From Sphaerolaimus hirsutus (lineage: Eukaryota > Nematoda > Chromadorea > Monhysterida > Sphaerolaimidae): a stretch of DNA of 64,000 bases. The translations under genes and the position numbers were made by a program. The notes under the pieces were generated by a model that was not told the DNA's origin, ran no database searches, and saw only the letters and a list, made by a program, of their open reading frames with translations. Below, one piece after another: positions 1-64,000 of the stretch. The stretch covers positions 26,484,787-26,548,786 of the forward strand of contig OZ038457.1 of assembly GCA_964036195.1 (NCBI GenBank). The letters run 5' to 3'. Each line of letters begins with the position of its first letter. Position 1 is the stretch's first letter.

Positions 1-72
1 GGGGTGCTCGGCATAGAAATCGTGCTACTTTGGATACTGCAATCAAGGGGGGGGGGGTTAATTTGTGTAGTG

Positions 73-342
73 AATGGCGCACCGCACACTGAAATTTTGC
101 GTTCAGCGTTCGAACGTTTTTGCACGCTGAACTACAAACGTTGAAATCAAAATCTAAACAACAGAACGTTTTTAATGCGCAAAAAACGCAGCTCGCATGC
201 AAATTACGCGAAATACTGCAAATTCCGAACTTATACGCTTTAACAACGCTGTGTTCGTTAGATTTTGATTTCAGCGTTTGTAGTTCAGCGTGCGAAAACG
301 TTCGAACGCTGAACGCAAAATTTCAGTGTGCGGTGCGGCATT
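73..342. repeat. Foldback element with ~60-bp inverted arms
   Basis: The left arm (from about 73, CGCACCGCACACTGAAATTT) is mirrored at the right end (to about 342, AAATTTCAGTGTGCGGTGCG), and the arms continue inward through the GCGTTCGAACG and TTTGTAGTTCAGCG motifs. No transposase is present, so this is a non-autonomous foldback or MITE. Confidence 0.8.
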
Positions 343-870
343 AAGTGGATACGCTTGGTGCCGGTACAAATCGATATGAATATGCAAATCGGATAAATGG
401 GAAATGGATATGAAAAATTCGCACATTCTTTGTAGGGTTCGAAGGCGATCCTGATCGCGAAATTTGAAAACATCAATCCCGATCCGGATCTCGAAAAAAT
501 CACTCAATCCCGATCCGGATCTCGAAAAAATCACTCAATCCCGATCCGGATCTCGAAAAGTCAACTTAAATATGTATGTAAATAGGGCCAAACCAAGAGA
601 ACTCACAACTGCCCTCCAGGCGGGAACTCGACGGCCAACGGAGCTACAAGATTCTCATATCTGTCGAGCAATTCCAACTTGTAACTGCCTTTGTGCACGT
701 ACGCCATGTCCCACGTCATGTTGTATTGCTGGCCTCCGATCAACTCGATTACGTCGTCTGAGATGGAGTTTTTAAAATCGGAAATTTGACAATTTTTTCG
801 TGGAATGGAAAAGATGCACGATTTTCTTGTGAATATGTATTATCTTTTACTACATCAATATTATCTTGTC

Positions 871-1730
871 CAATTCTAAAAGTCGACAAGTCCAAAATAT
901 GAAAATTTTAGTTAGGCCCGGAAACGTCATCTGGGGCGGGCGTGCACTGATACGCACACGCGCCTGATACGCACATATGCCGGTTTTTTTCACTTGACAC
1001 TTTTTCAAGTGATTTTCAGATATGAGTGAAGTGAAAAAAGTTCACTAATGTCACTGCGCAACTTTTTTTCACTTTACTCATATCTGAAAATCACTTGAAA
1101 AAGTGTCAAGTGAAAAAAACCGGCATATGTGCGTATCAGGCGCGTGTGCGTATCAGGCCTGCCCCATCTGGGGCTACTCCCGCACATTTTTCATAATTTT
1201 CCATAAATTTTTTGACCTCACATGCCCATATGGCAAAGTGCCAAATTTGACATTTTTAGGGAAAAATGCAAAAAAATTGAGCAATAAGTCGACAAGTCCA
1301 CTTAGTTTTGGGCTAAAAGTCGACAAGTCCACCTTCCGCACCCTTTTTTTATGGGAAAAACGCAAGAAATGTGATAAGTCCATCATGGACACCGATCTCT
1401 AAAAGTCGACAAGTCCAAAAATTTCCCGTAAGGCAAGCGCAACGCCAGCGGGAACAAAAATGTACTCAAGTGCAAGAAGTCGACAAGTGCATTTTCCTCC
1501 CCAAAATGGTTTTGTTCTGTCCGACTAGAATTCTATAAACACCCAATTTTTCAATTATACGTTGAGAGCAGGGGCTGAAAATTTGACACTTTATTGTTAA
1601 CATTTGGAACTTAATGTTGAGCATGAGAGAGCCCCATTGGACACGCACCACGGACCTGGAATTGGAAATGAAACTTAAAATGCGATTTACTCAAAATCGC
1701 ATTTTGTGGACTTGTCGACTTTTAGAATTA
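871..1730. mobile_element. TIR element with AATTCTAAAAGTCGACAAG ends
   Basis: The left end AATTCTAAAAGTCGACAAG near 872 is mirrored by CTTGTCGACTTTTAGAATT near 1711-1729. The motif AAAGTCGACAAGTCCA recurs inside, near 1316 and 1402. A related partial copy lies near 19360-19621. A separate foldback (947-1156) is nested inside. Confidence 0.7.
947..1156. repeat. Nested foldback, CTGATACGCAC ends
   Basis: Both ends carry CTGATACGCACACGCGCC followed by a second CTGATACGCACATATG copy, in inverted orientation. The arms extend through AAAAAGTGTCAAGTG to a short central loop near 1050. It is a near-perfect palindrome of about 210 bp without coding capacity. Confidence 0.85.
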
Positions 1731-2444
1731 CACGCCTCAGTTGTTCAAAACGGTTTATTTTCAAGTATTACAGGGACCTCTAGCGGATCGTGTAAATTAC
1801 CAAATGTCATGCAGTGTCAACATTTTACATGACTTTCGGCAACTTGCATGACATTTTACATTTTACAGGGTCTGGGACCTGGGTAATTGGGTTCACGGTT
1901 CCCATCAAAAAAGTGTTTGTGCTCTGTCTACGTTAACAATTGCAAGCATTCGTGTATGTACATAAAAAAAGCATTTTTTACAAGTGCTTGTACTTACGTC
2001 AAGAAAATTGCAAAAAAATATATTCGAAAACAAGGCATTTCAACAAAAAAAATGACAACGTTTTTGTACCTCTATCCCTGTTTCTGGGTACTCCGCAAGG
2101 GACCTGAGTTCTGACATTGTCCAAGAAATCGAACGGGGGCCACCGCGCAGGCGGATAAGTTAGTACAACGTGAGTGTTGATTGGTGTGATAAAATAAATA
2201 AAACATGTGCAAAGTAAAATTAATTGAATTAGGAAATTAGCCATCGTGGTGAAAATTTCTGGGAAAAACACTGTTGGTGTAGAAAATAGTATACAGTGCA
2301 CACTTTGCATAGAAATGTACCATATCCAATGTGAATGATGAATGGAAAACAAAATGTATCGCGATAAAACATAAGCTCAACTTAGCACAAATTTAACATG
2401 AGATAATTCAGCACAAAAATAGTCATCAGTTTGTTCATGAGATT

Positions 2445-2607
2445 GGCCCCACACACGCTAGTTGACATCGACACCAAATGTCAACTGGTTCCGTTCCCAA
2501 TTCAAAGCTTGCGTTTGAACGCCGATAGTCGGCTCGTGAGCAAGCTTTGAATTCGGATCGGCACCAGTTGACATTTGGTGTCGATGTCAACTAGCGTGTG
2601 TGGGCCC
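2445..2607. mobile_element. Small palindromic MITE (CCACACACGCTAGTTGACA ends), copy 1
   Basis: The TIR CCACACACGCTAGTTGACA is mirrored at the right end, and the arms continue through ACACCAAATGTCAACTGG. The same MITE occurs at 29296-29457, truncated at about 23878-23935, and as a relative at about 49518-49771. Confidence 0.85.
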
Positions 2608-3920
2608 ATAATGGTAACATTCTGAACAAAGCATGCGATCCGTTCATTAAAAGTACACCAGGACCGGAGTTCTTAAAAGTACCGAACATGAGTAAAGTAT
2701 TATTTATTGTTTTTACTCATCCCCTAGGACAAAAAGTAAGCGTGGAGGTGAGTACAGATGCATATGCGCATTTACTTGCTACTCGAGTACTTTTTGAGTA
2801 AAAGTAAATACACATTTTAACAACTGTGAAGTGCACAAAACCGTGGAGAAAAAAACTAAGTAAAGCAGGCAAATCCTGCGGAACTCAAAATTTGCTCGCA
2901 AATATGCATAAGCAAGTGTACAATGAACGAATGGAATCAATATTTGGCAAATATGGCATCAATTTGCATGATCATTGTTCATGATCCAAACAAGCAAAAT
3001 ACAATACTGCAAAAACATCAGCAAAAAACACACAATGCAGCATATTTTTTCAGTGAAAATGAGGACAAAAATTGTTATATATAGGCAAAAAACAGCAGTA
3101 AATAGGCCGTTCCCAGGGTAAAAACCACTATTTATGTAGTACAGAAAGTGAAGTGCAAACTACCTAGTTGAAGTGAAGGACAAAAGTGTGAGGATCCAGT
3201 TCAATTTTCTTGGATTTATTATTCATTTCAGGTGCACTGTGCATATTTATTAACCCACTAGTGTTCTAGTCATTATACATCATAAATAGGTCACGTGTGG
3301 TATATACTGTCATGTGTATATATTTTGTCAATTGGCATTGAAACACACAATTAGGCACGGATATCTTTTAGTGTTTGCCAAAAATCATTGTGTAAAATAT
3401 CCACATTCAAACACTGTACATACCAAAATACATTTTCATGTGTATGTTTTGCAGATATTGAATATTGCGCTGCATGTGCATACCATACTAAAGTATCATT
3501 TATTTATGTACGTCTGTAGTGGTTTACTGCAGTGTGATTTGCTTTGTTCACTCAATTGTGAAATGTGTACTTTTTAATAATTTGTGGTGGGGCAAACTTA
3601 TTTTCAGAATATTTCAAAACAGAATATCAAATTAGTTGCAAACAGATGTCAAGACATTATTTTCAGACCATGATCCATGGTGAGATATTTAAGAATAAGG
3701 GCTCAGAAAATATTGAGATGAGTCAGTGACTAATATGTCACCTCAAATCTGTGCATGTTTATATTGATCAATCTTTTTTTGTAAAAAATGTTCTCACCTT
3801 TGTCTGTGCATATCGGGCTGACACAAATTGATGGATACAAATACATATTTTTTTCAGCCCAATTTCATTTTGCCTGCACAAAATAATTTGCTTTGTTTGG
3901 TGTATTTACTGTTGAGAAAA

Positions 3921-4607
3921 TATGAAGGGTGTGCTTCTAAAAGTACCGATCTACAAATTTTTCAAATTTGAGTTAGGACCATTTTTGGGGTCCCCATAAA
4001 AATGCGCTTCAAAAATATATATAATATGTGGGGGGTGCGAAATTCAATTTTGAGATATGGGGGGTCGAAAAAAGCAAAAAAATCGCAAAATACAGTTTTT
4101 GAAATTTTAAAAGTACCGATCTACAAGCTTTTTCAGCTTTTGTGTCTTTAAAAGTACCGATCTACACACTTTTTTCAAAATTGTTCTTTTAAATGTACTG
4201 ATCTGCACATTATTTTTTGTGCTTCTAAAAGTACCGATGTCAGATCGGCGTCCGGTTGCGCAAAATCTCATTTTGTGCTTTTTTATTATGGGTAAAAGTA
4301 CCGATCTACAGCTTTCTGATTTTGTGCTTTAAAAAATACCGATCTACACGCTATTACCAATTTGTTCCTTTAAAATGTACTGTACTACAAAAATACAATT
4401 CCCTAAATTTTATATAGCTAGTGATATGTGTATAATCAATGATTATACCCATGCATGTGGATACCCAACAATATGGCCGAAATACCCTTACCCAAAATTC
4501 CCATACCCAATACCCATGTATGGGTATTGCATGCTCCAAACTTTCAATCGCGATTATCTCAAAATCGATTTTTTGTAGATCGGTACTTTTAGAAGCACAC
4601 CCTTCAT
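3921..4607. mobile_element. TIR element carrying dispersed AAAGTACCGATCTACA motifs
   Basis: The ends AAGGGTGTGCTTCTAAAAGT (left) and its inverse near 4589-4604 form a TIR of about 30 bp that runs into GTACCGATCTAC. AAAGTACCGATCTACA recurs near 4112, 4152 and 4297 with variants, so the terminal motif has been amplified internally. A relative lies near 2640-2700. Confidence 0.75.
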
Positions 4608-6925
4608 ATGGACTATTTATTCAAAAAAAAAATTGACGGCACATTTTACATTCCATTCAGCTGGTTTATGAAACCTGCACGTTTTTCTATTTATTTTCAT
4701 TGGAAGCTTCACATGCAATGCATTGATCCATCCAACCAAGGTTTCATGTTTCATTGAAAGGTGCGCAAAACAATGTTCAATTTAATCTTGGGTGAAAGTT
4801 GTCAACAAGTTGAAACTAATTTTAGATCCAAAATAGAATTTAATTGAATTTCATGCAGCGTTCCATTCATTTGTCGCTTGGGTATGACTCCAGACCGTTT
4901 TTACATAGAAACAAATGTTCATTGATATTGGGTTGACACTGACATATCATGCTGTGTTCTAAGAATGACATTATAACTCACTTCAAATGCATTTGTAAGG
5001 TATCATAATAAAAGCCCAATTGAAAGCCACAACGTTTTTTTAAAAAGAACGCAGGCATAGCTAAAAACCATTTTTTTAACCATAGTCCAAAATGTTTTAC
5101 TACAGGGTGGCGCATGTCAGGCGGATGGTTTCAAACTGCTCCCAACACTTCAATTTTGAATGAAAAGTGACCAAATTTGGAATGGGAGTAGATAGATGTA
5201 CACCATTTGTACACTAAGCAGCGCCACGCTGTACTTATGCACTAGGTGTTTTGCATTTTTTGCACACAAGTCTGCTGAGCCAATGAAATTAAGCCCCTGG
5301 GTTCAATACGACATTATACTGTAACACTTTCAGTTCAGCCACTGTCGGTGGGGTCTGAGACCTGAGCACGAGGCAACACATTAGCTTCATGCATTTACCT
5401 TGTTCAAGCAATAGGCAGTGCAATGCTTAATGCATGAGCCAACACACATGCACGTTGCTCATGTGTTCAGTGTGTTGATAAACTACATATTTGAATAGTG
5501 ATTTTTGCAACCTATGTATGTTTTGCATTGGAGTATGTAATTTTTTCATTATTTTTATAAATATGATGGAAAATTGGCAAATCTGCATTTGCAAAAATGA
5601 ACAAAAACAATCAAAATGGGTTACAAAAGAAGGCTAATACATTGACAGTGATGTTTCACACTTTAGAAGTATGTGGGAGCTCATTGGTTGTATATTACAT
5701 ACTAGAGTAACATATTACGGCTTATTATGACACAATAGCATGACCAAATGGATGCTTTCACACTAAAAATGCCTCAAAACCAATGAAAACATCACCAGTG
5801 GTAATGTGTATATGATATTGCGCGCTTGTGTACCTAGTGCAAAATACCTGTGCTTGGTACCAAAAACTTTGGTTGAGGTTTTAGAAAAAAACGGTTTCGA
5901 CGGTAGGGTTTTTTATTATTAAAAAACGTTTTTTTTACTTTGAAAAAATCCCAGCCATGCCAAATCATGAGTAAATTTTTTGGCTACTATCCCCTGGCGC
6001 CTCCCCAAATCCCTACGCTATCTGGGTGGAGCAAATTTTGAGCAATTTTCGACAATTTTCACCCTTTGGGCTATATATGTAGTTGGTTGTACACCTAATT
6101 TTAACTATTTTAAGCGACTGCTCTCTTTTAAGCTATTTTAAGCCCCAAGCTACTCGCAAAAATGTTTTCAGCTATTGATCCCTCTGGAGGAGCGACCTAT
6201 CCAGCCCCTGCATGGGACAAAACCACGGAGACCTCTGGAAGTGACAATATATGTACAAAAATGCATGTTAGCAAAAATTTACAAAATTTATATTACTTTT
6301 TTAGGCTTTTAGCGCTTTTTTTAGGCGCTTTTTTTTAAAAAAACGGCGCTTTTTTAAAAAAAAACAAAATTTCACATGCAAATTACCACTGGTGGCTGTT
6401 TTCATTGGTTTTGTGGCATTTTTAGTGTCATTATTTCTATCCCTGCATGCTATCATGTAATAATAAGTTGTGATATGTTAGTGTAGTATAGAATATTCAG
6501 CCAATGTGCTCCCAAATACTTCAACAGTGGGGAACATTAGTCTCAATGTATTAGCCTTCTTTTATAGCCTTATTTATAAGCACTATTTCATGCTTAACTT
6601 CACTCGAAGTCATGAAACATTCACAAACTGCGATATACATAATTAGTCAACAAAAAAAGTAATTTTTTTTTGGCAGAAATCACCACTGATCATGTTATCC
6701 AATGACTACACAGCCATTATATGGCTATATATCATCACAAGTACTGCCACTTGTCTGATATACCTGTATATATTGATAAAGAACCATATTTGGGAGGGTT
6801 TTTAGGGGACGTCTCAACATTTTTTGAAAAAAAGTGAAAAACGCGCATTTTAAAAAAAGCGCTTTTTTAAAAAAAAAAGTGGGGCCATTAAAAAAAAGCA
6901 CTTTTTTTCCATCCCTAGTCACTAC

Positions 6926-7586
6926 TAGGGTTGGAAAAAAAACGTTTTTTTTTAACTCGATGTTTTTTAAAAAAAAAAACGTTTTTTTTTAAAAGCTCCC
7001 AGATATGACCTAGTGTCAACATATATAGGTATATCAGACACTGGCAATACTCTGTGATGTTAAATATGACCATATAATGGCTGTGGAGCCATGGGATAGC
7101 ATTATAAGTGGTGATTTGTGTCAAAAATATCCATTTTTTGTCGACATATCATTCGTATATCGACTTATAGTCGAATGTTCGTGACTTCAGGTAAAGTTTG
7201 GCACTGAATGGTGATCAAACAAATTTATAAAAGGAGGTTGTTACTTTGGGAGTGAAGTTACACACTGTGGAGGTACATGGAAGCACATTACCTCAATATT
7301 ATATATTACAGCAACATATGTCGGCTTATTCACCCATGGTAGCACATAGAAATGGATGTTTTGATACTAAAAATGCAATAAAACCAATGAAAACAACCAC
7401 CAATGTCAATTTGTGTGTGAAATTGCGCGCTTGCGCGCAAAAATTTTGCAAAATACCTAGTGCTTAGTACTAAAAATTTCGGCCGATGTTTTTTTAAAAA
7501 AAAAAACATTTCGGACGTCATGTTTAAAAAAAAAAAAAAACGTTTAAAAAAAAAAAACGTTTAAAAAAAAACATCGGCCAACCCTA
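6926..7586. mobile_element. hAT-like MITE, 8-bp TSD GTCACTAC
   Basis: The ends are TAGGGTTGG and CCAACCCTA. The 8-bp duplication GTCACTAC is at 6918-6925 and 7587-7594. The interior has long A/T tracts of the type AAAAAACGTTTTTT. An older element ending CCATCCCTA abuts at 6917. Closely related copies lie at 45886-46501 and about 26840-27183. TAGGG ends with 8-bp duplications are typical of hAT-superfamily elements. Confidence 0.8.
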
Positions 7587-8162
7587 GTCACTACACCAAT
7601 CCAAGAGTATTAACTAAGAAAACAACAAGAATATAAATAGAACCATACATAAGGTATTTCTCAGCAAGTTGTGAAAAGCACCCATAGTTAAATGGTCATA
7701 GCCCATATGCCCCAGACCTGCTAGTTTTCAAAGCACATGACATGAGCTACAGAAAACAGAGACATAACATGCACTGAACCAGGCAACCTGTGACTAGAAT
7801 GTACATATTTACATAACACATTTGCATGTCTTTCATGCTTTTTTGCCCTGAGGCTGAAGTTGACTTGAATTCCTTAGAGCTTAATTTCAGCTTAACATTG
7901 ATGGAGTAACTGTGCTGTATATCTTATGATGTTATCTTTATGATGTGCATATATTGCTACTGATGGCTGAAAATAGGTTTAACAACTACATTTCACTCAC
8001 TTGTCCTCAAGTTATGTATAATATTGTGATGTTGTTTTATACTGGAAAGTATTTATAAATGTTTGCACAAAAAGCATTGTTAATATGCTTAAGATACAAA
8101 GTATTTTAACACTTCAGCCTACCTGAGCAACATAATTTTCAGCTGGGAAAAATATTTAAAAA

Positions 8163-11100
8163 ATGACCAGAAATAGTGTGGCAGCATGTATGAATTGGGA
8201 TTTACCCAATGTACCAGCAGACACAGATTTCGACCAAACTGCCAATGATTTAAGGTCAGTTAGAAAAATTGTACCTTTAACTTCAATTTTTTTTTACATA
8301 TTAAATATTAAATTTGCAGACCAAAACAAACAATCCACCAGGATCCTGTAATCAAACCACCATCACCTATGCTGAAAAATAATGGAAAGTTATTAAATGA
8401 AACAGCACAAAACAGTCAGACAACAAGTTCAATGTGTCAAAAGTTGACACTTTTTTCTCAAATGTCAGATAATCACAAAAGTTCTATGCAAAATGTACCA
8501 GACAGAGAATTCAATAGAGGACACCTTGTATTCAATGCTTCATTTGAGTCAGGTCAGATGTGAATGAAAATTGAAAATTCTTGTAACTTCTCTCTATTTT
8601 TTCGCATCTATATATTCACTGAGCATTTTCCAGGCAATTTGGCAAATGTTGATCAAATATCAGATTGTGAATACAATCTTTACATCAGAGGGGACACAAA
8701 TAATGAAAAGTATAGGGTGTGGATATATTTTTCAGTGACAAATGCCAGAAGCAATCAGGTATGAGTGTAGATTTTTTCACTTCAATATTTATTGAAGACT
8801 TCCAATACTTCAGACTTCTTCTAAAACACAGAGAGTGCTGTTCAACGTGATGAATTACACAAAAGGAACATTGGCATTTAGAAAGGGATTAGCAGCCCCA
8901 GTTGTTCGCTCATCTTCACAGCCAAAATGGTTTGTAAATACCGTATTTCCTCGAAATACCCCCCCTCAAAATGGGCACCGAATTAATAGACCCCCCCCCT
9001 CGAAATACCCCCCCCCCCCAAATTGAGTGTAAACAGAACGTAATCGTAATCAATGTAATCACAAAAACTGCCGTTTGTTATTCGGGCAATGCAGAACACA
9101 CGTTAAAACAATGACTGTGTGGCGTTAGAATATGTGTGTTTATACCATATACATACTTATATAAGTATAGAAACACTCAAGGACGTAGCCAGGGGGGGGC
9201 GGGCCCCCCCTTCCCGGGTCGGACAAGAAACTATGCCCGAAATGGCGCTTCCGTAAAGCGATTATGTCGCCAGTTCGGAAAAATTTTGCGCGCAAGCGCG
9301 CATTTCGGCGCCGCACAGTATCAGTATATTTTTGTTATACCTGCGGTTTAAGACCAAAAAAGCACTGAAAAGTTGCCCCCGTCGCTGTATATGTATGTAA
9401 AATACATACAAGTACAGCACTATTTGGCGCCAATGCCAACGCCAATGGCGCCATGGCGTCGCGCCTACGAATGGCGCTGGCGCCAAGGCGCCATTCCTTT
9501 ACCCCAGGGGTCAAATTTTAGGGGGGGGGGCGCCGCCCCCCCCGTTCGCCGAGCTCTGTATACAATCCGCCCCCCTGCTCAAAAATCCTGGCTACGTCCC
9601 TGGAAACACTTATTCTTATCAATTATCGTTGCATTATTCTACGTCTGCGTACCTTACAAACAACGCATTAGTACTGGGATTTCAAAAATTTTCTGGCGAA
9701 ATAATTACCCCCCCCCCCTCGAATTACCCCTCCCCTCGAAATACCCCCCCCCCTCAAAATTCTCACTCTGAAAAAATAAACCCCCTGGGGGTATTTCGAG
9801 AAAATACGGTATGAGTGAAAAACCTTTGTTTTCATGTATTTATAAATCACAATTGGCTGGGAATTCAGAGCCTTCTGGATGCTCATTCCGAAATAGCGAA
9901 TCACTCCTCCAGAGGGATCGATAGCTTAAAATTTTGGGTAAAAATAGTGCTTCACATGCTTCACTATGTAAATAAATGTAAATGTCAATATATAAAACAT
10001 GTTCACCAAAAATCAACAATAAACAGGCATCGTATACCAGAGCGCCAAGTGCAACATACATCAGAAAATGGAGCCAGTTTCTCATTTTGGTATCTGTTTG
10101 ATGACACAAAAGCAGTTTATGAATTTGCACTGAGCTTTCCATACACCTACACTAAATTACAGAGATATTTGGTAAGTGATAAATTAATTCAATTTTTTTG
10201 CTATAGATTTGACATGATATACCCTATCAAATATTGATTTTTTTCCTTAATATAAACAGGTATCTATATAGAATTTTGAAATATCTATATTAGATTTCGG
10301 TAACTCTTGATCTGTAAATATTGAATATGGATTCACACAACAATATTAACATCAAAAAGTGATATAATTCAATCCAAAAACTGTATGATACAGATTTGCA
10401 ACTAAAAAAGTTTACCATCCTACCTTTTCAGACAACGCTGCGCAGAAGACAACTTCCCTTCATACAACACACTTGTCTGGGTGTCACTTTAGGTGGACGC
10501 AGATTGGACATGCTCATAATTGGGGACATAAATTTCAGTGACAAAAGTGACATAATTTTACTGACTGCAAGGGTGCATCCTGGGGAGGCAGCCGCATCTC
10601 ATGTATGCCAGGGATTTATTGATTTTTTGGTGAGCAGTCACCCATCTGCTGTGGCACTAAGGCAAAAATTCACATTTCACATTGTGCCAATGCTAAATCC
10701 AGATGGGGTGGCTTATGGGAATTACAGGTGGGTGGGGTGAATTTTATTCATTTTTGGGACATTGAGTGAAAAATTGCATGTTGTGGTATTGAACAGTTTA
10801 TTTATGTTCTACAATATTTGGATATCAGTGGGATCATACAGATGGTAAATTGCTATTGAACAACTATAGACAACTAAGGGGCTAATCAACAATGTACTTA
10901 TTTCATCATTATACTTGACAATCTCTGATTTTTCCCCTTTAACTTGTTTACATTATTATAAAATGCAAAAAAAAACATTCAGATGCTCTTCCATGGGTCT
11001 GGATCTGAATAGGTGCTGGGATATTAATGATCCACAATTACAGCCAAGAACAATAGCAGCTGTAAAAAGACATTTGCTCAATCTCACTGCCACCCAGGTA

Positions 11101-12887
11101 AACACAAACATGTACAAAAACTGTAAACACATCAAATTTTTCACAAAACATATTTCAGAAAAACTGCACCCTGTACCTTGACATTCATGCACACAGTCAG
11201 AGACCAGGTGCATTTATGTATGGCAATTCTGCCACAGAAGGTAGAAGGTTAAGGCATGAGCTTTTGTTGCCAACTTTGCTAGCACAAACTGCCAATGATT
11301 TCAGTTTGGAGCTGACACAACTGAATATGGATGCTCAGAAAGCTGGAACAGGTGCTTTTGGTGGGATTTTTTATAATAAGAATAATAATTTGTTAGGATT
11401 CATTTACACATGTGTTATTATTGAAAAATGTAAACTCTTTCCCAATAGCCATAGCCACAAAGTCAGAAATACCACAAGTTGTACAAAACAAAGATTTTCA
11501 TTCAAGCTTGGTTGACATTATGCGCAATTGTCAGCCCATTACAGGGGTATCTTGAATTTTGACCCTCCGAGTGGTTGGATAGATAGCTGAGCGGCCGTCG
11601 GGATAGATAGATAGCTGGAAAAATTTGGGGGGGGGGTTTGGGGGAGTTGTGGTGGTTCGATATAAAGGCTTTTTCAGGGTGTAAAAGGAAGAGAAGGGAG
11701 AAAAATCGCTAAAACTAGGTGTAAAATAGTTCAAAATGGGTATACAAGAGCATATAGTACTGAAAATAGGTAAATAGGAACAAAAACAAGAATTTTGTAG
11801 GTGAAAATCTATAAAAAGGTATTAAAAATGGCGATTTTGAGCGAACATTGGGGTATAGTTTCTCAAAAATCGGTTGCGGGGGTTCGATATATAGGTTTTT
11901 CAAGGTGTATAAGGAAAAAAGAAAAATCGCGAAAAGTAAACTGCGTTCGGATCAAGTCCGGCAGTCAGGTCAGAAACTGACTGCCGGACCTGATCCGAAC
12001 GCAGTTTAGGTGAAAAATGGCTAAAAATGGGTATACATATATAGTATTAAAAATAACTGAAAAAAGGTAGTTACGACACATGAACTCGTGATTTTGAAAG
12101 TGAAAATCAATAAAAGAGCGATTTTGAGCAATAATTGGGGCAGGGACGTACGCAGGATCCTTGAGCGGGGGGGGGGGGCGGATTGTATACCGAGCCCGGC
12201 GAACGGGGGGGGCAGCGCCCCCCCCCGTAAAATTTGGCCCTGTGGTAACGCAATGGGGTCATGGCACTGGCGCCATAAAGTATTGGCGTTGGCGTTGGCG
12301 CCAACGTATACACTATACGCACCTATTTATACATAAAAATATAGTACTAGGCACCGTATTGTGTACAATTTCAATCGTGAAACACACCTATGAATAACGG
12401 AATGGCGAATTGCGCGCTTGCGCGCAAAATTTTTTCAAAGTGGCAACAAAATCGCCTTACAAAAGTGCCATTTAGGGTTCATTTTGTGTCCGGCCCGGCG
12501 AACGGGGGGGGGGGCCGCCCCCCCCCCCTGCGTACGTCCTTGAATTGGGGTATAGTGTCTCAAAAATCACTCCAGATAGGCAGATAGCAAACTATTTTTT
12601 TTGGGGGTGGGGGGTTAGAGGATAGTAGCCCAAAATTTTGCCCCCAGGATAGATAGATAGCTGAGCGGTTTAGCCCCCTCCAACCTCCCCTGCCCTACCC
12701 CTGCATGCAATGATTTCCCAAACCCCCAGGAAGACGTACTGTAGCTCAATTACTGGGCACTCAGTGCCACTGTTACACGCTTGAAGTATCAATGTTTGGA
12801 TACATGATGCCAGTTTCTAGTGCAAAAGGCAAAATGCAGAGTAGACAAAGGCAGAGGGGGGTGCATTATACTGAAAGCATGTGTTAG
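8163..12887 (+). CDS. Cytosolic carboxypeptidase, CCP6/AGBL4-like (peptidase M14), 9 exons
   Basis: Nine exons: 8163-8254, 8320-8552, 8634-8758, 8814-8929, 10027-10171, 10432-10727, 10983-11097, 11159-11351, 12730-about 12887. All junctions are GT-AG and phases agree. The family is a cytosolic M14 metallocarboxypeptidase that removes glutamates from tubulin and other proteins. Visible family landmarks in order are: N-domain YRVWIYFSVTNA; YPYTYTKLQ type (here FPYTYTKLQRYL); zinc motif ARVHPGEAA (His, Glu); PMLNPDGV; GLDLNRCW; third zinc ligand in LDIHAHS; AGTGRR; and YTLEVS with the catalytic Glu. All active-site residues are present. The last exon either stops at TAG 12885-12887 or splices at GTTAGT (12883). 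Vertebrate CCP6 continues further, so the true 3' end may lie beyond a transposon at 12938. The product was judged from memory of the family. Confidence 0.88.
8941..9809. mobile_element. Mariner-like MITE (CCGTATTTCC ends, TA duplication) in carboxypeptidase intron 4
   Basis: The ends CCGTATTTCCTCGAAATACC and the inverse GGTATTTCGAGAAAATACGG are flanked by TA at 8939-8940 and 9810-9811. C-rich tracts lie just inside. A hAT-like MITE (9178-9602) is nested in it. Siblings: 25192-25621, 54111-54448, 60743-61118, 61263-61691. It starts only 11 bp after the exon-4 donor site. Confidence 0.85.
9178..9602. mobile_element. hAT-like MITE with GGACGTAGCCAGG ends, TSD GAAACACT
   Basis: The ends are CAAGGACGTAGCCAGG and CCTGGCTACGTCCCTG. 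The 8-bp duplication GAAACACT is at 9170-9177 and 9603-9610. Runs of G/C and GGCGCC-type palindromes lie inside. Same family: 12141-12542, 21019-21455, and the right half ending at 24820. Confidence 0.88.
11938..12007. repeat. 70-bp perfect-type hairpin
   Basis: The left arm AAACTGCGTTCGGATCAAGT is mirrored with one indel by the right arm ending at 12007. The loop is TCAGAAA-like. The arm contains GATCAAGTCCGGC, also present at both ends of the large palindrome at 54812-56279. Confidence 0.85.
12141..12542. mobile_element. hAT-like MITE with CAGGGACGTACGCAGG ends, TSD AATTGGGG
   Basis: The ends CAGGGACGTACGCAGG and CCTGCGTACGTCCTTG are flanked by AATTGGGG at 12133-12140 and 12543-12550. The interior has G- and C-tracts and TTGGCGTTGGCGCC repeats. 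Same family as 9178-9602. Confidence 0.88.
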
Positions 12888-14141
12888 TGATGTTTTTTGG
12901 TCTTAGGGGGTTTACAGTTTTCCTGTGGAGACAATGACAGCACTTGAAAAAGTTTCATATTTGTTGTAAAATAATACGGAACTTGATTGAAGTGACTTGT
13001 GAACTGACTCCTATTCCTAACCGAGGAAGAGGACAAATGTGAACGTATGAAAGTTGACGTGAAGCGTCGTCTCTTAGTTGACGTTCCGTTATTTTATCAG
13101 AATGTGATTAGTTAAGTTGAAGTGAATTGATGTGAGTTAGTGTGAAGCAAATTTAGATTGATTACCAAAGGTTTTGACGAACGTTTTTATTTAGACAATT
13201 AAATACAAGGAAATAAGTGTAAATAAAATATATATAAAATTATACGTAAACAAAGGAATTAATTTACAACTAAATTAATTACTTAAATAAAACGTAAAAT
13301 AAACTCTAATTACCGTAGAAATAAGGCAATTTAAAGAAGGCACTTAATTACGACAAAAGGCGACAATTAAGTGGCGCGGTTGTGAACAAAGCACCTCAGA
13401 CAGCGCAGGTGTGAATAAAGCACTGAGGTGACTTAAAGCACCAAGAGTTAAACTTAGCACCAAAAACAAGCGACTTAATAAAGTGACAAACGGCGCTTAT
13501 TTAGATCCTAGGAAGAGATTCGTGTGAAGTTGACGAGGTTGCAAACACTGCCGATTCTAGCTGTGAAATCGGCTTTTAAGGGCCAGACCGATGGCGATTG
13601 GTTTGGCGCCAATCGGTCGGCTCTTATCTCCGATTTTTACCCAACATTTCTAATTGTGAAAGTTCAATCCTTGCCCGCTCGCTTCTCCGATGAAAAGCGA
13701 GCTAAACTGACAAGATAGTGAAAATGTGAGACAAGCCAGACAGCATTTGAAATGGCGCGCGCGGGCCCGGCCCCCCGCTTGGGGCGAGCCCGCCGCTTAA
13801 CATAAACATGACGGCGTATTTGCGTGCTGCTTGTCAAGGAAATGTGGCGGAATGTGAGCAAATGACTAAGATCTAAATATGTGAGCGATGTAAAGCGCAC
13901 GTTGTAAACAACGTCGCTTGAGATATTAAATAACGAATGTGAAGATGTTAAAAATGGAATGTGAATTAAAATAAAATCTTAATAAATTGAATTAATTAAA
14001 TATAAAAGCGAACATGAAAACGTCAACTTAAATATAAAGGTTTTACATTTTACGATAATGTTACACATTTGTGTAGAAATGTGGTGAAGTATTTATATAT
14101 CAATATATGACTTAAGTGCACACACATTCTCAACTAGCAGA

Positions 14142-14629
14142 TAGGGTTCAAACGGGACCGCGGTCCCGGTACATGGTTCGGCAAAAAGTCGGGACTGGGG
14201 CAGTCCCGGTCCCGGTCCCGACACCCCAGTCCCGGTCCCGGCATTTTTCAGTGGTCACGACAAGGGATGGAAAAAATGACGTTTTTTCCATCCCTTCTAC
14301 AATTTTTTTCCGTTGCTCCTAACTATAGTTGTGAGTCAATAAATATAGGCATACGAGACAAGCGGCAGTACTTTATGGTGCTATAGAGAGCATCATAAGT
14401 GGTTATTTCTGCCGAAAAATTTATTTCTGACAACCAAATCCCAGTCCCGGTCCCGACAAATCTCAGTCCCGGGTCCGACACCCCAGTCGCGGTCCCGGTC
14501 CCGGTCCCGACAATTGAAAAAGGCTAGTCCCGGTTCCGGTCCCGACACCCCAGTCCCGGTCCCGGTCCCGACATTAGAAAATTTTTGGTCCCGGTCCCGG
14601 TCCGGAAAACTGGTCCCGTTTGAACCCTA
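14142..14629. mobile_element. hAT-like MITE filled with GGTCCC repeats, TSD CTAGCAGA
   Basis: The ends TAGGGTTCAAACGGGACC and GGTCCCGTTTGAACCCTA are perfect inverted repeats. The 8-bp duplication CTAGCAGA is at 14134-14141 and 14630-14637. The interior is built from GGTCCCGGTCCCGACA-type repeats and holds a second palindrome (AGGGATGGAAAAAATGACG, about 14265-14301). A related copy is at 45155-45652. Confidence 0.92.
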
Positions 14630-17299
14630 CTAGCAGATAACATTTGATCTCACTGTTGCTCTTCTATTCTCTCTAGTTATAGACCTTTGAACATGATTGT
14701 TCGCAGCCTTTTATAGACTGATTGTCATTGCACCGACAACCTGTGACAATCAGTGACAATTTTCAAAAGTCTTCAAAACTTTAGAGCAACGGCAAGACTG
14801 TAACAGCATTATGTACTGTTGAGCATGTGTGTGCATCTATTTAAGTAATATTCATCTGAATATGGAGCCTTTCACTTGACATATGAAACTTTTTCAAGTG
14901 CTGTTGTCATCACAAAGAATCCATGTGAATGGCCCTGAGAGGGGCTGCCGGAAAACAGCCAGGTTTTGGCTGCTTTATGTTTTAATTGTGGTTTGGACAG
15001 GTATGTGATTGAATTAGCGTACCTAGTGTTTTTGATGGTATTAGTTAGTTTTCAATCCAGTAAAACAGGCTAACCTGTTACAAGTTTGATTTATCAAAGC
15101 TTACTTAACTGACATCAGGCAAAAACATGACGCAAAGACAGACACCTATTAACATTAGTTAGGAATGGAAAATAAAACGAAAACGTTTGTAGTTGCAAAT
15201 TGAGAAATAAGAAACAGAAAAAAATAGCTGTCAAAAATTTCTGGCACTATGCCAAACGCGCAGTAATTCTATGGTTTCCTACTATACCCTTCCAAAAATT
15301 ATAATTCTTACCACGCAGACTTGCATTTGGGCGCAAATTTGGGGCAGGCAATATTACTTTATGGACAGGCGACCGCTTCGGCTAATGGCGCCAGAGTTTC
15401 GAATGGAAAAATTTGGAAAAGAAATGGAACCAGATTGAAATGAAAACGTTACTTTTAAAAATTACTGTGAAATTGTGATAATAAAATAACTTTACCGATT
15501 TGTTCTAATACAACAGCAGCCTCGAATAGAACGGCAGGTAGAAATTACATTGGAAAAGTGCCAGAATGCAAAATGATGCTAAAAATTGAGGACAAGAACA
15601 TTCAAAGCGCGAAAATAGATGCAAAATGTCGTTACAGCTTTATTGTAAAGAAAAATTATGTTCAAAGGAAAACGTGTGAAAAAATAGAACGGCGCTTTCT
15701 ATTAGAATAAATACGGTATGTAGCGGGCGGGATATAATAGCGACAAATCTAGCATTGTATTTTTGGAGAATATTACGATTCTACATAGATACCCGGCAAC
15801 GATAAATATCAACGAAAAAGCGAAATATGGAATTATAATTCAAATCTTTTATTTTTTCTCTGTGAATAAAAAGTTTCTTATGACGTCATAGTGAAAGAGT
15901 TTCGATTATTGCATTTCGTAAAAAGAATTGTGTAAAATGGTGCGTTTTTGTGATTTTCACGCGCTTTCAGTCTATTATTATGTGTTTGTTCAAATATTTA
16001 TCAACTCCATACTCCTATTGTATTCAATATAAATACCTATAAAACATATTTACGATTTGTGTCAAGTTCTACTTTAAATCTTCTCAAATAACAATCCTAC
16101 AATGCAAAACATCATGATTTTTCTGGTGCAAAATTGGCCAGAATTTCAATTTTTGTCAATATTACATGAACATATTATGCTTCCGGACCTCACCATTGGC
16201 AAGTATTACAAAAATTTCGAGTATATTTCGGACAATTCCCGCAAATGAAGACGAGTGTGACGTTAACCTAAAAGTCATTACAAAAGCGTTTCGAAATTGC
16301 ACTTTCGAAATTACAAAAATCGTTTCGAAATTGCAATTGAAATTGATCTGTTTCTGGTGAAGCTGGGGTGAATTCCGCAAGTGGTGACTTTAAAACAACA
16401 TTTAAGGAGTTCCATTCTAAAAGTTCACAAGCGCCAAATCCAGAAAAATCGAGTTAGCTGTGGATTCGACATCCACGTATAATTCTGCCCATTTTGGTAA
16501 AAAAATCAGCGTTATAGTCCATTTCATTCCCGAGATACAGTGGTACCGTTTTTCAGAAAAATCACAATTTTCACATCGAAAGTGCACATATCCATCTCAG
16601 ATCCCCTATGAAAAACAGGACTTTCATTTCGTAAGTGCACATATCCATCTTGGACCACCGGAGTTTCATTTCATAAGTGCACATATCCAAAAAATAGTTT
16701 CATTTCCAAAAATGCATATGTGAATTTCTAAATCTATTTTGCACTATAAATCAAATATGCGTGCATATATTGATCTGAAAATTTAGGTAGAGGTACTTTT
16801 AGACACAGGCTTTGCAGTGATGTGATTTCTTTTTTCCTACGATGCACCGTTAAGAAGTTATTAACCATTTAATTTCAAATGTTCAGATTTGTTCCTTTGG
16901 GTGACTTACAAAATCTCACATAACCCCCTTAATATTTCCCGGCCAACAAAATTTGTGATAACAAAAATTGTAGAGAAATGTCGGATCTATCTGAAAAGTG
17001 CGGGGCAAGCGTCGTCCCCCAAACATAGCGTCATCGGGCCAGCGTCAAACTTTAAAATACGATATTGAAAAATCGAAAAACTTGGATATATGCATTTTTA
17101 GAATGAAACTCCCCATTTGAGAGCTGAGTTACTCGCCTTTAACTTTTTACTTCTGATTTTACTTAGGTTTTGACTTTGTACTTGGCATTTCACTTCTGCA
17201 CTTTTCGGAATGGAACCCACAAAGTCACAGCTTCGCCAGGAACACACAAATTATGATTTCGACACAACTCTTTTTGAGTTTTTTAGACAAGGTCACACC

Positions 17300-17948
17300 T
17301 AGGGTGTCAACAAATTTTTTTTTACGGAAAACGGAAACGGAAACGGAAAAATTTTTTCAGCGGCCGGAAAACGGAACGGAAAACGGAAAAAAAATTGCAC
17401 TTGGCGGAAAACGGAAACGGAAACGGAAAAAAAATTTCAGCGGCCGGAAAACGGAAAAAGAGGCCGGAAAAACGGAAACGGAAAAATCAAATTTGCATGG
17501 AAATGGAAAAACTTGCTGAAATTTTGCCGGAAAACGGGTAAAATTTGCTGAAATTTTGCTGGAAGTGGAAAAAATTTGCAGTAATTTTGCTGGAAACAGA
17601 AAATTTTTCACATCATTCACAATCTGCATGAATTTTTACCAGTTTGGCTGATCAGAAAACAGAAAAAGGTAAAATGAGCCAGAAAAATTGAAAATTGAGG
17701 CGGAAAATGGAAAAAAGGTGGAAAAACTGGAAATTGAGGCGGAAAACGGAAAAAAGGCGGAAAAACTGAAAATTTAGCCGGAAAAGGGAAAATGAGCCGG
17801 AAAAACGGAAACGGAAAAAAAAGTTGCCGGAAAACGGAACGGAAAACGGAAAAAAAATTTCGGCAGCCGGAAAACGGAACGGAAAACGGAAAAAATTTGC
17901 CTGCGGAAAACGGAAACGGAAAACGGAAAACGGAAATTTGACACCCTA
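17300..17948. mobile_element. hAT-like MITE filled with ACGGAAA repeats, TSD GTCACACC
   Basis: The ends TAGGGTGTCAA and TTGACACCCTA are flanked by GTCACACC at 17292-17299 and 17949-17956. Almost the whole interior is CGGAAAACGGAAA-type repeat. A second copy begins at 63311 with the same end, and a decayed copy lies near 50830-51310. Confidence 0.92.
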
Positions 17949-18979
17949 GTCACACCCATATCGATTTGTAGGAAAGTTTATTTAGCTTTTTACTTCTCCA
18001 CTTACAACTGTGCGATAAAAATTTCAGACAATGCTTTAATTTGGCACCTGTGTGATGATTCTCGTTGTTGCCAAATCTAGTCAGTACTGTAAAATACTTG
18101 TTTTTATCTATCTGATAGAGATGCTTTTCAAGTATCATAACATTCTTCTCAAAAAAATAACATACTTACTGCATAGCATCATTCATTAAAACACCATGGA
18201 AAATTTGGTTCGAAATCAATATATTATGATACTCTACACCCTGTTTTTTAATTCTTCTCTAAATTGGGGATTGTTCAGAGTTAAATAATCAAAAATTCAA
18301 TTAGGACACTAAAATCTGATACGAGTGTTTCCTTCACTGAAAAAAGAAAAAACCTTTCGAAATCGCGGAATGTCTCTTTCCGGTGATTATGTGTCTTTCT
18401 GGGCGATCATTTGCAGCGCCACTGCGATTTTCGTCATTTTATCGTGCATCAGTTTGGCGCCCGTGTGCTGTTTCTCGCTTGTGGCCACATCTAGTTAGTT
18501 TGCCGATTGATTCAAAACAAATGAATAAGGTTTTTTATTCGAGGAACCCTTATATTTTGGGATAAGAAAATCTTGAAAAATTACGGATGACTGGCGGGAA
18601 GGGGCTGATTTGAATATTCCTGCTCCAATTACACCATAGACATTTTATCGAAATCAGGGTTCTAGTTCGCAGGAGGAGGGGGGGGTAACCAACGTTCCAG
18701 CTAAACCCCTTCAAACACATTTTGGCAAACGATTTCTCAGTGTTCGTTTACTAATTGGCTTGGGTCCAAGTGACACTCTTACCTCCTTCCAGAGAATGAG
18801 TGCATCACCAAAACACGCAGACCTAAGCCTAAGCCTAAGCAGAGCCTAAAATATTGTGAAAATATTACAAATTTGTATGTAAAGCATATCCAAACCTAAT
18901 AAATGCGAAGTACAAACCGTATCCAAATCAATTATCCCAATCGAATTTTTGGCACATTATCAAAAAAGTCGCATAAAGA

Positions 18980-19196
18980 ATGCCGATGAATAGAATCACA
19001 CAGATTTTTGCCCATCCCTGGTGGATAGTTCAAATTGCCAAAATGTTTCAGGTGGCCGATATCGCAATTTCGACTGGATTCCAGATTTCTGCAGTTGTTT
19101 GGCTGCTGGTATTTTTATATCTGCCTGTTTCGTTGGCATTCTGCCACACATAGAAATGGACAAATGTGAAAGATCCACGTCCGGTTTAACGCAGAG
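18980..19196 (+). CDS. Possible small exon with a transmembrane segment
   Basis: An ATG at 18980 opens a 57-codon frame to TAG at 19151-19153. It includes a clearly hydrophobic stretch (SAVVWLLVFLYLPVSLAF). A good donor site, GCAGAG|GTGAGA, follows at 19196/19197. It could be a 5' exon of the ZIP gene 0.9 kb downstream or an unrelated small membrane peptide. In the first case the stop before the donor is a difficulty. No family was recognised. Confidence 0.25.
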
Positions 19197-20082
19197 GTGA
19201 GAATTTTTATTTTCAAATTTAGATGGGTTTGTTTGAATCAGGCCCGCCCCCCGTAAATTGTCAAATGTCAGGTAAAATGTCTTAAAATTTGCAGTGTTGT
19301 TAGAATTACTGAACTTTTTAAAAGTATATGTAAACGTAAAGTATTTTTTTACAAAAATGTTCTCGCGTGCAAGAAGGCGACAAGTCCATTTCCCTCCCCA
19401 AAACAGTGTTCCCCAAAAACTCTGACCGAATGGAATTTTATGGACTGGACACCCGTTGAGATTAGGGGCTGAAAATTTGACACTTTATTGTCAACGTATG
19501 GAACTTGATGGAAAGCATGAGAGAGCCAAATTGGACACGCATTTATGGCCTGGAATTGGGTTTGAAGCTTAAAATGCGATTTACTCAAAATCGCATTTTG
19601 TGGACTTGTCGACTTTTAGAATTAGACGGCTCATTTTCATGTTTATTATAATTGACTTTTTGCATTGCACTTGACTTCGAATTCTACATTGCGCGAGACT
19701 GCCCGCTCGATTGTGCTTGATCACATTGATAATTTGATCTATCACATGCTTGAACACATTGCTGTGGACAATAATTATTGCGCAGATGTCCTGGTTACAA
19801 TAAGCATAAATGCGCAAATTATAAATCGAATTATAAATAAATCAAATATATAAATTATAACTCTTGTGGCAGGCGAACTTATTAAACTAATCTTTTCACC
19901 TGGAAATTGTGTGTTTCACTTGTCAACTTTACTTACCATTTACTTCCCAATTTTTTATCTTTGTCAACTTGTGGGTTTGGCTCCCAACATAACTTGCCTC
20001 CAATTTGCCTTTTCGTAGTCAATTTATCATAAATACGTATGAAATCCGGCTCGACCCCCCTCACGCAGATCCCTCTACCCAG

Positions 20083-23000
20083 GGGACACCCCCGAAAACG
20101 GGTCCCCGCCACCAGTGCACCCCCCAGCCAACACGGGCCCGTCGGTGGAGCTGTGCATCATGTCCGGCTTCCTGTTGGTGCTGTTTCTCCAACAGACTGT
20201 GACCGCAATCGCTGCGCTGAGGCTCAGGGGATATAAACACCGTTCGGGGGTGATTTCGCAGTTTGGGGTGCGTGGGATTACTGTTGAGATTGAAATTTGA
20301 TTTGATTCTGATAGATATCATACTCGACGGACCGCGTGCTGTTCATTTTTCTGAACGAAACATTTCATCATGTCGTCATGTCGTCAAAATCGGTCGAAAA
20401 AAAATAAATAAATTCGACTCCGTTTTTTCTTCTTTTGTACTCAGCCTTTACTGAGTTCAAGATTTATTTTTATATGAATGTGAAAAAGGACCCAAAACTT
20501 GGTGTTTCTTGAATTTTGACCCTCCGAGTGGTTGGATAGATAGCTGAGCGGCCTTCGGGATAGATAGCTGGAAAAAAATTTGTGGGGGGGTTGTGGTGGT
20601 TCAATATTTAGGCTATTTCAGCGTGTAGAAGGGAGAAAAGGGTGAAAAATCGCTAAAAGTAGGTGTAAAATAGCTCAAAATGGGTATACAAGAGCATATA
20701 GTACTAAAAATAGCTGAAAATAGGTAAATAGTAACAATAACTAGTATTTTGGAGGTGAAAATCTATAAAAAGGTATAAAAAAATAGCGAGTTGGAGCGAA
20801 AATTGGGGTATAGTTTCTCAAAAATCGCTCCAGATGGGTAGATAGCTGAGCGATTTGGGGTGGAGGGAATAGGGGGTAGTAGCCCAAAATTTTGCATCCG
20901 GGATAGATAGATAACCCCCCCCCCCCATTCGAGACCCCTGCCCATAACAGTCCAACATTTTAGACCATTTCATTCTCAATCCCGAAATTGTTACTTTACG
21001 CGTAATATGTGACTTTATCAAGGACGTACGCAGGGGGGGGGGGCGGCCGCCCCCCACGTTCCCGGGCCGGACAAAATTTTTTGCCAGAAATGGCACTTTT
21101 CTGAGGCGAAAATGTGGCACTTTAAAAAAAATTTTGCGCGCAAGCGTGCAAATCCCCACCCCAATCATAAAAATGTATATTCAGGTGTCAAATTGCACTA
21201 GAAAAGTGTCCAACAGTGCCAAAAGCGGACCTAGTACCATATATAGGTATAAATAGATACTTAAATATATGGAAGACGTCGGCGCCAATGCCAACGCCAA
21301 TACTGCCATGGCGCTGGCGCCTACAAATGGCGCCAGCGCCATGGCTCCATTCCTTTACTATAGGCCAAATTTAAGGGGGGGCGCCGCCCCCCCCCCCGTT
21401 TGCCGGGCTCCGTATACAATCCGCCCCCCACTCAAAAATACTGCGTACGTCCCTGGACTTTATCTCAGCACTCATTTCATCACTTGACAAAATGCGTAAT
21501 TCCACCTACAGTCACTAAAATTGACCCAACAGCGAAAAAAGTTCTCATCATTTCTGGAAAGGGATTTGGATCACGTAGAACTGCGCGCTGGTGATCAAGA
21601 GCACGCCGAAGCGCTTCTAGGGGAACAACATGGACATGATGTTGGACAGATTGAGGCTGTTGCGTGAGTGTGGATGGGGTTCTACATTTCGTTAAAGCTG
21701 GTGATATTTCTAAATTTTGTTAGATTTGAGTCAGACTAAGATGAACGTTTAGTGGTTACGTTCATTGTCATATTTTATCCTCACAGAAAACAAGACTAAT
21801 ATTTTATGCATGTAAGTGTAGAAGTAGTCAATCAACTACTAAATAACAAGCAACAATTGCAATTGGTATTCAGATTTTGCTGTGATATGTGCGCAAATCT
21901 GCCCCGCATAATGACGATATGGCGTTTAGATATCGATATTCTATATTTTTTCTATATTCTTCTCGAAGCTATAATTGGACGATAATATTGGATAAACGAT
22001 ATCGATATGGACCCACGATATAGATATTCAGATAGAAAATTGTCGATTAACAAAGGAAAACGAGGAAAATTAACAAAATTGTTTTTTATTCGATACGATT
22101 GTCCCAAACCCCGATACCTCAAATTTTACACCACAAAAACAAACAAAACAACACACAAACCCCCCTCCCCAGTTCTCACAGCGCTGACCTGCTGGACCAT
22201 CCAGCCCAATTGCAAGTGCCCAATCCCCCCGGCCACGATTCAACTTCTGCCCTCCCCCAGCAAATCACCCCAGGTGCCACTCCCAGACCCTGGAAAATGT
22301 AACATGTCAAACGCTCATTTGCCATTTTACATTACATGGCACTTTTTATTTGACATTTGACATTTTCCAGTGTCTGGGAGTGCCCCAGGCGCATGTGCCC
22401 TGCACCATAACATTGGCGGGGAAGTGTTCAGTTTGGGTTTACTGGTGAGTATGAGTGCACACTCGTTGTTGGAAGGCATCGCACTGGGATTACAGGTTTG
22501 TGAGGGGTTTTGTGTATTGTTACAGTTTTTTGTGGCCTTTGTTATATACTGATGAGACCAGGGGCTTTGAAGATTTGTACCGCCTCTTTTTTGAAGGGGC
22601 AGATAGCTGCAAAATATTCTGCGCGTTCGGGGGGTTCAATATACAGGCTTTTTCGAGGCGTGGATAGGGCTCGAACTCGACTCGACTCGACTCGACTCGT
22701 GACTCGAGGGTAAAATAGGGTACCGACTCGACTCGGCCGACTCGACCGGAAAAATATCGCCCTGACTCGAGACTCGAGGTTTTTGCCCGACTCGACTCGA
22801 AATTTTGGCAAATTTCGAGTCAGGGTTCTCCATTCAATCATGTCAAAAATATCAATTTTGACATGATTTTTTAAACATATTTTTTGAAAATTTTGCACGC
22901 AAATGCACATTTCCACACCACATTCATGATTAGTCATCAATTGGTTTGGCATATGTATTCAATGATAAATACATAGGATGTTGGTTTCCATTCCTTGCCT

Positions 23001-26000
23001 GAAATTGTAATTTGCTTGCAGATTTAGGGATGGCATTTTTTCCTGGTTTTTATTTTAAAATGTTGTTTTATTATAAAAACCAAGTAATTAAAATATGTCA
23101 TTTTTCTATCCCTAGGCTGTTTTTATACATGGCAATATCAAAAAAGTGAACTTGTGTGACAAAAAGTTATTATTTTTGCTTTATCTTTATCTAACTTGAT
23201 ATTTAAATGAAATTTTGGCTTTTTACTTCATCAAGTGTGTGGGAAAACATTGGTAAAGAAACCAGTATCTAAAATTTCCACAAGCATCCTACCAGAAGAT
23301 AATACATTTTCTCGACTAAGACTCGACTCGAGACTCGACATTTATGCCTGACTCGACTCGATTTTTCACTGACTCGTCCGACTCGACCGGAAAAATTTTG
23401 GGGCTCTGACTCGAACTCGAGTTTGAAAAAAATCGAGTTTCGAGCCCTAGGCGTGGAGGGGAGAAATATCGCTAAAATTGAAAATAGCTTTTAAAATAGA
23501 TGAAAATTGCTTCAAAAATAGGTATAGGAATAAGGAAAACAAGCATTCAGTACAAAAATTTTGATTTTGAAGATTTAAATTTCTCAATCTCTGAAAACAG
23601 GCAGGAAATAGCCAAAAATAGGTTGGAAATGTGTATACGGCATCTTTCATGTCGAAAATCGACAAAAAGTTGCAAACGCAGCGATTTTGTGTAAAAATGA
23701 GGAAAAATCACTTCTCAGTTGGAGATGTCCACCTACTGGCAATTGCTGGTGGCCATCATGCTGCACGAGGTTCTGTGCGTATGGGCTTATGGATTGACTG
23801 CCGCACAACATGCAGCGCAGTCGACTTTTCGTTGGTTTTTCTTCTTTTCCTAGCGGTGGGATGATTGCTAGATTCACTAGTTGACCACTACACCAAATGT
23901 CAACTGGTTCCGATCCCAATTCAAAGTGTATGAGGTGAGGCGCACCCACAGGGGATTATGGGGTTAGCATTTGAGGCGGGGGGGGGGGGTCGCCACTTTT
24001 CGCGTGTTTATCTTGGGAACCACTGAGCGAAAAATGTTGATATTTGAATATAAATTAGTTTCAGGTCGTGGCTGTGACCAAATTCGACGAAATTTGTCTA
24101 CGACATCCCTGACCGGAGATAGGATGGGTCTATAATAATAATGTGGTCATTTTCGAAAATTTTGGGTGTCGCTCAGAAAATTCAAAATTTGCACATCAAT
24201 AACTCGGCCCAGGGGACAGTGTAGCATTCCGCAAAAAAGCCCATTCCGCATTTTTGCCCATCCCGCAAATCATGTGACCCATCCCGCAAATGTGCCCATT
24301 CCGCAAACAGGTGATGCAACTTGCGGGATGGGCAAAAATGCGGAATGGGCTTTTTTGCGGAATGGGCCCTTGCCGCCCAGGGACGTATCCAGGATTTTTG
24401 AGCGGGGGGGCTGCTTGTTTACGGAGCCCGGCGAACAGGGGGGGCTCTGCCCCCCCCTAAAATTTTTCCCTATATAGGGACGGAAAGGCGTTTTGGCGCT
24501 AGCGCCATACAAAGGCGCCACACCATGGCGTTATTGGCGTTGGCGCCAGCGCCAGGAACCGCTTTATATGTATGTAAATATGCATACATATACAGCGAAA
24601 GTCGCAAAAATATGCTCATTTCCGAGGATCTTTGTTTACAGGGACCGGTCCGCCGAAAATACAATGCATGGGGAAGACTTTGCGCGCTTGCGCGCAAAAT
24701 TTTTGAGAAACATAGAAAAATATACATGGAAAGTTGCATTTTCCGGGACTTTTTAGGTCTCACCCCGGGAAGGGGGGGGGGGCTGCAGCCCCCCCCCGCC
24801 CCCCCCTGGATACGTCCTTGACTCGGCCATTTCTGACTCTTGACTAGTGATGGAAAAGCGCCAGGAAAAATGGCGCCAGGCGCCAATGGCGCCATGGCGC
24901 CATTCAAAATAATGGCGCTGGGCGCCAGAGAAAATGGCGCCAGGCGCCATCTGAAAAAATGGCGCCAGGCGCCAAAGGGCGTCAGCAACAATGGCGCCGG
25001 GTGCCAAAATGGCGCCAACGATAAAATTCATTATTTCAGCAGGTATATCAACAGAGACGTTGTGTTGTAGTGTTGTGGTAGAATAGCTGTGTGTTATATC
25101 ATTTTTTTATGTATTTAAAAGCCTTAAAGCCGTCTGTTACATACAAGAAACTGCTTCCTATCATTAATATCTAGTTATCTATATTTATGTACCGTATTTC
25201 CTCGAAATACCCCCCGGGGGGTGATTGTTTCATAGGGCTCCCGAGAGGGGGGGGGGGGGTATTTCGAGGGGGGGGGGGTTATTATTTCACTAGAACTTTT
25301 TTGAAATCCTAGTACGAAATCGTTGTTTGTGATGTGCGCTGGGGTAGAAAAATGCATCAATAACTGACATGTAAAGAAATATAAACTCCTGCAGACTAAT
25401 ATTAGTACGTAGATGGTATAAACACTGTTCTAACGTGATACCAACATTGTTTTAACGTGTGTTCTGCACTACGCAGAACACAAACTGCAGTATTTGTCAT
25501 GTACGTTCTCTGTACACTCAATCTGGGGGGGTATTTCGAGGGGGTGGTGATTGTTTCATAGTGGTCTCGAGAGGGGGGGGGGGGTCAAACGAGGGGGGGG
25601 GGGTATTTCGAGGAAATACGGTACCTATATACAAAAATTGTATCCATCAGTGTTTTTATTTTCTGCCATCATGAGATGCACTTTTTCAATGGCAAGTATT
25701 TAAAGCAGAAATTACATTCTGCATAAATGTTCACAATTTTATACCATTGTAATGTATTTGATGTAAAATGTATTTTTTTCTATTCTGGACAGAGATTTCT
25801 AATGGCAGCGAGAATACATGAGACAGCATTTTATTGGTGATTCTATAAAAACAAATCAATTTTTAGTTGAGTTGTTACATTTTTATGCCACCTTCAAACG
25901 AAAATTTTGCGACATACAAATGAAATAAATTAGACAAGAAAGTGTTTAGACACTAGGTCAGAGGAAAAGATGCATTGAGAGTGATATTTCAAATCTATTC

Positions 26001-29000
26001 TTATGATCACCCATTATTACATGCTAGCATTAGGGTTGGCAAGCGATTTTTTTAAGCGATTTTTTTTTTAAATTCCGATTTTTTTTATTAAAAATCGCAG
26101 CACCCGTACCGATTTTTTTTAAAAAAAGTCGCTGGCAAAAAAATTTGGTACTCAAGCACTAGGTAAAATGCAAAAATTTTGCGCGCAAGCGCGCACTTTC
26201 ATGCAAACAATCCACAAGTTTCTTTTTTCATGGCTTTGACAACCAATTTGGGGGGTGTAGTACCCATTTATGTGTGCTTTTAAGCGTGTAAGGTAGGCTG
26301 TGAATTATTTTAGGAAGTATTCATAGTTATGCTTTGTGTTGTCACATCAAACATTTATGCAAAATGCATGCATGTTCACTTCCAATATCATTTATATTTT
26401 GTTCTGAGCAAGAACATGCTATTTCTGCAAACAAAATTGCAAATGGTCGATGAAATGTGATTCACGTCACAAATAGATCAATTTGATTTCATTTACACTT
26501 AAAAATAACTGACTTTGAAGCTTTTCCGAAGCTCTACAGTACTTATATTAGCACAGAAAGTATAAGTGTGCACTCCCTACCAATTTATATGGCTTTTATT
26601 ACCCCCAGAGGCGATTTTAGGCAGAAATGGGGCTAATTTTGACCCCAGCGATTTTTATTTAAAAAAATCGATTTTTAAAAAAAAAATCGATTTTTTTTTT
26701 TTAAAATCGGGGTTGTTAAAAAAAATCGATTTTTTTCCAACCCTAGCTAGCATACAGAAATGAAGTTTTCACACTTCAGTGTCACAAAACTGATGAAGAC
26801 AGCGCTCATGTGAATATCAGTGTGGAAAAAATTGAATGTTACACAGTTGAAGTGTGAAGTTACAGTGAAGTTACACACTGTGGAGGTACATGGAAGCACA
26901 TTACCACAATATTATATACTACAGCAACATATGATGGCTTATGGTACCCGTGGTAGCACATAGAAATGGATACTTTGATACTAAAAATGCCACAAAACCA
27001 ATGAAAACAACCACCAATGTCAATTTGTGTGTGAAATTGCGCGCTTGCGCGCAAAATTTTTGCAAAATACCTAGTGCTTAGTACTAAAAATTTCGGCTGA
27101 TGTTTTTTTAAAAAAACAAAACATTTCGGACGTCATGTTTGTTTTTTAAAAAACGTTTAAAAAGAACATCGGCCAACCCTATCCCTGTGAACCAATATCC
27201 TATCATTTATCATTTTCGCAACTTTCGCTGTATAAGATCGGTCCCCGGTGTATAAGCTCGGCGGATCGGTCCCTGTAAACAAAGATCCTCGGAAATGAGC
27301 ATATTTTTGCGACTTTCGCTGTATATGTATGCATATTTACATACATATAAAGCGGTTCCTGGCGCTGGCGCCAACGCCAATAACGCCATGGTGTGGCGCC
27401 TTTGTATGGCGCTAGCGCCAAAACGCCTTTCCGTTCCGGCTGAGCCCCCCCCCGTTCGCCGGCCCCCGTAAACAAGCATCCCCTAGCAAATCGTGGAAAT
27501 ACGTCCCTGGCTGGCGCCAAATGAAAATGCGCCACCATACGCTTGTCGCCATTGGCGTCCGATACAAGTCGCGCCAACGTTCTTGTACTTTTTACATCAC
27601 TTTTGACTCACCGATCGCAACTTCGCAACTCACTTTTCCTGAATTTGCACTTCTGGCTGTTTTTTTATACTCAGGCGCAATTTGCTGCTGTATTCTTCTA
27701 TCTGGCATGATTCCAATTGGTATGATTTGCGGTCGATTGATGCCACTGTTCAGTGTGCTAATGGAGAGTAAGCACCTGCTCGAGGTGGGCCAAATTTTGG
27801 GTTTTGCAATGTTTTTTTTGTTTCGTTGAAAATTTCGACATTTTGAAAGGAAAACGAGAACTAGCCTCCACGCTTACGGTTTTTACCCCTGAATGAGACT
27901 ATAGCAATCCAGGATTTTGACTCGGACTTGTGCGGGTTGGATGGGTAGATAGCTGAAAACGTATTATTGGCTTCCCACGGTGTAGAAGGCAGAAACAGTG
28001 AAAAGTGCTGATTGAAATAGGTTAAAAAGGCGAGGACACGGTGCGCATGTAAACTCGGTGCCCATGTAGACCTGGCGGCGCCAGACCGGTGTACGTGTAA
28101 AACCGGTGCCCAAGTAGGGCCGGTGCACAAGTTATAATACCGGTGCCCAAGTAAAGTGCCCGTTCTTGTGCACCAGCCGGGTTTTACTTGAGCATACATG
28201 TGCATTGCTTGGGCACCACTTGTGCATTACTTGTGCAGCACTTGTGCACCTTGCGTCAGGCCGGGTATACTTGAGCATCCAGGATTTGCTCACCCTATTC
28301 GCTCACCCCAGTCAAGTCGAACTTTTTTCGGGGTCGTAAATACAATCGCTAGTCAAGTACACTAGTGATTGTATTTACGACCCGGAAAAAAATTCGCAAG
28401 GCCTGCGGGGTTAACATTTTTCAACATGTTTTTAACATTTTATCCACTAGCTAAACAAAACGGTAGAAAAATATGTGCATCATTTTGGAACTCGATGACA
28501 AATGCCCGACAGATGACGTGCCCAAGCAATGCACATGTATGCTCAAGTAAAAAGCCGCCCGGTGCCCAAGTACGGGCACTTTACTTGGGCACCGGGCCTA
28601 CTTGGGCACAGGGTATTACAACTTGTGCACCGGCCCTACTTGGGCACCGGTTTTACTTGTGCACCGACCCGGCCCCGACCTGGCACCCATGTAGCGCTAA
28701 CCCGGTTGGTGCCCGTCTAGACTCTGCTCATGTATGGCAGGGCAGAGGTCTCCTAGATTTTCATCCTCTGGGGGTTGCATAAATAGCTGAGCGGCCTCCG
28801 AGATAGCTAGAAAATGGGCGGGGTTGCGGGGGTCCAAAATATAGGCTTTTTCAAGCTGTATAAGGAAGAAAATGGAGAAAAATCGCTAAAAGAAGGTGAA
28901 TATTGGGGGGGGGCTAACCGGGAATCGTGGATGACATTGTACTCGTACACGGCTGAAGGCCGCATGCATAGCAGCCTGGTGTCTATGTAGACCGGTGTGC

Positions 29001-29247
29001 ATGTACGGTTAAACAACATGCGCACCGGGTCTACATGGGCACCCGTAAAAATAGGGATAAATATAACTCAAACATCTTTAAACAGGCTCTTTCTGCGGGT
29101 GCCATTATTTACGTTGCCGTGCACATGTTATTTGAACAATTTGGTCACGACGTTCAAATGACACTGCAGAGAAGAGCTGCTAAACTTTTTGCTGTTTTTA
29201 TTGGCGCGGGGGCGTTGGCCGTTGTCAAGGGATTCATTTCTGTCTGA
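20083..29247 (+). CDS. ZIP (SLC39) family zinc transporter, at least 7 exons, 5' end missing
   Basis: Exons: about 20083-20249, 21512-21663, 22173-22273, 22389-22495, 23719-23830, 27675-27784, 29086-29247 (stop TGA). From 21512 onward the chosen donor and acceptor phases join into one frame. ZIP proteins move zinc or related metals into the cytosol through eight membrane helices. Seen here: TM3 (CIMSGFLLVLFLQQTV); a variable loop with His (GEQHGHD); TM4 with HSLLEGIALGLQ, the ZIP metal-binding motif; TM5 with the second metal motif IMLHEVLCVWAYGL; TM6 (ILLSGMIPIGMICG); TM7-TM8 (AGAIIYVAVHMLFEQ, then FAVFIGAGALAVVKGFISV). TM1 and TM2 must lie upstream and were not found. The exon-1 donor (GGG|GTGATT) and the exon-5 donor (TTTTC|GTTGG) are weak choices. 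The introns are full of MITEs. Confidence 0.85.
20499..20939. mobile_element. CAGGGGT-type MITE in ZIP intron
   Basis: It starts with a decayed end followed by TTCTTGAATTTTGACCCTCC and the GATAGATAGCTGAGCGG motif, and ends GACCCCTG at 20939. The flanks CCCAAAAC (20491-20498) and CCCATAAC (20940-20947) match 7 of 8 bases as a target duplication. Confidence 0.65.
21019..21455. mobile_element. hAT-like MITE with GGACGTACGCAGG ends, TSD GACTTTAT
   Basis: The ends CAAGGACGTACGCAGG and CTGCGTACGTCCCTG are flanked by GACTTTAT at 21011-21018 and 21456-21463. It lies in ZIP intron 1, 56 bp before the next exon. Same family as 9178-9602. Confidence 0.9.
22274..22388 (+). mobile_element. MITE that is exactly an intron of the ZIP gene
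   Basis: The 115-bp segment starts GTGCCACTCCCAGACCCTGG and ends CCAGTGTCTGGGAGTGCCCCAG. Its ends are inverted repeats of each other, with CCCCAG present at both junctions (the likely target duplication). Splicing GT to AG at its borders joins exon 22173-22273 (phase 1) to 22389-22495 and restores a continuous ZIP frame. A larger relative is at 57006-58685. Confidence 0.85.
22665..23449. mobile_element. hAT-like MITE filled with ACTCG repeats, TSD GGCGTGGA
   Basis: The ends TAGGGCTCGAACTCGACTCG and the inverse TCGAGTTTCGAGCCCTA are flanked by GGCGTGGA at 22657-22664 and 23450-23457. The interior ends are ACTCG pentamer arrays, and the middle (about 22820-23300) is A/T-rich. It sits in the ZIP intron after the TM4 exon. 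Confidence 0.9.
24210..24820. mobile_element. Pair of abutting MITEs with flanks ACTCGGCC
   Basis: ACTCGGCC occurs at 24202-24209 and 24821-24828. Between them is a palindromic unit (about 24225-24370, GCATTCCGCAAAAAAGCCCA and its inverse). It is followed by an element starting CAGGGACGTATCCAGG (24378) and ending CCTGGATACGTCCTTG (24820). One reading is that the second element is nested in, or recombined with, the first. Confidence 0.65.
24845..25022. mobile_element. GGCGCC-rich element, truncated, TAGTGATGGAAAAGCGCC end
   Basis: It starts TAGTGATGGAAAAGCGCCAG, the same end as the left border of the 14-kb insertion at 30810, and continues as tandem GGCGCC palindromes to about 25018. No matching right end or duplication was found. 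Confidence 0.65.
25192..25621. mobile_element. Mariner-like MITE, CCGTATTTCC ends, TA duplication
   Basis: The ends CCGTATTTCCTCGAAATACC and GGTATTTCGAGGAAATACGG are flanked by TA. G-rich tracts lie inside. It is located in the long ZIP intron. Confidence 0.88.
26031..26745. mobile_element. hAT-like MITE with AAATCGATTTTT repeats, TSD GCTAGCAT
   Basis: The ends TAGGGTTGGCAAGCGATTTT and AATCGATTTTTTTCCAACCCTA are flanked by GCTAGCAT at 26023-26030 and 26746-26753. The interior ends are A/T runs centred on AAATCGATTT. Confidence 0.9.
26840..27183. mobile_element. Partial hAT-like MITE, relative of 6926-7586
   Basis: Positions 26840-27183 match the right half of the 6926-7586 and 45886-46501 elements (TTACACACTGTGGAGGTACA ... 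CATCGGCCAACCCTA). It lacks a left end. The next element begins near 27195. Confidence 0.6.
28036..28715. repeat. 680-bp palindrome of GGTGCCCAAGTAGG-type repeats in ZIP intron
   Basis: The left half is made of units such as CCGGTGCCCAAGTA and CCGGTGCACAAGT. The right half is its inverse (TACTTGGGCACCGG, ACTTGTGCACCGG). The centre is a hairpin at about 28330-28385 (GGGTCGTAAATACAATC and its complement). Confidence 0.8.
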
Positions 29248-29295
29248 TAATGGTTTTTTTTGTTGGTAATTTGCACTCTACGGACAACACGGTAT

Positions 29296-29457
29296 GGGCC
29301 CACACACGCTAGTTGACATCGACACCAAATGTCAACTGGTGCCGATCCCGATTCAAAGCTTGCTGACGAGCCGACGAATAACGTTCAAACACAAGCTTTG
29401 AATTGGGAACGGGACCAGTTGACATTTGGTGTCGATGTCAACTAGCGTGTGTAGGGC
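29296..29457. mobile_element. Small palindromic MITE, copy 2 of 2445-2607
   Basis: The ends are CCCACACACGCTAGTTGACA and its inverse TGTCAACTAGCGTGTGT, with the interior AAGCTTTGAATTGGGA mirrored. It lies about 50 bp downstream of the ZIP stop codon, so it is probably in the 3' UTR. Confidence 0.85.
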
Positions 29458-30153
29458 CTATGATACCGCAACGGAGTATACCACTTTTCTCGATTTTGTC
29501 ACCCCTTTTCCATTCGTGGAATGTAAAGTTACTGAATGCGGAATTTCGATTAGTTATTTCCAGATTGTATTGCATGTTTGTAATTTTGGGTGGATGATTA
29601 ATTTGTAGACATGATGTTTTGCCAAAGATTTGAAACTCTGTTCTTTTTTACTTTCAAAGGGTGTATTTCACACTATGCTTCATTTTTATTATTGTTGCTT
29701 GTTTTCGTATCATGCTTAATTTTTTATCATGCTGTTACATACTTAGAATACATATGACCAATTGTTTAAATTTCCGCACGTTATCAAAGCGCAAATGATA
29801 AAAAAGTGGTAGGTTTTAGGTGATCATATAAGCCAAAACTGAAATATTCTTGTCAATTATGTGATTTTGAATGGTTGATCTAAATGATTTTAATTCGATT
29901 TTATTGATTTTATCCAAAAATTTATTTGATCTACCTTCCATTCGGCATATTTAATATGCGTGTATAAATTCTATTGCATTTATGCAAACAATTTGGCCAA
30001 AATTTTCATATTTGGGGGTATTTAAAGTTTAGCTGTTGTGGTCTACTTGTGGGCTATTGTGGTCTCCAGCAGGGGCGTAGCCAATATTTTTGAGTGGCGT
30101 GGCGGATTGTAACAGAGCCTAGTGAATGTGCCCCTGAAATTCGACCCATGTAG

Positions 30154-30638
30154 CAGGGGTCTCCAGGATTTTTGCCCTCGCGGGGGCTGGATAGATAGCA
30201 AATCGCTCCTCCGGAGGGATAGATAGCTGAAAAATTTTTCTGGGGGGGGGCTTGGGGGGGGGCTCGCGGGGGCAAAATATAGAGGTTTTTTCAGTGCATA
30301 GAATGCAAAAAGGGGAACAAAATCGGTAAAAACGGGCTAAAATGGCTAAAAATAGGTATATAAACATGTACATAGGGGAAAGCCGCGATTTTGAAGGTGA
30401 AAAACTATAAAATGGTATGAAAATTAGGGATTTTGAACGAAAATTGGGTCAAAATTTCTCAAAAATCGCTCCAGATAGGTAGGTAGCTGAGCGATTTGGG
30501 GGGGGGGCTAAGGGGGTAGTAGCCAAAAATTTTGCCTCGGGATAGATAGATAGCTGAGCGGCCTCCGGGATAGATAAATAGATAGCTGACGGATTTGGGG
30601 GGGGGCAGCCCCCCCAGCCCCCCCCTAGGAGACCCCTG
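30154..30638. mobile_element. hAT-like MITE with CAGGGGTCTCC ends, TSD CCATGTAG
   Basis: The ends CAGGGGTCTCCAGG and CCTAGGAGACCCCTG are flanked by CCATGTAG at 30146-30153 and 30639-30646. The interior has the GATAGATAGCTGAGCGG motif and G-tracts shared with 11542, 20499 and 28740. Confidence 0.9.
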
Positions 30639-30801
30639 CCATGTAGTAAAGGAATCAGGGCCGTATCCAGGGGGGGGGGCATTTGGGCACTTGAAAAATT
30701 TGTCTGGCATTTTTGTGACATTTTATAGGCTGAGCAGCAGCCATAATAATAACAACAATCAGCTTTATCTCTTAATCATAATAACAATGTGTTATTTGTC
30801 T

Positions 30802-30809
30802 GGTAGATC
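30802..30809. repeat. Left target-site duplication GGTAGATC of the 14-kb insertion
   Basis: GGTAGATC stands immediately before TAGTGATGGAAAAGCGCC (30810) and is repeated exactly at 44941-44948, immediately after the inverse end TTCCATCACTA. Confidence 0.85.
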
Positions 30810-31417
30810 TAGTGATGGAAAAGCGCCAGAAAAAAGGGCGCCAGGCGCCAATGGCGCCATGGCGCCATGCGGAAACTGGGCGCCAAGCGCCAAGGGCGCC
30901 ACAGAAAAAGGGCGCCAAGCGCCAAGGGCGCCATGGCGCCATTCGGAAAGTGGGCGCCAGGCGCCAAGGGCGCCACGGAAAGAGGGCGCCAAGCGCCAAG
31001 GGCGCCATGGCGCCAATTGAAAAGAAGGGCGCCAGGCGCCAATGGCGCCAGAATGAAAAAGCGAGTAGAATACCCTGCGTGTGCTAAAAATGCTTCTCCA
31101 GCACTGTAGTGCACACATTCACATCTTTATTCATGTTCTCCAGGATGTAATCAGCAAAAATGAGACTAGCAACATACTTTTGTGCAAAAACCGTACTCAC
31201 ACGTGATATTCAATTCAAACACTTTGAAAATTCTCATTCGACAAAACAATGAATGCATATCAAATAGATTTTCCAATATATGTTTTCTTGAAGCGGACGA
31301 CAACGGAATTGCGATAATTTCAATCCGTTGATTTACGAGTTTGCAAATTCACCGGTCTATCATGCTCAGCTTCTGATCCGTTACACGCATCTGATAAAAA
31401 TTGGATGAAACATATAC

Positions 31418-31440
31418 ATTATTATTATTATTATTATTAG
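31418..31440 (-). repeat. 3' microsatellite tail (TAA)n of the LINE
   Basis: Seven ATT units on the plus strand, reading TAATAATAA on the LINE strand, follow a GC-rich 3' UTR end (CATGTTACTAATAA). Such tails replace poly(A) in several APE-type LINE groups. Confidence 0.8.
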
Positions 31441-31592
31441 TAACATGAGATACAGGGCCCTACCCATTGCTGGGTTCCGCCCCTCTCACTCCTATCTCTG
31501 CCAGGGCTAACTGAGGGAGATCAGCTGTACCCTGACAAGCTCAACCTATCAATATGTTTCTGTATTTTTGTATTTTTGTATTTTTATAAAGA

Positions 31593-34500
31593 TCATCGAT
31601 CAGTTATTTGCACCACACATTTACGTATCATGCTATCAATGCCCCTTCGGTGGGCATGGCATAGTTTGGCTCCGAGGGGATTTACCCTCCAATCACACGG
31701 TATCGTGCAATGTATTCTGTCCAATACTTTACGCTCCTCTACATTGATACGACACATGTAGAGAATATGATGTAAATTAGCCACGATTTTAACATGACTG
31801 GATGAGCAGTGCTTGCATACCTTTCTTTTGGCACCACTCCTAGTCCGGAGGGCGTTGTATCTGGCAGCTAACCAGTTGAGCTCATTGTAATATATATTCT
31901 TTATTTCTACCTGATCCAGCACACCACCTCTATTTGTAATGGCTGTTTCTTTTTTGATTTTGTCCCGTGCGTGTATTAACCTTTTCCTATGAATGTAGCT
32001 TTTTATATCTGATCCTCGCAGGTGTACAATAACCATGTTCATCTGTGATGACTGAATACACTGCTGGACCAGAGTCTTGTTGGTATTATCGATTTTCATG
32101 CGCGGATTACCTGACAGCAACTTGTCTGTTTCATGGGCTCTTACAAGCCACCTGGTCCTACTTGCCCGTTGCATGTAGTTGTCATTTGTCAATAGTAGCT
32201 GATTATATTTGTCAGACGGTAGTATACTGTTCAAATCATACAGTATAGAGCTGGTGCTACAGCTAATTGGTAATCTAGCAGCTTTTTTCATTGTCTGTAC
32301 ATATATTTTGTCCAGCTCCACTAAGTGGTAATTGTCTAAGCCTGTCACCTCTACCCCGTACATTGAGCCTGGTTCCACGTATGCCTTCCATGTGATATTG
32401 GCCGTGTGGAGTGGTGTGATTGTCCCTTTTGCTGCACTAAGGGCTAATGTACATAACCGTTTCATTTTGGTCAAGACATTCTGCTTGTGTGCTTTGAAGG
32501 GATCTTCACCAGTGTTTATTAGCACACCCAAATATCGTATCTGATCTGTTTCTCTTATTATTTCCCTTGTTTTGTTTCTTGCGTCCCCTACGTCTATGTA
32601 CCATTTTCTTTTTGGAATCTTGCTATCTCCCCATCGCAGCACCTCACTTTTTGATGCATTGATACTTACACTCCATTTCCAGGCCCATGAGCTGAATACA
32701 CTCATTAGGTTTTCTAGCTCACTGTCTCGGGATGCCATTATCACAATATCATCGGCAAAGAATAGTGCTGGAATTTTTTCATTCCCTAGGCCGCATTTGG
32801 CCCCCATCCTCGTTTTCAGTAACTCAGTTGCCAGATCATGTATGTATATTGCATATAGCGTTGGGCTCAGGGCACACCCCTGTGCAACCCCAATCGGGTA
32901 GTCCAGTGTGTCACTTTCATAGCCCCCATATGTCATTACCGCCTTCGTTTGTAGGTATACATTAGCAATCGCTGTAACCAAGGTGATTGGTATTCCCATC
33001 ATCGTCATCTTATTCCATAGTTTTTCTCTGTCAACTCTGTCAAAGGCTTTCACTGCATCGATGAAACAAGTAACAAATGGATTGCCATTCACTTGCGCGT
33101 AGTTATAGCATGTTTTCAAAATTTGTACATTATCAAGAGTCCGTCTACCTGGGCGGAAACCCCCCTGCATTTCTGTCAGGGCATCATTTTCTTCTAGCCA
33201 TCTTATCAACCTACGATTTAAAACTGACATGTATACCTTTTTGATATTGCATGACAACCCTAGTGTGCGATAATTTTTGAGGTTTCCTTTATCTCCTTTT
33301 TTATGAAGCAAAATCATTTTGCATAAAGCCGATTCCACTGGTATTGGCTCGCCCTCAAGCCAGTTATTGAATATTGTGCAGAGGGTTATTTGATAGCCCT
33401 CCTCTAGTAGTTTGAGATGTTCATGAAAAACACCTGTTGTACCTGCTGATTTATTATTTTTCAAGTTCAAAATTGCTTTCTCAATTTCTATAAGTGTGAT
33501 TGGTACAATCAATTTTTCAGTCGATTTCTCTGGTGCCATAATTTTTGGTATACCCCCTATTTCCGATATCGTACACCCCGGATTTGGCGTAATCACTACC
33601 TGCCATGCCTTTTTCATCTGAGTATTCATCGCAGAGACAGATGCAGCTGGCTCTCCGTCCTCATCATATATTGTGTGCACAACATCTCTGTCCCCACTAC
33701 GTATTTTGTTCACCTTTTTGAAAATTTCTTGCATCTGATATTTGCCACCATGTTTTGCCAGATATTCAATATGTCTCTGTTTTTCTTCCCGGTCCAAAGT
33801 ACTCTTAATGTTGCGGAGATTTTTCCGTTCCAGCTTTAGCTCACAGTTCAGTTTTCCTTGCAAGCTGTTGTCTAACATTATTCCCTTTGCTTTTAATTTC
33901 CTTCTCAATTTGGCTATCTTGCGGCATTGTTTCCTTATTTGACTTGGCACTTTTGCCACATTTACGTCATATGCTGGTATAACAGCAGCCCCTTTGATTG
34001 CATCAACAACCTCCGAATAGGTTTCTGGATTACTTTTTGCTAGTTTCTTTTGGAACTGTACCTCGTCTTCCACCTTTTTTGGGCGACGAATTCGATTGCC
34101 GGGTGGATCTAGCTTGATCGTGTAGCTAAACTTCATATATATTGCATTGTGATCCGATTGTATACTACTGTATGTATTACATTCGTCGACAGACCCTTTG
34201 CTCATAGTCACCCAACCATCTGTAAAGCACAGATCTAGGACAGATTTAGCATTAACTCGTTGGAATGTCCACAGCCCATCCATGTATCGATTAACCGGTG
34301 ATAGACCCGTTGTGTTCATGAAACCACGAACCAGTTTACCATTGGTATTTATGCATGGATCATTACCCTCGAGTCCTAGTTCATCATTCCCAATGTGACC
34401 ATTGAAGTCGCCTATAACTAGCGTATTCTCGCCATTTTTCCTGTTTGATTCAATCAGCTGGATAAGTGATTCTAATATATCGCTATTCAGTTTATAAACA

Positions 34501-35041
34501 CTGTTTGATTTTTTTATTTTACTATTGTTTTCTAGATAAACTACAATTATATTTAGATTTGTGCATCTAGTTTTTGTTTTTTGCGAGACTCGCTTCATAG
34601 TGTACTCCGAGGTATCGTCTTGCAAGCCGGGGTGATCAGTTATTTTCACGCTAAGTATATTGCTTGTCAAGTTGTCATTGACTCTGTTCAGGGTGTATTT
34701 TATACCCTTGCGTATGTACATTGATAGGCCGCCCGTTTTTGGCGCGTTTTTGAACTTATGTACCCCTGTATAGCCACCTATGTATGCACATTCTGAGGCA
34801 TTTTCATATTGTGTTTCAGTGAAGCATAGTATTTCAGCCCCACTTTTTTTTACAGTGTCCAGCAGACACGAAGCCTTGGATTTAAGACATCTTACATTTT
34901 GGTATAGTATGGATAATGCTAAAAGTGTGGTAAGACCATGTGACAGGTGCATTGCCTCAGCCCCCCCTGCAGCATTAACGGGGGTGAAAAGAGACATAAA
35001 GAGCACAAGTTGGAACCATTTTGTCACAGACTGACGAGTAT
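31593..35041 (-). CDS. LINE ORF2 exon: APE endonuclease - reverse transcriptase - Cys/His motif
   Basis: This is the enzyme part of the LINE, which nicks target DNA and copies the element RNA at the nick. The acceptor GAAACTCAG|ATACTCG is at 35042. Next comes a hydrophobic stretch (LVLFMSLFTPVNAAGG). The endonuclease starts near 34925 (ILYQNVRCLKSK, GAEILCFTETQ), with VIGDFNGHIG and SDHNAIYM near its end. Reverse transcriptase follows: NYRTLGLSCNIKKVY, GGFRPGRRTLDN, CFIDAVKAFDRV, GVAQGCALSPTLY, and catalytic FADDIVIMAS near 32750 (FADD in place of YADD). The end is CKHC...HHILYMC (31820-31755), a Cys/His motif common at LINE C-termini. No RNase H domain was seen. All catalytic motifs look intact. 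Confidence 0.92.
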
Positions 35042-38000
35042 CTGAGTTTCTCCTACATTGATAATGCTGCACATTTATGCGTATTTTACGATTATGGTAT
35101 ATTATTATTTCAGCACCAGCGTTTTTAACCACATTCAGTGTTCGAGCATAAAAATATTTCACACTCCTTGCGTGTTGATAGAACAAAGATAAGGTCGGCG
35201 ATTTATCGAATATGTCTGGTATTGTCGAGATCGATTTGTCGTTTATCGTTTCTACCTCACATATATGAATGAGACGTGTCAGTAGAAACAGCCACCATGA
35301 GATGGTGTGATTATTACGTCGCAGAATGTGTGTGTAAATAGATGGTATCCCCAATGTATGAATCACTTTCAAGTACACTAGGAAAGCACCTAGTATTGCT
35401 AGATGCCAATTATATGTGTAGCTGCCAACATTCTCTATCCACAGCAATAAGTTCATGTAGCTCACGAAAATATCAAAATGCATGCATATAGAGACACACA
35501 TGAATGCGGAATCAATACAATTTTCGGTGTCAAAGCGTAGTAAGTGCTCAGACGCAATATTTTGCTGAATACCAATATTGTAATGTTCAATGGTCAGCGA
35601 TTCCAAACTCTCGCATACTTTTTCTAGAATATTTTCCGAAATTGCATTCAGCAAAATACTTTCAAACCTGCCGGTATGTATCTTACTATAAAGTAATTGG
35701 TACAAAGGGTAATTGTTTGTGAGTAAAATAAAATCCAGATCACTTTCTTCGTGAGTGAAATTGAGCCACGTTGCGAAACACACCGGATAACGTGAAATCT
35801 GCAAAATGTATGAAATTTTATACATAAAACTTGCGAGATTTTGTAAATCATCATAAATGCCGCGTATTTCTGCGTGGAACAACGATCGAACCGTCATATT
35901 TATCGTATGGTCAGATTCAAGTACTACTGTAAGTGTGTCAGATCTACCATTATCGACCGGGCGCGAGTAAAATGTCGATCTGTAATCTTTGAAATGCCAC
36001 CCCAAACTTTTCAAGTTGATCTTTCTTGACTTTGCAAATCGAACCGTAAACTCACATGAAAAGTTAAAAAGTCTCACTGTGCGTCGTTGTTTAGACGGGC
36101 CGACGCACCGGCCCGTATCAGCCGGTGTTGCGACACTGTCTGCTGTCTTAATCGGAACCAATGTGTGTGAAGTGTGCCGCCACCGATATTTGAACGCACC
36201 CGAGACCTGCGTACATGTTTTTGATTTTGTGTGTAATGGAATATAACGTGACATCGATAAACTTGAAGTCTCATACAAGCACACACACCTATTTTCTGTT
36301 GCAGTGTATGGTGTCAAGCGTTTACTCATTGTAGCGGATTTAGAAAATTTAAAGAAAATTATACAGTTTTGGAAATTTGTAATTATATCACAATACTCAC
36401 CAAAAGATGAAAAATGTGCCATGGTGCGCCACAGATTAGTCGGGCCGACGCACCAGCCCGAGACCATATCTGCGATAGTGACCGATAGTGTTTTTACTTT
36501 GCCATAAATTTCTATAAACACTGTTAAGTAAGTTTGGCAAATGTGTTTTCTGTTCGGAACAAAAGGGATATAATTTTTGAATTCCAGCGAAGACTTGTAT
36601 TTTTGACTATTGTCATCAAAGGCATCATCAAAGGCCTCACCGAAACGTAAAATATTCAGAATAGTGCGTCTACGAGTAGTCGGGCTGACGCACCAACCCG
36701 AGCCGAAATCTGAAAATGATACGCATAGATTTGCTATTTTGCCAAATACCCATTTTGTGTTGCAGGATGTTTTTGTTGTGTTGGAATTCCTATTAACATC
36801 TGTTGCTGAGTGCAATCTAATTTCACGTGATTGTAGGAATGTAGCAGTCGCTACAAATGCACAAAATCCCCCAAACTTACGATATAAAGATGAAAAGACT
36901 GATTTTGAACATAATCCCCACCACCGTTGCTCAGCTTTACCACACCTGCATAAAATGATAGGGTGAGTTGGTGATATCTTCGCTGTATAATGCAAGAGTG
37001 AAAGATATGTAGGTATATTTGGATAAAATATGTAGTTGTAATTGTATTTGGAAAAGGTTTCTCTACTTTCCTGCCTTGGAGAGCATTCACGATTATAATT
37101 TTCATTTTTGAGGGGATATTTCATGATACATTCACGTTTAAGTAGCCGTTCTAAGCATATACGAACCTCTATTTCTAATCCCGCTTTTCCAGAAATGACG
37201 TTATCGAACGTTGTTGATTTTTCTGCCGCTGTGCTATTTCGAGCCGCCTTTTGCGTGTCCTTTCCACCTGTGTGTGGCGAAAGAAGTGTAAATGTTATGT
37301 CGAGAAATCGATAAAATGTAAATTTTGAAACACACATTGTTTTTAGGGTCTGCAACAGAAGGTGTCCTAGAACCTTTTTCCCCGTTGTGGATGGGTGCAA
37401 TCCATCCCTAGAGATCATGTTTGTCATTGCACGCAACGGAGATTGCAGCCCCATTTTCTTGTGGTTGTTCAAACAAAAACTCATGATCGGCAGAACCATG
37501 ACTTTCGGGCATCGGACTTTCAGAAAATCGATTAGTGAATTTTCCAAGTCAAAGTAAAAATAAAAGATTTCAGCCGTCAGTTCTTCGCACCATGATGAGA
37601 AATTGAAATCGGGTAGAGTTGGCCCGATCAAGCTCAATATGAAACGCCCGTGGGGTTGTAATTTGAAGGAATCTGCCTCTTCGATCTGTTTCATCAATTC
37701 ATAGATCGGTTGTAGAAAATTGTTTCTGATGGTTACTCCCGGATATTCAGTGGCCATAGAAAGTTCAATATCCGAACTGTCCAGCACCGCTCTGACAACA
37801 ATCGCGTCATATGCTGTGGACATAACATTGAATTTCAGACCAGTGCCGATTGTATTTAGACGTTGCCCATTATAAATTGACCCGGTTGAATCCACATGAA
37901 TTTTAACATTTTCCACCTCTGCCTGACGAAGCAGTTCTGTTTTGAGCGCCACACTCGTACTGTCCCCGGTGATGAAGACAGTAAAGAAGTATTCGATAGT

Positions 38001-41000
38001 GCGGCATTTTGTAGTTGGAAAGTCCACAATCTCAGAAAACATGTCCCTTCCGTCAGAGGTTCGATATCCCATCTGAGGCCCCAAAGGGGGCATGATTTTG
38101 AGGCGGCGTAGGACGCTCATTGGCGCAAGAAGCGTATTTTGCAACGATTTGTCACGCAAAAGTTTCTGTTCCGCTATTTTCCCTGATTTGATACTCAATT
38201 TGAGAAAACGTAAAATCTTTTTCTGATTTTTGAGTGACAAATCCGTGAGCTCTGTGTAAGTAGTTGGTCCCATGCACGACACCTCTCTGTTGCACCCCCT
38301 ATGTATACTCAGCCCCTTACGTACCTGAGAAAGGGGAGGAGCTTGTTCTCGAGATGCAGTGTGTACTTCAACATTGTGCGTCTCACTTGCCTGCGTCGGG
38401 GCTGAGCTGTCTGCGACAGTCGTGCGCACCGGTGCCTCGGGCGAGTCTGCAATAGAGCACACATGTACAGTATATAGTAATGGTTTCATAAAAACTGTCT
38501 TTATCATTGAATTTTTTTCCAAGACATCCATTTTATAACTTTCTATCTCTTTGCATAAAAGTAGAAATAATTTTTTTGCGATTTTGTGGCATACCAATTT
38601 GTTAGAGCTATTTGTTGAAGACGTATACGGCGCGTTTGCTGTACATGGCGCACAGGACACATACGTAGAACATGACCTACAAAAAGTCCCTGGCATGAAA
38701 ATCGTATGTGATAATCTAAATATCCCATCAAAGAAGGACGTTTGATAGCACTTACCGAATTCCATTTCTTCGTCGAAAAGCGTGCCTTCGTCAAACATAT
38801 CATGGCCCTCCTCTGAGAAATACTCTGTCGTCGGTGTTACGAGATCCGATGGGACATTTTCCGCCACGGGTTCTTCCAGTGTAGCCACCGGCGCTGATGC
38901 CGCATCCAGTTTCGGTTTCCCCTGAACCATTTGCATAAGCTGCATTATCTTTGCATTTAGGGTTGCCAGATCGGTTTCACCTGTAAATGAAAACGGCAGT
39001 TGATAACTTTTGTCAATGAAATGTTTGTATGTTAAGGATATAGGTACCTTCTTAGTACGTTTCAAAAAGTCGAAATTCAGGATAAAGTTTATACACCCAC
39101 CGCTTGTAACTTCTGCGCTGGTTCTAGCCTCGCTTAGGATGTTTTCCGTCATTTCGCTCAGTGTGTTGTCGATATTTGGTTCCGGCTCCGTTGCGCCATC
39201 GAAGCGAGTCGACAAAAGTGCACTCGGTGTTGCACTTACACTGCCGCGACCCCGGTAACTGTTGAAACGGTCGCCACGTGGTTGGCCGCGTCCACGTACG
39301 CTTGACCCGCGTCCATTTGACATTTGCCCGCTGCTCGCAGAATTTAGCATGTCTCCACGGCCCCGGCCACGGCCAGGACCCCCGCGACCACGGCCGCGAT
39401 TCTGAGAACAAGAAAGTGCATGTATTGAATGTACCAATTTTTGGCCAAGTGCCAAATTATAATCCCCCGCGTCAGTTATCAACGATATTTTATCTTTTAT
39501 AGTAGCAAGTGACATTTTTAGATGTTGTTTCACATGGTAGCATTTGTAGCATTTCGTCTTTTTTACCACGACAGACAAATTTTTATATGTGTTGGCGCGA
39601 TACGCCGAATTATCGTAAATACTTGGCATAGATTCAACATAAAAATGTAAATTTCTTCTAACCCGTAGCATAAAGGCCACCCTTTTATTTATTCCCTTCG
39701 GATCCGTCACTTTCCAGCGGCCTTGATTTTCACATTCTACAAAGGTGCCGTATTCTTTCATTTGTACCCACTGGCCATTATCGTTGCGTTTTCTGTACGC
39801 CATTTTCAGTGTGAGTTTTGCCCTCAACTCCATTAGTGCGTCGCCCCAAAGACTCATAAAAGGAGCTTTATAATTTGCACCCACACATGTAGACAGCGAC
39901 ACCTCAGTGGCCGATTTGTCGTAGCCACACATTAGGGCCCCCCTCCATCCACTGTTTGGAAACGATCCTGTACAACGTATGAAGCGAAAATTATCCTTCA
40001 CAGTGTCGCCAGATTTTTCTTTGCCGGTCTGCCACAAAAGTTGCCTCAGTTGTGGGTTGGTCATAATGGCATTACCAAGAACTTTGAGCAGCGCTTTGTA
40101 TGCGGGCGTTTGTTTTGCTTCTTCTTTTGTATCGTACAATGTCTCAAATGAGCGACCAAAACCAGTGTTAAACCATAGTGATTTAACAGTTTCACCTTGC
40201 CCGCATTCATAAATCCAGATTCGGCTCCAGGCACCATTCATTTTTCCAGTGAAGTCATAGTACTTCTCATCAAAATCAGAGCCATTATGCTTCACAAAGA
40301 ATGGTATGCATGCAAAAACGGCATTTTCCAGCTCTTGACTTCCAAGTGCCTTAGCCTCCGCCTGAAAAAGTGACGTATGTTTACGTTTACATGCACCGTT
40401 GTGTGTATAGTTACAATTGCACATACATATGTGTGAAAATGTACATTTACATTTACATTTAAATATATTGTAATACTTCTTATTTATAAAGTTGATCAGT
40501 TTTGTATAATAAGTTAGATGAGGTAGACTTGCAGAAAAACCTTGTCCCCTATCACCAACCATCATTAGAGCTAATGCGATGCAGGGGAATTCCATGCCAT
40601 CAAATTTCACAGTCCATGGGCACATCATGCTAAGTGGGTCGGTTGGATCGTTCAACCACACCAGCAGGTCTTTATCCGCTTTTCGGCCGCGATAGTCCTC
40701 GGGTATTTTGGCAGATTTTTTTGTGTCCATGTCGCACGCTGGTAATGCCATCTGCGAGTAGTGGTGTCGGATAGGAAATGGTGACGTATAAATTGTATGA
40801 TTTCCCCAGTATTTCATGCAGACACCCTTGTGCATGACGCAGTTGACCCACGGAGAATCGAAGATGATTTTTGTGTATTGTTTCAACCCATTGTGTGTAT
40901 AAATGTTACCGTCACATCCGTTCAGTGTATAACCAAAAACTATCCCTGTCATTAGAGCTATTAGAACCGATACACCTACATTCAATCTATTCATAATCCT

Positions 41001-44000
41001 CGGCGTGTTGAAATAAGAATTTACAGTGTCACTCACGTTTTGTTCGATCCGCATTTTCTTTGGATCGGCCGCCGTATCTGGAGTTTCCATTTTGCGCTTT
41101 TGTATGCCGCTGGTACCCGCCCCCGTAACAGCACTGGCATATGACGTCATTTTGTTGGCAGTTGAGTCTATCTCGTCTTTCAGCTCAGTAATCCGGGCGA
41201 ATAATTCATCGCGTTTTTCCGTGCCCTGAAAAATGGTGATTTTAGATAAGCATGATTGCATAACAGTATCGTACTCGGCCCGTGAAAAATTTTTTGAAAT
41301 GTATGGGTATGTATCAGTTGACTGTTTATTTACAGTTACATTCGTAATTGTACATCTTGGTTCGTCAGAGAAAACATATCGACGTTGTAGCAAGTATAGA
41401 TTGAAAGTTGAAGGTGGATAGAAATTTGTTATATAGGTCACCTTTTTATCAAGCGCTGCAACCTTATCATCCAAATTTATCGTGTCATCCATTAGCATAC
41501 TGATATCCTTCTCAATTTGGTCAACGCGGCTCCATAGACCATCAGTATCTTTTTTCAGTGCACTCGCCATTCTCGCCGTAAATACCTCAAACTGCGAGAT
41601 AGGGTGGTTAGTGTGTGGGTCAAATACCGATTTGTGATCGAGTTTATCGATCCTGAGAAAGTCTATCTTTCGATTTTCAGCATTTTCGTATTTTATGATT
41701 TTTGAAATTTTTATATTTGTTGATGAAGTTTGTGACGCCCCCAATTTTGAACCTTCACTTAGATATCTTGAAAATCTACTCACCTTTTGGCAAAAGTGTG
41801 TCGACAAATTAATCTCATTTAAGCAGTAGTTCAGTAAGTGAGTCGACATCATGATAGCTCTGGATGCGTGATTATTTACGTCGAGCCCAGCGACACTTTT
41901 TTGCATTTCACTGATGACCTTGTCGGGGTCAAAAGCTACTTCCTCCACAGTGTAGCGTCTTTTGAGATCAGCGCCCATGCTAGGCCAATCGACGCGTGCG
42001 GGTCCGTCATCTGTATCCGGATCTGTAAAGTATGTGTGCGTGTTGATGTACATTATGACAATATCGTAAGGATATAAACCGGAAATCAATATGTTTGGAT
42101 CAGAAGCGTAGTGCCTATCATTTTCGGACAATATTACGTTCATTCTGAACCTTAGACTAGACATGATAATATGGTATATTGATATTTTTTTATTCCGTTC
42201 TTCTTCATATATGTAGATATATTTTGGCATTTTCCCAATATCCCCATAGACCGGACTTAGCTCCCACCAAAGGCAGTAAACACTGATGTTTTGCGTACCT
42301 ATTAGTTTTCCCATCTCGCTTGTCTGCATTTTTCGACTTTTGTAGACCTTCAATTCGCCTTTAAGGTTCAAACCGTCGATGCGTTTATTCGAAGCCGAGA
42401 TCACAGCATCTTTGCGACGTTTTGCCAGCGAACCCATTTCTGAGAAAGTATATGATGTGTTGCACAGCAGCCGTATTGTTGGTGTCAAAGATAATGCAAC
42501 CCCCCTTGGTTGTGCGACAATCCACACTTTTCTTACAAAATTTGAAGAAATGGCAAGTTGACACGAGGGCGGATTGAATGTGTTAAAATGCACTTTTACC
42601 ATCTCACCTTTTTGGGCCGTTTTTCTGGTCGACGCGCGCGCAAAAACCTCATTTTCGAATGAATGCACTGACTGCTTTGCCAATTTCGAGCTGCGAGGAC
42701 TGGTTCGAGTTTTTTCATCTGTTTCTGTCGCCTCATTATTAGATTCGGATATTTTCAACCCCCCTGAACCGCCCTCAGCTTGCTGCGTATCACATGGCGC
42801 TAGTTCCGGTGAACCTTCATCGATTGTTTTCTCCCTGTGGATAGGAGGAATTTTTGTTAACGGTGGTAAGTGGCAGGATGAGTGGTGAATTAGAGATTGT
42901 GTGTGATTAGGCGGATCTGTTTCTCGAGTATGAGTTATAGATCGATAATCAACCAGGCATTTTAAACCATAATATCTAATGTTGAAATCGTATTTGACAT
43001 CTTTGACCCCCGTTAGATCACCCAATATACAATTTGTAACCACAAAAACATATTCAACTTGCATAAATAACCCCGTATACCTTGTGATCTTCGCCAATCG
43101 TGACGGGTGTGGTGTAACTTTATCAGCCGAGGCATGTGGATGGCGCGTGTTTGCACGTACGATTCGCAGCGCCAGTTTTTCAGCTTTTGTTTTTCTCTGG
43201 ATGGCATTCTGTGAGTGTTGAAGAGTTACGCACTGTGTATCAACAACAGCGTAGTAAGTGACATCAAATTTACCCCCAGAGCTATTGTGTTTAGCTACTC
43301 CCATAAATATATAAAATGCACCAAGTATACCATTTATACCATGCCAAACCCCCAAATCAAGTTCACTTGAACTCACTTCGAAATCTGTGTCATCATCGAT
43401 GACCAAAATATCCGCATCAGTGTCGCTTTGCTCAACCAGGGTGGGTTCAGTGGGTATTTTCCTGGAAACCGATTTTGTGCGAGTTTTTCGAGTAGTTTCT
43501 GCCTGTTCGTCGCCCATAATGTTAGTAAGCAATTGTAAGTTAGATAAAAATCGGAAATTACGGTGAAGCCGGAGCCTGAGATAATAGATAAGATGCACAT
43601 TAACGCTTTCTGACAGCGGTAAGTCATTTAATGTTGAGCGTAGGCACCATTTGTCTATCATCGTTGTAGATACCACCCCATTTTTACATTTATGCATAAA
43701 TTTTCTCCCAAATATTAACCATTTTGTATTTTCGTCAACCCCAGATTCGTGTACTTCACTCAACATAGCAAAAAACTTCTTGTGGTGACAGATATACGAC
43801 CCCTGACGTTGAGTAGCAGTATGTTGACCCATTTCGCCTCGTGTATCATTTATTTGGTAAAATGCCAATGTTAGATTTTTTATCAGCGTAACATCATTCG
43901 CGACTATGTGTGCGATAGATGACCCCACGACAGAATGCCAATAATATTGACATAATATTCCCCACTCAGGTATTTCGAGATTGAATGAAATGAAGTCATG

Positions 44001-44637
44001 GGTTAGGTATAATAGAGATGATGTCAAAGTTCTTTGGCATCTGGCCAACTCGGCTAGGTCGACTATTTTGTCGAAATGGGTCAACTGACGCACTCCAAAG
44101 AGTTCCGACAGTGATCGGGAAGCAAGTAACTCTTGTGCTTCCCCTACAATCCCATACCATACACCCAGATATTGAATAACATCATGTAGACGTGATAGAA
44201 ACATCATGTCGTGTTTTTGGCAGATTGCCAAGGCTCGATTTTTGGTCAGCGTAACAATGTACGCGACCATTTCAGCAAAGAGAATCGATGCCCTGACAAT
44301 TTGCCAGTAACATCGACAGATTATGCCAAACTCAGGCATTTCATAGTCAGATGAATAGTAAATAATGTAATTTAGACCCTGATTTGGGTTCAAAGGTAGT
44401 AGTACCAAAACTCTTTGGCACTTGGCCAACTCGGCCAAATCGACTATTTCGTCGAGGTAAGTCAGCTGACGGACTCCGAAGAGACTCGGCAGTGACTGGA
44501 AGGCAGAAAACTCATCTGCCTTCCCTACAAACCAACTGTAACCGCGTGTAGCCGCTTCTAACAGCCTTGATGTGTCGTGACCGGAACTTTTTGTTCCGGT
44601 CGTTTTTCTTTTTTTTTTCCACTCACACCACTTTGTC
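31593..44637 (-). CDS. Single frame open for ~4,350 codons through leader, exons and introns of the LINE
   Basis: On the minus strand one frame runs from just after a TAG at about 44640 to TGA near 31593 without a stop. It includes segments that look non-coding in composition (rich in H, Y, I, C, F) and begin and end with strong splice signals. Hydrophilic, domain-like segments alternate with them. The first in-frame ATG followed by convincing coding sequence is at 43517 (MGDEQAETTRK). Whether a full-length polyprotein of over 4,000 residues is made, or only spliced products, cannot be decided from DNA. Either way the frame is real: at 3 stops per 64 codons about 200 would be expected by chance. 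Confidence 0.85.
36056..36139 (-). CDS. Cassette exon gamma, 84 nt, phase 1-1, carries pseudoknot
   Basis: Acceptor GACAGCAG|ACAGTG and donor TTTTCAT|GTGAGT. Core TGRCVGPSKQRRT. The last 69 nt align with alpha and beta; the extra 15 nt arise from a more upstream acceptor. All three exons preserve the frame whether included or skipped. Confidence 0.55.
36079..36116 (-). ncRNA. Putative H-type RNA pseudoknot, copy 3
   Basis: Stem 1 ACGGGCC/GGCCCGU and stem 2 GUGCGUC/GACGCAC, all Watson-Crick. Loops are 1, 0 and 9 nt (CUAAACAAC). Relative to the other copies, the first stem-1 pair changes from U-A to A-U and the last from U-A (via U-G) to C-G, which are compensatory changes. Confidence 0.65.
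36401..36469 (-). CDS. Cassette exon beta, 69 nt, phase 1-1, carries pseudoknot
   Basis: Acceptor CACTATCGCAG|ATATGG and donor CTTTTG|GTGAGT. Core SGWCVGPTNLWRT. It aligns with exon alpha without gaps across all 69 positions. Confidence 0.65.
36424..36461 (-). ncRNA. Putative H-type RNA pseudoknot, copy 2
   Basis: Stem 1 UCGGGCU/GGCCCGA and stem 2 GUGCGUC/GGCGCAC, with one U-G pair in each. Loops are again 1, 0 and 9 nt (last loop CUAAUCUGU). The stem-2 A-to-G change keeps pairing. Confidence 0.65.
36641..36709 (-). CDS. Cassette exon alpha, 69 nt, phase 1-1, carries pseudoknot
   Basis: Acceptor CATTTTCAG|ATTTCGG and donor TTTCG|GTGAGG. It encodes SGWCVSPTTRRRT at its core. It is one of three tandem related exons: alpha and beta have the same length and are separated by an intron of 171 nt, and the intron before alpha is also 171 nt, giving a 240-bp unit. 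Its role as protein or RNA is unknown. Confidence 0.6.
36664..36701 (-). ncRNA. Putative H-type RNA pseudoknot, copy 1
   Basis: Sense strand: UCGGGUU - G - GUGCGUC - AGCCCGA - 9-nt loop - GACGCAC. Stem 1 UCGGGUU/AGCCCGA (7 bp, one U-G) and stem 2 GUGCGUC/GACGCAC (7 bp). Loop lengths are 1, 0 and 9 nt, which fits the classical geometry on this strand only. Confidence 0.65.
36881..36945 (-). CDS. Possible 65-nt LINE exon before the cassettes
   Basis: Acceptor TTTTATGCAG|GTGTGG and a perfect donor TATATC|GTAAGT. The 3' end (TTTTCATCTTTATATC) resembles the end of exon beta, so it may be a decayed fourth cassette without the pseudoknot. It enters in phase 2 and leaves in phase 1. A matching upstream donor was not found. 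Confidence 0.35.
37334..38446 (-). CDS. LINE ORF1 SGNH-hydrolase (esterase)-like exon
   Basis: Long exon after acceptor CTATTGCAG|ACTCG (38447). SGNH block I is seen as VFITGDSTSVAL near 37965 (Gly-Asp-Ser nucleophile). Block V is seen as SRDGLHPSTTGKKVLGHLLL near 37400 (Asp-x-x-His dyad). About 185 residues separate them, normal for the family. Esterase domains are known in ORF1 of CR1-type LINEs. The N-terminal third is Pro/Ser/Thr-rich followed by a basic helix. The exon end (37334) and the following 66-nt intron-like segment are uncertain. Confidence 0.65.
38756..38980 (-). CDS. LINE ORF1 acidic linker exon
   Basis: Acceptor TTCATTTACAG|GTGAAA (38981) and a perfect donor TTCG|GTAAGT (38755) frame a 225-nt exon. 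It encodes a short helix (DLATLNAKIMQLMQMVQGKP) and an acidic tail (FSEEGHDMFDEGTLFDEEMEF). No known domain. Confidence 0.6.
39101..39401 (-). CDS. LINE ORF1 RGG-rich exon
   Basis: Acceptor TTGTTCTCAG|AATCGC (39402) and donor AGCG|GTGGGT (39100). It encodes an Arg/Gly repeat (NRGRGRGGPGRGRGRG, then SSVRGRGQPRGDRFNSYRGR). RGG boxes bind RNA, so a role in packaging the element RNA is plausible. It ends in an acidic tail (TEPEPNIDNTLSEMTENILS). Confidence 0.7.
39663..40751 (-). CDS. LINE ORF1 NADAR/YbiA-like domain
   Basis: Exons 40560-40751 and 39663-40361. NADAR proteins act on ADP-ribose or related nucleotide derivatives. The match rests on spaced motifs I recognise: WTVKFDGMEFPCIALALMM (family: the F-x-x-DG-x-x-[WY]P strand and helix), YKALLKVLGNAIMTNPQLRQ (helix ending in NPxLRxLLLxTG), and LWGDALMELRAKL (family: LG-x-x-LMEVR). 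The conserved Glu of the family's first helix (SEHY/VEQYY) is not visible, so activity is doubtful. The donor at 40559 (ATG|GTTGGT) is weak. GTGATA eight bases downstream is an alternative, but in another phase. Confidence 0.5.
41037..43208 (-). CDS. LINE ORF1 exons 2-7, charged and coiled-coil region
   Basis: Predicted exons: 43081-43208, 42608-42834, 42299-42439, 41784-42022, 41442-41591, 41037-41225. They are hydrophilic, rich in E, K, D and S, while the segments between are hydrophobic and A/T-rich. Exon 4 is basic (SLAKRRKDAVIS). Exons 6 and 7 have heptad-like runs (WSRVDQIEKDISMLMDD; ELFARITELKDEIDSTANK), suggesting a coiled coil that could trimerise as in other LINE ORF1 proteins. Phases match at each junction: 0-0, 2-2, 1-1, 1-1, 0-0, 0-0 and 0-0. 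No enzyme domain was recognised. Confidence 0.6.
43377..43517 (-). CDS. LINE ORF1 first coding exon (MGDEQAETTRK)
   Basis: The ATG at 43517 begins 47 codons, basic then acidic (RKTRTKSVSRK, then SDTDADILVIDDDTDFE), ending at the donor TTCGAA|GTGAGT (43376). No known domain. The start choice is inferred from the change to a charged, low-complexity coding composition. Confidence 0.55.
43520..44560 (-). repeat. LINE 5' leader with two 381-bp tandem units, open in the ORF frame
   Basis: Two copies of a unit with period 381 bp (127 codons) are seen. The segment reading LFGVRQLTYLDEIVDLAELA near 44480-44420 recurs as LFGVRQLTHFDKIVDLAELA near 44100-44040. A fragment of the unit (LGVWYGIVG) recurs as LGVWHGING just inside the first intron-like segment (43350). 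Tandem 5' monomers often act as LINE promoters. Here they also keep the protein frame open. Confidence 0.75.
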
Positions 44638-44706
44638 TATTTTCCAGTGAATTTTGATCATTCACAGACCCGTTTTTTTCATTTTTATTCATTTACGCAG
44701 CACTCA

Positions 44707-44717
44707 CCTTGAAACCA
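44707..44717 (-). promoter_or_regulatory. Strong donor site inside the right GGCGCC terminus
   Basis: On the minus strand, AGCATGGTTTCAAG|GTGAGTGC lies in the terminal repeat just upstream of the LINE leader. It would fit a first exon transcribed from the terminus and spliced into the LINE. No cognate acceptor was identified. Confidence 0.3.
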
Positions 44718-44940
44718 TGCTGGCGCCATTTTGGCGCCCTTTGAGGGCAGGGCGCCAGGCGCCATGGGCGCCACGGAAAAAGGGCGCCAAGCGCCAAGGG
44801 CGCCATGGCGCCTTTCAGAAAGTGGGCGCCAGGCGCCAAGGGCGCCACAGAAAAAGGGCGCCAAGCGCCAATGGCGCCATGGCGCGGCGCCCTTTGGCGC
44901 CCTCAAATGGCGCCAGCGCCATGGCGCCATTCCATCACTA

Positions 44941-44948
44941 GGTAGATC
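44941..44948. repeat. Right target-site duplication GGTAGATC
   Basis: Exact copy of 30802-30809, directly after the terminal TTCCATCACTA. Confidence 0.85.
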
Positions 44949-45154
44949 CACGGAGTTGCTATAAGAAGAAATATCAATATTCATCATAAAAGATAAATCC
45001 CAGAGCTGGAACTTTTGCCACATTCACTGGCACATGGCTGGCGCCCTTTTCGCTGAACTCGAACCGCTGCAATTTGCATACCTGGGAGTTTGAAGCATGG
45101 AAGTTTGAAGTAAATATTTACAGCATACCTACTTTAGTGATTATGGGTGCACAC

Positions 45155-45652
45155 TACGGTTCAAATGGTATTTGGACAGGGGACTGAGACCGGAACCTGC
45201 AATTTTCTAATGTCGGGACCGGGACTGGGGGGTCGGCACTGGGACTGGGACTTGCCGAATCATGTACCGGGACTGCGGTTTCGTTTGAACCCTATTGGTA
45301 TGTATTTAATATCCATCCATATTGTTCCACACACCTCCACTGTGTGAAGGACCACTCTCGATGTATTAGCATTTTCTTATAACATTATCAAGCACTATTC
45401 CATTCCCATCTTCACTTGAAGTCATTAATATTTGATGAAAAGCAATTATTTATGTAACAAGTTAGATGTTTTTTCCATCCCTTGTCGGGACTGCCTTAAA
45501 ATTCCGGGACCCGGCTTGGGTGGTTGGGACCGGGACGAGGACTGGCTTTTTTTGATTGTGTGGACTGGGACTGGGGTTTCGGAACCGGGACCGCCCCAGT
45601 CCCGACTTTTTGCCGAAACATGTACCGGCATCGCGGTCCCGTTTGTACCCTA
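45155..45652. mobile_element. hAT-like MITE with GGGACC repeats, TSD GTGCACAC, in the PAN exon
   Basis: The right end CGTTTGTACCCTA and a decayed left end TACGGTTCAAATGG are flanked by GTGCACAC at 45147-45154 and 45653-45660. The interior holds GGGACCGGGACTGGG-type repeats. Same family as 14142-14629. It sits exactly at the 3' end of the PAN coding exon. Confidence 0.85.
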
Positions 45653-48600
45653 GTGCACACATGCTCCAACCTTTTCTCCCTCACTGAATGCAATTGCAGC
45701 ACAATCACTCCTGAATTTGCAAAGCAATCCACAAACAAAAACATTTGGCACATTGCCAATGGTCTCCAAAATGTGTTCTTCAGTCAATGTGAGGTCACTT
45801 GCAGTTGCCATCCATTTTGGTTTATACTGTGGGTTCACTGAAAAAGGTTTGGAAAAGATAAGGTGTACAATTTTTTTGGTGTGATTAGGGTTAAAAAAAA
45901 AGAAGTTTTTTTAACTCGATGTAAAAAACAACGTTTTTAAATAAAAAAAACAATTGTTTTTTTAATAAAAAAACGTTTTTTTTAAAGCTCCCAGATATGA
46001 CCTTGTGTCAACATTGCAATTCTCTGTGATGTTATATATGACGATATAATGGCTGTGCAGCCATGGGATGGAATTATAAGTGGTGATTTGTGTCAAGAAT
46101 ATCCCTTTTTCGTTGACATGTTTGTATATCGCCTGTTAGTCAAAGGTTCGTGACTTCAGGTGAAGTTTCACATAATGGAATAGTGATCAAACAAGGTTAT
46201 AAAAGGAGGTTGTTACTTTGGGAGTGAAGTTACACACTGTGGAGGTACATGGAAGCAAATTACCCCAATATTATATACTACAGCAACATATGATGGCTTA
46301 TAACCCCATGGTAGCACATAGAAATGGATGCTTTGATACTAAAAATGCCACAAAACCAATGAAAACAACCACCAATGTCAATTTGTGTGTGAAATTGCGC
46401 GCTTGCTCGCAAAAATTTTGCAAAATACCTAGTGCTTAGTACTAAAAATTTCGGACATCATGTTTAGAAAAAACGTTTAAGAAAAACATTGGCCAACCCT
46501 AGGTGTGATGTATTTTCTGAAGAAAAAATAATGCTAATTTTGATGGTCAAGTCATTTATTTTTATATTATCTTATATGTTTATATATATACCATTTTCTT
46601 GTCTAAATCAAAAATTACCTTGACTTTTGGTTTGAGGTTTTTACTTTATTCCATTTTCAAATTTTACAGGTAGTTTATTCAACAACCACGTCATCAATGG
46701 CAAAGGAAATTATATGTAGAATACAAACCTGTTTGCATCTTATAGGTGAAAACCTACCTTATTAAGTCAAATATTTCACTTTTATAATTTGAAAATCTAA
46801 AAATTGCACCAACCAAATTCACATAGAGCATGTTTGTCTGATGGTGACCCATAATATTCACGTGGGCCATTTTTCACAACAGTCCGTGTATCAGACAATA
46901 TGTGGCAATTGGGTATTTGTACTTACCTGTCTTCATTTCAGGGTAGTTGATGTTATTCAGATCTGGTTACAAAAAAACTGCACACCTGTCACACCAACTA
47001 TTTTATATTTTAAATCAAATTATCAAACTGGGGACCATAGTGGAGTTATTTTTAATATGTTTTGTCAGACATGCATCCCAGGGATATCCTCAATTTTGAA
47101 TTTCCCTGGGCTTGGATATATAGCAAACTGCTCCAGAGGAGTAGATTCTGTAAATATATCCTTGAATAAGTCCCTGGGGGAGTTTTCTTGTCATAAATTT
47201 TTGAGGGAGTCTTATTTGATGGGGGGGGGGGACTTCATTTGCATTTGATGAATCAGACCAGGTGCCAGTTCCGCAAGTGGACAAGTTAAGAGTTAAAAGT
47301 TAAGAGTTGAGTAAAATGACAAATGTTAAGAGTAAAGTTAAAGTTTAAGAGAAAAGTTAAAATTTAAGAGTTGAGTTAAAAGTTGAGTGAAATGTTAAGA
47401 GTGGAGTTAAAGGTTAAAAGTTGAGTTAAGAGTTAAGAGTTGAGTTAAAAGTTGAGTTAAGAGTTGAGTTGAGAGTTAAGAGACAAGTGGAAAATGATGG
47501 TAAAAAAATAAAAATGTGAAATTGGTATTGATGATTGGTATGGCTGTTCGCTGGCATGCTGCCAATGTTGTATGCACGACATTTGAAAATAATGTATCCA
47601 AAAAAATTATCGCAAAAAAAAAAATCGCGGAACGTTGTTTCAAAATGGCCATGCGGGGACAAAATATGATTGAAGATCAGCGTATCGCGCTTCTGCAACG
47701 AATGACCCATTTGTCTTTTAAATCAACTTTTAACTCACATTTTAACCTTTAACTCAACTCTTAACATTTAACTCAACTCTTGACTCAACTTTTAACCTTT
47801 AACTCAACTCTTAACTTTTAACTCAACTTTTGACTCAACTTTTAACCTTTAACTCAACTCTTAACTTTTAACTCAACTTTTGACTCAACTTTTAACCTTT
47901 AACTCAACTCTTAACTTTTAACTCAACTTTTGACTCAACTTTTAACGTTTAACTCAACTCTTAACTTTTAACTCAACTTTTGTCTCAACTTTTAACCTTT
48001 AACTCAACTCTTAACTTTTAACTCTTAACTTGTCTACTTGCGGAACTGGCCCCATGTGCCGGTTCCGCAAGTGGACAAGTTAAGAGTTAAAAGTTAAGAG
48101 TTGAGTAAAATGACAAATGGCGAGTTAAGAGTAAAGTTAAAGTTTAAGAGAAAAGTTAAAATTTAAGAGTGGAGTTAAAAGTTGAGTGAAATGTTAAGAG
48201 TTGAGTTAAAGGATAAAAGTTGAGTTAAGAGTTAAGAGTTGAGAGTTAAGAGACAAGTGGAAAATGATGGTAAAGAAATGAAAATGTGAAATTGGTATTG
48301 ATACGGCTGTTTGCAGGCATGCTGCCAATGTTGTATGCACGACATTTGAAAATAACGTATCCAAAAAAATTATCGCTTAAAAACAAATCGCGTAACGTTG
48401 TTTCAGAATGGCCGTTTGGGGACAAAATATGATTGAAGATCAGCGTATCGCACTTCTGCAACGAATGACCCATTTGTCTTTCAACTCAACTTTTGACTCA
48501 ACTTTTAACCTTTAACTCAACTCTTAACATTTAACTCAACTTTTGACTTAACTTTTAACCTTTAACTCAACTCTTAACTTTTAACTCAACTTTTGACTAA

Positions 48601-51600
48601 ACTTTTAACCTTTAACTCAACTCTTAACTTTTAACTCTTAACTTGTCTACTTGCGGAACTGGCCCCAGGGGCCAGTCCCCCAAGTTAAAAGTAGAGAGTC
48701 AAAATTGGAGAGTATGGTAAAATGACAAACAGCAAGTAAAGAGTGAAGTGAAATATGGAGAGGAAAGTAATAATTGGAAAGGAATGAAAAGTAAAGTGTT
48801 AACTCAATAGTAAAGTAAAAATTGAAAAGGAGAGTAAAAAATAAAAAGAGTAAAGGGATAAACTAAACTATCTAGATCCAAATCCTTTTTTTTAATCCTT
48901 TTTTTTATTTTATCCCTTTACTCTCTTTTTACTTAACTTTTTATTTTTCAGTCAAGTTAAAGTAAAGTTTTTAAACTTTAAGTACTGTTTACTTTTTACT
49001 CTTCTTTTCAATTATTACTTTGCTCTCCAATTTTTACTCCACTCTTTACTCGTCATTGGTCATTTAACTCTACTCTCCAATTTATACTCTCTACTTGTAA
49101 CTTGCGGGACTGGCCCCAGGCGTGTTTTGGTCTATCTGGCTTCATCAAATGTTTTTTATTTGACACAACACATCAATCAATCAGAGGGGGGAGTTATTCA
49201 AGGGGTGGCGGGTATTTTTCATTGTGCCCACAACAGGGGTGTATTCAAGGGAAAGTTTTTTTCCTTAGCTCACAACAGGGGGTTGTTATTCAAGGGTGTT
49301 TGGGTTGGGTGTTACTGACCATGGGTTCAGTATTGGCTTTCAAGGTGTAGAAGGCAGAGATGGGATAAAATTGCTATAAAAATAAGGGAATTGTAGCTAA
49401 AAATATGTATAAGCACATAAATATCTGAAAATAGAATGAAAACTTCTAGTGATTTTGGGCAAATGTCGGGGCAGATATTTTCAAAAATCAATCCAAATGG
49501 ATAAGGGTTGTTGGGATAGGCGCTCCACACGGTGGTTGACGCTACTTTTTAGAAGTCGATTGAGTCAACTCAGAGTCAACTGTTTTAAGTATAACTATTT
49601 TTAATTTTTTACCTGTGTTGATTAAGAAATATTGAGAAGTCGATTGATGTAGAATGAAAGAAGGGGATTTTTTGGATACATATTGTAAATGGCTCAGAGT
49701 CAATTGAATTTTTGACCAGTTGACTCTGAGTTGACGCTAATTTTGGCGTCAACTAGCGTGTGTGGGACCATAGTAGCTCCACATTTTGCCTCAAAATAGA
49801 TACATAGATAGCTGTGTAGCTACCAGGATATATAGAAAGCTGGGCCATTAGGGGTAAACACCCCCTAACCCCCCCATTGGGGACTGCTGTGCATCTGCAA
49901 TTCAACATTATTCGGATTTGAGCACATTTAAGTGTGCCTGGCATGCATGCAGGACATGTCATGCTCCTAGCATGCAGGGTGCAAGTTTTTGTTTTAAATC
50001 AGTGAATCCTGTGCGTAAGCATGCCATAAGCCAGTTTAAAATGTAAATCGTTTGCTTCCCTTATTAAAAATTTAGCTGTAATTTGCAGATTCATAGAGAG
50101 CTAGAGGTGCATTCTTACCCCCAAAAATCATATACAGCTGTAGGGGTTTGATAGATTTGGACCTCTGCAGGGGTTCAGGTCAGGTAGATGGTAAATCACA
50201 AATACACTATACAGTAGGAGTTGGGGGTTCAGTCAGTAAACTCACCTGTATAGATAGATAAAGTTGCTGTACTAGGCCCTGAGGCTAGCAGATACGTAAT
50301 ATAATTTGGTGGTTGCTCACTCACCCCCCCACCCCCGCCATATACCCCCTGTACAGCTGCCAACTCCCAAGTGCCAAACCAAGTTGCCATTATGTTAAGT
50401 GACAGCCAACAAGCTCGCAAGTAAGTGGGTGGTGCAGGTTTAGTATAATACATTGGAATTAAGGGAGCCTGCTCTGGGCTGACTTGCCAGGTGCTTGGGG
50501 GCACATGAAGTGTTGCATTGCGTCCTGTTTTTGTCAATAACTAGTGCTCCATAGAAATGTATGATATTTTCTGTATGGGAATCTCAGATTTTTGACTAGT
50601 GATGCAAAAAGTGCCAGCATTTTGGCGCCAAGTACCATGGCGCTTTTCCTATGTTCTACATAATTAGTTTCTTAAAAATTATCTTAAGCTACTTTACTAT
50701 GTTGTAAACAGGTCAAACTGGATGCTAATACACAAAGTGTGGCTTGTACAAAAACCCATGTGCATGCAGTTATGCACTGAGAATTTGTCTGTTGTGAGAT
50801 CTGGCAATACACTTTACATTTGCACAGGCAACATTTTTTCCGTTCCCGTTTTATGACTGCTAAATATTTTTTTAATTTTGGTTTCCGTTTTTCCACTTTT
50901 TGGTTTTCTGGCTCAATTTTCAGTTTTTCCACTTTTTTCTAGCTCAATTTCCTTTTTGGGCCTTTTTCCATTTTCCAGCTCAATTTTCTGTTATTCCATC
51001 TCATTTACCTTTTTTGGCTTAACTTTCTGTTTATGGAACACTGTTAAACATGCATGCAGGTTTTTAATTATGTGAATTTTTCCTGTTTCCAGCAAAATTT
51101 TGCAATACTTTTCCATTTCTGTCAAAATTTCTACAATTTTTTTCTTGTTTCAGCAAATTTCTCCCCATTTCTGGCAAAATTTTGGAAATTTTTCTCCATT
51201 TCCGCTCCTATGGTATTTCATTTTTTCACTTCCCAGTCCGTCCCAGTCCAAATTCCCATTTCTGTTTTCATTTTGTGGCAGTAGAAATATTTTTTACGTT
51301 TCCATAAAAAAATTTCCTAGATGAAACAGAGAAAGATTGTCTCATATTTTTCTGGCATAGTCAATGGATCCCTTGAAATTGTGTGGTGCTTCTGGCACAT
51401 TTTAAATGCCGGCGCCAAAGACACAATGGTGCTTTCTGGTTTTGACTAGTGCCAGGCGCCATCACCATGGTGCTTTTACATCAATAGTTTTGACCCTCTT
51501 CTTTCAAGGTACTTTTAATGTATTTTAATGAAAAATGATGAAAGGAATATTAGGCACAGTTTGGGGTTAACTAGAATAAGCACCAAAAAGAAGAAGAAAT

Positions 51601-54600
51601 TTGTTGAACCAAATTTGGCCAAACATTTAGAAAGCCATGTTAAGAGCCAATCATTGATTGATTTAGCCCAAATGAATGAATGAGTATTTTCTATTGTCTG
51701 TAACTGCATAAAATGAAAGAATGAGTGTCAGTGGAACCACACTGCTTTGACATGATTTTTCAAGTACTTGATACAAGTACAAGTACAAGTTCATGCTTTT
51801 CTATACATAATTTTTATGGAGTGATTCTGTACGTGCATCCATTTGCCATAGGGATCATTATCTGTTCCAATTACAGTTTGGTATCCCTCAATGAAAGCAC
51901 AGATGGGTGATGGAACATTTGTTGTTTTTGTTGTGCCCTGTAAAAAGTGAAACACATCTAAATTGATGCAAAACTTACCCCAGGAGACAACAATGTAAAA
52001 TTCATTTTGTGAATTTATAGTTTGAGTATATGTTGAAGAAAGAGCACTTTTTCTGAACCTAGAATATTCAATTCCAAAATTATATGTTTAAGAAAGAGCA
52101 CCTTTTCTGAACCTAGAATATTCAATTTCCAACCTCGTGTTTGCTTTACACAATATATGACATTGAGCTTGCAAAAACATTTATTGAGGGGCCAGATTAT
52201 ACTGGCCAATTAAAAGGTTTTTTTTTATGGGAGCTACTTGGCGACAGCCACAGGGGTCCCCCATGTAGACAAATGATGGGGCTATCTAATGCCCTAATCA
52301 TCTCGGCTCAAACCACATTTGGGCCCAAGAAATAATGTTTTTGAAAATTTTGTGACCAAACACCAGATTAAATTGACTCAGTCTGAAATCTAAATTTCAT
52401 GACACACATTTCACTCTTCATATTGCACACTTAACTATTGTGTAAATAATATCAAATATTGATATCAGAGGTGCATAGGTATTTTCTTTAAGTTGCATTT
52501 ACACTGTCACATGTGCCAACAAAACTTTTTTGGCTTTCATTTCATGAAAATTGTAGATTTGTTGTGTCGGACACCTTCATCTCGACCACCCTTTTTTGCC
52601 TAGGACAAACATAAATTTTTATATATGACATAATTATACACAATAAGATGACATTTTTTCTTGTGGTCACAGTTGTCAGTTCCATTTCTTCAATGCAGCC
52701 TCATTAACATAGGCGACATAAGTGCTTGGGTGCTTGTTAATTTCACAAGTAGAATTTTTGGTGTCACAAGCAGAAATTTCACTGTCACATTTTGACATGC
52801 ACAAGGATGTATTGTACAAATGACAGTGATAGCTCAAATCACCAATATTTGCTCCATTTTGCCAATTTTCTCCTTTATAATCACTATTTTCATCTAGTTT
52901 CTATTTTCATCTATCTATATATATATATATATTATGTATAATAATATAGCTATTTTTAACCAATTTTATTAATATTTATAGTGATTTCAAAAATTTTGGC
53001 TGGCTGCCAACTTCACATAAGGACTCCAATAAAAAGGTGTCATGAGGTGAAATTTTTGCTAATGTGAATGTCACAAGCACAAATTGGGTTCTTGCGCTGC
53101 CTGTGCTCCTTGACAAGGCAACCCAGAGCAGATGGAACCGACAACTGTGATGACATGAAAAAATATCATCTTATTGTGTATAATTATGACATATATAAAA
53201 ATTTATGTTTTTCCTAGGCAAAAACTTCTTGGCAAAAACTTGTCCTAGGCAAAGTCACATTTTTCGGCTACATTGACATTTTGGTAACTGTTTTTGAAAA
53301 CTGTACGGTGATGCGTCACTGAGACAGAGGCAACGCATCGCCAACATCACTGTACCCGTCGCCATTCAGTTTTCAAAAATGTTTATTTTGGTTTTCAATT
53401 TGTGTTTTCAAAGGTGAAAACTGGCGATGTGATTGATTGATACAAGGCGATGTGATTGATTGATTGACAAGGAGTGATTGATTGATTGACAAGGAGTGAT
53501 TGATTGATTGACAAGGAGTGATAGTTTGATTGACAAGGAGTGATTGATTGATTGACAAGGAGTGATAGTTTGATTGACAAGGAGTGATTGATTGATTGAC
53601 AAGGAGTGATTGATATCTAGGTTTCCGACACAACAAATATTCAATTTTCATGACATGAAAGCCAAAAACAATTTATCGGCACACGTGACAGTCGACATTT
53701 AAACCCCGCTTAACCCATACTTAGATCAATATTTTGGGGCAAATGAAAACTATCGACCTTCATGTATGTCACTTTTTATAAAAGCACTCACTCTGATACT
53801 TTGCCATAATGCATCCAACATAGACTTTGATCTCACATGTGCCAATCCCCCCTGAAGTTCATGCATTGCAGCTTTTTCAATGCATTTTTCTTTAGCATTT
53901 TCATATGTGAATGGACGATCGATTTTGATTGAAGCATAGCATCTACCACGGTCAAAGGCCACTCCAATTGTATCTGTATGATCAGCCAGTTTCACATAGC
54001 ACTCCTCTTTGAACTCTGAAAACGTTTTCGTTTTTCTGTTTTATTTGTGTATCAGTCAGGACTTTTTTTGGAGGAAACGTAAATGTATTTGGGTACTCTG
54101 TACTCAAGTACCGTATTACCCTGAAATACCCCCAGGGGGTTTATTATTTCGGCAGCAAAAATTGAGGGGATAATTTGAGGGGGGTCTATTATATCGCTAT
54201 ACATTTTCAGAAATTCCCCATACTCAGATGTGAAAAAATCAAACAATTACATAGATGTATATGTGTTTATAAAAAGGTATAATAACTGTATATACACATA
54301 TACCCTTCCCTAACATCACTCAATCATCAGTTTTAACGTGTTTTCTTTATTGTACAGATCACAAAGTGTGGTATTTCTCATGTACATTCTCTTTACAGAT
54401 AGTTTTAGGGGGAGGTATTTCAAGGGGGGTTAATTTGAGGTAATACGATATACATTTTTATAGGATAAAATCAAACATGTTTTAACAACAATGGCACAAA
54501 GAAGGTCCATTATGCTGAGCTGGTATTTTGTACACTTTCCTTGACAAACAGAGAATTGTGAAAAAGTCAAAAAATGTAATCATTCATTCAAAAACAGCCC

Positions 54601-57600
54601 CAGGAAAAATGTTTTCGGACTGCTTTAGTTTGCATAGAGAGCTCATTAGCATTGAAAATAGGTGATTATGAGAAAATCAAATTGAATCAAATAAAATCTC
54701 ACGAAGCTAAATCTCACAAGTTACATCTCACAAAGCCAGAAAAGTATAGAAAAATTCAAATTAATTAGATAATATAGATATTTTATGATACCATAAATCT
54801 AACTATTTAAACACCTTCCCGATCAAGTCCGGCCGCCTATTTTTTTTTCACTTCACTTTTCATATCTCCCGTTGCGGGAGGGGTGGAAAACTAAAACTTG
54901 GGTGGTATATAGGCGCAACCCCCCACTACCCCGCATGAATAAATGGGGCAGCGGCGACTCACTATAGAGGGGGTCGCCATATACGTGAAAAAAATTTGCA
55001 GCGTTTTCACTGTCCCGCACAGGTCCGGCCCCCGGTTGATTTCTTACACTGCGGGTCCCGTATCTCCAGCTGTGGGAGGGGTATAGATCTAAAATTTTTG
55101 GGGATGTGTCGCCAACACCCCTCCCCTACTATACACTGGCCAGGCAGTTTTTGGCAACTCACCACAGTGTGGGGTGCAAAGTTTAAAATTTATTAAAATG
55201 TTACTGTCCCACACAAGTCCAGCATCAAATTGAATTTCAAAAAATGGACACTTTTGTGTTGTTTTAACACTAATGTGGTTGAGAATGTGAAATAAGCATG
55301 AAATATCCTCTCAAAATATCTTATCCGACCTAAAACTGGCCACCACATGAACCATTTCCCCCAAGTGGGTGACAAAAAAATCACTTTTTACAACTTTTTT
55401 ATTAGACACTTGAATGGCTGGTTTACAATAATTTATAGGGGAGGGTTAAATGTCTCAAGTTGTGTAAAAAATCTTACCTCAAAAATGCCTTCATAAGAAA
55501 ATTTGCTGGGGGTGAATTTCAAATTGTAAAAATGACATCATTGCAGGAACAAAAATAGGCAAAATTCACAATTTTAAATTTACCCCAGCAAATTTTCTTA
55601 TGAAGGCATTTTTGAGGTAAGGTTTTTTACACAATTTGAAACCTTTAACCCTCCTCTATAAATCATTGTAAACCAGCAGTTCAAGTGTCTGATGAAAAAG
55701 TTGTAAAACGTGATTTTTTTGTCACCCACTTGGGGGGAGGGGTTCATGTGGTGGGCAGTTTAAGGTCAGATAAGATATTTTTTATAGAATATTTCATGCT
55801 TATTTCACATTGTCAACCACATTAGTGTTAAAACAACACAAAAGTGTCCATTTTTGAAATTCAATTGGATGCCGTACTTGTGTGGGACAGTAACATTTTA
55901 ATAAATTTTAAACATTGCACCCCACACTGTGGTGAGTTGCCAAAGACCGCCTGGCCAGTGTATAGTAGGGGAGGGGTGTTGGCGACACATCCCCAAAATT
56001 TTAGATTAATACCCCTCCCACAGGTGGTGGTACGGCACCCACAGTGAAAGAAATCAGTGGGGGCCGGACCTGTGTGGGACACTAAAAAAGCTGCAAATTT
56101 TTTTTGCACTCGGCTACCCACCCTGTAGGGGGTCGCCGCGACCCCTTCAATTCATGCGAAGTAGAGGGGGGTTGCGCCAATATCTACCCCAAGTTTCAGC
56201 TTCTGGCGCGTCCTAGAACAGGAGATAGGACGTCAGAAGTAAAATAAAAAATGGGGGGCCGGACTTGATCAGGAAGGTGTTTATTACTGTCAACTATCAC
56301 TATTAATGCGACTGTCACATTATTGTTTTCCACAACTCATTTTTAGGGGTCACACTTTTGTCGGGGTCGCATTAATAGAAAGTGTCGCATTTTATCTTGC
56401 TTCAAATCAGCACACAACTGAGAGCATGATATTGTAGAGGCTTTTCAAGGTGTAGGAGGAAGAAAAGGGGGAATAATTACTAAAATTAGGTGAGAAATAG
56501 CTCAAAATATGTAGGTATATAAAAATGAAAAAAGCTGAAAATAGCTGATTAGATACATGGATTAGTGATTTTGGAGGTTCGGGTCGCATTATACTTGCAC
56601 AACGTGCCCAAAGGGGTCACACTATTTTAGGGGTCGCCTAATTGAAGGAGGGTCGCAATAATATAGAAGTACGGATTAATATAGAATATTTATGGTATTT
56701 CAAAAAGCAAAGAAAACTTTCTCTGGAAAACCCTAGCGAAAATATTTTTTCCTGATATTTAAAATATAAACCCCCCAGAGATTTTTCAATGCTAAGCACA
56801 TTGTAAGTCCTATGAAAACATTGAAGCCACAACAAGCCAACATGGTTGATATTTTAAATGAAAAATACCATCTGCGAGCGGTCTAAAATAGTAATTGCTT
56901 CCTTGCACTGATACTAATGAAACATTCCGCATGTCTGACGCCAATTGAGGGTAGAGAGCACAATCTCCTGCAATGCAGTAAATTGAATTGGTGTGACACT
57001 TCCAGGTGCCACTCCCAGACTCTGTAAAAGACCCTGAACAGTATCAAATGTCATGCAAAGTGTAAAAGACCCTGTAAAATGTCATGTATCATGCAAAAAG
57101 ATAAAAATCAAAATCAAAAGAACAATATGGGACCTGGCAGCTGGCCAAAATTTCAAAATCATTCTATAAATGGGTTGAAAATAGCTAAAATGGACTAAAA
57201 ATTTGTCTCAATACATGGTGATACACCTATTTTTAATCTATTTTAGCTAGTTTTAACCAATTTATGGCATGATTTCAGAATTTTGGCTGGCTGCTGATTC
57301 CTGTGTTTTTCTTTTTATTTTAATTTTTATGCAATTTTTATTTTTTTGCATGATACATGGCCAATGATAAAACAACAACAGAAATTGAACACAGAAACTC
57401 ATTGAGTTTCTGTGTTTTTGTTTTACACAGAATCATGGAAACTCACAAATTATGAAAAACTCAAAACTCAAATGAGTTTTTTTCTTGAGAATACAGAAAC
57501 ACAGATTCAAATTGTTTACTCGGTGCGGACTCTTCAAGTCAAATGCAAGTAAAAATAACAACATACACCCGTCGGCTACCCTTAACTCAGTCCTGATTGG

Positions 57601-59272
57601 TGAGATTGTAACCTCGTGACTTAACACTACAGAGCACAGAATAGTTAACTGCATGGAATTGAGATAACAGGAAACGAAATAGAAAGTGAAAAAGAAAAAC
57701 TACCTAGCGACCTAATATTGGGATACTGGAAAATGGCAGACAACAATGCCAGTCGAACCGAGTTAAAACACTAATACCCCTGACCCGGGTTGGACACTCG
57801 CGTACAACTGCGAGCAAAACAACAAGTAAAATAAAAAACATATAAGCGAAATGCACCACACAAAGCAATTGCTTTACTTTTTACATCCGATCACCACATC
57901 AGTCAGAATGGTTCCTTAAGGTGTTAGTCCAAAAAGCCATTGTTTTGAAGGAGATGTTTGTAATCCGCATGTTTGCTCATACTTTTCCCATTTGTCATAA
58001 AAGTAATTAACTTTCCAGAGATTTGCATGGTGGTAACTTCATAGACTCCTCCCATATTACATTGACAGAAACATACGGAAATACGGTATGTACATAATGT
58101 ATCCATATTTTTCGATGGAACACAAAGATGGCATGCACATCCCCTGGTGGATTTGAGAATTTTAAGTTTCAACATATTTTAGTACGGTTTTAGTTCAAAT
58201 CAATTCTGTAGTCTTCCATACAGTGCACATCCAGGAGATTCCAGAGTAAATTGTTGTTTGTGGGCATGTTGTTGATGCTACTGTTGTGTTGTGGATGTCC
58301 TCATTGTGAACATTTTTATGAACTTTTTTGACACATGAATGAATACACAGATGTTATGTGGGGTAAAAACATGTTCAAAACCAACATTTTATAAGAAAAC
58401 TGCTGTTTCCACACCAAAATGCTGTGAATCAGACTTTTTTGTGAAAAAATACAAAAATTTCGAGTTTTACAAAAAAAACAAACAGAAATAACAACAAAGT
58501 CACTCATGTTCTTTTATTGAAAAAAACAACTCAAAACACATGTATTCATTTTTGAAAAACTCAAAACACAAGTGTTTTTTGGAGAACTTACCCATCATTG
58601 CACATGGGATTTTACAGGGTCTTTTACATGACATTTGACACTTTGCGTGACATTTGACACTTTACAGGGTCTGGGAGTGCCCCAGGCAGCCAGATAACTT
58701 GGGAAAATACTAGGGATGGCCGATGTTTTCTTAACTGTTTTATTTTTTCAATGTTTGTTTGCTAAAAAAGATGGGTATCAAAACCTTTAAACATCAGCCA
58801 ATTTTTTTTTGTACTTTGCACAAGTTATTTTGCACATTTTCACATGCACGCGCACAATTTCACATACCCATTATTACTATTGGTGGTTGTTTTCATAGGC
58901 TTTGAAGCATTTTTAGTGTGAAAGCTTCCATTTGTTCATGCTATATTTGGCTATATATTCATATATGTAGGTATAAATCCCCCACAACAGCTGGAGATAT
59001 GGCATATGGCACCAATTCAGAAAGTAGGTGCTGAATGTGTCTTGGGAGATGTTTAGTTTGTTCTATGTATTTAGATAAATATAGATTACTTGTTTACATT
59101 TTAACACTGGCACATTTTTTTGACAAATTTTAAACCAAGAAAACCAGTTTTTACCTGACTGTTCTGCATGGCCAAAACCAAAGCACCAGGCAAATGATCG
59201 GCACATCCATCCACATTGGCGCACATCTCTACTTGGTGTGTACATAAAGTTCTGAGACACTATGGAATTCAC
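45650..59272 (-). CDS. Secreted-type PAN/Apple and C-type-lectin-like gene, partial, at least 5 exons
   Basis: Exons: 59155-59272, 53792-54015, about 51791-51937, 46927-46962, 45650-45837. PAN and C-type lectin modules are extracellular and bind protein or sugar; the ligand is unknown. Exon 59155-59272 is PAN-like (DVRQCGWMCRSFAWCFGFGH). It joins in phase 1 to the CTLD exon (GRCYASI, FTYENAKEKCIEK, GGLAHVRSKSMLDALWQSI). That exon joins in phase 0 to 51937 (CAFIEGYQTVIG, NDPYGKWMH), probably the rest of the CTLD. The 36-nt exon (NNINYPEMKT) joins in phase 1 to the last PAN exon (FVCGLLCKFRSDCAAIAFSE). The link between 51.8 and 46.96 kb does not match in phase, so an exon is probably missing there. 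The 5' end lies beyond 59272 or was not recognised. The last exon is ended by a MITE. Confidence 0.65.
45886..46501. mobile_element. hAT-like MITE, TSD GGTGTGAT, relative of 6926-7586
   Basis: It starts TAGGGTTAAAAAAAA and ends TTGGCCAACCCTA, flanked by GGTGTGAT at 45878-45885 and 46502-46509. It shares GTTACACACTGTGGAGGTAC and GCTCCCAGATATGACC segments with the 6926 copy. Confidence 0.9.
47262..48055. mobile_element. TIR element of TTAAGAGTTGAG repeats, copy 1
   Basis: It starts GTGCCAGTTCCGCAAGTGGA and ends TTGCGGAACTGGCCCC. Both arms are made of TAAGAGTTAAAAGTTGAG-type repeats in opposite orientation, with a unique centre (about 47490-47710). CCAG precedes it. Confidence 0.8.
48056..48668. 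mobile_element. TIR element of TTAAGAGTTGAG repeats, copy 2
   Basis: It starts GTGCCGGTTCCGCAAGTGGA and ends TTGCGGAACTGGCCCCAG. Its centre is nearly identical to copy 1 (ATGCTGCCAATGTTGTATGC), so it is a recent tandem duplicate. Confidence 0.8.
48669..49119. mobile_element. Diverged TIR element, copy 3
   Basis: It starts GGGCCAGTCCCCCAAGTTAA and ends ACTTGCGGGACTGGCCCCAG. The arms are AGTAAAGAGT-type repeats in inverted orientation. Confidence 0.7.
50597..51486. mobile_element. Degenerate GGCGCC-type element(s)
   Basis: The left end TAGTGATGCAAAAAGTGCCA (50597) is preceded by TTTTTGAC. A 40-bp remnant at 51447-51486 (TAGTGCCAGGCGCC ... ATCAATA) is flanked exactly by GTTTTGAC at 51439-51446 and 51487-51494. 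ACGGAAA-type repeats in inverse form fill 50830-51310. Confidence 0.55.
52510..53700. repeat. Foldback element with ~65-bp arms and a TGATTGATTGACAAGGAG minisatellite
   Basis: The arms share CTGTCACATGTGCC, TTTGGCTTTCAT and TTTGTTGTGTCGGA in inverted orientation (52505-52575 and 53622-53692). A second inverted pair lies inside (ACACAATAAGATGA, 52638 and 53170). About ten 17-20-bp units GATTGACAAGGAGTGATTGA fill 53440-53615. Confidence 0.75.
54111..54448. mobile_element. Mariner-like MITE, CCGTATTACC ends
   Basis: The ends CCGTATTACCCTGAAATACC and TTGAGGTAATACGA lie next to TA on both sides. A G-rich and C-rich terminal zone is present, as in the siblings at 8941, 25192, 60743 and 61263. Confidence 0.8.
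54812..56279. repeat. 1.47-kb near-perfect palindrome
   Basis: CACCTTCCCGATCAAGTCCG at the left end is mirrored at the right end, and the arms stay alignable to the centre near 55545. Examples are TGTGGGACAGTAACATTTTA against the inverse at 55197, and CCCCAGCAAATTTTCTTATG at 55580 against the inverse at 55495. No coding capacity. Confidence 0.88.
57006..58685. mobile_element. TIR element, long relative of the ZIP intron MITE
   Basis: It starts GTGCCACTCCCAGACTCTGT after CCAG (57002-57005) and ends GGGTCTGGGAGTGCCCCAG. The terminal repeats are those of 22274-22388, but the interior is 1.5 kb longer. No transposase was seen. Confidence 0.8.
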
Positions 59273-60742
59273 CTGCTATTTTTCCTCAGGTGCCTACATT
59301 ATGGCCACACAAGCTAGTTTTCACGGGTCCAATTTGAAAACTCATTCAAAAACTGATTGGCGACGCAAACGCTGATTGACGTTTCCATTATCTCGTGTCG
59401 TAACTGACCACAAACTCAGCGCACTAGTATTAGGAGGCAATTATTAGTTTACTTTGTAAAAAATACCCCCCATCTCGAAATACCCCCCTCAAAATGGGCA
59501 CGATAAATTTGTCATCCCCTGGAATTATCGATTTCGATTCCGGGTCCAATTTCACGGCGTTTTTCCGGTTGAAAAAAAACAAAAGACCCATACTTTCAAC
59601 CCGAAAAGCGATCCCAAATTGGACCGGAATCGATAATTCCGGGTAAAAAATGAAAAAGTTTGGTACTTATAACAACACTTACAGATATGATCAGTAATGA
59701 TGGCAAAAAAAGATTTGAAAATATTTTTATATTTTTTTGGTAATTTTTAGAATTTTTATTTCACTACTGAAAAAACATTTAATATCAATTTTTTTCTAAA
59801 TACGTTTCAAATTTTTCAGGGAATTCAGGGACATAAACATATTCTTAAGTTTGATCAGCGAAATCGATATACAATTGATACACAGTACATCTGAAAGAGT
59901 TATCGAAACAAAAAAATGTGAAAAATGTTGAATTGGCATCTGCCACAGACCCATGGCAGGAATCGGGGATGGCATTTTTGGGGGTGGGTCCACCAGACTT
60001 GGTCGAGGGGGAGTTATTCAAGGGGAACCCGAAACCCGAACATACTCAAATGACATCAAAATCAGCAAACATACAACAGAATGGAATGACACAACGGTCT
60101 GGTGGACCCCCCCCCCCCCAATCATAACAGTCACCCTAAACCCTCAATTCCAGCTACAGGCAGACCCGGTCAGATTGAGGAATGCACAGGAATGCACTCA
60201 GCACACTTCCAATCCTATTTCAACATACCTAGCTACTTAATAGCTAAAAGATCTTAATTCAATATTCCCCCCCCCCAAAAAAAAAAAAAAAAATTACCCG
60301 AGAAAATTTGAAAACTGCCTGAAAAGATTTGAACATTCAAAAATTAAATTTGAAATGTGAAAATTTATTTGAGGAAAAATTTTAAAATTCATTTTGAAAA
60401 AAACATCTAAATATTTACTTATTTTCAGAGGGTTTGCTTATTAATGATCAGTCAATGAACTACTGTTTAAGGAGATCTGCAAGAGTTCGATTGAGTTTTC
60501 AATTTGGAACGATGGTTGGTTTTAGTATTAATTTTTTTTCTTCTTCATTTTATTCTTCTATATTCCATTTTATTTATATTTTATATTAATTTTTTTCTGA
60601 GATTTTGCCAACCCTGTTTGGAACCATGAAAACTAGCTTGTGTGGTGCCATGTTTCTGCCAGCAGATTTTAATTCGATGCGGTTGATTTGAGGGATATGT
60701 GGGGGTTATTATTTCGCCAGAACTTTCATGAGATTCCACATA

Positions 60743-61118
60743 CCTTATTACCTTGAATTACCCCCATGGGGGTTTATTTTTCACCAGCAAATTTTGAGGG
60801 GGGGTGGGGTATTCGAGGGGGTCTATTATTTTGCCAGAAATTTTATGAAATTCCACACACTCCAACGTAGACAATAAGTGTTTATTGACATATATAACTT
60901 CATATGTCCATAAACCCTGTCCTCATGTCACTCAGTCATTAGTTTTAACATGTGTTCTGCATTATAAATACAGATCACACATGGTGGATGGTGGTATTTG
61001 TTGTGTACATGCTTTTTACACTGTATTTGGGGGTGGGGGTATTTTGAGGGGGGTTATTTTTTCCCCAGCCCATTTTGAGGGGGGTGAATTCAATGGGGGG
61101 TAATTCGAAGTAATAAGG
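60743..61118. mobile_element. Mariner-like MITE, CCTTATTACC ends
   Basis: The ends CCTTATTACCTTGAATTACC and GGTAATTCGAAGTAATAAGG are preceded by TA. G-rich tracts lie inside. Confidence 0.75.
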
Positions 61119-61262
61119 TTGGTATATTTTGATGCAGCAAAATTCAAAAATAACAGAGACATATATAAGCACTTTATGGTAAGTTTTTTTACTTAAATAT
61201 CATTCAATTTTAATTTGATTGAATTCTATTTTGATTAGTGTTTTATAAAAAAAATTATAATA

Positions 61263-61691
61263 CCGTATTACCTCGAATTATCCCCCCCCCCTTGAATTAA
61301 CCCCCCTCGAAATACCCCCCCTAAAATTCGGCTGAGGAAATAATAAACCCCCCCCCTCGAAATACCCCCCCTAAAATTGAGTGTAAAGGGAACGTACATG
61401 ACAAATACCGCAGTTTGTGATCTGTACAATGCAGAACACACGTTAAAACTGATGATTGAGTGATGTTAGGGTAGGGTTTATGTGTATAAACAGTTATATA
61501 TGCCTATAACCACATATATATCTATGTAATTGTTTGATTTTTCTATGTCTGAGTATGGGGAATTTCCGAAAATTTCTGGCGAAATAATAGATTTCCCCTC
61601 GAATTAACCCCCCCCCCCCCTCGAATTATCCCCCCCTAAAATTTTGCTGGCGAAATAATAAACCCCCTGGGGGTATTTCGAGGTAATACGG
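61263..61691. mobile_element. Mariner-like MITE, CCGTATTACC ends, TA duplication
   Basis: The ends CCGTATTACCTCGAATTATC and GGTATTTCGAGGTAATACGG are flanked by TA at 61261-61262 and 61692-61693. Confidence 0.85.
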
Positions 61692-61784
61692 TAAACCTTA
61701 TTGACAATTCTGAAGCTGAAGGTATTAAAGGTGCAGATAAGCATTTGCAGAATTTTCCAGAATATTAGAAATGTCTTTAATGAT

Positions 61785-62219
61785 GCGATTACAGCTTGGG
61801 CGTAAAATTGACTGGGCGTAAAATTGATTTTGGGTGTAAAATTAATTACAGATGAATGGATAAAGATACGACATTGTTATTTCAGTCAAAGAAAGCTTCG
61901 ATGCAGACGTTTCTTGTGCCCAAAGCTCATGAGTTTATTTTAATCGTACTGGGAGTTATGAATTTTAGCACAATTTTTTCAATTATGCGCTGTAAGTTGC
62001 ATAAAATTAGGGTGTAAAATAAAAAAAATTTCTGCCAAAATTCATAACTTATAATACAATTAAAATAAACTGATGAGTTTTGGACACAAGCAACATCTGC
62101 ATGTGCGCTTTCTTTGACTGAAATTACAATGCCATATCTTTATCCATTCACCTATAATTAATTTTACGCCCAAAAATGAATTTTACGCCTGGTCAATTTT
62201 ACATCCGTGCTGTAATCGC
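61785..62219. repeat. Foldback element with GCGATTACAGC ends
   Basis: GCGATTACAGC (61785) is mirrored by GCTGTAATCGC (62209). The arms carry GGGCGTAAAATTGA-type repeats and a mirrored unique part (CAGTCAAAGAAAGC and GCTTTCTTTGACTG type). Non-coding. Confidence 0.8.
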
Positions 62220-63310
62220 AGCATAACAATGAGTGTATCTTAGCGTATCACAACTTTATGTACAAACCAAGTACTTAGAGAGCTATAGAATTTATGTTTG
62301 TGATATGTTGTGAATTTCAATTCAGGTAGCTTGTTTTTTGACACAAGATTGTAAGTGCGCATAGGTGATTCTGCGAAGGTTGTCATCAATTTATAGGGTG
62401 GGCACACCAGTATTAATCCTCGCTGCCAAGGGAGGGGGCAAGCGATGCACCCATTATATGGTCAGACACCCCAAAATGCAGAAATCGCAAATTTGTACAT
62501 TTCCCAATGGCTCCATGGCGCCCCTAGCGCTTGGCGCCCTTTTTCTGTGGTGCCCTTGGGGCCTGGCACCTTGTTTCTTAATTGGTGTTTCCTAATGTTT
62601 CCTAAATGCCGCCATTGTCGCCCTGCACCCTTTTTCTGGCACCTTTTTTGTTGATTTGTTGGGAGGAAGTTTTCGCATATTTCTTTTCGGTAGTGTTGTT
62701 GTTGTTCGTGCTCTCATGACAACCTCCCATCAGCAACGACATCCCTGTATCATACCAATCTTCTTGAGTAAGGGCTCATATGAAAGACAATGTAATGCCA
62801 TTTCTTATTCTTTTGGTACATTTTTGTCACAGGCTCCACCCACTTTAGGCCTGCAGTTGTTTCAAATGAAAAAAAAATCAATAAACTGAAAATTTGAATA
62901 TGAATTCACCATCGAAAATTTTTATGTGCGTGATCACTAGAGTTTTCAACTGAGCCCTTTTTACCATCTTTCATCAATATTCAAAAAGTTATTAAACTTG
63001 GCATTTTTTTGTGTAAAACAGGCACACATGCTGCTTGATGTGATAGTAGTGAGCATGTGATCTCGGGGGGGGTTTAATGGTGACTTTGAAGAGGGAATGT
63101 TTATGAAATTGTCTTATGAACTCAAATGTCAATTGGTTAAGTGTTGAAGTCCAAGTCAAAAATGTGAAGTGATAACCAGAGTTGTTAAAATACTGGTATT
63201 TTTGGAAAGCATAGTGTAAATACACTTTCCTTCCACCTAGGAAAGCGTAAAAAAGCGTAAGCATAACAATTTTTAAGAGAGCGCTCTTGCTGTTGAGCAT
63301 CAGAAAACAC

Positions 63311-63620
63311 TAGGGTGTCAAATTTCTGTTTCCGTTTTCTGTTTCTGCCTTTCCGCAGGAAAATTTTTTACCTTTCAGTTTTCCGTTTTCCAGGAGCTGA
63401 AATTTTTTTACCTTTCCATTTTCCGGCAGCTGAAAATTTTTTACCTTTCCGTTTTCTGTTTTCCGGCAGCTGAAATATTTTTACCTTTCCGTTTCCGTTT
63501 TTCCAGCCCATTTTCCCGTTTTCCAGCTGAAAAATTTTTACCTTTCCATTTCCATTTTTCCAGGCCATTTTTCCATTTTCTGGCTCGATTTTCAGTTTTC
63601 TGGCATTTTTCCATTATTTT
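63311..63620. mobile_element. hAT-like MITE end with ACGGAAA-type repeats
   Basis: TAGGGTGTCAAATTTCTG is the same terminal sequence as at 17300, followed by the inverse repeat TTTCCGTTTTCC. The right end was not found before the window ends. Confidence 0.65.
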
Positions 63621-64000
63621 TCAAATCGGTATTTATCTTTTTCCACTATGGTGTTTTTAACTACCAGGTTCTTGTGTCATTCATAATTTTTATCTGTATC
63701 CAAATCTGTGAATAACACAAAGTAATTTTGGACACATACTTTGCAGTCTGCTGAGTATACTTTTTAGTGTTCAGTTACATCAAAGTTCACTTTTGCTGAA
63801 TTCTTATTGTTGTTGTAGTGTATTTTTGCTATTTACCTTTTGATGATTTTTTGTTAGTTCAGTTAAGCTTGAACTACAAGTGAAGTTACTGGCATGATCC
63901 ATAGTTGCAGAATGTACAGCTACCACAATCAAAGCCAAACAGGCAAACCTGCATGCAGGTTTTTCTTCTGCAAATTTGTTCATTTCCGTGCAAATTTCAC

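Follow-up and report, generated by a model that had tools for sequence, protein, structure and literature searches.

The window, a 64,000-nt stretch of a Sphaerolaimus hirsutus contig, carries on its minus strand a LINE whose predicted ORF1 introns, 5′ leader and long stretch upstream of ORF2 are all free of in-frame stop codons, and comparison with other copies confirms this observation. We consider it likely that the template RNA is unspliced and translated through to ORF2, that spliced RNA makes the ORF1 protein and that the introns drift while remaining stop-free.

The preliminary description of this DNA gave an open frame of about 4,350 codons; from stop to stop we find 4,347, ending in a TGA codon at 31593-31595. 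The ORF listing of the whole window holds one ORF of at least 200 aa, at 31593-44438 on the minus strand. The end of the frame encodes a LINE endonuclease and reverse transcriptase (RT), with ORF2 of the window matching RVT_1 (4.9e-30) and Exo_endo_phos_2 (1.6e-9), and with LINE-1 and R2 RT structures among 10 PDB matches to the RT. The element is laid out as follows.

31593-44636, minus strand: open frame, 4,347 codons
44581-44599, minus strand: hairpin CCGGAAC..GTTCCGG beside a purine run, near the 5′ end of the element (from the sequence)
43518-44636, minus strand: open leader with an in-frame tandem repeat, 43853-44152 / 44216-44533 (stop count)
43512-43528, minus strand: TTACTAACATTATGGGC, likely ORF1 start codon, ATG at 43515-43517 (comparison of copies)
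37335-38444, minus strand: conserved ORF1 exon with a putative SGNH/GDSL-esterase-like core, GDSTS.. at 37941-37967 and DGLH.. at 37380-37406 (weak profile match)
35022-37334, minus strand: unconserved long stop-free stretch upstream of ORF2, with a candidate small exon at 37188-37268
34971-35021, minus strand: conserved hydrophobic segment KWFQLVLFMSLFTPVNA, signal-peptide-like, ahead of the endonuclease and lacking a conserved Met (alignment)
34149-34898, minus strand: endonuclease domain, Exo_endo_phos and Exo_endo_phos_2 (Pfam-type domain match)
32523-33302, minus strand: reverse transcriptase domain RVT_1 (domain match and RT structure matches)
31752-31820, minus strand: C-terminal Cys/His motif (by eye)
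31418-31592, minus strand: 3′ UTR with two shared hairpins (31455-31483 and 31500-31536) and an (AAT)n tail at 31418-31438 (sequence of copies)

Both ends of the element recur in other copies. The 3′ UTR and tail are common to 11 copies, and hairpins and a repeat tail at the 3′ end are LINE traits. In the 3′ UTR hairpins (31418-31592), we also note that some base pairs are altered on both sides among the 11 copies. At the 5′ end, a similar hairpin or purine run is seen by eye in the other copies inspected, and ACTAAC..ATGG marks the likely ORF1 start in five of six copies, those whose site was inspected. 5′-truncated copies exist (L005 and L011). No clear target-site duplication is evident by eye. 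A GGCGCC repeat flanks the window copy (30852-31013 and 44721-44885) and occurs also elsewhere in the window and in the 3′ flank of L002; this repeat looks dispersed.

The GDSTS.. and DGLH.. motifs of the conserved ORF1 exon are, we presume, the core of an SGNH/GDSL-type esterase. Profile matches of this exon are weak (SGNH, E 0.077, 2/6 members; Lipase_GDSL, E 0.18, 1/6), and PDB profile searches with two ORF1 exons return only matches with E >0.2, which we take as chance, and no esterase. For spliced ORF1, no Pfam family scores at or close to its cut-off, and none of the 7,977 candidates scored is a homologue at E 1e-3. An AlphaFold model of the SGNH exon, made from a single sequence, had a mean pLDDT of 34 and was discarded.

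In seven copies no AUG is conserved from the hydrophobic segment to the endonuclease, and at the Met of the segment itself some of 20 copies have Leu, Val or Cys instead. ORF2 is therefore most likely reached by translation from upstream. The last position of the hydrophobic segment is Ala in the 20 copies inspected (L006 aligned by eye), and the segment with its final Ala resembles what we take to be a signal peptide with its cleavage site. Because the leader is open, translation should begin close to the 5′ end of the element; inspection by eye reveals no start codon shared by six copies upstream of ORF1.

To place the introns we aligned seven translated frames, those of the window copy and six further long copies, each joined from contiguous stretches. 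At matching places, conserved blocks give way to stretches that align poorly, and donors and acceptors lie at the block edges in three phases. Thirteen predicted intron positions (A-M) are common to the seven copies, giving 84 introns of 105-504 nt, all of a length divisible by three (3n); L009 is counted for introns F-M only, and the positions and phases in the other copies agree. The positions in the window are:

43209-43376, minus strand: intron A, phase 0, GT..AG, 168 nt, stop-free
42835-43080, minus strand: intron B, phase 2, 246 nt, stop-free
42440-42607, minus strand: intron C, phase 1, 168 nt, stop-free
42023-42298, minus strand: intron D, phase 1, 276 nt, stop-free
41592-41783, minus strand: intron E, phase 0, 192 nt, stop-free
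41226-41441, minus strand: intron F, phase 0, 216 nt, stop-free
40752-41036, minus strand: intron G, phase 0, 285 nt, stop-free
40362-40559, minus strand: intron H, phase 0, 198 nt, stop-free
40044-40045, minus strand: junction at the site of intron I, exactly absent here and present in ten other copies
39902-39903, minus strand: junction at the site of intron J, exactly absent here and present in ten other copies
39402-39662, minus strand: intron K, phase 0, 261 nt, stop-free
38981-39100, minus strand: intron L, phase 1, 120 nt, stop-free
38447-38755, minus strand: intron M, phase 1, 309 nt, stop-free

Where at least fifteen GT-AG segments had been proposed for the window, we recognize eleven mapped introns (A-H and K-M), the leader and the stretch before ORF2. 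The earlier estimate of roughly 1,750 apparently non-coding codons is near the figure of about 1,950 that we obtain by alignment with other copies. When introns A-M are removed, six copies yield colinear ORF1 proteins of 1,248-1,417 aa; the spliced ORF1 of L004 retains one extra segment of >100 aa, which resembles an additional intron. Within one exon, split matches likewise suggest that some clades have more introns.

The preliminary description rightly cautioned that a 3n length is meaningless inside an open frame, and stops were therefore counted in other copies. In the 84 introns of the seven long copies, which like the other copies in these main counts were chosen largely for their long open frames, none of the 6,619 in-frame codons is a stop; the many stops in other full-length copies that would have pointed the other way are not found. 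Shifted frames of the same introns contain 509 stops in 6,573 codons (+1) and 467 in 6,547 (+2), and the three minus-strand frames contain 472, 411 and 442, each of about 6,600 codons. The leader gives a similar picture in six copies, with 0 stops in 1,621 in-frame codons and 91 and 93 of 1,615 in the other frames (for L002 the count ended at a Met earlier than the likely ORF1 start), as does the stretch before ORF2 in eight copies, with 0 of 5,528 in frame and 341 and 392 of 5,520 in the others. In the window copy this last stretch is about 770 codons long.

A less selected sample comprises 30 copies (of 41 scored), 24 of which match ORF2 from residue 11 or earlier. Seventeen of these 24 are free of in-frame stops over the 1,500 bases upstream of ORF2, where the other frames have 23-51; the remaining seven have 1, 3, 10, 13, 20, 27 and 40 in-frame stops. 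Five more copies or parts of copies outside the 84 introns contribute 54 mapped introns, of which 49 are open and 3n; stops by frame number 13, 353 and 352, and three positions were unmappable.

Lesions of the frame are concentrated in introns I and J, in five copies (L010, L014, L018, L041 and L042), and a break in the frame may therefore be tolerated there. The lesions in J are those of L010, L014 and L018, and those in I belong to L041 and the C408 copy. At least five further lesions lie elsewhere, in intron E (L041), in intron M (L020), before ORF2 (L010) and between E and F (L009), and one deletion spans J to L. Four copies that were fetched mainly as mates in close pairs are otherwise open: L018 has a single stop, L014 one frame change, L010 two frame changes and L005 a 5′ truncation.

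Movement of an intron-bearing RNA is indicated by a recent pair of copies on contigs C2 and C3, both with frames of 4,407 codons. The comparison covered the stretch of introns L-M, the 3′ end and the 3′ flank. Over 1,200 bp containing introns L and M there are five differences, and over the 277 bp that lead to the shared poly(A) tail near the 3′ end there are two; the best local alignment stops at the tail, and the 3′ flanks differ. The 3′-core pattern was not found in this pair, and a run resembling the GGGTAGGGCCCTGTATC of the window is present by eye. The kept introns, common poly(A) tail and different 3′ flanks point to retrotransposition of an intron-bearing RNA. This one pair supports unspliced RNA as the probable retrotransposition template and agrees with the earlier suggestion that the genomic RNA retains its introns.

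In the model that we favor, ORF1 and ORF2 would form one frame, interrupted by at least 13 spliceosomal introns that are kept 3n and stop-free. The unspliced RNA would be the template for retrotransposition, and the enzyme would be made by reading down from upstream of ORF2. If this enzyme works chiefly in cis, on its own messenger, an assumption taken from other LINEs, ribosomes must be able to read the template through the leader and all of the introns, and a single stop or frameshift would end a lineage. Part of the RNA would be spliced at the sites listed above, giving a compact ORF1 protein that lacks the intron peptides, and intron sequence would be free to drift, bound only by the splice sites and the absence of stops. 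We infer the translation of the unspliced RNA, the cis action of ORF2p and the role of the spliced RNA from these patterns.

It is also conceivable, though unlikely, that protein is made from spliced RNA only, that stop-free introns avoid nonsense-mediated decay or a harmful stub under leaky splicing and that a separate template, unspliced or antisense, is used in trans. Stop-free 3n introns are those that escape decay, introns I and J may tolerate lesions, and antisense templates have been raised for intron-retaining Penelope elements in the available part of one report (PMC3846280). On this account, however, stops should survive in some well-spliced introns, but the 6,619 codons contain none, and the open leader is left unexplained. 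Stop-free 3n introns are rare in ordinary genes, according to Jaillon et al. 2008 as cited in the available text of PMC4484396.

GT..AG boundaries are found in 83 of the 84 introns (one acceptor corrected), the exception being intron L of L004, which begins GG. The 3′ ends are pyrimidine-rich and terminate in CAG in 82 cases and TAG in two, with CAG at all 46 phase-0 acceptors. A yeast-type branch point, CTAAY, occurs in the last 60 nt of 9/84 introns. Donors of the form GTRA are absent from phase 2 (0/12, versus 32/72 in the other phases; Fisher p 0.0026), where GTRA would put TAA or TGA in frame.

Constraint within the frame was examined in two ways. First, the codon-position information in six copies is 0.0230 bits for ORF1 exons and 0.0053 for introns, the latter equal to the 0.0053 of simulated stop-free sequence of matched base composition (20 runs, maximum 0.0065 bits); in introns A-M, stop avoidance by itself accounts for all of the codon-position signal. 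Sense-codon use differs among the three intron frames, a difference that conditioning on one frame may explain. Second, dN/dS outside ORF2 was calculated for the stretch before it, from a few pairs of copies, three of the five being built from L005, L009 and L010. The values are 0.71 (L005/L010), 1.06 (L005/L009), 0.73 (L009/L010), 1.4 (L004/L025) and, from few changes, 3.1 (L014/L015), and ORF2 of the same five pairs gives 0.06-0.25. As many random changes would be expected to produce about 11 stops in this stretch, and none is seen. In three of the five pairs every gap length is divisible by three; the other two also contain gaps that are not. The pair L017/L018 was left out upstream of ORF2 because L017 is frameshifted there. 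The uniform codon-level constraint that the preliminary description would have read as a plain giant ORF is thus not what is observed: ORF2 is strongly constrained, and the open stretch before it is not. We also note in this stretch, for L016 with L035, an 876-bp tandem duplication, 98.9% identical and with a period of 879 (3 x 293), in which the frame stays open.

These observations make it very improbable that there is no splicing and that the frame simply encodes a giant polyprotein whose linkers evolve quickly. A frame open throughout is what such a polyprotein would have, and no spliced read has been seen; but this reading does not account for GT..AG boundaries, CAG acceptors and pyrimidine-rich ends at common places in three phases, for a donor choice that depends on phase, for introns with no coding periodicity beyond stop avoidance or for the exact absence of introns I and J from the window copy.

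That absence also gives indirect evidence that splicing occurs at the shared GT-AG sites. In the window copy, exon meets exon exactly at the predicted splice sites of I and J, and both introns are kept in 10/10 other copies read there, including L041, a relative with 58% identity. Because these ten copies have both introns, loss from the window copy is the simplest interpretation. The two introns lost are the same two in which frame lesions cluster. That the introns are real and the open frame serves partly spliced RNAs, with I and J usually removed and the rest retained, would fit the loss and the lesions, but I and J are still open in the six long copies having both and were kept in all ten copies just mentioned, and we regard this as the least probable reading. 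The non-uniform constraint, the stop-free copies, the GT-AG sites and the loss of I and J together support the earlier proposal that the element is selected to be translatable both spliced and unspliced.

The element belongs to a sizeable family. ORFs that by eye resemble lectins and carboxypeptidases suggest an animal host. A search of the 348-Mb assembly with ORF2 finds at least 41 places (of 1,371 candidates) at 57-100% identity, of which six, the window included, have frames >4,000 codons; frames of related copies reach 4,609 codons. L041, at 58% ORF2 identity, matches this layout in the parts examined and carries one frame change and one stop. With a single ORF1 exon as query, a search gives at least 125 matches (111 of 334 candidates scored), and by our own count from this search at least 38 elements, reaching about 30% identity, have frames of 3,000 codons or more. 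Among 150 RVT_1 matches scored (of 3,823 candidates), 85 have a short RT span, which by our own reading is LTR-like, and 65 a long span, which we read as LINE-like. The median frame is 1,201 codons for the short-span matches, with three of at least 2,000, and 1,542 for the long-span matches, with 24 of at least 2,000. Two short-span matches of equal score (G000:C3:21887261 and G000:C16:23421047) have frames of 4,837 codons and are perhaps another retroelement class with a giant frame. L014 and L015 are 95.7% identical over ORF2 and the last 300 bases before it and only about 70-79% identical in ORF1 exons, which indicates mosaic elements and suggests template switching or recombination. Beyond the family, ORF2 has distant homologues only; plasmids yielded five distant matches, viral contigs none.

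How does this element compare with known systems? Retroviruses use one RNA unspliced as genome and spliced as messenger, and retroviral introns encode proteins. The retrovirus-like strategy of the preliminary description stands as a strategy, in that spliced and unspliced use of one RNA is proposed here, but the likeness goes no further: this LINE is not a virus, and its introns show nothing conserved. Among LINEs, APE-type elements with an esterase ORF1 (CR1/L2, type IV ORF1; PMC4120745) resemble the present element in their ORF2 endonuclease and RT and in its putative SGNH-like ORF1 block. As far as the accessible text of that study describes them, they differ from the present element, which has one frame for ORF1 and ORF2, at least 13 introns, a stop-free leader and stop-free introns, and an SGNH match that is weak. 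Human LINE-1 also has splice sites inside a LINE, and its spliced RNAs can be inserted (SpIREs), with cis preference forming part of the model; the spliced copies are reported as defective in the portion of that paper available (PMC5860796). In the present element, by contrast, diverged copies share the splice sites, and their introns remain readable.

Exitrons are stop-free introns that are translated if retained and consist of protein-coding sequence, as summarized in the part of PMC4484396 at hand. The introns described here share the lack of stops but have no coding periodicity, their codon-position information being at the random stop-free level, and no mapped intron of the long copies contains an in-frame stop. 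Intron-bearing Penelope-like elements offer a likeness in that retroelement-linked copies retain introns, but their RT class and endonuclease differ, and stop-free introns are not described in the available part of the report (PMC3846280). Among the open-licence literature matches listed, the titles and abstract openings describe no stop-free introns in a LINE.

Movement through RNA should strip an element of its introns; in this family diverged copies retain them, and in readable form. We lean towards extending the model to the whole LINE superfamily to which the element belongs, in which the spliceosome would be optional: unspliced RNA would serve as genome and as messenger for the enzyme, spliced RNA would supply ORF1, much of the sequence would evolve under a no-stop rule, and the signal-peptide-like segment, if used, would free the enzyme by cleavage. 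If the model is correct, cis action in this retrotransposon has turned into selection on the introns it carries, and the element would provide a natural test of cis preference. It would also provide a large body of sequence selected for little but the absence of stops, which could be used to ask what the ribosome and the spliceosome require.
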